A stretch of DNA of 64,000 nucleotides from Boswellia sacra (Eukaryota > Streptophyta > Magnoliopsida > Sapindales > Burseraceae), in NCBI GenBank assembly GCA_013180625.2, contig SNVD02009979.1:353054-417053 (forward strand). Direction: 5' to 3'. Positions 1 to 64,000 of this stretch are shown one piece after another; the first letter of the stretch is position 1; each line of letters opens with the position of its first letter. Under the pieces are notes generated by a model. That model had not been told where the DNA came from. It worked only from the letters and a program-made list of their open reading frames with translations, and did no database searches. Position numbers and translations under genes: made by a program.

Positions 1-171
1 AATTTTAGATATCTATATAATACCCAACCAAACTGGAAACTAGATGTTTTGGTTTCAAAATACTCATCCTACGATATCCACGATATGATTCCTGACATGA
101 CTAGGATAGAATGCAGCAATAGAGAAAGAGAGAAAAATGAATTGTGATGAAATAAACCAAAGTAAATGTAC

Positions 172-713
172 CTTTTCTTGCAAAAATCTGTCAGCCTCTC
201 CTGGAAAGGCATAGTGCACGAGATCCATATTTTCATCTATTAGCAGAAACCAACATCTATCATCAACTTGAATCTGGGGGCTATTTGATTCATCCAACAG
301 ATCAATGGATTCATCAACTTCCATACATTCTTGATACAAATAAGATTCTTCAACAGGGACAATATGCATAGTACTGCCCACTGAACATGTAGCTTTCCTC
401 CACTTGACAACATAAGTTTGATGCCTAAACCTTATCTTCACACGATGAATTGAATGAAACTCGTATTGCCCATACAACAAAGTTTTCATCGGATTTTTGG
501 CCATTTCTCTAAGAAATATAGTGGACAACATAGGAAGCATCCTTTGACGAACACATGTAGCCTCTTTGATCTTGGTGACAGCCCCTGGATTTGTAAAAGC
601 CCCTCGACTTGTAAAAGCCCCTTTAACCTCTGAAACAATTCCTTGTAAACCTCCCTCCAAGCAAACCTTAATAGCCGCCTCCAACGAATTTCTCCTCACA
701 TCATAGAAACTTT
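172..713 (-). CDS. internal exon of an unrecognised host gene (partial)
   Basis: A 180-codon open exon on the minus strand. It begins after an acceptor ending GGGACAG and closes at a canonical AAG|GTACAT donor, so it is an internal exon; the rest of the gene continues off the left edge. The first residues are FYDVRRNSLEAAIKVCLEGG, and near the end is a Trp/Asp-rich stretch (DDRCWFLLIDENMDLVHYAF). No signal peptide or membrane segment is visible. There is no stop or frameshift, which sets this exon apart from every other host-type gene in the window and suggests a live gene. I do not recognise the family; the mixed polar sequence looks like a soluble protein. Splice limits are inferred from consensus only. 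Confidence 0.6.
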
Positions 714-889
714 CTGTCCCTTCATTTAAGAATCAATATTAACTATATAATTGGAAATGATTTAACACCTGAAAGCAAGCAAAGGAGAGTAATTAGTGAT
801 GACACTAACACACAAATCCTACGTATTTGTCTCTAAAATTATTAAAAATAAGAAATGAAATCAAATCAAATCAAATCATGCACAAACAC
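714..889. other. intron of the edge gene; no other feature
   Basis: AT-rich sequence upstream, on the minus strand, of the edge exon. It reads as intron of that gene. No second exon could be placed in it. Confidence 0.35.
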
Positions 890-1531
890 ACTCTCTATCT
901 CTCTAAAAGTTTTTATCTTTCTCTCTCTGTATTTCTTCTACTTTGCAAAGTTTGTGCCTTTCTAGTTTCTCTTCATTTGGAGAAATTGAGGCTGTTCTTG
1001 AGCTAAAGCAGGCACTTGTACATTGTAAGTAATCATTAAAGTTTTTTTTTTCAATTGGTAAAGATTTTGGGAGTAAATTTTGAGCAGAAACATGGTAACT
1101 TGAAGGGATTTTAGCAGTTGATTTGTTTGTTATTTTGTGGGTTTGGTGGGCTCTTATGAGCTTCTCAAGTGTTGTTTATTGAGCTTGAAAAGAGCTGTTT
1201 AAGATTTTGCTGCTTAAATTTTGGAATAGTTTTATGTTTCTCAAAGGTGGTAATCAGTAATTGAGTGATTTTGTTTGTGTTTCATGAGACTTGGATTTTT
1301 GTTCAGATATTATAATATTGTTGATTTGATTTGTGTGTTTGTTTTGGTTGATATGGGAATGGATGAGTTTATAGATCTATGTGGAAAGACTCTAATTTGA
1401 TAAGTTAAACCAAAGACTCGAATTTGATTTCTTGCATTTCCAATCTCTTTGCAGATTTTTCCTGTCTTCAGCTTTTTGATCTGTGCTATAGCATACTTGA
1501 TATGTGCTTAAAAGCTTTCTAATCAACTGAG
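890..1531 (+). other. candidate spliced 5' leader exons
   Basis: A pyrimidine-rich CTCTCT tract (890-925) leads into an exon-like stretch ending ACATT|GTAAGT at 1024/1025. A second exon-like block, 1455-1531, is bracketed by TCTTTGCAG and CTGAG|GTAAGT. Both are good plant splice sites on the plus strand with no long reading frame between them, which is the layout of an untranslated leader with an intron. The nearest plus-strand coding relic is the ORMDL exon at 3116, so these may be its leader. The expected first ORMDL coding exon was not found in between. Inference only. Confidence 0.3.
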
Positions 1532-3115
1532 GTAAGTAGAATCAGAACAGAAAGATAGAGTTCCTAGTGATCATTAGTACAACAGAGGAGATATTATAGG
1601 CAAGATCCAACTTCATTCAATACTTTTTTGTTATAGATAATAGTAACACCAATTTATGAACTAGAAAATATACAGACATTTAATTTTTTAAAAACTTTTC
1701 TTCTGTATGCAAAATGACAAGATTGTTTAACTTATCATTTGAGCACCACACATTGAAATTATCAGGAGGCTAGATAATAAAGATTAGATTCATTCCATTT
1801 ACAAGATGAATTTTTCCATGCTTTTTTTTTCCAGTTAAAATAAGTCATCGTTGAAGCACATGTTTCTAGCTGGTATTGAATGGGAAGCAGTTTCAATTGG
1901 CCTATCAGATCCTGTAGAGTTACCTTAGATTCTATTTGACATTACTGACTAGAACTCTTCAAAAGTACTCTAAAATTACACGGCTGAGGTTTCTTGGAAT
2001 TATTAGTTGTAAGTTTTTGGTTTCATGTCATACATCTGCTAATTGCAGTATACTTCATTTAATGCATCAAGTGGATGCTTAATGTATATTGTTTTTAGTA
2101 TTAAACTCTAAAAAATGTTGACAGATAGACGAATTCACACATCAAACTATTTAACATAATGACATTCTATCTACCAAGACATACATTCTTTGTCTTCCAT
2201 TTTCAAGTCAAAATTAGTTCAGAAAAAGAGATATGATCGAGTTAGAAAATGTTAAGTACTGTCCAAACCCTTGGATTGGAGATTATTTTGTTAATTATTG
2301 TTAGATGTTGTATATAGCAGTGATATTGTCAAATTGTTTCGAGATGGCTCACGTAAATGTATAGATTTTGATTGTACAAGAGTCTGTGTGTTTTTCATTT
2401 TATGTCTTATTTGTTCAATTTTTGTTTATATTGGTGATTGGGATCTGGGTTGCTTCAGACAATTTAGTGCTCTTTATAATGTTGTAAACTGTGATCATTT
2501 GTGGGTTTGGATTAACAAGTGCTAATCAAACTTTTAACTTTGCTCAAGTGGAAGAATGGTTCGATATCGAATGTTGAGGAACCACAATAAGCTAAATTGT
2601 ATTGGCCTATCTCTTCATTTTAGAAACTTCCTTGAATTATGTGTTTTCCCTTATTCCTTGCAGGTCTAGTAATGGATCCTCCAACATGATATCATCACGA
2701 ATTTTATTCTTTTTAACTGTAAAAATCTTTTTCCACCTTCTTTTATTTGTCATTTTGACTATCTTTCTTATGCTTTTGGCTGAATTCTTTTGCAATGCAA
2801 ATATATCTAGATTGTTAGATATAATGATATCTCATCAAAGCTCTTGCAACCTTTTGTTAACTTAGAATTGGGTTATGTTTGGAGTTTGATTTAATTTAGT
2901 TTATGTTCTTTGTTTGTCAAAGAAATTTCTTTGCCTTTTTGGGAAAGGATGAACCTTATATTTGGGAAAAGATAATTGTTTGTTTGGTAAATATTATTTG
3001 TCCACTGGAAAGCGTTGATGGGAAATCAATTCTTTTAGTGTATCTTATAAATGTCTTGCTGCAGTTTAAGTTACTTATAGATGTATATTTTGGATGTCTT
3101 TGCATGTTAATTCAG
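1532..3115. other. no gene seen; intron-like AT-rich DNA
   Basis: T-rich plus-strand sequence with several acceptor-like sites (for example CCTTGCAG near 2664) but no reading frame resembling a protein. It is compatible with introns of the ORMDL relic. The N-terminal ORMDL coding exon is missing here. Confidence 0.4.
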
Positions 3116-3202
3116 ATCAACTATCACTTCTTTCACGGGAAGAAAGGAACACCATTTGCTGATGACCAGGGCATTTACAATGGCTTGACATGGCAGGAGC
3201 AG
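3116..3202 (+). pseudogene. ORMDL family exon relic (sphingolipid synthesis regulator)
   Basis: Directly after a TTAATTCAG acceptor the plus strand reads HFFHGKKGTPFADDQGIYNG followed by LTWQEQ. This is the most conserved segment of plant ORMDL proteins, the small ER membrane proteins that restrain serine palmitoyltransferase. Plant ORMDLs have Trp where this copy has Gly (HFFHW) and a second Trp where it has Gln (LTWWEQ). After EQ the sequence stops matching and reaches a stop soon after, so the C-terminal half is absent, as is the N-terminal exon. Seventy bases downstream begins a nested pair of CACTA transposons. I read it as a gene remnant truncated by transposon activity, or a piece carried by the outer CACTA. 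Confidence 0.75.
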
Positions 3203-3298
3203 AGTGCTGAAATAATTGTACTTTTTTAAACTAAATTATATGCTCTTACAATTTGTGTTAAATTGGTTACACAATCACTAATAGAAAAACGGCCTGCG

Positions 3299-3593
3299 GC
3301 AACGTGCATTGCACGTTGCAAAAAGGCTTTCGCAAAGTACAGGCGCATGTTGCTGTTCTGCATGTTGCGAAAAGTCCATGACATTCCGCAACGTGCATTG
3401 CACGTTGTCGTAGGTTTTTTTGCTTGTTGCAGTAAAAGATTTGGCAACGTGCATCGCACGTTGCTAAATACCCAACAATTATAAACTTTTAGCAACGTGC
3501 AATGCACGTTGCTGTATATCGTTCATGACAACGCGCAACGCACGTTGCAATATCTGAGGTGACAATTTTTTGGCAACGTGCAATGCAAGTTGC
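3299..3593. repeat. left subterminal palindrome array of the CACTA element
   Basis: About six copies of a palindrome of the form GCAACGTGCA-N-TGCACGTTGC, spaced by roughly 30-45 bases. Variants include CGCGCAACGCACG and one with AAGTTGC. Each copy is nearly self-complementary. This is the CACTA analogue of the subterminal TNPA-binding repeats of maize En/Spm. Confidence 0.85.
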
Positions 3594-4234
3594 CGTATGT
3601 ATAATATATATTTTAAAAATAAATGCATATATATTTTTATAAATTTTGGGATAATTTGTGATGCTTATAATATTTTTATAACTACATACATCATAAAAGA
3701 ATTACATGCAAGTTAACATCAAATTGCATATTTAAATTGAAATGAATATCATTACAATAGTAAAAGTTCAAGTACTTGTGTCTATACAATAAGTAACAAG
3801 CATTGGAATTGAAAATAAATAGCCTACATGAACAATAAGAAAATAACAAGTACTAGATGATTTGAGTGCTTAAAGTACCACAAATGAAACAACCATTAGA
3901 AATCAAAATGTCTTCTCCTCTTTAACACTTTTATCTTCTTGAAGATTTTAGTAAACATCAACAAGGCCTACACAAGAAAATATGCTCAAATTAGTTATTT
4001 TAAACACAATCTTATGCCAAGTTAAATTTATTAAAGAAAAAAAATAGTTGCCATAACAATCTAAAAAAATTTTGGCAGAGTTTCATCTATTTATTGACCT
4101 TTCCCAAAAGTAAATAACATATCAAAAACACTTCTAATACCAAATCATTTTTCTAGAACAACAATATAGGACCTCCAATCCTCGCCAAGCCAAGCTAACT
4201 CAAGACAACATCCAAACAAAAGAAGTACAATTAC
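3594..4234. other. CACTA interior, degenerate
   Basis: AT-rich interior DNA. On the minus strand an acceptor-like TTGTGTAG (about 3967) precedes a short lysine-rich frame that could be the last transposase exon. Nothing firm can be supported. Confidence 0.3.
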
Positions 4235-4356
4235 CTTTGTTTGCATGAACTATCCAAACTTTCCAACAATCCCTTCCTAAAGGCTTGTGATGTACTTTGG
4301 CCTTAGGATCTACACTTGCAATCTTCCCTTCAGCACAATTTCATCTAGATCTACAC
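4235..4356 (-). pseudogene. CACTA transposase exon remnant
   Basis: Bounded by TTTAATTGCAG and ACAAAG|GTAATT on the minus strand. The exon first reads VDLDEIVLKG and, after a one-base shift, SVDPKAKVHHKPLGRDCWKV. That phrase is typical of the C-terminal part of plant En/Spm-type transposon proteins. The shift and the absence of flanking coding sequence make it non-functional. Recognition is from memory of the family pattern, so the exact protein (TNPA-like or TNPD-like) is not assigned. Confidence 0.5.
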
Positions 4357-5494
4357 CTGCAATTAAATCAACATTTAATCATTTAGATTCACAAATAAGT
4401 TTATATAATCAGTAATTTTATATATAACAACTAATTCTTTTCAAATAAAAACAACACATATAACTTGTTTTAATGTTGTTGTTAAGTAGGCAAAAGAGAA
4501 GCCATTTAGTGGCATTACAAAGATTAAAAAGCATACCTTGAACGTAGTAGACAGCATGGTTGATGAGATGGTGAGACTTGAATGTTCAAAATTCCTAATA
4601 TCCAACTTCATATCTTAATTCAATCAATCCTAATTAACTCTATTTTCAAACTTCTTAAACAGAGTAGTTCTTGTTCTCTGATTTTTAATAAATAATTAAC
4701 TTGTCAAAATGGTCGAAAATTTTATATAGACACTTTACACATATATATCTAATACCATATAAAATTTCATAGCATTCTATGTTCACTAAGTACCTCAAAA
4801 TCTTCATGTTTCCATATACAAAAATTCTGTAAATTTGTTTCCAAAACTGACCTCTCCCTTTTCCAAAATACATGATAATTTGTAATGAATTCCTAAAATC
4901 ATAAACCTCTCTAGATTTAAACTAGACATATATACAAACTCGTATCCCAAATTTCATAATTTTTGAAGACCTCTAGATACCTCACATAATTTACCCAAAA
5001 CTGATTTTTCTGCAGAAAACTGAATTTCCAGTAGTGAACAGTAAAATTCGAAAATTCATTTAAAATTGCATACTTAACATTTTTCAGTGAATCCAACTTT
5101 AGACAAATCCTTAAGATGTCTATTTTAATATATGTAAAATTGAGAATCAGATTTAAAGCCAACAAATTGCAGCAATTATTCACAGACTCTTAGTTTTCAT
5201 TTCAACATCTTAAACCTTAAAATTCACCAACATATAATTATATCATTTGCTTCATCTATATACACTTAATTATAAGCACTTGCTAACAAAATGAAATAGT
5301 GCAAGCATCTAGGTGTACTATTATATCAAGTTATATTCTATTAAATTTGTAAAACATAAAACTTATAAAGAGAGTATAAATTAAAAAATAACTAAATACT
5401 TCAATTTACTATACAAATTCATATAATTATGAATGTTTCTTTTCCAATAAAAATAAATTAATACTTTACACACACGTATATCAACCATGCTAAC
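4357..5494. other. CACTA interior, no gene seen
   Basis: AT-rich sequence with no recognisable protein in any frame. It may be intron of the captured GID8 segment or of the transposase gene. Confidence 0.35.
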
Positions 5495-5652
5495 CTTTTT
5501 CATGACTCTTGGCTTGTGAGGATGGCTGTATTAACCTCACTTGCTTTCTCCAGTCTCTGTGATATGTCTAGAAGGTCTCCAACAGGGCAGTTGGATACAT
5601 CTTCAAAAGCCAGTAATGCAATAGTTCTCTCCAACTCTTCTAAAAAGCTTTG
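5495..5652 (-). pseudogene. captured exon of a GID8-like gene (CTLH/CRA protein)
   Basis: On the minus strand an exon starts after TTTTCTGCAG with QSFLEELERTIALLAFED, continues through CPVGDLLDISQRLEKASEVN to AILTSQ, and ends at GAAAAAG|GTTAGC. This matches the CRA-domain part of plant GID8 homologues, subunits of the CTLH/GID E3 ubiquitin ligase. Both splice sites are preserved, but one extra A after ILTSQ puts the remaining codons (SHEK in the parent) out of frame. It lies wholly inside the CACTA element, so it is a genomic capture that includes intron borders, not a processed copy. No other GID8 exon was found in the element. Confidence 0.82.
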
Positions 5653-5922
5653 CTGCAGAAAACTTAAAATTTGGACATTATATTTATGCAAATGGAAGAT
5701 TTTGGTACAACGACTATTTATCTTGATTTTTTATAAATAACTTCTCTATTGGTATCATTTATGGAGGAAAAATATTATTAATTACTTGACAACAATATTG
5801 AATTCATATTATTCCAACATGCTGTTTGGAAAATATGCACTACAAGACAAAGACCTTGACTATTAGCATTGATGTAGATATATGACGTAGAATTGATTCT
5901 AGTGCATGGAGGCCTCAGATTA

Positions 5923-6346
5923 AGCTTTTGGAATAATCCTAGAATATCCTTCTTTTTGCTATAATTATTTTGCCTTTGATGTGATGACGATTTGGGGAAG
6001 TCTTTGCACTCATCAAGGCTAGCTTTGGGGAAGTCTTTTCACCATCTTGCACTCCAGGTCCTTAATTTTATTCAGAAAAAGGTTTTGTAGAGACCTGAAC
6101 TTGCCCTTTATTATGTGGAAGCTAATTTGGTTTTTCTACTATTTCACCAAAAAAAAGTGGCTTTCACATTAGAAAAACCTGTTTTTTGATGTATTAATTA
6201 AGATATTAAAACATTGGGTACATACTAAATAGTTCAATTGATAAAGTCTCAAGAAGTCCTAATTTCAAATCCTGAATCCTGATCACATCAAAGGCAAAAT
6301 AATTATAGCAAAAAGAAGAATATCCTAGGATTATTCCAAAAGCTGT
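5923..6346. repeat. long inverted repeat (MITE-like or foldback)
   Basis: About 60 bases starting AGCTTTTGGAATAATCCTAG at 5925 recur, inverted, at 6286-6346 with only a few mismatches. They enclose about 300 unrelated bases. The arms contain the shared core CAAAGGCAAAATAATTATAG and its complement. The structure resembles a MITE or foldback insertion inside the CACTA element; target duplications could not be settled by eye. Confidence 0.75.
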
Positions 6347-7902
6347 CTAATATTATTGTTGAAGAAGACTGTCAATGCAAAGTGCATGATATGTAATTGT
6401 CATATTGTAATTGTCATTGTGCTGCCTCCCTTGCCTTTTGACCTACTTAAGAGTGAACGTTGTGTAATTGTGATGTGTCACTTGGCACAACTCCATTTGC
6501 CAACAAAAATGTCAGTCGGCAATTCCTGCCTTCTGGGCCAACCCCGCCAACATGGTTTAGCTTTTCGCCAAAAACTTTAATGTCATAGTCTATGGTTGGG
6601 CTTTCTTTTTTCCATAAAAATTATACAAAGAGTGAGCCTTCCCTTTTGATTTTCAAAGATTTTTCGAAAAAAAGTGAAGAGTTGAGATATAAATCTGGAT
6701 CTGGGCGGCCAATTGGCATGTAGAAAATAATAGAAAAACGTTATACCAATTGTCCTATCTGCCTTTCAGTGAACATGAAAGCTGTAATCTGTATACATGC
6801 ATGCTAGCTAGGGTGTCTTTAGGAAATGTTTCAAGAGACTAAACATACATATCAGGGACGAACCTCCACCTCTTATGCTTCTATAGAAGAAGTTCTGCTT
6901 CAAGAGAGGAGAGTAACTCTAAAATATAAAATATTGTTAGAAATAAGGGTGTCTTTACGTTGCTGGTTAACAAAATATAAAGGAGGTAGACCAATTTATA
7001 CTTACAAAGTGATTGAGGGCAGGGCCAACAGAGGTAGCTGTGACAGACAAGAGTAGAGGTGGCTGCGAGCACAAGGGATGATGGAGTGGAGGCGAGCTAC
7101 AAGTGTGACAGAGAAGGTGAAGATGAGGCGAGCTGTGAGCATGAGAGGCTAGCCGCTAGCAGGATAGAGGTGTTTGGCCGCGAGGAAGGGCTAGAAGCGT
7201 GACAGAGGAGGAGTTTGGACGCTGCAACGGTAGAGGAGGGGAGCCACGATTTGGGGTTGAATTAGATTGATTTGGGGCTAAATTGCACACCATTAAAGGG
7301 CAAAACGTCGACGTTTTCGTTTCTCTTTTTAAATAGATTAACTAATTTAATTTTTTTAGTTGTAATTTCTGCTTTTAGATTTTAAATATTAATATATTTA
7401 TTTAACAATAAAATTATATTATTTAATATTTTATTTGTTATAATTTGTTAGCCAAAGATTTTAAATTGTAATAATTTTGCATTTAACAGAAATTTATATT
7501 ATTTCAATATATATTTATCTTAGTATTTTAATTTCTTAATAATTATTTAAATAAATAAGTTAAATCATTGTAGTCTTACATAAATTTTAAAATTAAAATA
7601 ATTTCATTTATTTTTTAAAGTTTTTAATGTAAAAAAATTAAATAAATTATATTATGCAAGAGTACTCTTTTTTATATATTTTTTATTCTTAAGGTTCTTT
7701 TAAAATATTAATTCATTTACTTAACTTTCAAATTTTATAAAAAATAATTTATTTATTTCTTTAAATTTTTTAATTTTTAAGTAAATGGACAATGTTTGTT
7801 TTCCTATTTTAAAATGAACTAGTAAAATTGTATTTTCTTTATTTTGATATTTAGTATTTTCTTTTTAATTATAAAAATAAATTCATAATAAAAAATCATT
7901 TC
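6347..7902. other. CACTA 5' region (minus orientation), no coding gene seen
   Basis: The 7018-7300 stretch is purine- and G-rich against an otherwise very AT-rich background. It is followed by a perfect 16-bp palindrome AAAACGTCGACGTTTT at 7302-7317. In the minus orientation this would be the promoter and leader of the element's transposase genes. The segment 7320-7900 is extremely AT-rich with no signal. Confidence 0.4.
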
Positions 7903-8088
7903 GCAACGTGCAATTTGTGCACGTTGCTATATGCTTAATTTTTCGCAACGTGCAGGAAATGCATGTTGCAATAGAGACTTTTAGCAACGTGCTTATGTTG
8001 CACGTTGCTAAAAATTATTTTTCGCAACGTGCATTCAATGCACGTTGCGAAAAAAGGGCTTTGGCAACGTGCCCTGTGTGCACGTTGC
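7903..8088. repeat. right subterminal palindrome array of the CACTA element
   Basis: Five copies of GCAACGTGC...GCACGTTGC with varied centres (for example CAATTTGTG, CTTATGTT, CATTCAAT, CCCTGTGT). They mirror the left array and lie immediately inside the right terminus. Confidence 0.85.
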
Positions 8089-8149
8089 AAAAGCCCTGTT
8101 CCTATATCCTGTTTTTCTGCTAGTGAATCCTTTTTTTATGCTTTCACTT

Positions 8150-8470
8150 ACAGTTGTTTTCATCATTTTGCAAAGTCAACTAAAAGAGGGCATGTCCAGA
8201 ATACCTATTGAGCAACAAATCGAAGCTGCAGTAGAACGGTTATTTCAAGATGTATTGGGAAGTGATCATCGTGGTTATGCCTACACATATGGCCATGGTC
8301 CTTCTCCAACTACTGTCATAAGTCAATGTTCATCTCAGCCTATTGATGTGGAGAAATTGCATCAAGAATTACATGAAATGTGAGTGGAGATTAAAGAATT
8401 GAAGGACTACAATATGCAGTTGTACAACTTTTTACAGTAGAAATTTCCAGCCATTGAAGAGTAGTTGTCA
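8150..8470 (+). pseudogene. C-terminal exon of a plant En/Spm transposon protein
   Basis: After an acceptor-like TTACAG the frame contains EQQIEAAVERLFQDVLGSDH then a Gly/Tyr segment (YAYTYGHGPSPTT) and a Leu/Lys coiled-coil tail ending in stops. This arrangement resembles the C-termini of plant CACTA-associated transposase proteins, where a conserved VxGxDHxGR-Gly segment precedes a coiled coil. A TGA interrupts the coil. Family assignment is by pattern memory. Confidence 0.5.
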
Positions 8471-9303
8471 CCATCTATACGACATCAGGTATTCACTTAA
8501 CTTTCATTTACTCTATATGTGGTTATTGAAATAGTTGCTATCTAATTCATCAAGCTAGTGAGAGATTGATTTGATTGATGATTTTAATTGTAAATTGCAT
8601 TGAGAATATGTAGTTGGTGAACTCGACTTTGGCAATATAGTTGTATTTGCTAACTATTTATCACAATGCTATATGTAGTACATAGAGTCTAAACCCAAGT
8701 GACAACATGATTACTTTGTTTTTTTTTTCAATAATTATAAGCTGTTGATGATTGAAATTATTTAGGATTATAAATTTTTCTAAATCTTCCAAAATATCTT
8801 AGGCTCTGATTACAGATGCTTCAAGCACACATCGAAATCGTGTTAACATTTACTCTGCAATAACAAATGAGGAGGAGAATGAGGAGAATTATGTATATAT
8901 ATGAAGTTATTTATCATTTCTATGTAAATAAATCAATGTACGGCATATAGCTTTCACTTGAACTTTTTTAATAAACTTATGAATAGTTAAGTACTAATTA
9001 TTGCATTTTATTTGTGCAGGTTTTTCTGACATAAAGACTTGATTGGAATAAGACTCGTAGACTTATTTTAGACTTCTGCACTTATTGGAAACAAACTTAG
9101 TAGAACTCTTTTTTCTTTCATGTTTGCAAATGTATGCGAATATATTTTTATGTTATACTTTTATATGTTATGCCAATATCAATTTATTTGTTATTTGTAT
9201 GCGAATATATTCTTATGGATGTAATGAATTGCTTGAAAACGAAAACAGATTCCAAAAAATTTTAGTTATAAAAATGGATTACCCAAAAAACAAAAAAAAT
9301 AGA

Positions 9304-9590
9304 TTCTGCACTTTTTACAGTGGGCGAGTGAACCGTCGTAAATAAATCCATTCCGTTGTGAGACCACACCACAACCATTTACGGCGGGCTCAGAGACCGC
9401 GGTTAACAAACTTTTACGGTGGTTTACTGGACCGCCGTAAATAAATCGATTCTGTTGTTAGACCACACCACAACTATTTACAGCGGGTGAGCAAACTGCG
9501 GTTAACAAACTTTTACGGCGGGCTAAAACTGCCGTTGGACTGCCGTAAAAGACCTTTTACAGTGGTTTCGGTCCGCCGTAAAAGTTCGGT
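9304..9590. repeat. subterminal TTTACGGCGG repeats of the second CACTA
   Basis: Alternating TTTACGGYGG and CCGCCGTAAA-like motifs, roughly every 30-40 bases, with a ~90-base higher-order unit (CCACACCACAAC...TTTAC) seen twice. The same motif family appears at 58345-58705. Confidence 0.75.
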
Positions 9591-9639
9591 TTTCTTGTAG
9601 TGTCTAGAGATCTCTTCCTTTTATATATAGGTTATACGA

Positions 9640-9885
9640 ACTAAGTTTTAGAAGAAACCTGTAACAATTTCGAAAAAATAAAATTTGAAAATTTTTCCTT
9701 AGAAACTCATCATTGCATGTGATTAGATTGCGCCCCAAATTGATAGTCATCGAATGTACAATTTAATGATACATGATTTTGTCTTGTCTTTTTGTTACTT
9801 TCAAATAACATAAATTTCACCAATGGGCCAGTGAGCCATAGTGGAGTGACAAGTAAGTGGCTATGTAAGACTTGTTAAACTATAT
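9640..9885 (+). repeat. dispersed repeat X, copy 1
   Basis: This stretch (ending CTTGTTAAACTATATT) is clearly similar to 31095-31325 in the same orientation, sharing TTTAGAAGAAACCT, CACCAATGGGCC and GTGAGCCAT. It is part of the duplicated flanks of the P450 pseudogene. Confidence 0.7.
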
Positions 9886-11118
9886 TGTTGAACCCAACAC
9901 TTAAATCAACTCGAAGTGAGCAAGGAAAGCTTATGGTCACAATTTGTTATAGTAAGTGAACTCCTGACGAACTTCTGCGGCTGGATCTCTCACTTAATTC
10001 GCTTACCGTTCGAAGACAAAGTATTCTCTGAATGTTTTTTTGTTACTATCCAAACAACGGGGACTAAGGTGTTACATTGGCCAATTGGGATCCCAGCATT
10101 GTTCCTTGACCAAAATTGAAGCATATGCAATACCTATTGTTGTGTATTTGGTTAAATTAAAGGCAGTCGAAAACACTCATCTGGGTAGTGATAATACTAA
10201 ATGCTCAATTCTGCAATCATACCCATATTTTGTCTTTGTTTTGTTTTCAGCCTTATGTTTTTGTTTCTCTAGTAATTCTTATTTCACAAAACTTTTCATT
10301 TTTCATTCTTTTAAGCCAATAACCACTTTAATCCTGCTCTTGTTGATGGAAGAGGCAACGTAATAACACGATCCCTGCATGCAAGTTGAAGATATTGGAG
10401 ATATTGGTTTGTTTTCGTTCTATAATGATTTCTGTCCTTGAACTTGGCTTTTTTGTGCCTACTTCACAAGTTTTCAATCCTTTAGTCTCATTTGGCTACG
10501 GCCTACAAGTCATAACACCTTTATATGTTGAGCATTTATAGTCAACATATTTTTGGTTGATTTACACTGTACAGCTTAGCATGCCATCAATTTCATCGTC
10601 ATACAAGTGATGTACCCTTACATCTAATGTATTTTGGCCAACCCTTTATATATGATATTCTTTTCTAGTGCTCAGGTATCATCTACATATAATTATTATA
10701 AATATTAAATTAGATTTTATTTGCTCCTAATATTGTACGTGGATCTTAAGGGAGAATTGGGGATGTGAATATCTAGAAAATGAGCGCTTCCAAACAGACC
10801 ATTGTAAAAAATGTAGATCCTCCACTAACAGGGAACCACTCCTTTCCAGCTTTAATTAATTACTGCCAAAGGATTTGGGTAGGACAATATCTAGCCAGCC
10901 ATTTCCAGTACCGCAGGATGAGTTTAGTCAGCAATTTCCAGGACTGCAGGATGAGTTTCTTCGGCCATATAAAACCCTGCAACTTTTTTTTTTTGTTTGA
11001 AAAAGGAAAATACGTGGTATGTACTGATTGGTATAGAGAAAATACTTTTATGCCAGAAGACTTATTTTTTATTTATTAATTAGAAAAGGAAACCCAGTTG
11101 TAAAACCATATTCCATCG
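9886..11118. other. no gene seen; P450 downstream flank
   Basis: No convincing protein in any frame. The piece 10690-10790 (containing GTGGATCTTAAGGGAG) resembles 45650-45715, another sign that this neighbourhood was duplicated. Confidence 0.45.
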
Positions 11119-12803
11119 TCAAACAGAATTGTTTTCCTGGGAATCAGGATGACAAGGAATAGGAACTAAATTCAGATCATTTTTTCTTCTAACTGTTGCA
11201 CCAAAACCCTCAGTCATGTTTAGATCTGCCTTCTCTATTCTGTTAGGAAGCTTCCAATTGAAATGATAGAGTAACTGTGCCAGTGGAAGCTCAACATTAG
11301 CTATACGAAAAGATATACCCACATCCTTCTTCCCGCACCCAATGGTATGAGTTCGAAATTACCTCCCTTGTAATCAATCGAACTACCAATGAACCTCTCC
11401 GGAAAGAAGCTCTCAGCTTCATTCCACACACTTGGATCCCCTCCAATTGCCCACACATTAACAATGACTTCGGATCCCACAGGTATATCATATCCGTTAA
11501 TGTTACAACTTTATCTACATTCCCTTGTTCTTCTTAGCAGCAAGGGAGCAAGAGGGTATAACCTCAGTGTTTCTTCGATAACTAACTTCAAGTACTCTTA
11601 AACTCATGAAGGCCTGCTTCATAACATTTCCTTCTTGGTTAAAGACTTACGTCACCTCTCTTTGCGCCTTTTTCCATGACTTTTGGGTTTCTTAGCACTT
11701 CTGATACTGCGCATTCAACAACTGTGGATGATGCCTCACCTCCAGCAAGAAAGATGTGCTGAAATCATATTCTAATTTGACTAAATAGCTTGCCAGATGC
11801 ATACAGATAAATCTAAAGAAAAAAAGTAATGGGCTATATTTGCTACGCAACAACAATAGGACAACTAATCTTATTAATGTGGCGTTAACAGTGAACTCAT
11901 TTACCATGATGACAGCTTTGATGTTATCATCTGTTACGGGAAATTGAAAGATGTCCACTTTCCTGAACATTCAAGAGAACATGTACTAGGTCCACTGCTT
12001 CATCCACCGTCTTACCAATTCATCTCCTTCCTCTATGATCATCAATGATGCGTCTAAGAATATTATCTACTTACTTGACCCATCCTCTCTAGTTTAGAGC
12101 TCATCCCACTGAGCACCTCAGGAAATGTAATAGAAGGGAAAACATCAGCAAGACTGAAACCTCCTGCCAGCTTTACAAGTTTCATGGCAACTGGGAAGGC
12201 TTCTCAGTCTTTGCATGTCCCACCGAAAGCACTTCTTGCAGTGATGTCATTTGTTGTGGCAAACACCATCTTAGTAAGGTTGATTGGCGATCCTGCGCTT
12301 GAAGAAATGGATCTAATAAGATTCGATACCTCTTGTCCCCTGATTGATCTTAATGCTTGAACACGTTTTACACTCAACAACTCCGACATACAAATTTTGC
12401 GAAGTTGTCTTCAATAGTCTCCAAAGGGAGCAAATGCAATGTCTGTACAATTATAAGTTATTATTCTTGCAGCAACATTACGGGTCCTTTGAGCAAAATT
12501 AATTTCATGGTTTTTCAGAACCGCTTTCGCAGTTTCTGGTGAAGAAATGACAATGTTTGATACTTCACCTACTTGAAGGTACATCAATGGACCGTATTTC
12601 TTAGCCAAATCTCTCAGCCGATGATGGGGTAGAAAGCCACTAAGCTGGTGCATATTTCCAATCAGAGGTAGCTTCTAGGGTCCTGGAGGTAAATTTGAAG
12701 TCGAATGAGTACTTGATTTTGATTTCATCCATGCTCTCAATAACATGAAAATGAAAACTAGGAATGTCAACAGATTGGGGTTGGAGAAGAATTCGTAGTC
12801 CAT
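11119..12803 (-). pseudogene. cytochrome P450, CYP71D-like pseudogene
   Basis: From ATG at 12803 the minus strand encodes an N-terminal anchor (FLVFIFMLL), the PPGP hinge, then [20 protein letters not shown] and the usual CYP71 N-terminal half. An I-helix relic (AGGEASST, about 11735), the K-helix ETLR followed by YPLAP (about 11560), and the heme region GAGRRM (about 11320) follow. Lesions: TAG for Trp after PPGP, TGA for Trp after APFGDY, several frameshifts, and a two-base loss in the heme loop that destroys the CPG after the Cys codon. The family makes ER-bound mono-oxygenases of specialised metabolism (often terpenoids); the substrate cannot be told. The single intron, after DDNIKAVI, is in the CYP71 position, so this is a decayed genomic gene, not a retrocopy. 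Confidence 0.92.
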
Positions 12804-14280
12804 ATTGCATATGAAGTGTAATTAGTGCAAATGATTTTAGCTGCTTGCTCTTCGTTTCACCCGGAAGTCCCCTGTCAAGTTCTCATTACCTCTCTTTTAT
12901 GCTTTCTCAACTCTTTATATTTAAGACTTATCAATTCCAGGTGTAGTTTCACTTTTGATATTAGCTTGACACCTCAAGATTCAAAATTACACCTATCCAG
13001 GTGGGTAGGTTTCCAAGTGATTAGTAGGTTTTAGGTACTTATCAACTGGAATTTTAGAAATTTACAAAAATATCACTGTGAGGTAATTAATATAATATAT
13101 ATTATACTAATTTAAAAATTGATTTACTAAATTATTTACTCATTTTCAAGCTTCAATGGGTTTCACTGCAGTGGCCGACTTCATTTTGCCCTCTACTTTT
13201 TATCTCTCAATCTCTATCTTTCACTATAATTTTCTTTTAGCAATCAAACTAAAGAATTTAGGTATTCAAATGTTACCTCTTGACTCTTACCCTTCAAAGT
13301 AATTATTTAATTTTTAAGTAATTAGTTTGATATTAATTTATGAGTCCCAAGACTTAGTTTATAATATTATTCAATGGATTTTGATAAATTAATTGTGATG
13401 TTTATTGTGTATAATATATTAGAGGATAATTCTTTTATCTAATATTCAATTTTAAGTATAATTTTGTTATAGATGTGATTTGTGGGCTTTATGAATTAGT
13501 ATTAATGTTCTGTTTCAGTAATTGGTTATTTATGTAGTATATTATGTAAAAAAATAGAATATTACAAGTTTAATTAGATGATCAAAAAAAAACTTGGATA
13601 GATATTACAATATGCACTAGAATATTATAGCTTTAATTAGACAATTTTTTTTTTTTTACTTCTTTATGATATTTATGGCAATTAATCAATGATAATTTAA
13701 TTAATAGTAAGAATAATAATCTAGAAATTGATATATTTGAAGTAATTAAAAATATTATGGGTTATGTACAAATTGTTAAATAATAAAATAAAGCAATATT
13801 AAATGACCATTGAAAAAGAATTTATTCATTGTATTGATTTAGATGAGAAATTGTTGAATTTTATGCTATAAAATATTGTAGGGTACAACTTTAGTATTTT
13901 AATATTTTTGTATTTGCATTGCATGTTCGTTTTTGGTATATTATTGTCGTTATAATTTTGCTTTTGTGTGTGTGTGTGTGTGTAATATACATTTTGAGAG
14001 TTAAGGTTTATTATGGCCCCCCTCGTTTAGGTATAAAATTTTAATTTTTTATTAATAACATTCATTCATACCAATGATGTTCTCCTAATTAAATTCAACC
14101 CATTCTAGGAAAAATTCTTGAATCCACCCCTGGTACTTATGCTTATAAGTAATTTGACTGGATATCAATGGTATAAAGAAATATTGTTAATAACTTTTAA
14201 TAATGGACAGGCCTATGGAAAATATTATGCTCTATCATTAAGAATAACAAAGTTTAGATGCCTTGCAAGCCTTTATATTT
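12804..14280. other. no gene seen; AT-rich P450 upstream DNA
   Basis: Very AT-rich. It holds a short (GT)n microsatellite at 13965-13983 and T/A homopolymer tracts. No reading frame resembles a protein. Confidence 0.5.
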
Positions 14281-14289
14281 ATAACCTGA

Positions 14290-14480
14290 GGCATTTATTA
14301 GATTGATTAATCCTTCCCTTCATTTGCAAATGAGCTCAAAGATGGTTGGAGATAGTATAGCTTACTTCGAAAATTACAAAATTTGTGCGATTGACATCTT
14401 ATCGCTTAATAAATATAATTTATTACGATGTTGACATCAAACAAGCAATTTACCTAACCCTATGTATGTTTTATATGTTA
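14290..14480 (+). repeat. dispersed repeat Y, copy 1
   Basis: Similar to 30857-31045 (shared TTAGATTGATTA, GCAAATGAGCTCAAA and TTTGTGCGATT). In the second copy it directly adjoins repeat X, here it does not, so the flank was rearranged after duplication. Confidence 0.7.
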
Positions 14481-15035
14481 TATCATAGAGTTGGGAATGG
14501 GAAGGGGCGGGGGTGGGCAAGCCTTCCTCATTCCCCAACCTACTATTCATTATAACCCCTATTACCCACCTTATCCCTTATTAGTTTTAGAGAGCAAAGT
14601 GAGAGTGGGGAATCTTCTCACAAGGAATATACTTTCCCCAACCCTATCCCATATGGGAATATTATACTGATTAAATAAAATGATTTTTACCATATTATAG
14701 CAAGTTTTAAATCAAAATTAGTATAATCATATATCAATACGTAATAGTATTTAAAAAAGATATCAACAACTTTATTATAGCAATATTAAAATCCATAATT
14801 AACATATTTAATCAAGTCATGGTCATACTATAATAACAAATATCCCCTCCCTTATATAAATTAATTTGACATTATTCATTTATTTACTAAGTATTGTTGA
14901 ATTATATTTATAATACAACGATACATTTATTATAAATGCATCATTAATTTATTTAATAAGTATTGTTATTATACACGGTATTGATTACACAGCAAATCAC
15001 TTCTTATATTCTTGGTTATTACTTTTTTATACTAA
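14481..15035. other. copia-1 left flank, no gene seen
   Basis: Includes a G-rich patch (about 14500) and AT-rich DNA. The last 150 bases match 45120-45230, which can serve as a related site without the copia insertion. Confidence 0.4.
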
Positions 15036-15477
15036 AATTAGGGCCTTGAAGATTAATGTCTGTTACCAATGTTGAAACAACTCTTGTAAGCAAATACGTA
15101 ACAATGATCTGAACGTAAACCAAAGGAAAACAAACAATAGAACACACAAAGTTTAATGTGGTTCAGTCCAAATTTGACCTACATCCACTCACTGAGAGCT
15201 TTGTTATTTCTGTATACCGAAGAGAAGACAACACTTAGACATGTGAACACACCCTCACATAAGAACTCACTCAACAAACATAGTTTCTCCCCTTGAGTCC
15301 CCTACACGAGTTCTACCTCTCATAGACTTAACACATCAATTATATGAGACATAGTAAGAACTACTGGTAACTGCACAATAGATAACTGCAACACATAATT
15401 GCTAATAACCTCCTACTAAGTGATAGGAAACCGATTTAAACTGCTCTACCTATGAAGTTTATTGGACAAACTCCACA
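15036..15477 (-). repeat. copia-1 3' LTR
   Basis: Matches the 29722-30159 LTR throughout (for example TCTGTTACCAATGTTGAAAC and GATAACTGCAACA). The inner end is CTCCACA, and a purine-rich tract (minus strand, AAGGTGGAGATT) abuts it at 15478-15490. Confidence 0.85.
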
Positions 15478-15689
15478 AATCTCCACCTTGGTGTGAAAAA
15501 ACTTCAACTCACCACCATGATTGCCTTATTACCGAGGTAGCATTATGTCCTTGACCAAGTCCAAGTTGAACTTATACTTTGCTGTAGTGACAACCTTGGT
15601 AGTCATGTCACATGGGATATCCTCACTTTGCTAACTGTTATTGTTCCCTTAGCTACTAGATCTCTCACAATAACCATCTAACTAACAAT

Positions 15690-18462
15690 ATTGCTATTAA
15701 TCATGAACACAACTTGTAGATGACCTTCTCTCGTCCAAGTCCTTAGAAAAATCAGAGTTTACAAACCCCATGACACCATCTTCCTTGTCACTTGACTCCC
15801 CAAACTCCGTTATATTTCTAACGATTGCTTCCAAGTTAGCCATAAACCTACTAGCTAAACTCACTCCATATGCTATGTTAAGCCTAGTAAACCATAGCAT
15901 ATTTTAGTCTCCCTATTGAATTCTTATAGTTCTAGCAAGTATGTAGTTCGTTCCATCATCTAACCTTAGTACCAAATCAGTTGATAATTTGAAATGTAAG
16001 GCCAAAGGCGTGCTTACAGGCTCTACAACAGCCTTCCTAAAATTTCTAAGCATCCCCTTGACATACACTATTGAGAAAGAAATAACAGAAAATGATAGAC
16101 CTTTGCTTCTATCTCTATCCATGCCAAGAATCCTTTTAGCAGCCTCCAAAATTCTCTATTTCAAAATTCATAACTTTAGTAGCAACTCCAACTTATCTAT
16201 CTCTTCCATGAATTTACATGCTATACACATAACATTACCGTAATAACAAGTAAATCATGTAAAAAATTCATATAGCCTTACACAAACACAGCAGTCATAC
16301 CTGTTTCTTATAGTTATGTCCCAATATAAAGTTGTCAAACCATCTATAACATTGCCACGGTGACTGTCTTAACCAAAACAAGAATTTTCTCACCAGATGC
16401 TCTACCAAGCTTATCAAATTTATCTGATTGCTTCACAAAAATTCCTTCTCCTAGCTCACCATACAAAACCATGGTTTCTCCTTAAATATTTTTGAACCAC
16501 TCCCATTGCAGCTTGATAGTTATCTCTTTCTTGAAAAAATATTACGCTTGCAAATAACCTTGGTTTAAGTTCTCGAATTTCTGCCACAACTTTCAATGCA
16601 TAGCTCACAAAATTTGCATAACCAAACCAAGAAATGGGCTATCTCCCTCCTTGATCTATCCCAAGTTAGCTTATAACCCCTAACGTCACTTACAGATCAT
16701 GTGACAAAAACTGGATACCAAATTCATTATCAGTAATTTCACCTTCTATATTGACACCTACAACCTCAACTTGCTCCACCTCAAACTGATATATGTAATC
16801 ACTGGACGTGCTTGAAGCCTTTAGATCTCAATTGTCATCAATAGATTCACCTCTGTTGTCAGCTTACACCATTTCTAACTCATGAAATGCAGCATTCCAT
16901 ATTTCTCCTAGAGTTTCGAAATCAATTCCTAACGAAGAACATCTATTTTCCAAATAACTCACAATTTAAAATTTTTAGTAAGTTTTGCTTGTGCCAACAT
17001 AGACCTTACCTCTTCTAAAAATGGCTTTGCTCGTTTAATTAGCCAAACCATTTCTTTGAGGTATTTACCTTGCTGTACTAACTATGCTACACTCCTTGCA
17101 AAATTTGCTGAACTTTTTGTTAACATACTCAATACTATTATCTATTCTTATACTCCTGATTGACCTCCTTGATTAAGTTTTCATTAAAGCCTTCCAACGC
17201 TTAAAACCTTGTAGTAGATCTTCCTTGCATAAATCTAACAGTTCCTTCTCACTAACATGCTTGAGCTTTAAATGCCATATCCCTGCAGCTCGATCCTCAT
17301 CTTGAACTGTTACATCAGCCATAATAGCCAATGTTGAACCTAACAAGAGACACAAGCCATTCCTCCTTGTTCCTTTCATCACAACTAGTGATCCTTTCAA
17401 CACTTTCAAGATTACATTTTTAGCTTTAAATTGGCACCCTCTAGCATCTAATGTACCCAAAGAAATTAAATATCTTTTCAAAAAATAGAAACATGTGTAA
17501 CCTCTATTAAGAGTCTAATTATGCCATTTGTCATCGTGATCATGACAGAATGAAGACTTATTTCCTCACAAGCATTGTTATTCCTCACCAAGACTTTCCC
17601 ATTGTCAATAAACTTGTAATCAGCAAACAAAAGACTATTAAGTGTCATATGAAAACTCCAATCAAAACCAAGAACTCAATTTTCAGTCACAATTGTGAGA
17701 ACATCAGCACTCATATAACTATCTTCCGAAGCCACATCAACATCACCTGTTGAGTCCTTTTCCTTGCCTTTATCCTTTCTTTCTTGACAATTTCTTCTTA
17801 AGTGCCCCTCTTTTTGATAAATATAACACTTCTTCCTGAATCTTGACTAAGATCTATCATGATTCTTATCACAATCCCTCATGTCAAATCTTCCTCCTGC
17901 TAACAAACCTTCTGCTTCAAATTGACCCTTTGAATCAAACCTCATTTCAACATTCTTCGTAGTTTTAGCTGTCAGAACCTCTTCAAATTTCAGAGTTAGC
18001 ATACCATACTTCAAAGTATCAACAAAATTCTCCATGAACTTCGGTAGAATATTTAGAAAGATCACAGCCTGATCTTCATCACTAACCATAATTAATAAAT
18101 CTTTTGAAGTATTGAATCAGTTTCCTAAATTCATTAACATTATCAATTAGCATTTTACTATCGTCCATGCAAAAACCAAACAACTTTTGCTTTGTGTAGA
18201 TTCTTTTTGGAACTACTAGAGACATATACCGATCCTCATGTGTTTTCCATACTTTGGCTATTGTAGTCTCCTTTTTAACCTCTCGTAAAACCTTGTCACC
18301 AAGACCCAAAATTAAAGAACTATAGGCCTTCTTAAGAAGATCTTGTTTCTCTTCTTATTTCACAGTTTCTCACAGCTCTTTGTCACCATCCAAAGCTGTA
18401 ACAAGACCTTCCTTAACAAGAACTGTCTTCATCTTCCTCTTCCACAAGCCAAGTCATTCTAA
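15690..18462 (-). pseudogene. copia-1 gag-pol remnant
   Basis: Minus-strand pieces in order from the right: gag start LWKRKMKTVLVKEGLVTALD (about 18420); the gag segment ending in RFDMRDCDKNHDRS (17847-18309); the GAG-pre-integrase region with RYLISLGTLDARG and IWHLKLKHVSEKELL (17173-17481); the RT C-terminus with AAKRILGMDRDRSKG (15913-16149); and RNase H-type SRFMANLEA and DERRSSTSCVHD (15697-15900). Stops and frameshifts separate all of them. Order and motifs are those of Ty1/copia polyproteins of the Tnt1-like type. Integrase and most RT are too decayed to delimit. Confidence 0.8.
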
Positions 18463-18467
18463 CCTAT

Positions 18468-19832
18468 TGATGAACACTTAAATATGTATGCTTAATAAGA
18501 GCTTAATTCATCATATTGCATTAATAGTGTCATTAAATTCCTCAACTTAAGCATATTTGTAGTTTTTACATCATTTGAATTAACTTTCTCTTCATTTCGA
18601 TTTTGATGTAGGTTTGGTAAATTGAGCATAACTTTCTATTTATAAATCAGAATGGTGCAAATCTTAATGTTTTGGAAGGTGAATTCAATTATCTACAAGA
18701 GTGCATTTCATAAGAATCATCAAATTCGGACTCTTAGTGGACCAAAATTGGGCTTGAAGTGAACCCATCTGTAGATTCGGTCCAGCTTGACCATGCCTCA
18801 ATATTTTGATCGTATCTCTCAAAATACGTATCCAAATCATATGAATCAAGATGTTCTAGAAAGCTGAGAGAAATATCTATGACTTTCATGAAGACATGTG
18901 ATTAAAATTATCAAAAATTCAATGTCAAAATCGATGGTCAAAGTCGGTTCACCTAATTACCCCAATTGTCAAAGTTGGTGCATCTAATATTTGACAATTA
19001 TTCCTTTGTAATTTGACAAGTTTGCCCTTAAATGTATCTATAAATAGAGGTGCCTTGTGACCCATGAGGGCATCTTGGCCTTGCTCGGATCTTGTATTGT
19101 TTTTCTCTCTTGTATTTCTATGTTATTAATGAATTTCCTTTTTCTTATAATTTGTTTTCTTTCTCTTATAATGTCTTTCTAATTTCTCTCTTGCTAAGGT
19201 GAAAGGGTGAAACCCTTGATATGAGAGTAAGGATTCTCTAACCCTTTAATATGTGCTTAATAATCATAATCTTGTGTTGTTTATATGATTTATATTTATT
19301 TCTCTAATCAATCTTGGCACCACTCGTAAAGTGGAGGTCTTGATCCATTGTCGACAATCCTTGGCACATCAAATGCTTGGATCCTTTCTAGATGTCGTAT
19401 GGTTCTTCCTTACCGACATGAATCTAGTTAGGAACCTTGATTTGTTGTAGACATATGGAGATTAGCACATTGTATGCTTGAACTTATTTACAAGAAGTGG
19501 TATAAATATTGGTAATGAAGCAAATATAATTCATATAACTAAAACGGGTTATTTATCCTTATTTGATATCAAGGGCAGATCCACTAACCTTAGCTCTCAT
19601 TATTATTGTGTTAATTTCTCTTGTGTTATTCTCATTTATTGTTTAGGAACTTGTTCTTACTTATATTTGTTGATATTATCTTGTCATCTCTTTGAATCAT
19701 CCATATCATATTTGCTTACTTTATAGTTTGTAGCGCTAAAATTCCCTTCCTCGTGGATCGACCCCAGTCTCACCGGGTTTATTACTTCGACACTCCTATA
19801 CTTGGGAGGCAATCCTATTTTCGGATGTGTCA
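18468..19832 (+). repeat. gypsy-LOG 5' LTR
   Basis: Starts TGATGAACACTTAAATATG and ends CGGATGTGTCA; same length as the 3' copy. A TATAAATAGAGG promoter element lies near 19040, so transcription would start shortly after, near 19070. Confidence 0.95.
19034..19047 (+). promoter_or_regulatory. LTR TATA box
   Basis: TATCTATAAATAGAGG is a strong plant TATA motif, well placed inside the LTR to start the genomic RNA. The same motif is in the 3' LTR near 28826. Confidence 0.6.
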
Positions 19833-19838
19833 AGTTTT

Positions 19839-19856
19839 TGGCGCCGTTGCCGAGGA
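19839..19856 (+). promoter_or_regulatory. primer binding site (tRNA-Asp type)
   Basis: TGGCGCCGTTGCCGAGGA, six bases after the LTR end. It fits the 3' end of plant tRNA-Asp, the usual primer of Athila-type elements, with one mismatch to the common GGGGA form. Confidence 0.8.
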
Positions 19857-20033
19857 AGGTAAACTTGGCGTGCAAAATTGTAAGTGTTCTCTTTTCTCAT
19901 CTTAGATCTAAATTTTTTATTTTTTTGTGTGTTCATCTTTTCTTCTCTTTTCTTCTCTCTTTCTTGCATGAAAATTTGGTCACGAACATCTAGTGGTAGA
20001 CTTGTTAGAAAAACATTATCTTCCTTGGAAAAC

Positions 20034-22595
20034 ATGGCCGACAATCTAGTGGAAAGGTTCACGGATGAAGGGGACAACCGTTCCCAACAAAATGATCAAA
20101 ACCAACGAAGAAACCTCAGAGATTACATGAATCCGGTAAGGACTAGTGCACCATCTTGTGTAGTTTCTCCTCTAGATTCAATCCATTTCAATTTGAAGCC
20201 AAGTTTTGTTCGACTTCTACCCACCTTTCATGGCCTTGATGTGGAGAACCCATATTCGCATTTAAAACTCTTTGAAGAGGTATGTAATTCCTACACTGAC
20301 CCAAATTGTAGCATAAACACCATTAGATTAAAGTTTTTTCCTTTTTCTTTAAAAGATAAAGCTAGAACATGGCTACAAAATTTGAGGTCGAATTCCATCA
20401 GTTCATGGGATGAGATGAAACAACAATTTTTTAAAAAATTTTTTCCTACCCATAGAACAAATTCTCTTAAAAGATAAATTTCTGATTTCTCTCAAAAACA
20501 AAGGGAAACCCTTTACCAATGATGGGATAGGTATAAGGAACTACTTAATACCTGTCCTCACCATGGGTTTGAAACTTGGAGAATAGTTGCACACTTCTAT
20601 GAAGGGTTAACACCTCAAGATAGGCAACTAGTAGAATTAATGTGTAAGGGAGAATTTAAAGAAAAAGACCCTGAGGAAGCACTTGACTTCCTAGATTCCT
20701 TGGTAGAAAAGGCACAAAATTGGGACACTGCTGGCACCTATGAGGTACCAGGCAAGGCCCCAACCTCGACATCCAATAGAGGCATTTACAACCTTAGGGA
20801 AGACCATGACCTTCAAGCTAAATATGCATCCCTAGCTAGAAAAGTCGAGGCTTTAGAGATGAAAAAGAGTGGTCAATTGAAATCTATTCAAGAAAATGTC
20901 TGTAACATTTGTAATGACAATGACCATTCTACTGATGATTGCCCAACTTTTCCTGCCTTTAGGGAATGTCTCCATGACCAAGCCAATGCCTTGAACACTT
21001 TCAAAAGGCCAAATCACAATCCATACTCACAAACCTACAATCCTGGTTGGAGAAATCATCCAAATTTTAGTTGGAAAAATGACAATCATGCACAATCTTC
21101 ACAAGTCCCTTTTCAAACACAACAAAATTTTCAAAATTCTCATGATCATGCATATGCTCCTCCTCCTAGGAATGACCTTGAAGAAACATTGCATTCATTC
21201 ATTACAAAGCAAGAGACTTTCAATAGTCAAACTGCTCAAACATTAGCAAATTTGTCGGAAACTCTTGCAAAATTTGCATCTACATTTAGCATCCAAGAGA
21301 AGGGAAAATTTCCTTCTCAAACATTGCAAAACCCCAAAGATCAATCTAACTCAAATGCAGGGAGTTCAAATAACCATTATTTTGACCAAGCTAAGTCAGT
21401 CATGACCCTTCGCAATCGTAAGGTCGTTGAAAAACATATTCCTAACCCTTGTGAGAAAGAAGAAGAATCGATCTCTAAAGGGCAGGAAGAGGTGGCCAAA
21501 CCAACACCTAGCAAAGAAGAAACCAAACCCTCATCTGTGCCTCCATTTCCTCAAGCATTAGCCACACAAAAGAAGCCAACTCACAATTTTGAAATCTTTG
21601 AAATTTTCAAACAGGTAAAGGTCAACATTCCCTTGCTTGATGTGATCAAACAAGTACCTTCTTATGCAAAATTTTTGAAAGACTTATGCACTGTGAAAAG
21701 AAAACTGAATGTGAAAAAAAAGGACTTTCTAGCCAAGCAAGTAAGTGCTATTCTTCAAAATAATAATACAGTGAAATATAAGGATCCGGGTTGTTCTACA
21801 ATTTCATGTGTTATTGGAGACCATAAAATTGAACAAGCTTTACTTGATCTTGGTGCTAGTGTGAATTTGCTTCCATACTCGATTTTTCAGAAACTCAATC
21901 TAGGTGAGTTAAAGCCGACTTCGATGACTCTTTTACTTACTGATAGATCAATTAAAGTACCAAGGGGAGTAGTAGAAGATGTATTAGTTCAAGTCGATAA
22001 ATTCATTTACCCAGTGGATTTTATCGTCTTGGATACACAACCAGTGGAAGTAAGCAATTCAATTCCTGTTACTTTAGGGCGTCCATTTCTAGCTACCTCT
22101 AATGCTTTGATTAATTGCAGGAATAGATTCATGAAGCTATCATTTGGGAACATGACATTGGAACTTAATGTTTTTAATATGTGCAAACAACCACATGAAG
22201 AAGAAGATGAAATTGATAAGGCCAATGTGATTGAATCTATTATGGAAGATCACATCCAAAAAGGGAGTTCTTCTAACCCTTTGGAAACTTGTTTGGCGAA
22301 TTCATTAGAATCAAGTATGGAACTAGAGTCTGATCTTTCTGATATATGCTCTTTATTGGATTGTACACAGGTGATGGAAAAATGCTCAAAACCGAGATTC
22401 AAAGAATTGGGGCAAATGAATGAAAGCAAGGAAGAGGAAGCTCCCAAGTTAGAACTAAAGCCCTTACCTAAAGGACTGAAATATGCATATCTTGGGGAGA
22501 ATCATACATATCCGGTGGTAATTTCTTCATCCCTCACATGCGTGCAACAAGGTAAGTTGATAGAAGGCAAAAAAATGCAATTGGGTGGACTTTAA
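20034..22595 (+). pseudogene. gypsy-LOG gag-protease (two stops)
   Basis: From ATG (MADNLVERFTDEG) one frame runs to 22595, apart from TAA at 20475 and TGA at 20520. Gag core motifs include LLPTFHGLDVENPYSHLKLF and ARTWLQNL, then FYEGLTPQDRQLVE after the stops. A zinc knuckle CNICNDNDHSTDDC is followed by NPYSQTYNPGWRNHPNFSW. The aspartic protease has LDLGASVNLLPYSIF, with the D-x-G-A triad in the DLG form common in Athila-like elements, and GRPFLAT as the flap-side motif. Gag packages the RNA; the protease matures the polyprotein. A one-base loss in the A-run near 22573 shifts the frame into pol. Confidence 0.9.
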
Positions 22596-25329
22596 GAGAT
22601 ATAAAAGGCATTAACCCCTTAATTTGCACACATAGAATAAATTTAGAGGAAAATGCCAAAACATCTCAACAGCCTCAAAGGAGTTTAAATCCACACATGA
22701 AAGAGGTCATTAGGGCTGAAGTTCGCAAACTACTTGATGTGGGAATTATCTATCCTATTTCTGATAGTAAATGGGTAAGCCCTACACAAGTAGTACCTAA
22801 AAAATCTGGCATTACAGTTGTTAAAAATGAAAAGGGGGAATCATTGCCTACTCGTGTCCCATCTAGTTGGAGGATGTGCATTGATTATAGAAAATTAAAT
22901 GCTGTCACTAGAAAAGACCATTTTCCCTTACCTTCCCTTGACCAAATTCTTAAAAGAGTAGCAGGACACCCCTACTACTGCTTTCTTGATGGATACTCAG
23001 GCTATTATCAAATTCTCATTGCAATCGAAGACCAAGAAAAGACCACATTCACGTGCCCCTTTGGCACTTTTGCATTTAGGAGAATGCCTTTTGGACTTTG
23101 TAATGCCCCAGCCACTTTTCAGAGATGCATGTTAAGCATTTTCAGTGATATGGTTGAGCATTGTTTAGAGGTTTTTATGGATGATTTAACTGTCTTTGGA
23201 AACTCTTTTGACAATTGTCTTGAAAACTTAGAAAAAGTCCTAAAAAGGTGTGTAGAAAAAAGACTTATTTTGAATTGGGAAAAATGTCATTATATGGTCA
23301 CTTCAGGAATTGTCTTAGGTCATGTAGTGTCTTCTAAAGGAATTGAAGTGGACAAAGCAAAAGTGGAATTAATTTCCCATTTGCCTCCACCAAAAACAGT
23401 TAAAGAGGTTTGTTCATTCTTAGGGCATGCTGGATTTTATAGGAGGTTCATAAGAAATTTCAGTGCTATATCTAAACCTCTTTGTAACCTCTTAATAAAA
23501 GACACTTCTTTTGAATGGACTCAAGAATGTCAAAATGCCTTTGATAAATTAATTGGACTTTTAACAACTGCTCCAATTATGCAATCTCCTGATTGGCTCT
23601 TGCCATTTGAATTGATGTGTGATGCAAGTGACTACGCCGTTGGTGCTGTCTTAAGACAAAGAAAAGAAGGTAAGCCTTATGTGATATACTATACAAGTAG
23701 GACTTTAAATGATGCCCAAATGAATTACACAACAACTGAAAAAGAACTACTTGCTGTAGTATTTGCATTGGACAAATTTCGATTTTATTTAATTGGTTCT
23801 CCCACGGTTGTTTACACTGACCATGCAGTTGTGAGATATTTAATGTCTAAGCAGGATGCAAAACCTAGATTGATATGGTGGATCTTATTGCTCCAAGAAT
23901 TCAACATCACAATAAAGGATAAGAAAGGAGCCGAAAATGTCGTTGCAGATCATCTTTCAAGACTAACGACAGAGACATTAATTGAAACTTCACCTATCAA
24001 TGATTCTTTTCCTGATGAATTTTTATTTTTTGTTGCTACTGTACCTTGGTTTGCTAACATTTTAAATTTTCTTGCAACAGGAAAAATGCCACCTCATTGG
24101 AATGCTCAAGACAAAAGGAAATTTTTAATCGAGGTGAAAAATTTTTATTGGGATGACCCATATCTGTTCAAATATTGTCCAGACCAAATAATAAGAAGAT
24201 GCATACCCGATAGTGAGGTAAGTAGTGTCATTAACTTTTGTCATTCTGAAGCATGTGGAGGACATTTTTCATCTAGAAAAACAACTGCTAAAATCTTGCA
24301 ATATGGATTTTATTGGCCTACCTTATTTAAAGATGCACATGCGTTTTGCAAAACGTGTGAAAATTGTCAAAAAATGGGATCCATTTCAAAAAGAAACATG
24401 ATGCCTTTGAATCTCATTCTTGTTGTTAAAATCTTTGACTATTGGGGTATTGATTTTATGGGACCCTTTCCACCGTCATTTGGTTTTGTGTACATCCTTG
24501 TTGCAGTAGACTATGTTTCAAAATGGGTCGAGGCAATTCCATGTCGAAACAATGATCAAAAAACAGTTGTCAAATTCTTGAAAGAGAATATCTTGAGTAG
24601 ATTTGGAATTCCTCGAGCCATTATTAGTGATAGGGGTACAAATTTTTGTAACAAACCATTTGAAACTTTAATGAAGAAATATGGAATAACCCATAAAATT
24701 TTTACACCTTATCACCCACAAACAAGTGGACAAGTTGAATTAGCTAATAGGGAGATAAAACAGATATTAGAAAAAACGGTTAACCCAAATCGTAAAGATT
24801 GGTCTTTAAGACTTAATGATGCACTTTGGGCTTACCGAACTGCTTTCAAAACATCATTGGAATGTCTCCTTATAGATTAGTTTATGGAAAACCTTGTCAC
24901 TTGCCTGTGGAAATTGAGCATAAAGCTTATTGGGCCATTAAAACATTTAACACAAATTTGAATGATGCTTGCAAGTTACATAAACTCCAACTGAGTGAAC
25001 TTGAAGAAATCAGGAATGAGGCTTATGAAAATTCTAAAATCTACAAAGAAAAAATGAAGGTTTTTCATGACAAATCCATTGTTAGAAAATCTTTTGAACC
25101 TTCACAAAAAGTTCTTTTGTATGATTCAAGATTGCATTTGTTTCCTGGTAAACTTCGGTCTCGTTGGACTGGGCCTTTCATTGTTAAAAATGTTTTCCCT
25201 CATGGAGCAGTTGAAATCGAGAACCCAAAGAATGGTAATGTGTTTAAAGTTAATGGACAACGGTTAAAACCATTCTTTGAAAATTTTGACCAAAATGAAG
25301 AGTCCATTGCTTTAGTCGATCCTTTTTAA
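22577..25329 (+). pseudogene. gypsy-LOG pol: RT, RNase H, integrase (one frameshift)
   Basis: After the upstream shift the frame resumes at [14 protein letters not shown]. Counting from the Met at 22697: RT about residues 50-230 with [29 protein letters not shown] and catalytic FMDD at 160-163; RNase H from [12 protein letters not shown] (308) to [11 protein letters not shown]; integrase with an HX6H/CX2C zinc module ([15 protein letters not shown]), DFMGPF and DRGTNF as the first two acidic residues and [12 protein letters not shown] carrying the Glu. One base is missing near 24852, where TAFKT should run into [11 protein letters not shown]; the remaining 150 codons follow in the next frame to VDPF. 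Otherwise nearly intact. It copies the RNA and inserts the cDNA. Confidence 0.93.
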
Positions 25330-25453
25330 GGATTGATTTTTCCCGGTCAAGTGGCGGATACGGTACTCCGTGACTTTTAAAGTCGGTTTTTCAGTTCCCT
25401 AAAAACTGTTGCTCACCTTGCATTCATTTTCCTTTCTTTTCTCGCATTTTCAC
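25330..25453. other. pol to ORF3 spacer
   Basis: A short non-coding spacer between the end of pol and the accessory ORF. It includes a pyrimidine-rich stretch just before the ATG. Confidence 0.4.
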
Positions 25454-26002
25454 ATGGACACCATTCTCTCAAATCTGCACAAACATTTTCCCTCTCTTCC
25501 TCCAAATGATTTGCTTAAAATTTACAAAGCTCGCGCAGAAAGAGTAAGGATGTTGATGCGTAAGGGTATGCCTGTCGAAGTAATATGGTTAATTGAAGCC
25601 AAGGTTCGACTTTCTTATGAATTTTCAGATAATTTTGTTTCTAACATGCTAGGTATGGGAAAAAGCTCTTATGCCAAAAAGCGAAGAGCGAAAAGGTTAC
25701 AAGTTTGTCCCAAATGTGCAAGATGGACTTGTAACCAGCGTTACCGCTCCTCGGGATATTTGTCTAATAATCGAGAGGATAAACTACAGTTCATCAAGAA
25801 TGGACTGAGCAGGGAGTCTTTGGATGATATCCGAATGACTCTTGAGACGCATTCTTGCAGACTTGTGCAGCGCAAAATTTTTAATTTGTGTACACAATTC
25901 CGAGATGAGCAGGAACGCTATAGTCTTGGGAATTTAACTCAAAACGACCCTGTTTGCCAGTTTATAAGAAAACTGGATGGGAAGCATATCCCCAACTTAT
26001 AG
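25454..26002 (+). CDS. uncharacterised accessory ORF of the gypsy-LOG element
   Basis: A clean 182-codon frame from MDTILSNLHKHFPSLPPNDL to HIPNL. I chose this ATG over an upstream one at 25409 because the extra residues are Phe/His-rich and do not look like folded protein. The middle is strongly basic (SSYAKKRRAKRL) and is followed by VCPKCARWTCNQRYR, a CX2C-type cluster that could bind zinc; further Cys/His occur at HSC and NLC. No membrane segment is predicted by eye, so it does not look like the env-like ORF of other Athila elements. It lies between pol and LOG in the same orientation. It has no stops, although gag and pol do. Function unknown; RNA or DNA binding is a guess from the charge and Cys pattern. 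Confidence 0.7.
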   Translation: MDTILSNLHKHFPSLPPNDLLKIYKARAERVRMLMRKGMPVEVIWLIEAKVRLSYEFSDNFVSNMLGMGKSSYAKKRRAKRLQVCPKCARWTCNQRYRSSGYLSNNREDKLQFIKNGLSRESLDDIRMTLETHSCRLVQRKIFNLCTQFRDEQERYSLGNLTQNDPVCQFIRKLDGKHIPNL

Positions 26003-26320
26003 AAGGTGTTTAAGCCGTTTCTGGACGTAAAACCAGAGGAAGATGTGAGCCACAGTCACAACTTCCTGTACATATGCATGCGTGCCATCATTTTTGAATT
26101 TTAATGCCTCATAGCTATCATTTTTGAATTTGTATCTTTTGTTTGACTTATGGTGTCTCATTTCATCATCTTTTTTTGAGTTTTTATGCATTATTGTCAA
26201 CTTTTTCAACAAACAACCGAGCTACCTATATAGATGTAATCATTAGCATACCTTTTTGCACTCCATAAATACCACATCTCTTGTTCTCTTCTTCACACAT
26301 AGTTAGAGAGTTGCATAAAC
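26003..26320 (+). promoter_or_regulatory. ORF3-LOG spacer with candidate internal promoter/leader
   Basis: A 318-base gap, AT-rich, ending TCCATAAATACCACATC at 26262-26278 and a pyrimidine-rich leader (CTTGTTCTCTTCTTCACACA) 20-40 bases before the LOG ATG. CATAAATA could act as a TATA box, giving LOG its own mRNA. Inference from sequence alone. Confidence 0.35.
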
Positions 26321-26923
26321 ATGGAGGAAACTTCAAAACGTCGCATCCAAAATATATGTGTATTCTGTGGAGCTCGACCGGGTAAAAGTGAAGAGTTTGT
26401 CAAGGCAGCAAATTATCTTGGTAGACTACTGGCTGAAAGAAAGATTCATGTGGTTTATGGGGGAGGTAGCCTCGGGTTAATGGGTTGTGTGTCAAGAGTT
26501 GCACGTGTAGGAGGTAGTCAAGTTTTAGGAGTTATTCCTAAAGCTTTGGCTATAGAAAGCATTGTTGGAAAAACGGTTGGGCATGAGTTACAAGTCTCCT
26601 CTATGCATGAACGCATGGCACATATGCTCATCAATTCAGATGCTTTTATTGCTTTACCAGGGGGCTCTGGTACTCTCAAAGAAATTTTTTAAATTGCCTC
26701 TTGGGCCCAACTGAATCTCCATCAAAAACCTATAGGTTTGTTGAATGTTAACAATTTCTTTGATCCTTTAATAAGTTTTGTTGATGCAGCTGTGGAACAA
26801 AATTTTATCCCTCATTTGGCGAGACAGATCCTTATTTCTGCCACTTCTGCTGGTGAGTTACTCGACAAATTACAATCAGTTGAGTATGAACCTGACCCAG
26901 CTAGTACTCAAATTAATTGGTAA
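26321..26923 (+). pseudogene. LOG-family cytokinin-activating enzyme inside retrotransposon (one stop)
   Basis: A 200-codon frame, MEETSKRRIQNICVFCGARP to STQINW, interrupted only by TAA at 26690 after TLKEIF. LOG enzymes convert cytokinin riboside 5'-monophosphates to free cytokinin bases in the cytosol. Seen here: VCVFCG-type start, GGGSLGLMG (47-55), the Arg of HERMAHM, LPGGSGTLKE (112-121) with the catalytic Glu, WAQL, KPIGLLNV, and the C-terminal QILISATSAGELLDKLQ. Length is close to plant LOGs (about 200-220). Plant LOG genes have several introns; this one has none, which points to capture through an RNA copy. Tyr of the usual PGGYGT is Ser here. All but one codon read through, so the loss is recent or is read through. 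Confidence 0.93.
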
Positions 26924-27086
26924 GGAGGGCAAAACAAAAAGTGTAAATTGGATTTGAATCTCCGTTTGTAATTTTTTTCTTTTCTTGTCTTTTATTTTTA
27001 GCATTTTATAAGTCTTTCAGGTCATCTCTCTTGAATAACAGAAGCTTCAGGTAATGTCTCCTATACTTTATCTCTCTACATTTAAA

Positions 27087-27120
27087 CATTGAAAACAATG
27101 TTTCATTTGGTTGTGGGGAA
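27087..27120 (+). promoter_or_regulatory. CATTG-N4-CAATG motif shared by both LOG elements
   Basis: CATTGAAAACAATG followed within 15 bases by GTGGGG. The second gypsy element has CATTGAGGACAATG followed by GTGTGGGGG in the same place (62595-62631, minus). It is a short inverted repeat able to form a small hairpin, so a conserved cis signal is likely; the role is unknown. Confidence 0.5.
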
Positions 27121-27649
27121 AGGATAGTAGACATAAGTATGTTTTGAATTTTCTTTTCCTTGAAAAAAAAGGTGAAGTAATTAGATTCTGAGTGCGGCGT
27201 AAGGAGTTCAAATCCTCTTGAGATGCATTCTGGTTCAGGAATGGCAGAGTAAGGAGGACCAGTTTAAACTCTTGAAACCCATTCTAACCAATTTGTCATT
27301 TTATTTTGATTTTGTGAACTCATTTTAGCTAACTTGATATTATTTAGTCTTGATTTTTGAATTTTATAACAAGGAGTCTTATTCATTTCACTTTGAATTA
27401 TTCAAATCTATGAACTCTCACAACCTTATCATTTAATAAATTGTGTGTTTATGTACTCATTAAGCAAGTATTCATGAACCTTTCTTCACACACACACACA
27501 TACCTTGATGCATGATTGTGGGTGGCGAAATAAAATGTTGTAATATTTGAGTTCTTTTGTTTTGTTTAGGATAAGTGTTTAAAAAAAAGAAAAAAAAGAA
27601 AAAAAAGTGAAAAAAAAGAGAAAGCAATTGTGGATAAGTTTGGTCTCGT

Positions 27650-27935
27650 AGCCTCCTTAATTCGAGCAATTAAGCCCGAGGGGTGCCTCAACACCTAATA
27701 CCCTAAGACCAACTGGTTTGGGAGCTATTGGCCCAAAGCTCGCTACATGGATTAAGGAGAAAGCTTAATGGGATTGAACATTGCACTATCCACAAGTTTC
27801 TAAGCAAAAATAAAGCATCGGCAACCCGAGTTGTTAAGCTCGTAGGGGTGTCTTAACACCTAATGCCCTAAGGCCAATTGGTCTGGGAGTCATTAGCCTA
27901 AGGCTCGCTACATGGGTTAAAGATGCATTCCTTTA
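27650..27935 (+). repeat. two-copy direct repeat in the gypsy-LOG 3' region
   Basis: The unit 27650-27750 (AAGCCCGAGGGGTGCCTCAA, CCAACTGGTTTGGGAG, GCTCGCTACATGG) recurs at 27833-27921 with substitutions. It is non-coding. Similar short repeats are common between the last ORF and 3' LTR of Athila-type elements. Confidence 0.75.
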
Positions 27936-28238
27936 AAAAAAAAAAAAGAAAAAAATATATAAAATGAATAAATGCCCCCAACCTAAGGTTGTTAGCCTTA
28001 ACAAATATTAGAACCGATATGACTTCCTTCTAATAAGCCCCATAGTCATGTGTTGACTGAGCACAAAAAGGAGGTTTATTGATATCTTGACTGAAGGGTA
28101 CATGAGTGATAAAAAAAACGGTTGAGAGTTTGTTTATTTAGATAAAATCAAGGAGAGTGCAATAATGACTACCTTGGATGTAAAATTCTATAAATCACTT
28201 TTAAATAATAACGCTTTAATTGCTAGGGACTAGCAATA

Positions 28239-28253
28239 AGCTGGTTGGGGGTG
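28239..28253 (+). promoter_or_regulatory. polypurine tract
   Basis: AGCTGGTTGGGGGTG directly abuts the TGATGAAC start of the 3' LTR. It is the expected primer for plus-strand DNA synthesis. Confidence 0.7.
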
Positions 28254-29618
28254 TGATGAACACTTAAATATGTATGCTTAATAAGAGCTTAATTCATCAT
28301 ATTGCATTAATAGTGTCATTAAATTCCTCAACTTAAGCATATTTATAGTCTTTACTTCATTTGAATTAACTTTCTCTTCATTTCGGTTTTGATGTAGTTT
28401 CGGTAAGTTGGACATAACTTTCTATTTATAGATCAGAATCATGCAAATCTTAATGTTTTGGAAGGTGAATTCAATTATCTACAAGATTGCATTTCACAAG
28501 AATCATCAAATTCGGACTCTTAGTGGACCAAAATTGGGCTTGAAGTGAACCCATCTGTAGATTCGACACAGCTTGACCATGCCTTAGTATTTTGATCGTA
28601 TCTCTCAAAATACATATCCAAATCATATGAATCAAGATGATCTAGAAAGCTGAGAGAAATATCTATGACTTTCATGAAGACATGTGATTAAAATTATCAA
28701 AAATTCAATGTCAAAATTGGTGGTCAAAGTCGGTTCACCTAATTACCCCAATTGTCAAAGTTGGTGCATCTAATATTTGACAATTATTCTTTTGTAATTT
28801 GACAAGTTTGCCCTTAAATGTATCTATAAATAGAGGTGCCTTGTGACCCATGAGGGCATCTTGGCCTTGCTCGGATCTTGTATTGTTTTTCTCTCTTGTA
28901 TTTCTATGTTATTAATGAATTTCCTTTTTCTTATAATTTGTTTTCTTTCTCTTATAATGTCTTTCTAATTTCACTCTTGCTAAGGTGAAAGGGTGAAACC
29001 CTTGATATGAGAGTAAAGATTCTCTAACCCTTTAATATGTGCTTAATAATCATAATATTGTGTTGTTTATATGATTTATATTTATTTCTCTAATCATCTT
29101 GGCACCACTAGTAAAGTGGAGGTCTTGATCCATTGTCGACAATCCTTGGCACATCAAATGCTTGGATCCTTTCTAGATGTCGTATGGTTCTTCCTTACCG
29201 ACATGAATCTAGTTAGGAACCTTGATTTGTTGTAGACATATGGAGATTGGCACATTGGATGATTGAACCCATTTACAAGAAGTGGTATAAATATTGGTAA
29301 TGAAGCAAATATAATTCATATGACTAAAACAGGTTGTTTATCCTTATTTAAGATATCAAGGGCGGATCCCCTAACCTTGGCTCTCATTATTATTGTGTTA
29401 ATTTCTCTTGTGTTATTCTCATTTATTGTTTAAGAACTTGTTCTTACTTGTATTTGTTGATATTATCTTATCATCTCTTTGAATCATCCATATCATATTT
29501 GCTTACTTTATAGTTTGTAGCGCTAAAATTCCCTTCCTCGTGGATCGACCCCGGTCTCACCGGGTTTATTACTTAGACACTCCTATACTTGGAGGCAATC
29601 CTATTTTTGAATGTGTCA
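28254..29618 (+). repeat. gypsy-LOG 3' LTR
   Basis: Same length as the 5' LTR, same ends (TGATGAACAC...ATGTGTCA). Small differences are scattered, most densely around 28320-28445, so the element is not brand new. Confidence 0.95.
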
Positions 29619-29705
29619 CCTATCAACTTCTTAACTTCAAATTTGATTCCCATCTCAGCCACAAAAATAGCAAGAATCTCCCAAAAGAAAACTCCACTCA
29701 ACAAT

Positions 29706-29718
29706 GGCTCTGATACCA
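29706..29718 (-). promoter_or_regulatory. copia-1 primer binding site (tRNA-Met type)
   Basis: Minus-strand TGGTATCAGAGCC, three bases after the 5' LTR end, the usual initiator-tRNA-Met primer of plant copia elements. The gag start MGIKFEVKKLIG follows at about 29660 and is cut by the gypsy insertion. Confidence 0.85.
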
Positions 29719-29721
29719 ATT

Positions 29722-30159
29722 TGTTAGGACCTTGAAGTTTAATGTCTGTTACCAATGTTGAAACAACTCCTCTAAGCAAACACGTAACAATGATCTAAAC
29801 ATACATTAACGAAAAACAAACAACAGAACACATAAAGTTTAACGTGGTTCATTCCAAATCTGACCTACATCCACACATTGAGAGCTCTATTATTTTTGTA
29901 TACCAAAAAGAAGAACACATACATGTGAACACACTCTCAAATGAGAACCCACGCAACAGTCACAGTTTCGCCCCTTGAGTCCCTTACCTGAGTTCTACCT
30001 CTTATAGACTCAATACATAATTTGCATTAGACATAGCAGGAATTGCTGGTAACTATATAGTAGATAACTGCAACATATAATCGCTAATAACCTCCCATTA
30101 ACTGATAGGAAACTGATTTAAACTGCTCTACCCATGAGGTTTGTAAGACCAACTCCACA
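29722..30159 (-). repeat. copia-1 5' LTR
   Basis: Plus-strand form TGTTAGGACC...CTCCACA; about 438 bp. It retains canonical TG/CA ends, unlike the partner at 15036. Confidence 0.88.
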
Positions 30160-31037
30160 AATATTAATGTTGCCTTTAGGAAATGATTAATATGCTTGCA
30201 TCTTTAAAAATATGATTTATCAAAAGTCGATGTAATTTCCTTTATAAGCTTATTATTTCTTTTTATATGATTTTTTCTTTGTCTTTTATTATCTATAATT
30301 CACCTATCTGAAAATTTTTCTTTTTGCTTAGGAACAATTGAGTACTAAACACTGGAAGAGACTAATAATTCATTAAAGGAGAGAGGTCAAAAGGTTGTAC
30401 AAACTTGCGCAATTGTAGCTATTTGCTCAACAACGATTCCAATTTAATTGTAAAGGACATATTACAAGCTAGATGCAAATGAAATCCAATAGTCTAAAAG
30501 TCAATAGTTGGAAGATACAACAGAGCAAAAATGTATGATAATTTACCATCTATTGAACGAGCCTACAAGAGGATATTAAAGCCAAACACCAGACAACTAT
30601 CCAGAAACTTGGCAAATATAAGTGTGCCTTATAGACTTGTCAAATTTTTGCATGACCTATTAACAAGATAAAAGCAGTTGACGTGCCTATTTTTATTGGG
30701 TTGGGTCAATAATGGGTCAACACGATAAAACACGTTTAATATTAGACCATGTTTAGGTTTAATCTACAAAAACCTGTTTTGCACATTTATATTTGCTTTG
30801 TATCTAAAATAAATAATCTGAAGCATTTTTTAACATTTTTTATATTTTATTTTTTGTTAGATTGATTATTTCTCTGGCCTTCATTGCAAATGAGCTCAAA
30901 TGTTATTGGAGATCTAGTATAGTTGACTCTAAAAATTAAAATAAATTTTGTGCGATTTATAGCGCCTTCTTCTATTAAATAATATGTATTACAATGTTGA
31001 CACTAAACAAATTAACAATTAACTTAACCATATGTAC

Positions 31038-31087
<50 letters not shown>

Positions 31088-31382
31088 TGAAATTTTAGAA
31101 GAAACCTATGACAATTTTGAAAAGAATTTTTGGAAATTTTTCCTTAGTTACTCAATATTTCTTGTGGTAGATTGCTCTTCAAATTGAGAGTAATCGAACA
31201 ATTCAACTAATACATGATTTTCTCTCGACATATTGCTACTTTCAAACAACATAAATCTCACCAATGGGCCGGTGAGCCATATTGGAGTGACGAGTGAGTG
31301 GATGTATATGACTTGTTAAACTATATTAAAAACTAAGGTCTTTTTGATTGGGGTATTACATATTTGTTAATAAATAAAACTT
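30160..31382. other. P450 flank continued; no gene seen
   Basis: The first 250 bases match 45230-45460 (shared GATTAAT, TGTAATTTCCTTTATAA, TTTTCTTTTTGCTTAGGA). Repeat Y copy 2 lies at 30857-31045, an (AT)n microsatellite at 31040-31084, and repeat X copy 2 at 31095-31325. No protein-like frame. Confidence 0.55.
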
Positions 31383-32066
31383 TTTTAAAAACAATAACGC
31401 TATGCTTACTGCATTTATACAACTCTAAGTATACAACATTACGTTGCAGCTTACATGGCATTGCCACATCACCTTACTAAATTACGAAACTAATTAATGT
31501 TATCTTAACTCACGCATAATTACACGGAGACAAAACAGATGCCATTCTCTCAACTTCTCTCAAACCTGTGCAGCTTCATTCACGCCTTACCTAGTTGTCG
31601 TTCTTTCTAACTTCTCTTCTGAAATAATAAATGTCTTAGATCAATTCTGATCGAGCCAGCGTTAGCTCTTCTCCTCAAGTCAATAGGTGAACTTCAACTT
31701 TTCACGGTGTTTAATTTGGTAATGATATCTTTGAAGGGATCTCTATAATTCATAATTTTGATGTTATATATATGTTTTTATTATTTGAAAGAAATGTAAT
31801 GCAACCTGTCAAAGTGCCAAGTGAGCTAGTGGATTGCCAGTGATCAGATCAGTTATATCACTTTGCATAGAGTAGAGACAAAATAAAAAACAAAACATTA
31901 CAATATTGAAGGTTGGAAATGGATCGAGTTTGAGTTGCTTTTTATCTGAAAGCTATTTATCGTGTTTGTCACATCTATAATATTATTAATTATAAACGAA
32001 GAGGAAATTAATTAATTAAAATAAACTTATATGAGGTCTAGTCACTTTCTAATTGAGAATGAATGA
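31383..32066 (+). repeat. MULE left terminal inverted repeat
   Basis: Pairs with the inverted copy at 44393-45046 over its whole length, with scattered small indels. The terminal sequence is TTTTAAAAACAATAACGC. Confidence 0.88.
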
Positions 32067-32997
32067 CTGGAATCTTTCATCCTTGAATTTTATATTGTTG
32101 AATATCATTACTTATCTATGAATATACAATATTAATTCTTTGAAGTTGCACAGAATGAGAGAAGTTGATTAGATAGTTTAATTAAAAACAAAATCTATGT
32201 GCCTAGAATAATTGCATAAAAAATAATAATAATAATAAGAAGTTGAGGATTTTTCCTTTATATGGAGTTGCCATTTGATATATGATATAGTTTATGTTTG
32301 TGGAGTCTATTTTTATCTTTCCTCTTTGTTTTCACGCATTTGTACTTAGAGGTTAAAGACAATGGAAAAAAAAAACTATCATTGAGATTAAATAACTATG
32401 ATTGTTAGTTTATTTTATGATTTTAAAGGTTTATTATTACTTGTACTTTTAGATGGTTTGAAAGTTTGATTTTATTTAAGGTAGTCTAGTACTTTTGACT
32501 TTTATTACTACTAATTGAGTAGTTATTTATGTATCTTGAAGCCTTTAAATATATTACTTCTTGCTTAAGACAGGAAGATGAATTAAGTTAATTAAAAGTT
32601 TTGTTTGTTGCAAAAAGTTTGGTAAAAAATTTTGTTACTTTTTTATTTTATTAGTATTTAAAATTTAATTTTTTTATTTATTAACTTTAACTTTTCATGG
32701 GTTTTTTAATTATTGTTATTATTATTAATAGCTTGATGTATATTCCGTTTTATTGTTCAATATTTGTTATAATTAAAATTTACTTTCCCTAACTTTTGTT
32801 TTCTTTTTCCTCTTTTGGGTTGTTCACTTTATTGTATTTAATCATTCTATATTGATTGAGTTTCAACCTTTTTAGATTCATTAAGAATTTTAAAATTTTT
32901 ATTATACTCAATAATAAACCAGTACAATTATCTAATGTCATTTCATATGAGTAATTATTTTTTCATGTTTTATTTTATTTCATAGGTATTTGCCGAA
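32067..32997. other. MULE leader, no gene seen
   Basis: AT-rich sequence between the left TIR and the transposase start. It is likely promoter and untranslated leader. Confidence 0.45.
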
Positions 32998-35205
32998 ATG
33001 GAGGACTTTGGGTGTAAAGAGGTAGAAGACTTACTTCCTAAATCTGAAACTATTGAGGTAACTTTTACATTAATCTTGTTTACCGTGATTTTCATGTTTT
33101 ATGATTACTTTACTTCTTTTAGGTATGACTACATTATAATTTTTTTCATTATTTTACTTTATTAATTAGGATAATGAAGAAGAAAAAGTAGATGAACTCA
33201 AGATTGGGATTGTTTTTGAGTCAGTTGACAAAATATTAGAATATCACAGAGGCTACGGAAATAAAATGGGGTTTGACATAATCATTAGATCTTCAAGAAA
33301 GGACAATGATGGGGAATTGAGAACTGTAACTATATGTTGTTCCCATAATGGTAAGGGAGAATCTCGTGCTAGAAATGCCTGTAAGGCTAGACTTGGTGCA
33401 TGTATATGCCCTGATGGAAAGTAGCGAGTATCTTCCCTTGTACTTGATCATAACCATGAGCTTAGTACACCAAGAAAAGCTCAATGCTTTAGGACTAACA
33501 AAACAATGAAGCCGTATATTCAAAGAAAACTAGAATTGAATGACAAAGCTGGGATTAGGCCGAATAAGAATTTTAATTCTTTGGTGGTTGAAGTAGGTGG
33601 ACATGAGAATTTGTCATTTTTAGAAAAAAGATTGTAGAAATTATTTGGACAAAATAAGGCGTTTACGACTTGAGGGTGGTGATGCTTCTGTAATACAAAA
33701 GTATTTTTTGAAAATGCAAGGTGAGAATTCAAATTTCTTTTCTATACAATGGATTTGGATGAGGAAGGTTGATTGAAGAATGTTCTATGGGCAGATGCAA
33801 GGAGTAGAGCTACATATAAGGAGTTTGGTGATGTGGTTACATTTGATACTACGTATTTTACAAATAAATATGGTATGCCATTTGCTTCCTTTATTGGGGT
33901 CAATCATCATGGACAATCTATACTATTAGGTGTGGGTTAATCTCCAATGAAGACACTGACACATTTGTTTGGCTTTTTCAATCTTAGCATACATGTATGA
34001 TTGGTTGTGCTCCAGATGCCATAGTCACTGATCAAGATAAAGCTATGCAAAATGCAATTGAAATTGTTTTTCAAGAAAAAAGACATAGATGGTGCTTAGG
34101 GCATATAATGAAGAAATTGCCTGAGAAATTGAATGGTTACATGCATCATGAATACATTAAATTTACACTCCAAAATGTGGTGTAAGATTCATTAACACAT
34201 GATAAGTTTGAAGAATACTGGAATGGCTTCATTGGAAAATATAATCTTTGTAATAATAATTGGTCAGGCATGTCTACTACCCAATGTAGTGAAAGTATGC
34301 ATGCTTTCTTTGACGGATATGTTCATTCAAAAACTACCTTAGAGCAATTTGTGGAACAATATGAGAATGCTCTACGAGATAAGGTAGAAAAGAAAGTCAA
34401 GCTCATTTTAGTTCCTTCAATGCACATATCATATCCCTTGTATAACTCATTATGCCATGGAGAAGCAATTTCAAGATGCTTATACAATGGCAAAATTCAA
34501 GGAGTTCCAACAAGAGTTAACAGCTAAGCTCTATTGTGAAGTGTCTACATGTAAAGAGAATGATTCCACTTTGGAGTTTGTAGTTGACGAAGATAAAATG
34601 ATTGGAGGGAGTCAACGCCGTGTTTCTTTTGTGGTTTGCTTAAATGAGATTGATGCTGATGTTAAATGCAATTGTCAATTATTTGAATTTAGAGGAATAT
34701 TATGTCGACATGCAATTGTTGTGCTTATTCATAAAAAAATTTTCCATGTTCCATCTAAATACTTTTTAAGACGATGGAGAAAAGATGTGAAAAGATGTCA
34801 TACCAAGGTGAAAATAAGTTATGATAATTGGAGCATCAAACCTGAAGGGTGTCGATTCGACAAGATATGTAACTTTTTTTCTGATGTGGTAGACTTAGCA
34901 TCTAAAAGTTAAGATAAATGCAAGATGGTTATAGATGGAATTAAAGAAATTAAAGATAAATTGAGGTCGACTGAGAGTTGTGGTGGTGGTAGGGAATGCA
35001 ACATCAAAATAGTTGATGATAAAATAAATGTTAAGGAAGTTGATGGTACTTCAAACAAAAATTATAAAATTCTTTCTCCAAGGGCAATTTGAACTACGGT
35101 TCATCCTCCATTTAAAAGGAAGCAATCTAAGGTTGAGCAAATTATTCAAAAAACTAAAGAGAAAACAAAGCGACAAAAGTCGATGACCCAAAAGAATTGA
35201 AGGTA
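32998..35205 (+). pseudogene. FAR1/MULE transposase pseudogene
   Basis: Exon 1 (32998-33057) MEDFGCKEVEDLLPKSETIE is followed by GTAACT; exon 2 starts at 33170 after TTAATTAG. Domains in order: FAR1-type DNA-binding region with HNH-like DHNHELSTPRKAQ; the MULE catalytic core with [28 protein letters not shown] and APDAIVTDQDKAMQNAI; STTQCSESMHAFFDGYVHSK; and a SWIM zinc finger CNCQLFEFRGILCRHAI (about 34670). Lesions: TAG at 33422, frameshifts near 33630, 33770 and 34440, further stops, and a deletion just before the STTQ motif. Intact relatives cut and paste the element; in plants FHY3/FAR1 transcription factors derive from this class. This copy is dead. Confidence 0.9.
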
Positions 35206-36079
35206 TGAAATATTAAATTTATAATCTTGTTAATTTTTTTTTACTCTATTTTTATTATTCTGTTACTAACACTAACATTTTTTTTTTTTAATTCTAAAGG
35301 ATCAGAGAGGAATTAAAGGTGATGAATCTTCAAAAATTAACAATCCACATAATGTTGTCACAACAGAGATATAATTGATTCAAAGGAAAACATTGTTATT
35401 GAGGTATATATATGTTATATATTTTTGTGTTGTTTAATTCTATTATTATTTTTATTTAATAATACAAATTTCATTTACAGGCTCATCTAAACCCGCGACA
35501 AGATAATCAAGGCAATGAAGGGGATAAGTGATTATGATTTTCTAGTTTACTTATTTGTTAATGTTTCAATTTCCAATGTATTATAGAGTTATTTTATTTT
35601 ATTCAATATAATTTTATTTAATATACATTGCCTTCTATTTATTTTTTTAATTAACTTTTGTATTTTGTATAGATTTTTGTTTAGGGGTAAGGCTTATTAT
35701 ATCCTCCCGTGAGTGGGTGTTCCCATCAATTTTTTGTTTTAATAAATAATTCCTCATACTATTAAGGTTTGCCTAAAATAAATAACAACAATACAATTTC
35801 TATATGCCTATATTTATATTTTCCGCTTTATATTTTAAGATTTCTTCTCAAATTGAGTATTAGAATTTCTGTTATATATCAATATGTCTTGGATCTTATC
35901 TCTCAATTATGTAGCAAGATAAAAGTAAGGTAGAGTTGGACCAATTGGTTAACTAATTCTGTTATCTCCTAGTTAACTAATCTTGTTCTATTAGTTATGT
36001 AATGTACCATATTAATGCATGGTCAAGCATCACTATGTTCTATCCAAGGTATTGTTTGGAAAGCGTTTTTAATAATAAG
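35206..36079. other. MULE interior, small 3' exons possible
   Basis: Short exon-like pieces bounded by acceptor-like and donor-like sites (for example AAAGGATCAGAGAGG at 35298) could be transposase 3' exons. The rest is AT-rich. No protein recognised. Confidence 0.35.
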
Positions 36080-37495
36080 TGATAGGTGTCTATTTATGTA
36101 TTACTTTTATATCAATTCGTCCATGTTTCTTTGCTATATTCCGTGGTATTTTTATGTTTTTGTGTGTTTTGATGTTTGTAGGAGTTTTGGAGCAACTTGC
36201 ACAAAAATGGAGTAAAACCCTTCATTTTCACCTCTGCTAGTCAGTGATCTTCTCGGATTTAATTGTATTGATATACAATGAACCCGACGACATATTATAT
36301 ACCGTTGGAAAGCTCTCGAAGTCTATTTTCTGGAGAAATTTACGGTTTATAAATCCATTCAGTGTACCAAAAGTTCTAATCAAAACAGTGTGAGATGTAT
36401 AGAAATATAATTTCACAAGTCACTGTAGCATGTATAATACGGGGCACTGTAGCAAGTCACTGTAGCAGAGTATTTAAACACATTTTAGGGTTTTATTTTC
36501 ATAACTTGAAGAGGGGAGAACGTGGAGGAGGCTGCATCTTTGGATTTCTCTCATCTCTTGGAGTTCTTGAAGGAGATTGAAGGCTTGGAAAGAGGAAGAA
36601 CTACAATCCAAGAGATTTCATCAAATTTGCTAAGTTTTCCCTTTCCCTTTCATTTTCTGGAATGTCTCCATATTGTATTGTATTTGTATTCTTCTGAATA
36701 TGTGTAACTAAATCTGAATTGGTTGAGGGTGATTTCAAAGCCCTTGATATGGTTTTTGTGAGTTGATTGTGTAAGGAATTGTTATCCAATTCTCTAATTG
36801 AAGTTGCTTGTATTTTCCCATATTTAATGCTTATGATTGCTTGCTGATTGTATTTGGAATGGCCAACTGAATATAATCTGGTTGTTGTCTATTGCTAGAT
36901 TAGAAATCTTGATCCGTAATTGTCTTGAATTTCTAATCATTAGTAGCAAAATTGTGATCAGAGATTGCAATTGGAGAATATAACCTAAGTTAAATAATCC
37001 GAGCTTGTGTGTTTATTGCTTAGATCAACCTGTCTTTCTTTTCGTAATGCATCCATTGAATTAAATTTAGAGAGCTTGTTCTAGGTTGTTTAATGGATAG
37101 AGATTAAATAAAGAGCTTGTTTTATTTAACAACAAAGTAAGGAAAGATTGGGATAACAGAGCTTATTGTTATCTACGGTTGATAATTTCAATGGTGCAAT
37201 TGGATGATAATTCTACAATTAATTCACAAATCCATATCTTATGATGGAGAATGATCCCTTAACCAGATTTCTATCATTGATTAATTCCCATTTCAATTAA
37301 ATTTGCATTGTGTTATTCATTAATTACCGTCGTATTCAGTTTTTCATCTAGTTAATCAACCAACAAAACCCCCCATTTAGTTAATTGTTGCTGGAAATAA
37401 CAAATTCAATTAGAATCAATCCTCGTGGGAACGATATCTTACTCATCACTTTATTACTTGTGCGACTAGTATACTTGCTAGTTTCGAACGCATCA
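36080..37495 (+). mobile_element. solo LTR of the second LOG-bearing gypsy family
   Basis: Starts TGATAGGTGTCTATTTATG, ends TTTCGAACGCATCA, and is flanked by a perfect 5-bp duplication ATAAG (36075-36079, 37496-37500). It matches, in opposite orientation, the LTR at 60450-61877. Internal sequence is absent, so it is the product of LTR-LTR recombination. Confidence 0.93.
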
Positions 37496-37500
37496 ATAAG

Positions 37501-38686
37501 CAATTGTACACTACACTAAGACAGTAATATTACAAGTATAGTACATGATCCACATTAGAGTTTGTTAAAAAGAAAGGACAGTAAGGGATTTAAATATTGA
37601 TGATTTCTCAAGATTTCTTAGACAATTGCATTCCCAAAGAATTTAGTATTGCATAAGAACAGTGGTAGTTTGTTGAAAGTTAATTACATATCTAGCCATG
37701 TAATTTACGTACGTCTCAAGTATATTATAATTTCTTTTATTTCTTAATTTGGTTGAACAACAGACTCTGTCAAATGTTAGATGATAATGTACTTGACAAG
37801 AAGACAATAATTTAATTTCAATCACCCAAAAGCTAGCATTTGACAATATATTTACATAACACTTCAACACATGAATCAAATCTCATAAGCTAGAAGTCCA
37901 AACTTTTATAGTAAGAGTACAAAGAAGAACCATTTTACAAATACTGACAAGCAGCATTTGTACGAGTGCCACATTTTATTACAACTTAAACCTAATACTA
38001 TTTAACAAACAAAAAAACTTCTAAAATCTTTCCATCTGTTTTTATCATGAAGTCTGAAACTTCTCAATTTCCTCTTGTGATCTTCCATGAATACATTGAT
38101 AAGCTCACGTCCTGCAAGAATAAAATAATAAATCAACAACAATCTCAAAACAAGATCAGGTGGTGATGCAGGATTAAATACACATAAAAGTTACATTCCA
38201 CGTTGGAAAAACTAGTGAACAAACAGGAGTTTAAAATAGGGCTCAAATCTAGCCATTTAGTCTCTTAATATCAAATTGGCAATTCATAACCACTTTGCAA
38301 AACTCTACTAGAAAGGATAATATCTGAATAATTGATCCTATAATTGAAAACATTCTTACAATGGTGCTTTTTTTTAAACAAAATTAAGTGCTTTTCAAAT
38401 CAAAGTCAAGTACGTGAATCACAACATTTGAACACCCTAATTCAATTAGTGTTACTGCGTTTTCATGAGATTACATGTACTTTACCATACATCATTCTAG
38501 AATACTGGAAATTTTACGGTAGGTGAATGAAATCAGTAATACCAAAAGTGTGAAACATTACGATGTTAGTGATGTATTGAGATGTTCAAACAATCTAGCT
38601 AACAAAAACAGTATTGCCAAAAGCTTTATGAACTCACATTTGACAATCCTCCTCAAAGAAATGTAAAGGAAATATCCACTTGCATG
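37501..38686. other. MULE interior; possible captured terminal exon
   Basis: Mostly AT-rich. On the minus strand, after TTATTCTTGCAG (about 38110), a short frame reads ELINVFMEDHKRKLRSFRLH and ends at a stop near 38010. It has the look of a last exon but I do not recognise it. Nothing else is supported. Confidence 0.3.
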
Positions 38687-39393
38687 AGTACTATATAAGT
38701 AGAGTGTTTTTCTTATTTGTTTAAGTGTGTGTGAAATTTAAAATTCAAAAAATAAAGAAATAAAGAGTAAGTTTTCAAGATTCTTGTGTATTGATTTCTA
38801 ACAAAGTGGTATCAAAGCCACAAGAGGGTGGAGGAAGAGGGAAGCCCACACCATCAGCAGCCAAGGTTTGCTGTCAGTATCGTCGAAAAGTTGTCAGAAA
38901 GTCATCAAAAAATTGTCAACCAGCAAGTGAGATCTCACCACCACCATCATCGTGTAGATCGGACAGCGATCTACAAGTTTCTCTTCTTGGCCGATATCAA
39001 ATGCTGGCTATAACACATCGAAAATGCAAAAATAAGTTGAGAAAAATGTTTTTGCCGTGAAAGTTGCCGGAAACCGGCAAGTGAATCGACACCACCCATC
39101 TAGTTCAACTTAGAATTAGCCGATCTACAAACTCCAAGAAGAGTCATCGTGCTTGGACACTGAAAAACAACCTATTCGTGATTTAGGTGAAAAATATCAA
39201 TCGGTCCCCCAATACATAAAATATCAGTCGACCCCCTGTTTCAAAAAATCTTCACTGCCCCCTAATACAAAAATATCAGTATACCCCCTGGATGTTGAAA
39301 AAACTTAATCTTAATCTTTTGTATGCAAAATTTTAGTTTGGTCCAAATAGATTTTGTTTGTGATAGATTGACTTCTATAGTAGCATTAACGAT

Positions 39394-42300
39394 ATGACTT
39401 CAATTACAATTCCAAAATTGAAAGAAAATAGATATGAAATATGGCATATAAGGATGAAATCAATCATTGGAGCAAATAGTGTTTGAAAAATTATTGAAAA
39501 AGGCTTTGATAACCCACAAAATATTGAAGCATTATCTCAACAACAAAAGAGTGATTTTGAAAAAACATATCAACAAAATGAGAAGGCTCGCCACTTCATT
39601 CAAGAAGCATTAGATAATGTTGAAATTGAAAAATATGATGATATAGAATCCGCTAAAGAATTATGGAAAAAGCTTGAAAAATCACATGGAGGACAAGTAA
39701 AAGTAAAAAAGGTGCGACTACAAACTTTAAGAGGTGAGTTTGAATTACTACATATGAAAGAAGGTGAGTATATCACTGATTATTTTTTAAGAGTTTTGAT
39801 AGTTTCAAATCAATTGAGAAGAAATTGTAAGAAATTAGAAGATACAAGAATTATAGAAAGGATACTTCGCTCTTTGGATTCATAATTTAATACCATAGTT
39901 CAAATTCTTGAAAAAGGTGACAAATTGGAAGGAATGACAATTGACAAACTTGAAGATACATTATAAGCACATAAAGAGAAATACAAAAAACAAAGTGTCT
40001 CAGAACAACTCCTTAAAGCACAAATTAAGGAGAAGGAAGAAAGTCATGAAAGAAGTCAACGTGGTCGAGGTCGAGGTCAAAATCGATTTCGAGGCCGGGG
40101 ACAAGGACGAGGTGTGAATCAAGGTCGTGGACAAGGTGGGAATAACAATTCCACTACCAACAACAATAATGATCGAGGAGAAAATTCTACAAGAGGTCGT
40201 GGAAGGGAGAACTCAAATTCAAGATATGGGAGGTCATAAGTCTAATGTTACACTTGTTAGAAGTATGGACATTATGCGGGTGAGTGTAAGACTCACATTC
40301 AATGCTTTAATTGCCAAAAACATAGGCATTATGCATATGAATGTAGAGCACCTAAAAAAGTTGAAGAAAAAACAAATTATGTGGAAGAAAAAAACCAAAG
40401 AAAGTGGTACCTTACTATGGGTTCGTAAAGACAAAAATGAAAGTCAAGAAAATACATGGTATCTTGACACTGGAGCTAGCAACCACATGTGCGAAAAAAG
40501 AAATTGTTTGCAGATTTGGATGAATCCGTTATTGAGAATGTCTCATTTGATGATGATTCAAAAGTTCTAGTAAAGGGTAAAAGTAACATTCTTATCCGCA
40601 TGAAGAATGGAAAACATCAATTTATATCTAATGTTTATTATGTGCCAAACATGAAGAATAATATCTTAAGTTTGGGGTAACTTTTGGAAAAGGGATATGA
40701 CATCCACATGAAAGATAATAGTGTCTCCATAAGAGACAACAAAAGAAATTTTATAGCCAAAGTTCCTATGTTTGAAAATAGGATGTTCTTACTTAATATC
40801 CAAAATAATGTTGTAAAATGTCTCAAAGTATGCTATAGGGATAAGTCATGGCTTTGGCATCTTCGATTTGGGCATATTAATTTTGAAGGACTGGAATTAT
40901 TGTCAAAGAAGCAAATGGTGAGAGGATTACCTACATCAATCATCCAAATCAACTATGTGAAGGTTGCTTACTTGGAAAACAATTTAGAAAAGCTTTTCCA
41001 AAAGAGTCATACTCAAGAGCTCAAAAGCCACTTGAGGTTATACATACAGATGTGTGCGATCCAATCAAGCCAAGCTATCTTGGTAATAGCAACTATTTTC
41101 TCCTTTTCATAGATGACTTCTCAAGGAAGACATGGGTGTACTTTCTAAAGCAAAAGCCAGACGTTTTTGGGGTTTTCAAGAAATTCAAAGCAATAGTTAA
41201 AAAAGAAAGTGATCATCAAATTAAAGCCATGAGATCTGATCGAGGAGGAGAATTTACATCTAAAGAATTCTATGAATATTGTGAGACGAATGGAATTCAA
41301 TGATTTCTAACTGTTCCTAGATCACCCCAACAAAATGGAGTTGTAGAGAGAAATAATATAACAATTCTTGCCACGGCACAAAGCATGCTTAAGAGTAAAG
41401 GAATGCCAAAAGAGTTTTGGGCAAAAGCTGTAGCATGTGCGGTGTATCTATCTAATAGATTACTAACAAAAAGTGTACAAGGAAAAACACCTCAAGAAGC
41501 TTGAAGTAAGAGAAAGCCTGGAATTGCTCATTGGTGAGTATTTGGAAGTGTGGCATATGTGCATGTGCCAGATAAGAGAAGAACTAAGCTAGATGACAAG
41601 AGTAAGAAATTGATTTTTATCGGATATGAATATAGTTCTAAAGGTTACAAGCTATACAATCCAAAGGCAAAAAAGATCATGATTAGTCGAGATGTGCAGT
41701 TTGATAAAGAAATCAATTTGGATTGGAATCATCCAAATGAAGACTATAGTTTTCTTCCTTACATTGATAAGGAAGATGAAGAACGAGTCGTGGAGATAGA
41801 ACAATAAAGTGACACACTTGCCACTTCACCAAATTCACATGGAGAATTTATATCATCTTCATCTAGTAGAAGCTCAAGTGATGGAAGTCCACGTACAAGA
41901 AGTCTACAAGAAATCTATGAGGAAACTGAGAGAATTGATTATCTAACTCTCTTTTGTCTTTTTGCTGATTATGAACCAGTGAACTTTGAAGAAGCAACAC
42001 AAGATAAGAAGTGGAGAAAGGCAATGGATGAAGAAATAAAATCCATTGAAAAGAATAACACATGGAAACTTGCTTCACTACCACAATGGCATAAAGCAAT
42101 TGGTGTCAAATGGGTGTACAAGACAAAGAAGAATGCTAGTGGAGAGGTTGAATGCTACAAAACAAGATTAGTCGCAAAGGGCTACGGTTAAAAGGAAGGC
42201 ATTGACTATGATGAAGTGTTTGCTCTCGTTGCTCGTTTGGAAACAATAAGGTTGATTATCTCAATGGCAGCTCAAAATATATGGAAGATTTTTTAAATGG

Positions 42301-43483
42301 ATGCGAAATCCGCATTTCTCAATGGAATTCTTGAAGAGGAAGTTTATATTCAACAACCATTAGGTTATGTAGTTAAAGGTCAAGAAGACAAAGTTTTGAA
42401 ATTGAAGAAAGCTCTTTATGGGTTAAAGTAAGCGCCAAGAGCATGGAATAGCCGAATTGACAAATACTTTCAAGAAATGGGTTTCACTAAATATCCCTAT
42501 GAACACGCTATCTACATGAAGATCAAAGATGGAAATATCTTGATTGTGTGTTTATACGTGGATGATTTGATCTTCACTATGAATAATGTCAATATGTTCC
42601 AAGAATTCAAAAAGGCAACGGCAAAAGAGTTTGAGACGACTAATATTGGGCTTGTGGCATTCTATCTTGGGAATGAAGTTAAACAACAACAAGATGGTAT
42701 TTTCATTTCTCAAGAAGGGTATACAAGAAAGATCTTGAAGAATTTCAAGATGGATGATAGCAATCCCATATGTACACCAGTAGAATGTGGAATTAAACTA
42801 TCTAAGAATAGAGAAGGAGAAAGCATTGATGATCCAACACTATTCAAGAGCTTATTTGGAAGCTTGTGGTATTTGACATGTACGAGACCTGATATTCTCT
42901 ATGAAGTTGGTCTAGTAAGTCGCTTCATGGAGAATCCAACTACCACATATTTTAAAACCGCTAAAAGAATCCATCGCTATCTTAAAAGTACTGTTGATTT
43001 TGGTTTGTTTTATTCAGTTTCTAATAATTATAAACTTATTGGATATTGTGATAGCGATTGGGCTAGAGATACTGATGATAGAAAGAGTACTACTGGTTGT
43101 GTATGGGAGATATTTTGTTTACTTGGGTGTCAAAGAAACAATCGATAGTTACATTGTCAACTTGCCAAGCCGATATGTTGCTGCTACTACATGGCTGTGT
43201 CACATAATTTGGTTGAAGAGTTTGTTGAAGGGGTTGAATACTTCATAAGAAGAGCCAACGAAGATTTGTGTTGATAACAAGTCAGCAATAGCACTAGCAA
43301 AGAATCCAGTGTTTCATTATTGAAGCAAGCACATTGATACCCGTTACCGTAAAGTCACGAGGAGAAGTGAAAATGGAGTACGTAAAGTCACAAGATGAAG
43401 TTGTAGACATATTCACCAAGCCACTCAAGTATGAAAACTTTATTAGAATTAGAGATTCACTTGGTGTAACAAATCAAGTTTAA
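39394..43483 (+). pseudogene. copia-2 gag-pol pseudogene
   Basis: Gag begins MTSITIPKLKENRYEIWHIR, has an Arg/Gly-rich region (about 40050-40230) and two degraded CCHC knuckles (CFNCQKHRHYAYEC is the better one). Protease: WYLDTGASNHMC. GAG-pre-integrase: LWHLRFGHINFEGLELLSKK. Integrase: FIDDFSRKTWVYFLK and [69 protein letters not shown] and YVDDLIFT. RNase H: GYCDSDWARDTDDRKSTTGC. At least ten stops or shifts (for example at 39487, 41303, 42190, 42430) break it. Order PR-INT-RT-RH is copia. Confidence 0.92.
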
Positions 43484-43489
43484 AGGGGG

Positions 43490-43715
43490 TGTTGGAAATA
43501 AACTTTATTTGTTTTAGGATTTAAGTTTTGTTTAGGAATTAAAATTGAGTTAAAGTAGAATTAGGATTTACATTCATGGAAGAATTAGAATTATTATAAG
43601 TACTATATAAGTAGAGTGTTTTTCTTATTTGTTTAAGTGTGTGTGAAATTTAAAATTCAAGAAATAAAGAAATAAAGAGTAAGTTTTCAAGATTCTTGTG
43701 TATTGATTTTCAACA
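43490..43715 (+). repeat. copia-2 3' LTR
   Basis: TGTTGGAAATAAAC...GATTTTCAACA; its last 117 bases match the truncated 5' LTR almost exactly (ACTATATAAGTAGAGTG onward), which also supplies the TATA box ACTATATAAG. Confidence 0.9.
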
Positions 43716-43977
43716 TATATTACTCAAATTCCCTAAATAGATGGCACGTCTGATGAAAAGATAAGGTCCTCTACTGGGACCTATCCTTCTGCAACTCTAC
43801 CATGAATGCAATGACATCTCAGCAAGCTCATCTCTATTGAGGAATATATGGCGAACTAGGAAATTAAGCTTTTCCACTTTTGGTAACAAGATAAGATACC
43901 ACTACAATCTAATCAACAAATTTGTTAGTGGAAATCCAAAAAATGAACGAAAATCTGAATAATTTTGATAATATATT
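43716..43977. other. MULE interior, no gene seen
   Basis: Sequence between copia-2 and the captured gene piece. It is plausibly intron of the kinesin-light-chain-related gene. No frame recognised. Confidence 0.35.
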
Positions 43978-44320
43978 ACCTTCCCATAGCATCATAAGTT
44001 GCTGCAAGATTGTTATATAATCAAAGAGTATTTTGTTGACATGGTCCACACTCCTGTTCCAGTATGACCCTTGCTTCTTCAAACAGCTCGGCAGCCTCAT
44101 GTATCTTGAACAACTTTACACAAGCCAATCCCATCTGGTTCAATACAACTCTAAAGAAGGCCAACTTTCTCTCCCCACTTAATCTAAGTTTTCCTACAGC
44201 ACTCTCAAAAGAGTTCCTAGCTTCTTCATACCTCCCAATTCCATGTAAAACATCACTCCCAATCAACCTTTAATTCTGGCTGTAGCGATGTCAGAAAATC
44301 AACTTTAGCTTATCCGCTTA
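43978..44320 (-). pseudogene. captured fragment of a kinesin-light-chain-related (TPR) gene
   Basis: On the minus strand: a GVMFYM segment, one base shift, then GRYEEARNSFESAVGKLRLS, ERKLAFFRVVLNQMGLACVK and LFKIHEAAELFEEARVILEQ, then ECGPCQQNTL, a TGA, and LAATYDAMGR ending at a GGAAG|GTAATA donor. This is the TPR region of plant kinesin-light-chain-related proteins, cytoskeleton-associated scaffolds. The donor shows it came from genomic DNA. It sits directly inside the right TIR of the MULE, opposite in orientation to the transposase, as in Pack-MULE captures. Frameshift and stop make it non-coding now. Confidence 0.82.
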
Positions 44321-44392
44321 GCATGAATTGATATTAAGAAAAAAAAAAGCTAGCTAGCCCTAAATAAAATATAAAATTTGAGGAACAATTCT

Positions 44393-45046
44393 AATCGTTC
44401 GTTCTCAATTGGAAAGCAACTCGATCTCATATAAGTTTAAGTAATTAACTTCCTCTTCTTTTATAATTAATAATATTATAGATATGACGAACATGATTAA
44501 TAGGTTTTAGATAGAAAGTAACTCCAACTCATCCATTTCCAACCTTCAATATTGTAACTTTTTTTTTATCTCTACTCTATATAAGCGATATAACTAATCT
44601 GATCACCAGTAGCAATCCACTACCCCACTTGACACCTCTTTCAAAATATAAAACATATATAGACTATCAAAATTATAAATTATAGAGATCCCTTCAAATA
44701 GATCATTACTTAATTAAACACCACAAAAAGTTGAAGCTCATCGATCGACTTGAGGAGAAGAGCTAACGCTGGCTTGATCAAAATTGATCTAAGACATTTA
44801 CTGTTTCAAGAGAAATGTTGGAGAGAACAGCGACTAGGCAAGGCGTGAATGAAGCTGTGCAGGTTTGAGAGAAGTTGAGAGAACAGCATCTGTTTTGTCT
44901 CCGTGTAATTAGATGTGAGTTAAGTTAACGTTAATTAGTTTCGTAACTTACTAAGGTGACGTGGCAATATCACGTAGACTACCACTTAATGTTGTGTACT
45001 TAAAGTTGTATAAAGGTTGTAAGCGTAGCATTTTTTGTTTTTAAAA
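44393..45046 (-). repeat. MULE right terminal inverted repeat
   Basis: Inverted copy of 31383-32066. The outer end reads, complemented, TTTTAAAAACAAAAAATGC. Confidence 0.88.
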
Positions 45047-48000
45047 TTATCTTGTATATAATAAATAATAGTACAATTATGTATTAATAAATGAATAATT
45101 TTAAATTATTTTATATAAAACTTTGTAAATTTATCATTGCTTGATTTATTAAGTATTGTTGTTGTACATTGTATTGTTTACATAACAAAGCACTCTTATC
45201 CTCGGTTATTTCTTTTGAATATTGAAATATTAATTTTGACATTTGGAAATGATTAATCCACTTACATCTTTAATAATATGGTTCATTAAACATAATGTAA
45301 TTTCCTTTATAAAGCTTAATTATTATTTTCACATTACAGCTAAAATTAATTATTTCTTAACCTAGAGCAGCCCATGGGCCTCTTAAATTTTCTTTTTGCT
45401 TAGGATCTATTTAATAAAATAAATTGTGGAAGACAGGAAAAGACTAACTAGCCATAAACGGAGAGAGGTAGATCAAAGTGGTCGTGCAAACACAAATCAT
45501 CTCAAATTGGCGGCCCAGCCCAAGGAACAGATAAAAGGCCGTGAAACAGATATAATCAAAGAAAACGAAATGAAATAAAGAAAAGACAAAAGCACGAATT
45601 TAAGTGGGTTGTCTTGTGGGGCTGTCATTTATCTGTAATTATGGTAAATACTAAATTAGATTTTTTTATTCATAATATTGTGGATCTTAAGGAAGAGTTA
45701 GGTATGTGAATCACCAAAAATATATATGCTTTTTTAATATATTGTAAAAGAGACACCCGAGATTTTTAATGGTTCGGCTCGATTAGGGGCATGTTTGTGA
45801 CAATAAAGAAACAAGTACTTAAAAGAGATTAGAAAATGAAGATGATACCGGAGATTTTTAGTGGTTTGGCTAGATTAATCTACATCCACTGGACCAGTTC
45901 CCAAAAGAAATTTCACTATGAAATGAATTGTTACAGACCCACCAGAATTACTTCTATGACTCTAGATCAAAAGCTCTATCTATTTGCTTCAAAACAATAG
46001 AAAAAAAAAAAAAGGTTCAGAGTAAGAAATCCTAACCCAACTCACAGTTAGAATCAAAACTAACTCTCTCTTGACCTTTAACCTTTCTTACCTCTTAGAA
46101 ACACGACCAACCTTGCAAACTTTAACAGAATTTCCCTCCAAATTGAACTACCAACCATTGAGCAGGGTCAAACTGTCTATTAAATTAACTTCTTTAGCAA
46201 TATGGAACAACAGGTTCTAGAAATCTAGCAGCTGCAGCTAACCTTACAAATCAACCCTAAACTAGTAGAACCACCTACTTAACGATGCATTCAATCCTCC
46301 AGCTTGTAGAATAATTGACAAAAATGCATCAGCTACCCAAAAAAAAAAAAAGAAGTTGAAGATCAAATCAGTATCAAATAAAATTTGATGATGATAAAAA
46401 AAATAGCGGCTAAAAGTTCATTTCATATTCATATGATATTATTAGATGCATCACATTTATGATGGTCCATAAGAGAGATAGAGAGTGTTTGCGCCTTTGA
46501 AGATTCACTTTAACTAAAAAACAGAGGAAAAAATAATACTTAAGATTCCTAACCCTCTTGATACAGTGAAATACCCAGCAGTAGATCGAGCGTGTCATAT
46601 ACATAACCTTTTTAGACACAAATTCTCAAAGAAACTCATGCCATGTCGAATTAACTTGCTTCACTCTATGAAGAAGAGATATCAAGATCAGGGTTATGAA
46701 GAAAAAAAAGCTTTCTAGTATCTTAATAACAAGGATGATAAGGAAACACAAACCTCAGAGAGCCATATGTGAAGGGAAATTACAGATCAAATTTACTTCC
46801 AATATCAATGGAGTGCTCCTTAAAAAAGCTGCATAAATGATTCAACAATAAAAGATAGCTAATTTGCAGGTATTTAACATTTGACAAATTTTTTAAAACA
46901 GCAAAATGTTTTTCAGTAGCCTGAATCATTCCAAGACAAAATTTGTCAAGCTTCCTCATAAACTTGTCACCAGAAAAATAAAGACAAAACAGAGGGCATA
47001 AGAAAAATTCATACCAGAAACTCAGAGAGGTAACCTAAGTGAAAAATGTAATTGTGATCCTCTTGATTTCTTTAGAGCAATACATCCTTATATTCTCTCG
47101 TGGGAGAGCCACAAGGCTATAGCTTATACAAAATGATGGTTTTTGGTTTTCTTGTTGTAGTTGTTCTGTTCAAATTATCCAATTATTATGTTTTGCTTAA
47201 CAAGACACGCTTCTGTAAATTGGAATTTTTAGGAATAAAATTAAAGAGAATGAAGTAAGCTTGTGTTATGCCTCACCTTCTGAAATTGATTTTAAAGCAA
47301 CTCATGGAACCTACTTCACTGCATCAAATGGCATATCAAAGTTTGGTTTTCCTAACCAGAAAAATTCTTTTCAATATCCTTATCAGAACTATGATAACCA
47401 AAAACTAACCTTAAAAGACTATCAATGAATCTTATAGATTGAATTTACACCAAATGGAGAAACTTCCTAGAAATGTTGCATCACTTATTCAATAGTAAGA
47501 GAAAGCTAATTAAATGTATTTAACATTTGAAAACTTAAAATAAGTAACCTAAAAGTTCTTCAACATCCCAAATTTCAATCCCACCACGAATTGTTAACTT
47601 GATTGATATAAAAATGTCCATATAGATAGAAGTCAAGTTTCTCAAAAACTTTATCACCAGTTAAAATAAAGATAGAACAGAGAGCTTAGGAACAAAATCA
47701 TACCTATAAAATGAAAACATTGCTACAAATCCTTCCTCTTCTTCAGCGGGAGACATTCCACATTCTCTCTAGAGAACCAAATGGATTAAAACCACTTTTA
47801 ACAACGAAACAATTTTTTTTCTCCTCCTGAAATGGATGTATCACTGTAACAGTAATTCAAGATAATAATTAACATATCAAAAAATACAAATATGGACAAA
47901 AAACTATGCAAAACCCCAATTACTGCTTTTATATTTGATATGAAGTCTCATGTAGAAATAGACACATAAATTCAACAATTCATCATATTAAACTTAACTT

Positions 48001-48599
48001 CAAACCTACTTTCCCATAAAATTGATAGTGACGCCACTGTTTCAATATTTTGTAGGATGTCATTTAGACAAACATAGGCCAAAAGATTCAACTCACTTAA
48101 TGACTAGATTTTAATGGCAAGAGGAAAAAAATGATTGATATTCAACTAAAAATTGGTTGTATGTTATTATAAATTTGAAATTACAATACCGTATTATTGA
48201 TTAGATAGAGGATATTATATTACTACAAATTACAACTAATTAGAAAAGAGGAGAAGATTCAAAACTGTTGCTTTTTTCAAATGATAACATGATCTATATA
48301 TATAACATCGGGTTTAAAAGTTCTCTAATCTAATTCTAATCTTAGCATAGCAATGATTTAAAATAGACGAGAAGAGATAACCTTTAGGTCCATGGCAATT
48401 GCTTCTGTTTTTTACTTCAATCACCACCTCCTTGCACATATTTAAAATTAAATTTGATGTTTGGAATGTGGGAGATCTTGGGCCAATCAACCCTTGTCTC
48501 TTTATTGTAACTTTTTTTAGAAGACGACAATCATATATCCAATTTTTTTAGTATTGTTGACTGAAGGAAAATGTCAGGTAGTGTCTTCAATCCACCACA
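45047..48599. other. no gene seen; duplicated flanks and LTR-like scraps
   Basis: 45120-45460 matches the P450 upstream flank (14870-15035 plus 30160-30450), and 45650-45715 matches 10690-10790. A piece near 45840-45910 (GGAGATTTTTAGTGGTTTGG, ACATCCACT) resembles copia LTR sequence. Two diverged copies about 670 bases apart (46800-47030 and 47455-47720) share GTATTTAACATTTGA and TATCACCAG-like blocks. No coding gene is visible; part may be the 3' transcribed region of the resistance gene relic. Confidence 0.45.
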
Positions 48600-49368
48600 G
48601 CCATGAATTTGCAAAGAAACAAAAGATGGTGTTATGACGTTTGGGATTCTATTCGAGATCTTGGCAAGATTATGATGAAACAACGGACAAGAAAATCAAA
48701 CAAGAAAATAGAGAAGATAAGTGACACCAGATTTATAGTGGTTCGGCCAATTAAGCCTATATCCACTTTGAAGATTTCAGCAGCAACTGTATTCCAATCA
48801 ATAATAAAGAAGAATTACAATAATACGAATAGCAATTTCAAGGATTTCAAATCTTACAGTCTTCCTATGTATATGCCCTAAGATAATCACCAATCTATGG
48901 TATATATTTCCAGGGAAAGATTAATCGAGAAGTACTAACCGGGCACCAAATCTCGAACTCAATTATCTCCCTAATAACACCCCAAGGATACCACACCTAT
49001 GATGCTTGTATCCAAGAGACTCTAAATCGTGGACCTCCAAGATCACTCCCACATGTTGCCAACCTTCTTTATTCCAAGGCATCTAAAATGTTCTCTCTCT
49101 TTTGTTTTTGTAGTATTTTTAACTCATATGAACAAGGCCCTTTATATAGGCCTTTGAGTTTCTTTCCTAGTCTAACAATGATTCCTAGACTAGAAGTATA
49201 ATAAAAAATTTTCCTATTACAGTTTCCTTGTCTAACTATGAGTAACCTAGATTATCTTATTAAAACAAATTACAATCAAACTTAACTTCCTAGTTTGATA
49301 TAAATTTCAATTTGTTTTAATTCTAATCTAGAAACAAATCTTATATTGTCTAATATTCTAATAAGACA
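48600..49368 (-). mobile_element. LTR-like insertion (minus) cutting the resistance pseudogene
   Basis: The LRR frame breaks off abruptly at 49369 into TGTCTTATTAGAATATTAG (minus), an LTR-like TG start. A TATA motif CTATATAAAGGGCC lies at about 49135-49155 and a copia-like ATAGTGGTTCGGCC segment near 48740. These are features of a copia-type LTR. The far end and target duplication could not be fixed, so the left limit is approximate. Confidence 0.45.
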
Positions 49369-52300
49369 AAACCATGAATAACAGATGGCATGATCGTAAT
49401 ATTTGTCTCTCCATTCTTTGCAACCTCTTCGTTCCACTCTTCCCAATGTTTAAACCATACATAGAGATATGTTAAGCTGGGAAAGAAAATAAGCGACAAA
49501 GATGTGCCATCACTTTCTATTCCCCAAAATTGATCATTACATACTCTTCTGTCAATGTCTACCCATTCCAAATTTAGTGATTCAAGGGATTGCAATTTTC
49601 CCAGGGGAGATTGTAACAATATGAAAGATTTAATTTCCTCAAATTGGTTAATAACATTATCCAACTAAAGGAGATTGTATTCCCTCTATAGAATTGTATC
49701 ATTAATTCATCCAAATTTGGTCAGTGATTTAAGAGTGCACGCTTTTCTGTAATCATCATCACCACTCACAATAAATTCACTTAATGTTTGGAGACAAGTT
49801 AATCTCTCAATTCCTATTGGAATTCGTGGCAATGAGGTCGTCCACTTATTTTCTAAATAGCTCGAGTTTATCAGCTTTCCTATTCCTTGAGGTAATTTAT
49901 CAAGCTCATGACAATCATTGATGTCTATGTTTGTAAATGGTACAAGTCACATAATGTTTCAGGTAGTTTTTTAAAACCTTGTCATGATAAATTAAGGTAC
50001 CTTAAATGTTCCAATTGTCCAATCTCAATTGGAATCTCTTTATTAAAATGCCAAGAAAGGACACTAGTGTTAATTAGATTTTCTCCTATATGTAATGCCC
50101 TTAAATATGTCAATGTGTCAAATAATTTTTTTATTACTGTAATATCTACTGAATCCCAACATTTAAAGCCTAATAGGAGAATACACAACTTCTTGAAAGA
50201 AAAGATAAAGTTAAGATATCCAATTTTAGAAACAATATTTACCATAGAATTATGAACTGTCTCTTTTTGTAATGGATCTATCAGTGGCTCCTTGCCATCA
50301 TAGATTTACATTGCAAAATATTCATCCTTACTAAGAAATTGAGCAAAATCATGTACTATATCATGCATCTTACATGATATTATATTATCACCTTCATCTT
50401 TACGAAACTCGATCTTGAAAGAAAGATCATGTTGCTAAGTGATTAAAGCACTCCTCACCGATGTTCTCCATCTCCTTATTTTGATATAACTTAAGATAAC
50501 CTTGAGCCATCCATAATTTAATCAGCTGATCTTTTTCAATTTTAAAATCTTTTGGAAAGATATAGAAATATAAGAAACAACATTTTACCATGAAAGGTAA
50601 ATCATTATAACTCAATAAAAAAGGATTGAAAATATCTTTCTCAAACTCTTCTAATTTCCATGTTTCACTATTCAAAATTTGTCACCATCCTCCTCTAGTT
50701 TTTTTTTTTTTTTTTAAGTGCAAAAGAATTCCAATGGCCTTTGCTGCAAGAGGCAAGCCTTTGCACTTGTCAACTATTTCCCTACCAGTATCTTCTAATT
50801 TTTTGCATTCCTTGTCTGACCTACCAAAAAATGCTATTCGTGTGAACAATAACCAACAATATTCTTCATCAACTCTTTAACGATGATAATTTCATTTGAT
50901 TTCATCATTTGACCAACAGTCACTTTACGAGTAGTAATCAAAATTCTACTTCCATGAGCAGCCCTCTTTAGACAAAATTCGAATATTTTCCATTTTTGCT
51001 AATCATCTATCCACAAATCATCTGTCTGTGATGTATTCACAAATACAATGGATAAGAGCTTCTAATTCTCCTAAATTGGGAGTAGAAACTCCGAACCATT
51101 AATAATTGATTTAGCAATCCTACACTTATCAAAAGGGTCTGAGACACAAACCCAGATTGCTTTATCAAAATTATATTTGACATTATGGTACACAACTTGA
51201 GCAAGGGTTGTTTTTTGGATGCCACCCATGCCCACAATTGAAATAATACAGAGATTTGCGTTCTTATCACTGCTCTCACACAATAACTTGTTTAACAAAA
51301 TACTCTTTACATCGTCTCTACCATATATCTCAAACTCATCAATTAAGGAGGTAGTATGTACTCTCTGATGATCTAGTGTTTCAATACTCCTGATCACATT
51401 AAGATTATACATATCTCTCTCTTAATATCATCTAGTTTTTCTATGACACTCCAAATTTTAAGTAAGTTTAATTTACATGTATATTGTAAAAATATGTATT
51501 ATTAACATTATGAGGTATGTATATATATATGGAGAGGGATGAAATTAGATGATAGATGGAAGGGTGTGAGTGAAAAGCTAAGAAAGTGTAAAGGATTAAT
51601 TGAAATTGTTGTGTGATGTATATCTATAAAACATGGGATAACTCTAGAAAGATTCATTTTCTCTCCCATTTCTCTTTGAAATGTCCAGTAGCCTCTCTCC
51701 CTATTTCTCTCAATTTTGCCATGGAATCAAGAGGAGAGGAAGGAAACAAGAGTCCAAGAGATAAAGATTCACTCCTCTATCTCTAGCTCTAGCTATACCC
51801 ATTCAATTAAGTGATGGTTTATTGTTGTTTGTGATATTTCATGTTAGGCATATGCTGTAAATGGCTAAAAAAACATGAATTAGAGTGAATTATGGAAGAA
51901 TTTAAAGATTTGATGATGCTAGGAAGCTAGAAGTAAAGTATGAGCATGAATCCTGCAGAGCTGTTTTTCTAAACAGTGCTAAGTCCAAAAATTCCCATAA
52001 ATTCCATGGTTCTTTGCTAACTCTGAAATTTTTACATGGTAAACTAGACACATCAAGGAGTTTATAGAATTTTTAAACACTAAAAAATTCATAGTGTGTG
52101 AATTGTAATGAATTTTTGAATTCTAGTTCAAAATTGTGAATTCCCCTGTTTTAGAACAGGGCATGGGGAATGAACTCGACTTGAGGGGGCAAATCTTTGT
52201 AAAATTTCATTATTTTTGATATGAAAACCTTTGGATATGTTTTATCTTAGGTCATAAATTTTCATGATTTTTGGAGTTGAATATGAATTTTTATGAATTT

Positions 52301-55300
52301 CCAAAACTGGACTTAAAGAATTGTGAATGACAATTTCTAGAACAGAGCATATGGAGGAAATTTCATTTGACTGACTTAGACTCCTTAAAAAATCATGATT
52401 TTTGGTGGAATGACTCTTATATGTGTCTAGTTCTAGAATGGAAATTTTGGTAGAGATTTGAGTATTGTATAATTTTATAAAATTCTTCAAATTTGTACTA
52501 TTCAGTTAAGAGGTCTGCAGACAGACTTACTGTATGAATGAAATTAAGGATTTTCAAGGGGTATATGACCTTATTTTGACTCAATAAAATTCATGGACTA
52601 TAATGTGTATGTTTATTTGAGTTCCATGAAATTGGGTGGTGATTAGAAATGAATAACCCCTTATTATAATAATCCAACCAATATGTGTGTGTGATAGTGT
52701 TTAATAATGATGTTGTTGGTTGGTTGAAATATTGTTAACCTATAAGGGGTTTAATTCTTTCTAAATGGACACTGATCAGTGTGTCATGACTATGGCAATG
52801 GTTACGAGAGAGGAAGAAGAAGAAGAAGTGATGAACTTTAAACAACTGCTTGTCAAGAAATACAGGACAAAAAAATTAAGAGGGCGAGGCTAATCAGGTA
52901 AGTAGCTAGACCCGTCTGAGGATACAACAGATGTTAACTCTTAATGAAATGTGTTTAATGATTGTGTTTGTGAATATATTTGAAATGTATTGATGGAATG
53001 TGGATGGGGCCATGAATACATGGACCTTGATATGGGAAATGATTTATGAAATATGTGATTTCGCATACTTTGATGCGTATGTGAGTTACATGTTGGTATA
53101 AATTCTATGCGTGTGAGATATAGAAATGTGAATGTGCCCTCATATATGTGAATTTTTTGTGATATGGCTTGAAAAACATTGCCAATGAAACGATGTGTGT
53201 ATATGAAGAATGAAATAGATGCCAAGCGCTCTAGGACACTATTTCCTCAAGTGAGATGGCATGACAAATGAATGTCTATGAAACACCATGTGTATTAGAG
53301 TGCCATGAATATGTATGAGTAGAAAATGAATGAGATCAGTTATACATGGACATAGTTGTACAACGATATGATTGAAATACATCGAAGATTAATGGAAGGG
53401 TTGGCACTAATAAAAAAGTCAATGGGGTTCTATGTGTGTAGAAATGATGCCAATGTGTGGATTGTGCATATCCGTAAATGCATATGAGATATGTAGGCTT
53501 ATTATATTTATGAATGTATATGTGATTAATGAGAAGCCTACGTAGAACCTCAATTATGAAAGTGAACTACAATACTATGATGTGCGAAGGCATGCATCAT
53601 TGTGTGATGTGTTATGAATTTGAAATTACATGCCAAGCCCATGGGAATATATTGAATGTCGAATATGAAATGTGATACCGTTAAATGCTAGCATTATGGT
53701 GAATGAATTGTGATAAGTTGTGATTGGGTTAGAAGCTTGACACAAGGCTTCATTTATGTGACTGAAATGTGAAATATGATATGTGAGTGAAAGCTTAATA
53801 CAGATCTTCACTTATGTGACTGAATGTGAAAACTGATATGTGAGTGGCATGCCACAACTTAGGATACTTAGCTCTTACAGCTTGAGGGGAGCTCTGGACC
53901 ATGTGTTTCCCTGCATGGGATTCGATAGCATGGTCTCGGTATCACCCGGATTGTCAGACTAGCCTTGAGTTATCTCAAGTGTAGGCATCTCTGTGTATAT
54001 ATACTATTCCGTGTGGCAGGATAGAGTCCAGCAGGACTATATGGCTGTCACCTTCGGGTGATGGCGGATTCGTGCAATGTGAGAAATACTCACTGCCACG
54101 ATACCTTGCCTACGGATGCCGCCAATAGGTGGTTATGTGATATGGGCCCATATATGTTATCTAACTGTAATATGATAAGTCCTACCTTAATTAGAGAGCA
54201 CTGTTCCTAAGTATCTTTGACTGTACTGTGGAAGCTTCCAAAATTATGTGAAATGGATATCCATATGAACAATGCAGCTAGCTTGTGGAAACTCATGTGT
54301 GAATGATTTATGTGTTTATGGGAGCACACGAGGATGTGATAGACTTGTGGAAAGTTTATTTGTAAATGAGACATGTGTATAAAAATGGGTGTATGTATGG
54401 GTATATGTGATGAGCTTTAACATGGAAAAGCCATGTTTGATTACCCATAGACAGGTATTTATGGAATTAGAAATGTGAGTGCATAAGTGAGTAATTGGTC
54501 TAGGAAATTGGCCAATGATACAAGGTCAGCGCAAGAGCACATCTTTAACTGACCTAAAGAGGTCTAGGCAGAGAATTGGCGCTGCTGCGCCATACCTTTT
54601 GTGTTGGAGCACCACTTGCACAGACTCAAGTAAGAGAGAACAAAGAGTTGGTGCCAGCACGCCTCTTTCTTGGCGTAGGAGCGCGAAACTGAAATTTGCA
54701 ACAGATTGGAAACTAGAAACTTGGAGTCGCCGCGTCAGTTTCCTCGCGCAGGGGCACGATGCTTGAATAGTGAAATCAATTTTCTGACTTTCTTAGTAGG
54801 GCACTGGTGGCTTGTATACCAATAAATGAACAGTAATTGGTGATTTATGGAATAAGTAATTAATAGTAGTCATATTCTGAAATAGTTATCGCTATTAATA
54901 GTTTTATTTTGAGTGTTACGCTAATTTTCATAATTCTAGCTGCTTATTGAGTTTTATACTTACTAGTCTGTTGTGTACCTCAGGTATTCGATCAGTTAAA
55001 GATTAAGGGAGGATTTTGGTATAGCGACGACTGTGTTCCCTTGGCAAGCTCTTTTCCGCTGCAGTATTACTATATTGGGTGCGAGTTGTGACATTTTCAA
55101 TAACTTATTTTATCTTGTGGGCAATGTTATGACGTAAAGCAACTTCTTTGACACCAAAACAATGGCAAGGGAAGGAGAAACATACCTTCTTCTGGGGAAG
55201 AAGAGCAGCATTTTCATTCCCTCCCTCCATCTGTAGTTTCGTCATTGCAGTATCCCATCTATCCAACACATCTTCTATGTCGTAGGATATGTATTTGAGC

Positions 55301-55510
55301 TGATCTAACCAAAGTCTTGCAGCTCTCTCTTTCACAGGTTTTTCCGATCCGCTGCAGCAAGGAGCACAGCTTGAATAAGTCGACATTTCTCTTAAGTTTT
55401 TCTTCTTCATTGTCGACCCCCGCTACTAGCCTCATCTCTTCTTGAATTTGTTGAATAGTGAAGGGAGTGTGCTGCTGCAGGAGAGAAGAAACAATTGCTT
55501 CATAAGCCAT
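49369..55510 (-). pseudogene. CC-NBS-LRR disease resistance pseudogene (RGA-like)
   Basis: ATG at 55510 (MAYEAIVSSLLQQ), then an Rx-type coiled coil with RLWLDQLKYISYDIEDVLDR after a frameshift. It is interrupted by a 3.65-kb solo LTR and resumes with SLIDEFEIYGRDDVKSILLN. P-loop reads GMGGIQKTTLAQ (Gly of GIGKTT replaced by Gln). Further on: IWVCVSDPFDKCRIA, ILITTRK, then a deletion of the GLPLA region, SYNDLPFMVKCCF, FPKDFKIEKDQLIKLWMAQG, and LRR pieces LRALHIGE and IGQLEHLRYLNLS. The LRR end is cut by another LTR. Intact relatives are cytosolic immune receptors that recognise pathogen effectors; they bind ATP/ADP at the P-loop. Multiple stops and shifts make this copy dead. Confidence 0.9.
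51442..55093 (-). mobile_element. giant gypsy solo LTR (Tekay/Del-like) inside the resistance gene
   Basis: The inserted block starts TATGACACTCC (TGTGACAC expected) and ends GAGTTGTGACA, flanked by TTTTC on both sides (51437-51441, 55094-55098). Removing it rejoins the gene frame as KIK-stop-VIEKLDD, matching the family. The 3.65-kb length, no internal coding sequence, and the GC-richer GGCGC-type segment near 54570-54740 fit the very long LTRs of chromovirus elements such as Tekay/Del. Orientation is not certain. Short frames in it (for example 54515-54766) are not genes. Confidence 0.8.
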
Positions 55511-57298
55511 TTCTCAGGGTCGGATAGCAAAGTAAATGAACGAGTTCTACAAGTCAAGAAGAGAAATTGGGATCTTATTTAGTCGGATGGTAAAGTAAAA
55601 CGAGAATGAATTGGAGATCTTATTTATGAGTTTAATTATTCTTAATACTGTATACTGGGTGGAAAAAGGAAATAAATAAAGAAATTATAATTTCTTTCCA
55701 CGCGACGGTCAAAATAGCCCATGTTGGCAACAGTTCACAGAAAACAAATTATATTAATAATTAAATTAATAGAACAGCTTAGAACTACTAAACGTTAAAC
55801 AAGTAATGATCTGATGCCTAAAATAATATTAAATTAATTAATTATGACTACCAATATTCTGTAACGTTAAACACAAGTGGGGAATTTAAAATTACACATG
55901 GGAAATTGTTCAGTTCTTCAATTCTTACTATGTCTAAAAGCACAAGGGTCGTGTTTTATCTTATTTTATAAAAAAAGAAAATTACTGCAGCTTTCCACTA
56001 ATTATATAAAAACAATTACTATATTGTATCTCGTTAGTTGGTGTGTATATATATATATATGTATATATGTATGTATATATATATATAGATATGTATACAT
56101 ATGTATGTATATATCTATATATATAGATATGTATGTATATATCTATACATATATACATACATATATACATACATATCTATATATATAGATATATACATAC
56201 ATATGTATACATATATATATACATATATACATACATATATACATATATATATATATACATATATACATATATATATATATATACATATATACATACATAT
56301 ATACATACATATATACATACATATATACATACATATATACATATATATATATACATACATATATATATATACATATATACATACATATATACATATATAT
56401 ACATATACATATATACATACATATATACATACATATATACATACATATATACATACATATATATATATACATATATACATACATATATACATATATATAC
56501 ATATACATATATACATACATATATACATATATATATATACATACATATATACATACATATATACATATATTACATTTTCACTACAACCAATTCAGATTTG
56601 AAGGCTTAATTTGTCTCCGATCACCAATGCATTAGCACCAAATTGTTTTCTAACTAGGCTCATCAGCACTTTTTCTTTACCGCAATTTTTATATATGCAC
56701 CCTATACCGTTAGATTTTGACTATCAAAGTCCATTAATTATTAAAAAAAAAAAATTGGCACATGGTGGCTACAGTTTGCAGAAGTATTTAATTAGTTCGT
56801 TTTTGGACAGTACTAAAATTATATGAACCTTAGAACTACTTAAAGTTCTAATATTAAAAGTACTAATTCCTAGGAATACTCTGTAACGTTAAAAACAAGG
56901 GATGAATTAAAAATGTGGAAATTGGAAATTGCTCAATTCTTTTGTTCTTGTCACGTATAAAGCACCGCAAAGTCGTTATCTGTTGCTTTATGAATAAATA
57001 AATAAATAAAATCTGAGACTTTGCCAACTAATTGAAATATATATTGTCTTTGAAGTAACAAGTTGAAATTAGATATTTAACAAGCATATATTTTACAAAC
57101 CCCAAGATTTTTCATTTGTTTAGAATCCCATGCATTAATTCTTACTTGTCTTGAAGATAGGCTCAAAGTGTCCTCGGGTTACGTTGTTTTTTTTGCCATG
57201 CACTGAACTAACTACTGTCATACTTAGTACTTAGTATGTTGATGGGGTAAAGGTCGTTGCATCTGTTGTAATCTAACGCATCCAATCGTCAAGTGCGT
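55511..57298. other. resistance-gene upstream DNA: diverged duplication around a microsatellite
   Basis: 55770-56040 and 56816-57055 are diverged direct copies (shared TTAGAACTACT, CTGTAACGTTAAA-ACAAG and GGAAATTG.TCA). Between them is the ATACAT microsatellite and about 240 bases of unique AT-rich DNA. No gene seen. Confidence 0.6.
56045..56573. repeat. large (TATACA/TATG) compound microsatellite
   Basis: About 530 bases of ATACAT, TATATA and TATG units on one strand. It generates long artificial frames of Tyr, Ile, His, Thr, Met and Val on both strands; none is a gene. Confidence 0.97.
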
Positions 57299-57419
57299 GT
57301 TGGCTACGCATACTGATGTACCACAAATATGGTGCATACAATCGGCTACATCCAATCATGTTGGCTATGCACACTATTGTGGCACACATATAGTGCATAT
57401 AATTGACCACATTGCATTA
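57299..57419 (+). repeat. two-copy ~60-bp tandem repeat
   Basis: TTGGCTACGCATACTGATGT...CCAATCATG followed directly by TTGGCTATGCACACTATTGT..., diverged by about a quarter of the bases. Non-coding. Confidence 0.65.
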
Positions 57420-58344
57420 CAGTGGATACATAAAGGCCTCTCTTTGTTAATGGATATAAAACTGTTATCAAGCACTTCTTCCTCTCCTTAACGTCACTAA
57501 TATTTTTGTTGGAGTAGGTTGGGTTGTCTTACAAAGTGTAACCCAGCCCATAGCTCTGGATCATAATTATTTTGCCCTAAAAATTTATTTCAAGTTGGAA
57601 TTTGAACATGAAAGATGGTATATTTTTCTAATTTCAAGATTATTGACATTTGTGAACGATTAGAGAGTAGTAATCCCTGCTAATGTAGCAGTTGTTGAAC
57701 TTTATAGGCCGTCCTTTTCTTTTTAGAAGACTATCCACCCAGTTTCTTATGGGAAAAAAAAAAATTTATTTCCAGAAACAGAAACATTGAGCACTATCAT
57801 TATCAACCACATACTAAGACTTAGTTTTTATAGTATCAAGGCAGGCATCATGAGCTTCGTTTGTTATTTAAGTATGATACTACTTGCAAATTTACTACAG
57901 AAGACTGATCATTTCCTAACATTGAGCATGGAAGATAATTTGTTTGCATTGCAGCTTTGATACCAAGTTGAAATTTCCAAGATTCTTTTGGATTATTTAC
58001 AGAGCTTGTAAAGAACTACATAAAATCTCTTATGTACAATTTCTGGATTCCTATGGAATACAATATTCTTTTGTTGAGTAAGTCCAGCAGAAAATCTTAA
58101 AGAAGTCAGCATCTTCCCGTAAACCTAGCAAACATAAGTTCTCGTGCTACACATCCCATAACAGTATCACCTCGAAGGCAGTTCGTCAATAGAGAAAAAG
58201 CTTTGGATTTAGTAACAAGAAAATTAACAATCCAGTAAGAAGCAGCAAGGTTCAATTAATGGAAACCAAAATCTCTAATCAGATTCCCACTTACAAGCAA
58301 GACTAAATCTCTCTTAATCTTTCTCTCCAAATCATATCTTATAT
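57420..58344. other. no gene seen
   Basis: AT-rich DNA without a recognisable reading frame or repeat. Confidence 0.45.
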
Positions 58345-58705
58345 CACTACAAGGAAATGAGCCTTTTACGGTGGGCCAAAACCGCAGTAAAAAGCATTCT
58401 ACAGCGTGCATACGACGGTTTAAGCCTGCAGTATAAAATGACGCCGAAAAAACTCATTTTACTTTTTACCGCGGTTTTGGCCCACCGTAAAAATGGTTTT
58501 ACCACAATCACAATGACCGCTGTAGAAATTCGTGGTCTGATGTAAAATTATTTACCACGGGCTCGTGGCCTGCCGTAAAAAGTCTACCACGGTTTTACGG
58601 CCCGCCGTAAATGGCTATACCACAGTCCCTATGACTGTCGTAGAAATTTGTGGTCTGATGTGAAATTATTTACCGCGGGCTTGTGGCCCGCCGTAAAAAG
58701 TCGCT
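58345..58705 (+). mobile_element. left end of a CACTA element (third), truncated
   Basis: Starts CACTACAAGGAAATGAG and continues with about ten TTTACGGCGGGC / GCCCGCCGTAAA-type subterminal repeats, twice in a ~90-base higher-order unit (GTAGAAATT.GTGGTCTGATGT). The motif family is the same as at 9304-9602, so the two are related but separate insertions. The preceding triplet is TAT. No right terminus was found, and the subterminal array ends into unique DNA, so this is a terminal fragment. Confidence 0.78.
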
Positions 58706-59090
58706 TTTGATGGGGCTGAACTAATCCGTGTTAGGCTCCAATATTAAATCATTAATGTAATTTAAAGGGAGTCATAATGTTAATGTCTTATGAAATTTTT
58801 AGTAGCCAGGCCATGTCTTCCATGAAGAAGAAAAAGATGACTCTTCTGCATGAGTTTGCTATGACATGTAGTTTAACTGAACAACTTTTTCTCACGGATT
58901 TTGACCATTCATTTCAACAGCAAATATTCGGGAGTGTTAACAGTTGCAAGAACTTCAATTTGTATAAAAGAGAAGACATTTAAAGCAGACAATATTTGAC
59001 AGATTTGAAAGATTAATGTGAGAATGCAGTCAACAGAGTTAAACCGTCTTACAATCTTCTAACAGAAATTAGAATTACAAACATTAATAG
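58706..59090. other. RABD1-like 3' flank, no gene seen
   Basis: Follows the CACTA terminal fragment; AT-rich, compatible with the 3' untranslated region of the Rab pseudogene. Confidence 0.4.
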
Positions 59091-59251
59091 CTAACCATAC
59101 CAATTGCCCTTTTGCTGGATTGGTTGTGCCTTCATCTGCACAGTTCCTGTTGACTTGCCGGTAGTAGGCTGGTTACCCATTCTGCCAAAAAGAGAATAAA
59201 TATGAATTCCCAGTTATGACTTCTTGATTGTTCACCAACTAATATATTAAT

Positions 59252-59287
<36 letters not shown>

Positions 59288-60137
59288 GACACATCTAACA
59301 TTCGTTAGCTTTACACCATTTCATTTTTCAACACCATTGACGTTTTCTTCCAGATTAATTGATATCAACAATGAACATTAGGTCAAAATTTAACAACTGG
59401 AAAATTATCACGATTATGACATTTAACCAATAAATATAACAATGATCAACATATTTCAAATCAAGATATGACAACAACATCTGAAATAAGATAAGGAGAG
59501 AATGGGACAAGTAGTCTTACTTTTTCTTGATCTCGCCAGCCATGGTTAAGAAAGCATGTTCCACGTTGATTGCATCTTTAGCACTTGTCTCAAGGAATGG
59601 AATCCCAAGATCATCTGCAAGTGCCTGCAGTTCATCATTTGGATGGAAGCCAATAAAATTAAGTTAGGCGAACCAATCTAGTTTGCCTTCTAAATATACT
59701 TATACTTCATTTTTAATTTCTGCTTCAGCGGCTTTCAGCCTATGTACCACCTTAATCATGAAGAACTCATCAAAAGGTTCATAAACTTCAAAAGAAGATT
59801 AGATGCTAAAACCAACCAGAAAACAGTCAGTCACTAGAACAAATACCATACAAGTCACTAATCTAGACCCCAATAAATCCTTTAAGTTGATGTTTGAAGT
59901 GGTAAGAGCTAACAAATGCAATTGAAAGTTAAGAAGTTATATTCAAAGTAAGCAAAAGAGACATAAGTAACAAAGCTATATCTTTGTTGTTTGCGTGTCT
60001 AAAACCTTGCTGTCAACTAGATCACATTTATTCCCAATTAAAAGCTTGCAGACACTGTCATTTGCATATCTATCAATCTCATTCATCCACTGCTTGACAT
60101 TATTGAAGCTCTCCATCTCAGTGACATCATAGATAAT
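59091..60137 (-). pseudogene. RABD1-like small GTPase pseudogene (last three exons)
   Basis: Three minus-strand exons: 59982-60137 ([20 protein letters not shown], then [14 protein letters not shown] with the guanine-binding NKCD), 59521-59624 ([20 protein letters not shown] with the ETSAK motif), and 59091-59181 (MGNQPTTGKSTGTVQMKAQP to the stop). RABD proteins direct ER-to-Golgi vesicle traffic and need two C-terminal Cys for geranylgeranyl anchors. Here the tail reads GNWYG in place of a CC-ending, so the anchor is lost. The first donor reads AAG|ATATAG in place of AAG|GT, a G-to-A change that blocks splicing. The 5' exons are not in the window; a gypsy element starts 310 bases upstream, in what would be an intron. 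Confidence 0.88.
59255..59284. repeat. (GA)n microsatellite
   Basis: A run of GA dinucleotides in the last intron of the Rab pseudogene. Confidence 0.9.
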
Positions 60138-60449
60138 CTGTTGAAATCCAAACACATTTAAGAGCTCTCAGACACTTGTTGACAAACTAAGAAAAGAAAA
60201 TACAACTTATGCCTCTTTTTCAAAAAGGAATGCAACATTAGCTTTCAAGCAACCTAATATTGATGTATTATTTTCAAAATTTAGTCCCCAGCAAACACAT
60301 TAGTTGTTTATTTTCTTCTTTCTTTTTACATTTACTCCAAAATATGGTAATGTATTTTCTATGATTACATATGGTTGGATGTAATTTCAGCTTGTTTAAA
60401 CACAAACATGCAAAGCAATGGCAGCAAGTGTAGAGAAAATGGACAAAAC
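60138..60449. other. Rab pseudogene intron
   Basis: AT-rich intron sequence ending at the gypsy insertion; the five bases before the LTR are AAAAC. Confidence 0.5.
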
Positions 60450-61877
60450 TGATGCGTTCGAAACTAGCAAGTATACTAGTCGCACAAGTAATAAAGTGAT
60501 GAGTGAGATATCGTTCCCACGAGGATTGATTCTAATTAAATTTGTTATTTTTCAGCAACAATAAATTAAATATGGGGGTTTTGTTGAATGATTAATTAAA
60601 CTGAATACGAAGGCAAATAAAGAATAACACAACACAATATTAAATGAATTGAAAATTCAATGAGAGACACTTGGTTAAGGGTTCTTTCTCTGCCACAAGA
60701 TATGAATTTGTGAATTAACATAGAATTGTAATCCAATTACAGCATTGAAGTTATCAACCGTAGATAACAACAAGCTCTGTTATCCCAATCTTTCCTTACT
60801 TTGTTGTTAAATAAAACAAGCTCTTTATTTAATCTCTATCCATTAAACAACCTAGAACAAGCTCTCTAAGTTTAATTCAATAGAAGCATTACGATGAGAA
60901 AGATAGGTTGATCTAAGCAATAATCACACAAGTTCGGATTATTTAACCTAGGTTGTATTTTCCAATTGCAATCTCTGATCACAATTTTGCTACTAATGAT
61001 TGGAAATTCATGACAATTACGGATCAAGATTTCTAATCTAGCAATAGACAACAACAGATTATATTCAGTTGGCCATTCCAAATACAATCAGTAAGCAATC
61101 ATAAGCATTAGATATGGGAAAATACAAGCAACTTCAATTAGAGAATTGGATAACAATTTCTTACACAATCAACTCACAAAATCCATATCAAGGGCTTTGA
61201 AATCACCCTCAACCAATTCAGATTTAGTTACACATATTCAATCAGAATAACAAATACAATACAGAGAAATTCCAGAATTGAAAAGGAAAGAAAGAACTTA
61301 GCAAATTCTTTGAAAATCTTCTTTGTAGATGAATCTTCTTGGAATTGTAGTTCCTCCTCTTTCAAAATCTTCTTTCTCCTTCAAGAACTCCAAGGGATGA
61401 GAGAAATCCAGAAATGCAGCCTCCTCCCACGTTTTCCCCTCTTCAAGTTATGAAAATAAAACCCTAAAATGTGTTTAAATACTCTGCTACAGTAACTTGC
61501 TACAGTGCCCCGTATTTAATAACATGCTACAGTGATATATGGAATTACAAATATACACTTCTCATACCATTTTTATCACAACTTTCGGTACACTACATAA
61601 ATTCGTGAACCGTAAATTTCTCCAGAAAATAGACTTCGAGAGCTTTTCAATGGTATATAGCATGTTATCCGGTTATTTGTATATCGATACAATCAACTCC
61701 AAGAAATTGGTTGACTAGCAGAGGTGAAAATGAAGGGTTTTACTCCAATTTTTGTGTAAGTTGCTCCAAAACTCCTACAAACATCAAAACCACACAAAAA
61801 CATAAAAATACCAAGGAATATAGCAAAGAAACATGGACGAATTGATATGAAAATAATATATAAATAGACACTTATCA
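60450..61877 (-). repeat. 3' LTR of the second gypsy element
   Basis: Plus-strand form TGATGCGTTCGAAACTAGC...GTGTCTATTTA complement, ending CTTATCA. It matches the solo LTR at 36080-37495 in inverse orientation with scattered differences. Confidence 0.93.
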
Positions 61878-61893
61878 AATTCCCCCACACTTA
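61878..61893 (-). promoter_or_regulatory. polypurine tract of the second gypsy element
   Basis: Minus-strand TAAGTGTGGGGGAATT directly before the LTR start TGATAAG. Confidence 0.75.
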
Positions 61894-63851
61894 GACTTTG
61901 CTAGTCCTCGAGCAACTACGACAATATGAAATAAAACTAAACCGAAACAGAATCAACAAAAAATTAAAACACACAAATGCTTCATCTTGCAAATAGGCCT
62001 CAAAGATTGTACTTAATTATAACCCAAGGAAAACTTCAAAATAATGCACTTGATCAAGAATTTCATCTCAAAGATTAGTTTCGCTTCACTTCAATTCCTC
62101 AAGTGTGTGTGTGTAGAGCCATTCTCACCTAATCACTTGTAACCCGGATGAGTTTATGCATAAAAATGAATCATATTTAATATTGAAGATGTGTGTATAA
62201 ATGAACTCCATAGGCCTGCTTTTCAAGTCACTCTCCACTAATGTAGACATGCACAACACCAAGGATCAAGTAGGACTTTATTAAGCTTGTAACGTTTGGC
62301 TTGGGTGAAGGTATGATAAAGGATAATAATTTGGCTCAAATCACCCACAAACACATAAATCATTCAAGACTATGTAGAGCTCAAGCCTATAACAAAACTT
62401 CATTTCAATTCACCAGGTTACTCCCCCAAACTTATTTAGAACACTCAATCTTTTTTTTTTTTTTTTGCAGAAAACAAAAGAAAACTACACCCCCACACTT
62501 TGTTGTTTCATTCTTTTTAAGAACACTTAAGGGTATAGATCTCTTATTCTTCTTCTTTTGTTCTTTTTTTTCTTCTTTTTTTTTATTACACTTCTCCTCC
62601 CCCACACTTAAACAACACATTGTCCTCAATGTCTAAGTACGTGGACGATAAGTACAGATTGGTTTTTTTTTTCTTTCTTTTTTTTCTTTTTTTTTTTCAA
62701 ACACAATAGAACTCACTTGCATTGCTCATGACAATCCCAACCTCCTCTAACTTCCCAAAACCAGAACATAACTCAAAATTTAATTGTGAATGATCTACAT
62801 GCTCATAGGTAAGGGATAAACTGTTTGGAACAAATTCATTTGAGGTTAGGAAATCTTTTAGTGAGTTAACAAAGAAAAAGGCTTACAAAGGCTCAAAGGG
62901 GTAACTAGGGATCAATTTCAGTCAAGGTTGGCTATTAAGGCTCAAACGGTCCAAAGATGGCCTAAATCATTTCCCCAATGTTGCACAGCCTAGGATTTCG
63001 CCTCGAGTGACCATCAAACAAGTTCTAGAATTCATTGAAATCTGAAGAAACATTTAAATACATAAACTTTCTCTAAGTGAACAAATAACTCAGTGATAAT
63101 AGCTCAGTGCTCAATGTTGCGCAAGGAATCAAAAGCAAAGCGAAAACCAATAAACATTTCAAGCACACAGATCCATGCATCATTTATCATTTTCCAAGAG
63201 TTATTCTTAATTCAATCATTATCTTATCATCGACACACAAAATGCAAGAAAAGAGGTACGTGGCATTGTTACACCTGAGTCAAGATTGTATATTTCAACA
63301 ATCCTTAGGACCAGTAGCCCGCAGACTTAAGGTTTCAGCCTATATACCTTTATTATAAAGGAACAAAACAAGAAACAAGACACTTCAAACAACATGAAAT
63401 AAAAAAACTACAGATTTATTGAGAGAGAATGCGTTTCAAGAGTTAAGAAAACCCCATATTCTGCCATTCTCAGGTTTTTTCCACAATTGTTTTTTTGAAT
63501 CGAAACTGATAAAGATAAAAACACATAACAACTCTAAATTACGCAAAACTAAACTCACTCATAAAATAACAAAATTCAACAAGTCAGCAAACAAAAACAA
63601 GTTAGTTAGAATGGGTCTAAAAAGTTTAGAAGTTAGCCTCCTTATTCAGCCATTATAGATTAAAGTGATCCATAATGCGTTTCAAGAGGACTTAAACTTT
63701 TTAAGCCACCACTCTAAAACCGAGATTAGAAAATATTACCTGGGACGAAAGAAATAACCTGAAAAAGCTCAAAAGAAATAACATGAAAACTCTCAAATAA
63801 ACACAATAAAAAGAAAGCAAAACAAAAACAAAGCAAACCAGCAGATAGAGA
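61894..63851 (-). other. 3' untranslated region of the second gypsy element
   Basis: No protein-like frame. T/A-rich runs at 62450-62465 and 62660-62698. The motif CATTGAGGACAATG followed by GTGTGGGGG lies at 62595-62631 (minus), paralleling 27087-27120 of the other element. Frames rich in Lys/Glu here come from the homopolymer runs. Confidence 0.55.
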
Positions 63852-64000
63852 TTACAGATGGAGCGTTAAATCCAGTTTACGCCTCTTATTGCCTTCTCCA
63901 AAACAATCTATCCGAGCCATTGTTGAATCAGGCGAATAGACGAATTCTTGTAATTTGTCAATTAACTCCCTTGCAGTTGAAGCTGTAACCAGGATTTGCC
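63852..64000 (-). CDS. LOG-family protein, C-terminal part, in second gypsy element
   Basis: The minus strand enters at the window edge in frame as QILVTASTARELIDKLQ, continues EFVYSPDSTMARIDCFGEGN and ends KRRKLDLTLHL-stop. The first 17 residues line up with QILISATSAGELLDKLQ of the LOG copy at 26321 (11 identical). The tail is longer than that of the first copy, which stops at QINW. No stop or shift is seen in the visible 49 codons and there is no splice site, so it is probably also intronless. The active-site part is outside the window, so activity cannot be judged. Confidence 0.75.
   Translation of the reverse strand, partial: QILVTASTARELIDKLQEFVYSPDSTMARIDCFGEGNKRRKLDLTLHL

Follow-up and report, generated by a model that had tools for sequence, protein, structure and literature searches.

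A LOG gene lies in the 3′ part of a Ty3/gypsy retrotransposon that spans positions 18468-29618 of the window, the 64,000-nucleotide stretch of Boswellia sacra DNA analysed here, and comparison of copies from across the assembly places this gene under purifying selection during spread of the element in the B. sacra genome. LOG may long have been an accessory gene in Athila-like Ty3/gypsy elements as a lineage, paired with a second accessory frame (ORF3), kept by selection and acting on the host in a virus-like manner, a reading that we consider to be evenly poised. The assembly searched, which by its contents is that of a plant, comprises 7,431 contigs and 638.6 Mb.

Structure of the element and of its LOG gene

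The element limits proposed in the first-pass annotation are upheld (Table 1), in that LTRs of 1365 bp each and a CCTAT duplication enclose LOG, together with a PBS-like TGGCGCCGTTGCCG, putatively of the tRNA-Asp type, and the polypurine tract GGTTGGGGGTG; ORF positions and a Pfam scan likewise place LOG in sense orientation 3′ of pol, as had been claimed. Scanning the element proteins against Pfam recovered gag, reverse transcriptase, RNase H and integrase in that order, whilst the separate frame at 24826-25329 gave no convincing Pfam match by itself. If sites are taken to change at 1.3e-8 per year, the K80 distance of 0.0347 between the LTRs corresponds to an insertion age of about 1.3 million years.

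Table 1. Features of the LOG-carrying element, in window coordinates.
Feature	Position	Strand	Remarks
Target-site duplication CCTAT, 5′ copy	18463-18467	.	matches 29619-29623
5′ LTR, 1365 bp	18468-19832	+	K80 to 3′ LTR 0.0347
PBS region, TGGCGCCGTTGCCG first	19839-19856	+	starts 6 bases past 5′ LTR; read from sequence
gag, first part	19884-20477	+	PF03732 Retrotrans_gag, E 1.2e-10
gag end and protease region	20640-22595	+	weak PF13650, 19.6 bits (below cut-off 24.3)
pol	22697-24880	+	RVT_1, RT_RNaseH, Integrase_H2C2, rve
Integrase C-terminal end	24826-25329	+	by position, separate frame; equivalent ORF in a relative
ORF3	25454-26002	+	exceeds cut-off for PF01623; relatives exceed that for PF05515
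Pre-LOG leader	26261-26320	+	CATAAATA 57 bases upstream of ATG; pyrimidine tract ending CACATAG/TTAGAG
LOG gene, 216 codons	26321-26968	+	interrupted in window copy at codons 124 and 201
DNA of element-specific C-terminal tail (basic patch and LxLxL)	26921-26968	+	lost past second stop in window copy
Polypurine tract GGTTGGGGGTG	28243-28253	+	immediately 5′ of 3′ LTR
3′ LTR, 1365 bp	28254-29618	+	pairs with 5′ LTR
Target-site duplication CCTAT, 3′ copy	29619-29623	.	matches 18463-18467

A second, archaeal-type RNase H, which marks Tat and not Athila elements (PMC6317226, in part), was absent among the Pfam matches of pol, and this criterion points to Athila rather than Tat; the Athila trait of extra ORFs and a large non-coding region downstream of pol is present. 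The ATHILA ORF-1 domain PF03078 was not among the matches of the seven window proteins scanned, and this domain, found in 16% of Athila elements, is not required of all members (PMC6317226, in part). As to the surroundings, the element seems to be inserted in an older, reversed element (17900-18462 and 29624-29730), and the 3′ flank at 29624-29730 contains GGCTCTGATACCAA, which read in reverse complement presumably corresponds to a copia-type PBS; within the element itself, the spacer that separates ORF3 from LOG (window 26004-26210) has two occurrences of ATCATTTTTGAATTT.

Homology of the frame to LOG proteins is well founded, its first piece scoring 107.7 bits against TIGR00730 (cut-off 96.35) and containing the PGGxGTxxE motif, PF03641 matching both pieces, and two Arabidopsis LOGs being the best solved-structure matches; the NF058542 equivalog score of 79.6, against a cut-off of 300, was obtained with the 123-aa piece, i.e. 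an incomplete LOG, as query. The frame had, however, been described as full-length and as ending at 26923, and neither statement stands: a TAA at 26690-26692 (codon 124) closes it after 123 aa, and another stop follows in this copy with the TAA at 26921-26923, other copies reaching 216 aa (window 26968). With stops at codons 124 and 201, the window copy of LOG is therefore broken. As claimed, the gene is intronless to judge from protein alignments: over its leading 123 aa it is collinear with plant LOG proteins without gaps, as is the LOG of a relative over its entire length, and capture of LOG via RNA would fit such a gap-free ORF.

Immediately upstream of the LOG ATG, a leader of 60 bases is almost free of indels in 38 copies, and variants shared among copies are sparse in it (3.3 per 100 sites, compared with 16.0 over the preceding 50 bases, 5.3 in sequence still further upstream, 4.9 within the LOG ORF and 7.1 downstream), although the contrast between 3.3 and the surrounding 4.9-16.0 is modest. 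This leader contains CATAAATA, where ATAAATA precedes a CA by 31 bases on manual counting, as well as a pyrimidine tract that ends in CACATAG. It could possibly be an internal core promoter or a 3′ splice site (CACATAG/TTAGAG), both of which fit these motifs; a spliced env-like message has been reported for barley Bagy2 (PMC7264820, in part).

Copies, selection and the pol-less subfamily

A 40-base LOG probe, with up to three mismatches allowed, gave 763 + 790 = 1,553 matches in the assembly and none when reversed as a control; as copies of 11 kb these would amount to at most about 17 Mb, which is only an upper bound because many copies are partial. The first-pass annotation had allowed that LOG might be present in one element only, a proposition that fails in the face of both this abundance and the selection on shared variants described below, and the number of probe matches rules out a single accidental capture.

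Two sets of copies were compared. Forty long copies (L010-L049) were taken from the best 150 matches to the window LOG, these 150 being the ones scored from 11,363 first-look candidates of a protein search, and the long copies consequently lean toward well-kept ones; 20 short copies (L050-L069) were chosen, blind to frame, from 31 listed one-mismatch probe matches, skipping places near contig ends and some others. The proposal that LOG might recur at the same place in other elements is borne out, LOG lying at one position in many of the 40 longer copies, with the ORF3 region preceding it in 39 and the integrase region preceding ORF3 in 26. An open 216-aa LOG was found in 22 of the 40 long copies by direct reading (23 by alignment) and in 5 of the 20 frame-blind copies.

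For analysis of selection, variants were classed by the number of copies sharing them (singletons, 2-4, and 5 or more), with stop-making changes counted with N and the copies treated without a kinship model. Across 60 copies, N/S per site for LOG was 1.12 for singletons, 0.68 for variants in 2-4 copies and 0.31 for those in 5 or more, the end classes differing with a Fisher p of 9.6e-6; the frame-blind 20 copies alone gave 0.88, 0.46 and 0.29. For reverse transcriptase (RT), used as a yardstick, the values were 0.89, 0.33 and 0.04 (24 copies), for ORF3 a borderline 0.89, 0.60 and 0.45 (34 copies; p 0.057-0.075), and for the integrase end, with few sites, an erratic 1.14, 0.43 and 2.65; the comparison that supplied these last three series drew on 41 copies, of which 39 were used for LOG, 34 for ORF3, 24 for RT and 24 for INT. 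Mean pairwise dN/dS was 0.42 for LOG, 0.26 for RT and 0.50 for ORF3. Selection was not evident within the genome for the 16 tail codons alone, where the N:S counts of 23:4, 5:6 and 3:1 in the three sharing classes are too few. Singletons of LOG thus look neutral, as expected after insertion, whereas variants carried through replication do not. An enzyme preserved by selection in this way looks like the element's tool on its host.

Eight of the 40 long copies (L019, L024, L030, L031, L041, L042, L045 and L047) are pol-less: their 5′ LTR is followed by a gag that has diverged (DNA identity 73-74%) and that leads straight into the ORF3-LOG cassette. The cassette match starts at window 25339 in all eight, and the junction letters are nearly alike in the five copies compared; gag is open over 661 aa in one of these copies, and LOG is open over 216 aa in five of the eight. 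Retention of gag, ORF3 and LOG by these pol-less relatives fits a benefit of ORF3 and LOG to the element in the cell that produces them. It also bears upon the alternative that LOG is a gene transduced by chance and copied along without use, which we find barely credible: whilst many copies are broken, that of the window included, and 15 of the 20 frame-blind copies are not open, this alternative is contradicted by the fall in N/S from 1.12 for singletons to 0.31 for widely shared variants, and sits poorly with the listed matches from other plants, most of which show 60-71% identity and which retain the catalytic pair.

Element-type LOG proteins and their C-terminal tail

Searching with the LOG of a relative gave 7,920 matches, of which the 120 listed, mostly 60-71% identical, come from ENA/JGI and other contigs and include Reevesia and Diplodiscus (many loci), Xanthoceras, Populus and Paulownia; for most of these the label element-type derives from their clade and not from seen linkage. 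The host LOGs used for comparison were the best 120 of 7,998 scored, and comprise LOG1/3/4 and LOG8 types only. Element-type and host LOGs separate with support of 99/97 in a tree built from 28 and 20 sequences, respectively, and in a quick tree of 38 and 33, respectively, with support of 92-95, the alignments for both including the tail columns. Among viral contigs scanned with the relative P0003, four stretches fit a pattern and none encodes a relative.

The P0003 protein matches PF03641 with 140.4 bits, and a structure model of a relative predicts the LOG fold. Two plant LOGs, At2g37210 and At5g11950 (PDB 2a33 and 1ydh), are 45-48% identical to P0003 and have the same fold with the catalytic Arg and Glu kept; in contrast to the plant LOGs, the LOG of the element is a single uninterrupted, element-borne ORF in which Lys103 and Glu128 are mostly replaced and to which a basic and LxLxL tail is added. 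In 121 element-type LOGs, the catalytic Arg is present in 116, the catalytic Glu in 117 and an exact PGG.GT..E in 105. Lys103, which follows the catalytic Arg, and Glu128 are invariant in all 120 sampled host LOGs, but each is retained in only 6 of the 121 element-type proteins (replaced in 115 and 115), and cytokinin activity may accordingly be lost or changed. That the LOG of the element would still hydrolyse cytokinin-type nucleoside monophosphates, favouring a dividing, meristem-like state, has in our judgement as much in its favour as against it. The same clade-wide replacement of Lys103 and Glu128 with retention of the catalytic pair could also indicate that the altered pocket cleaves another N-glycosidic nucleotide, e.g. 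the plant TIR immune signal, in counter-defence; relatives of the SLOG fold such as ThsA have been solved with such nucleotides, and we regard this possibility as very improbable.

The tail distinguishes these proteins further. After a basic patch, 90 of 97 complete element-type tails end in LxLxL (23 of the 120 matches were omitted from this table as truncated or extended), and a tail of this kind occurs in none of the 120 sampled host LOGs. Most of the residues that lie between its leucines vary more than the leucines do, and the tail is constant across several plant families. Examined for the EAR repressor motif, element-type LOGs contain LxLxL, the window copy stopping before the tail, which resembles an EAR nuclear gene-repression tag and suggests that the protein has a task in the nucleus linked to corepressors, either in addition to catalysis or in its place, LxLxL by itself being a weak motif. 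Binding of the tail to TOPLESS-type corepressors, with altered host repression as the outcome, is a prediction to which we would give slightly less than an even chance.

Two other accounts of the protein must be weighed here. An ordinary cytokinin-activating LOG could keep host cells dividing, with the tail incidental; the two residues invariant in all 120 sampled hosts are, however, replaced in more than 90% of element-type LOGs, and constancy of the tail leucines relative to most residues between them also speaks against this account, which we regard as unlikely though far from negligible. Alternatively, the captured gene might have been a host LOG paralogue, of a LOG5 or LOG7 type outside the sample, that already had the basic and LxLxL tail. 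The restriction of the 120 host LOGs to LOG1/3/4 and LOG8 types leaves room for such a parent, but none of the 120 has the tail, the tail is constant in element-type LOGs of several plant families, and Arabidopsis LOG5 and LOG7 are not known to have a basic and LxLxL end; inheritance of the tail from the host appears improbable.

The Populus proteins P0062, P0069 and P0089 have the element tail, and P0062 falls within the element LOG clade; all three are probably retrotransposon genes, two of which are catalogued as host LOGL10, and these two entries should serve as a warning for annotators. P0104, P0112 and P0114 lack LxLxL, their basic patch being terminal; the first two of them take a basal position within the element clade, and P0112 retains host-like Lys103 and Glu128. 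These three proteins are possibly intermediates, or host paralogues.

The viral-type partner and a possible action on the host

ORF3 of the window matches PF01623 with 29.7 bits (cut-off 20.9) and PF05515 with 20.7, just below the cut-off of 23, whilst in the ORF3 of the relative in L002 both (27.5 and 30.1, respectively) are above cut-off. The protein has a basic patch and zinc-finger cysteines, and an alignment of 61 relatives reveals two invariant cysteines, further near-invariant ones and a basic stretch. Its search gave 151 matches, of which the 120 listed all have PF01623; named relatives among those listed are from Xanthoceras, Acer, Populus, Rhamnella, Citrus and Orobanche, and five proteins among them, from Orobanche minor, Rhamnella and (three) Citrus, contain ORF3 and LOG domains together. 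By eye, Rhamnella P0183 fuses the integrase end to ORF3, and with the joined ORF3-LOG proteins this indicates that the order of the cassette recurs in rosids and asterids. Contigs of the same size in both lists (8723) were considered as a sign of LOG-ORF3 linkage and rejected, because contigs of 1018 bases, on which the two genes would not both fit, coincide too.

On domain content, ORF3 is predicted to be a carlavirus-type nucleic-acid-binding protein. It shares with the cysteine-rich nucleic-acid-binding proteins of carlaviruses PF01623 and PF05515 (the latter pair in the ORF3 of a relative), a basic patch and conserved cysteines, and differs from them in having about 182 aa and in residing in a retrotransposon, where it is a putative suppressor. 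Its fold model is poor (pLDDT 60), and the best viral match, at E 1.1, is not significant; a fragment of the suppressor of chrysanthemum virus B and a protein of cherry mottle leaf virus, both weak leads, occupy ranks 1 and 2 of 20. RNA silencing is suppressed by carlavirus proteins of this kind, and the one from chrysanthemum virus B induces hyperplasia as well (PMC12172455, in part); by analogy, ORF3 may act as a silencing suppressor.

In the mechanism that we propose, ORF3 and LOG would form a virus-like pair directed at the host cell, in which ORF3 would dampen RNA silencing, LOG would be produced from its own leader, by way of an internal promoter or a spliced RNA, and the basic patch would bring LOG into the nucleus. 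Extended to its full scope, this becomes a two-protein kit for host manipulation, present in rosids and asterids, that combines a virus-type silencing suppressor with a LOG remodelled, with a changed pocket, as a nuclear, TOPLESS-recruiting effector, and the pol-less derivatives would live on gag and this kit; we put forward the extended proposal tentatively, as rather less probable than not.

Steinbauerova 2011 reportedly describes, in its abstract, two Athila-like elements similar to LOGL4. Ty3/gypsy elements from two species of Citrus and, under a laxer filter, from Populus have been found to contain LOG (YgdH) domains (Alvarado-Marchena 2022, PMC9289625, in part), a finding there called 'in line with' Steinbauerova 2011, and the idea of LOG in such elements is therefore not new as such. 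These Citrus and Populus elements likewise hold a LOG-family gene within Ty3/gypsy; compared with the parts of that account covered, the tail, the viral-type ORF3, selection, the pol-less subfamily and more than 1,500 probe matches are added here, and the literature searched, with Steinbauerova 2011 outside its scope and sources represented in part, contained nothing on the LOG tail, an ORF3 partner or selection. The Ty3/gypsy elements of orchids that encode an AlkB-type m6A demethylase similarly carry a host-type enzyme as an extra ORF, but differ in the enzyme, in their Tat/Ogre-like lineage and in that activity was shown in vitro (PMC9289625, in part). The downy-mildew effector HaRxL21 has a C-terminal LxLxL (EAR) on a foreign protein acting in plant cells; unlike the LOG of the element, which has the motif only, it is a pathogen effector for which TOPLESS binding was shown (PMC7446885, in part).

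In the B. sacra element, a hormone enzyme and a putative viral-type silencing suppressor travel together, with more than 1,500 probe matches in one genome. To our knowledge, few plant retrotransposons have an extra gene for which a known biochemical role is combined with evidence of selection. The short conserved tail yields a clear and cheap prediction, namely corepressor binding, and the system makes it possible to ask directly whether the hormone and repression pathways of hosts are steered by transposons as they are by pathogens and viruses. If the proposal of a two-protein kit is true, the kit would reprogram hormone state and repression where the element replicates.
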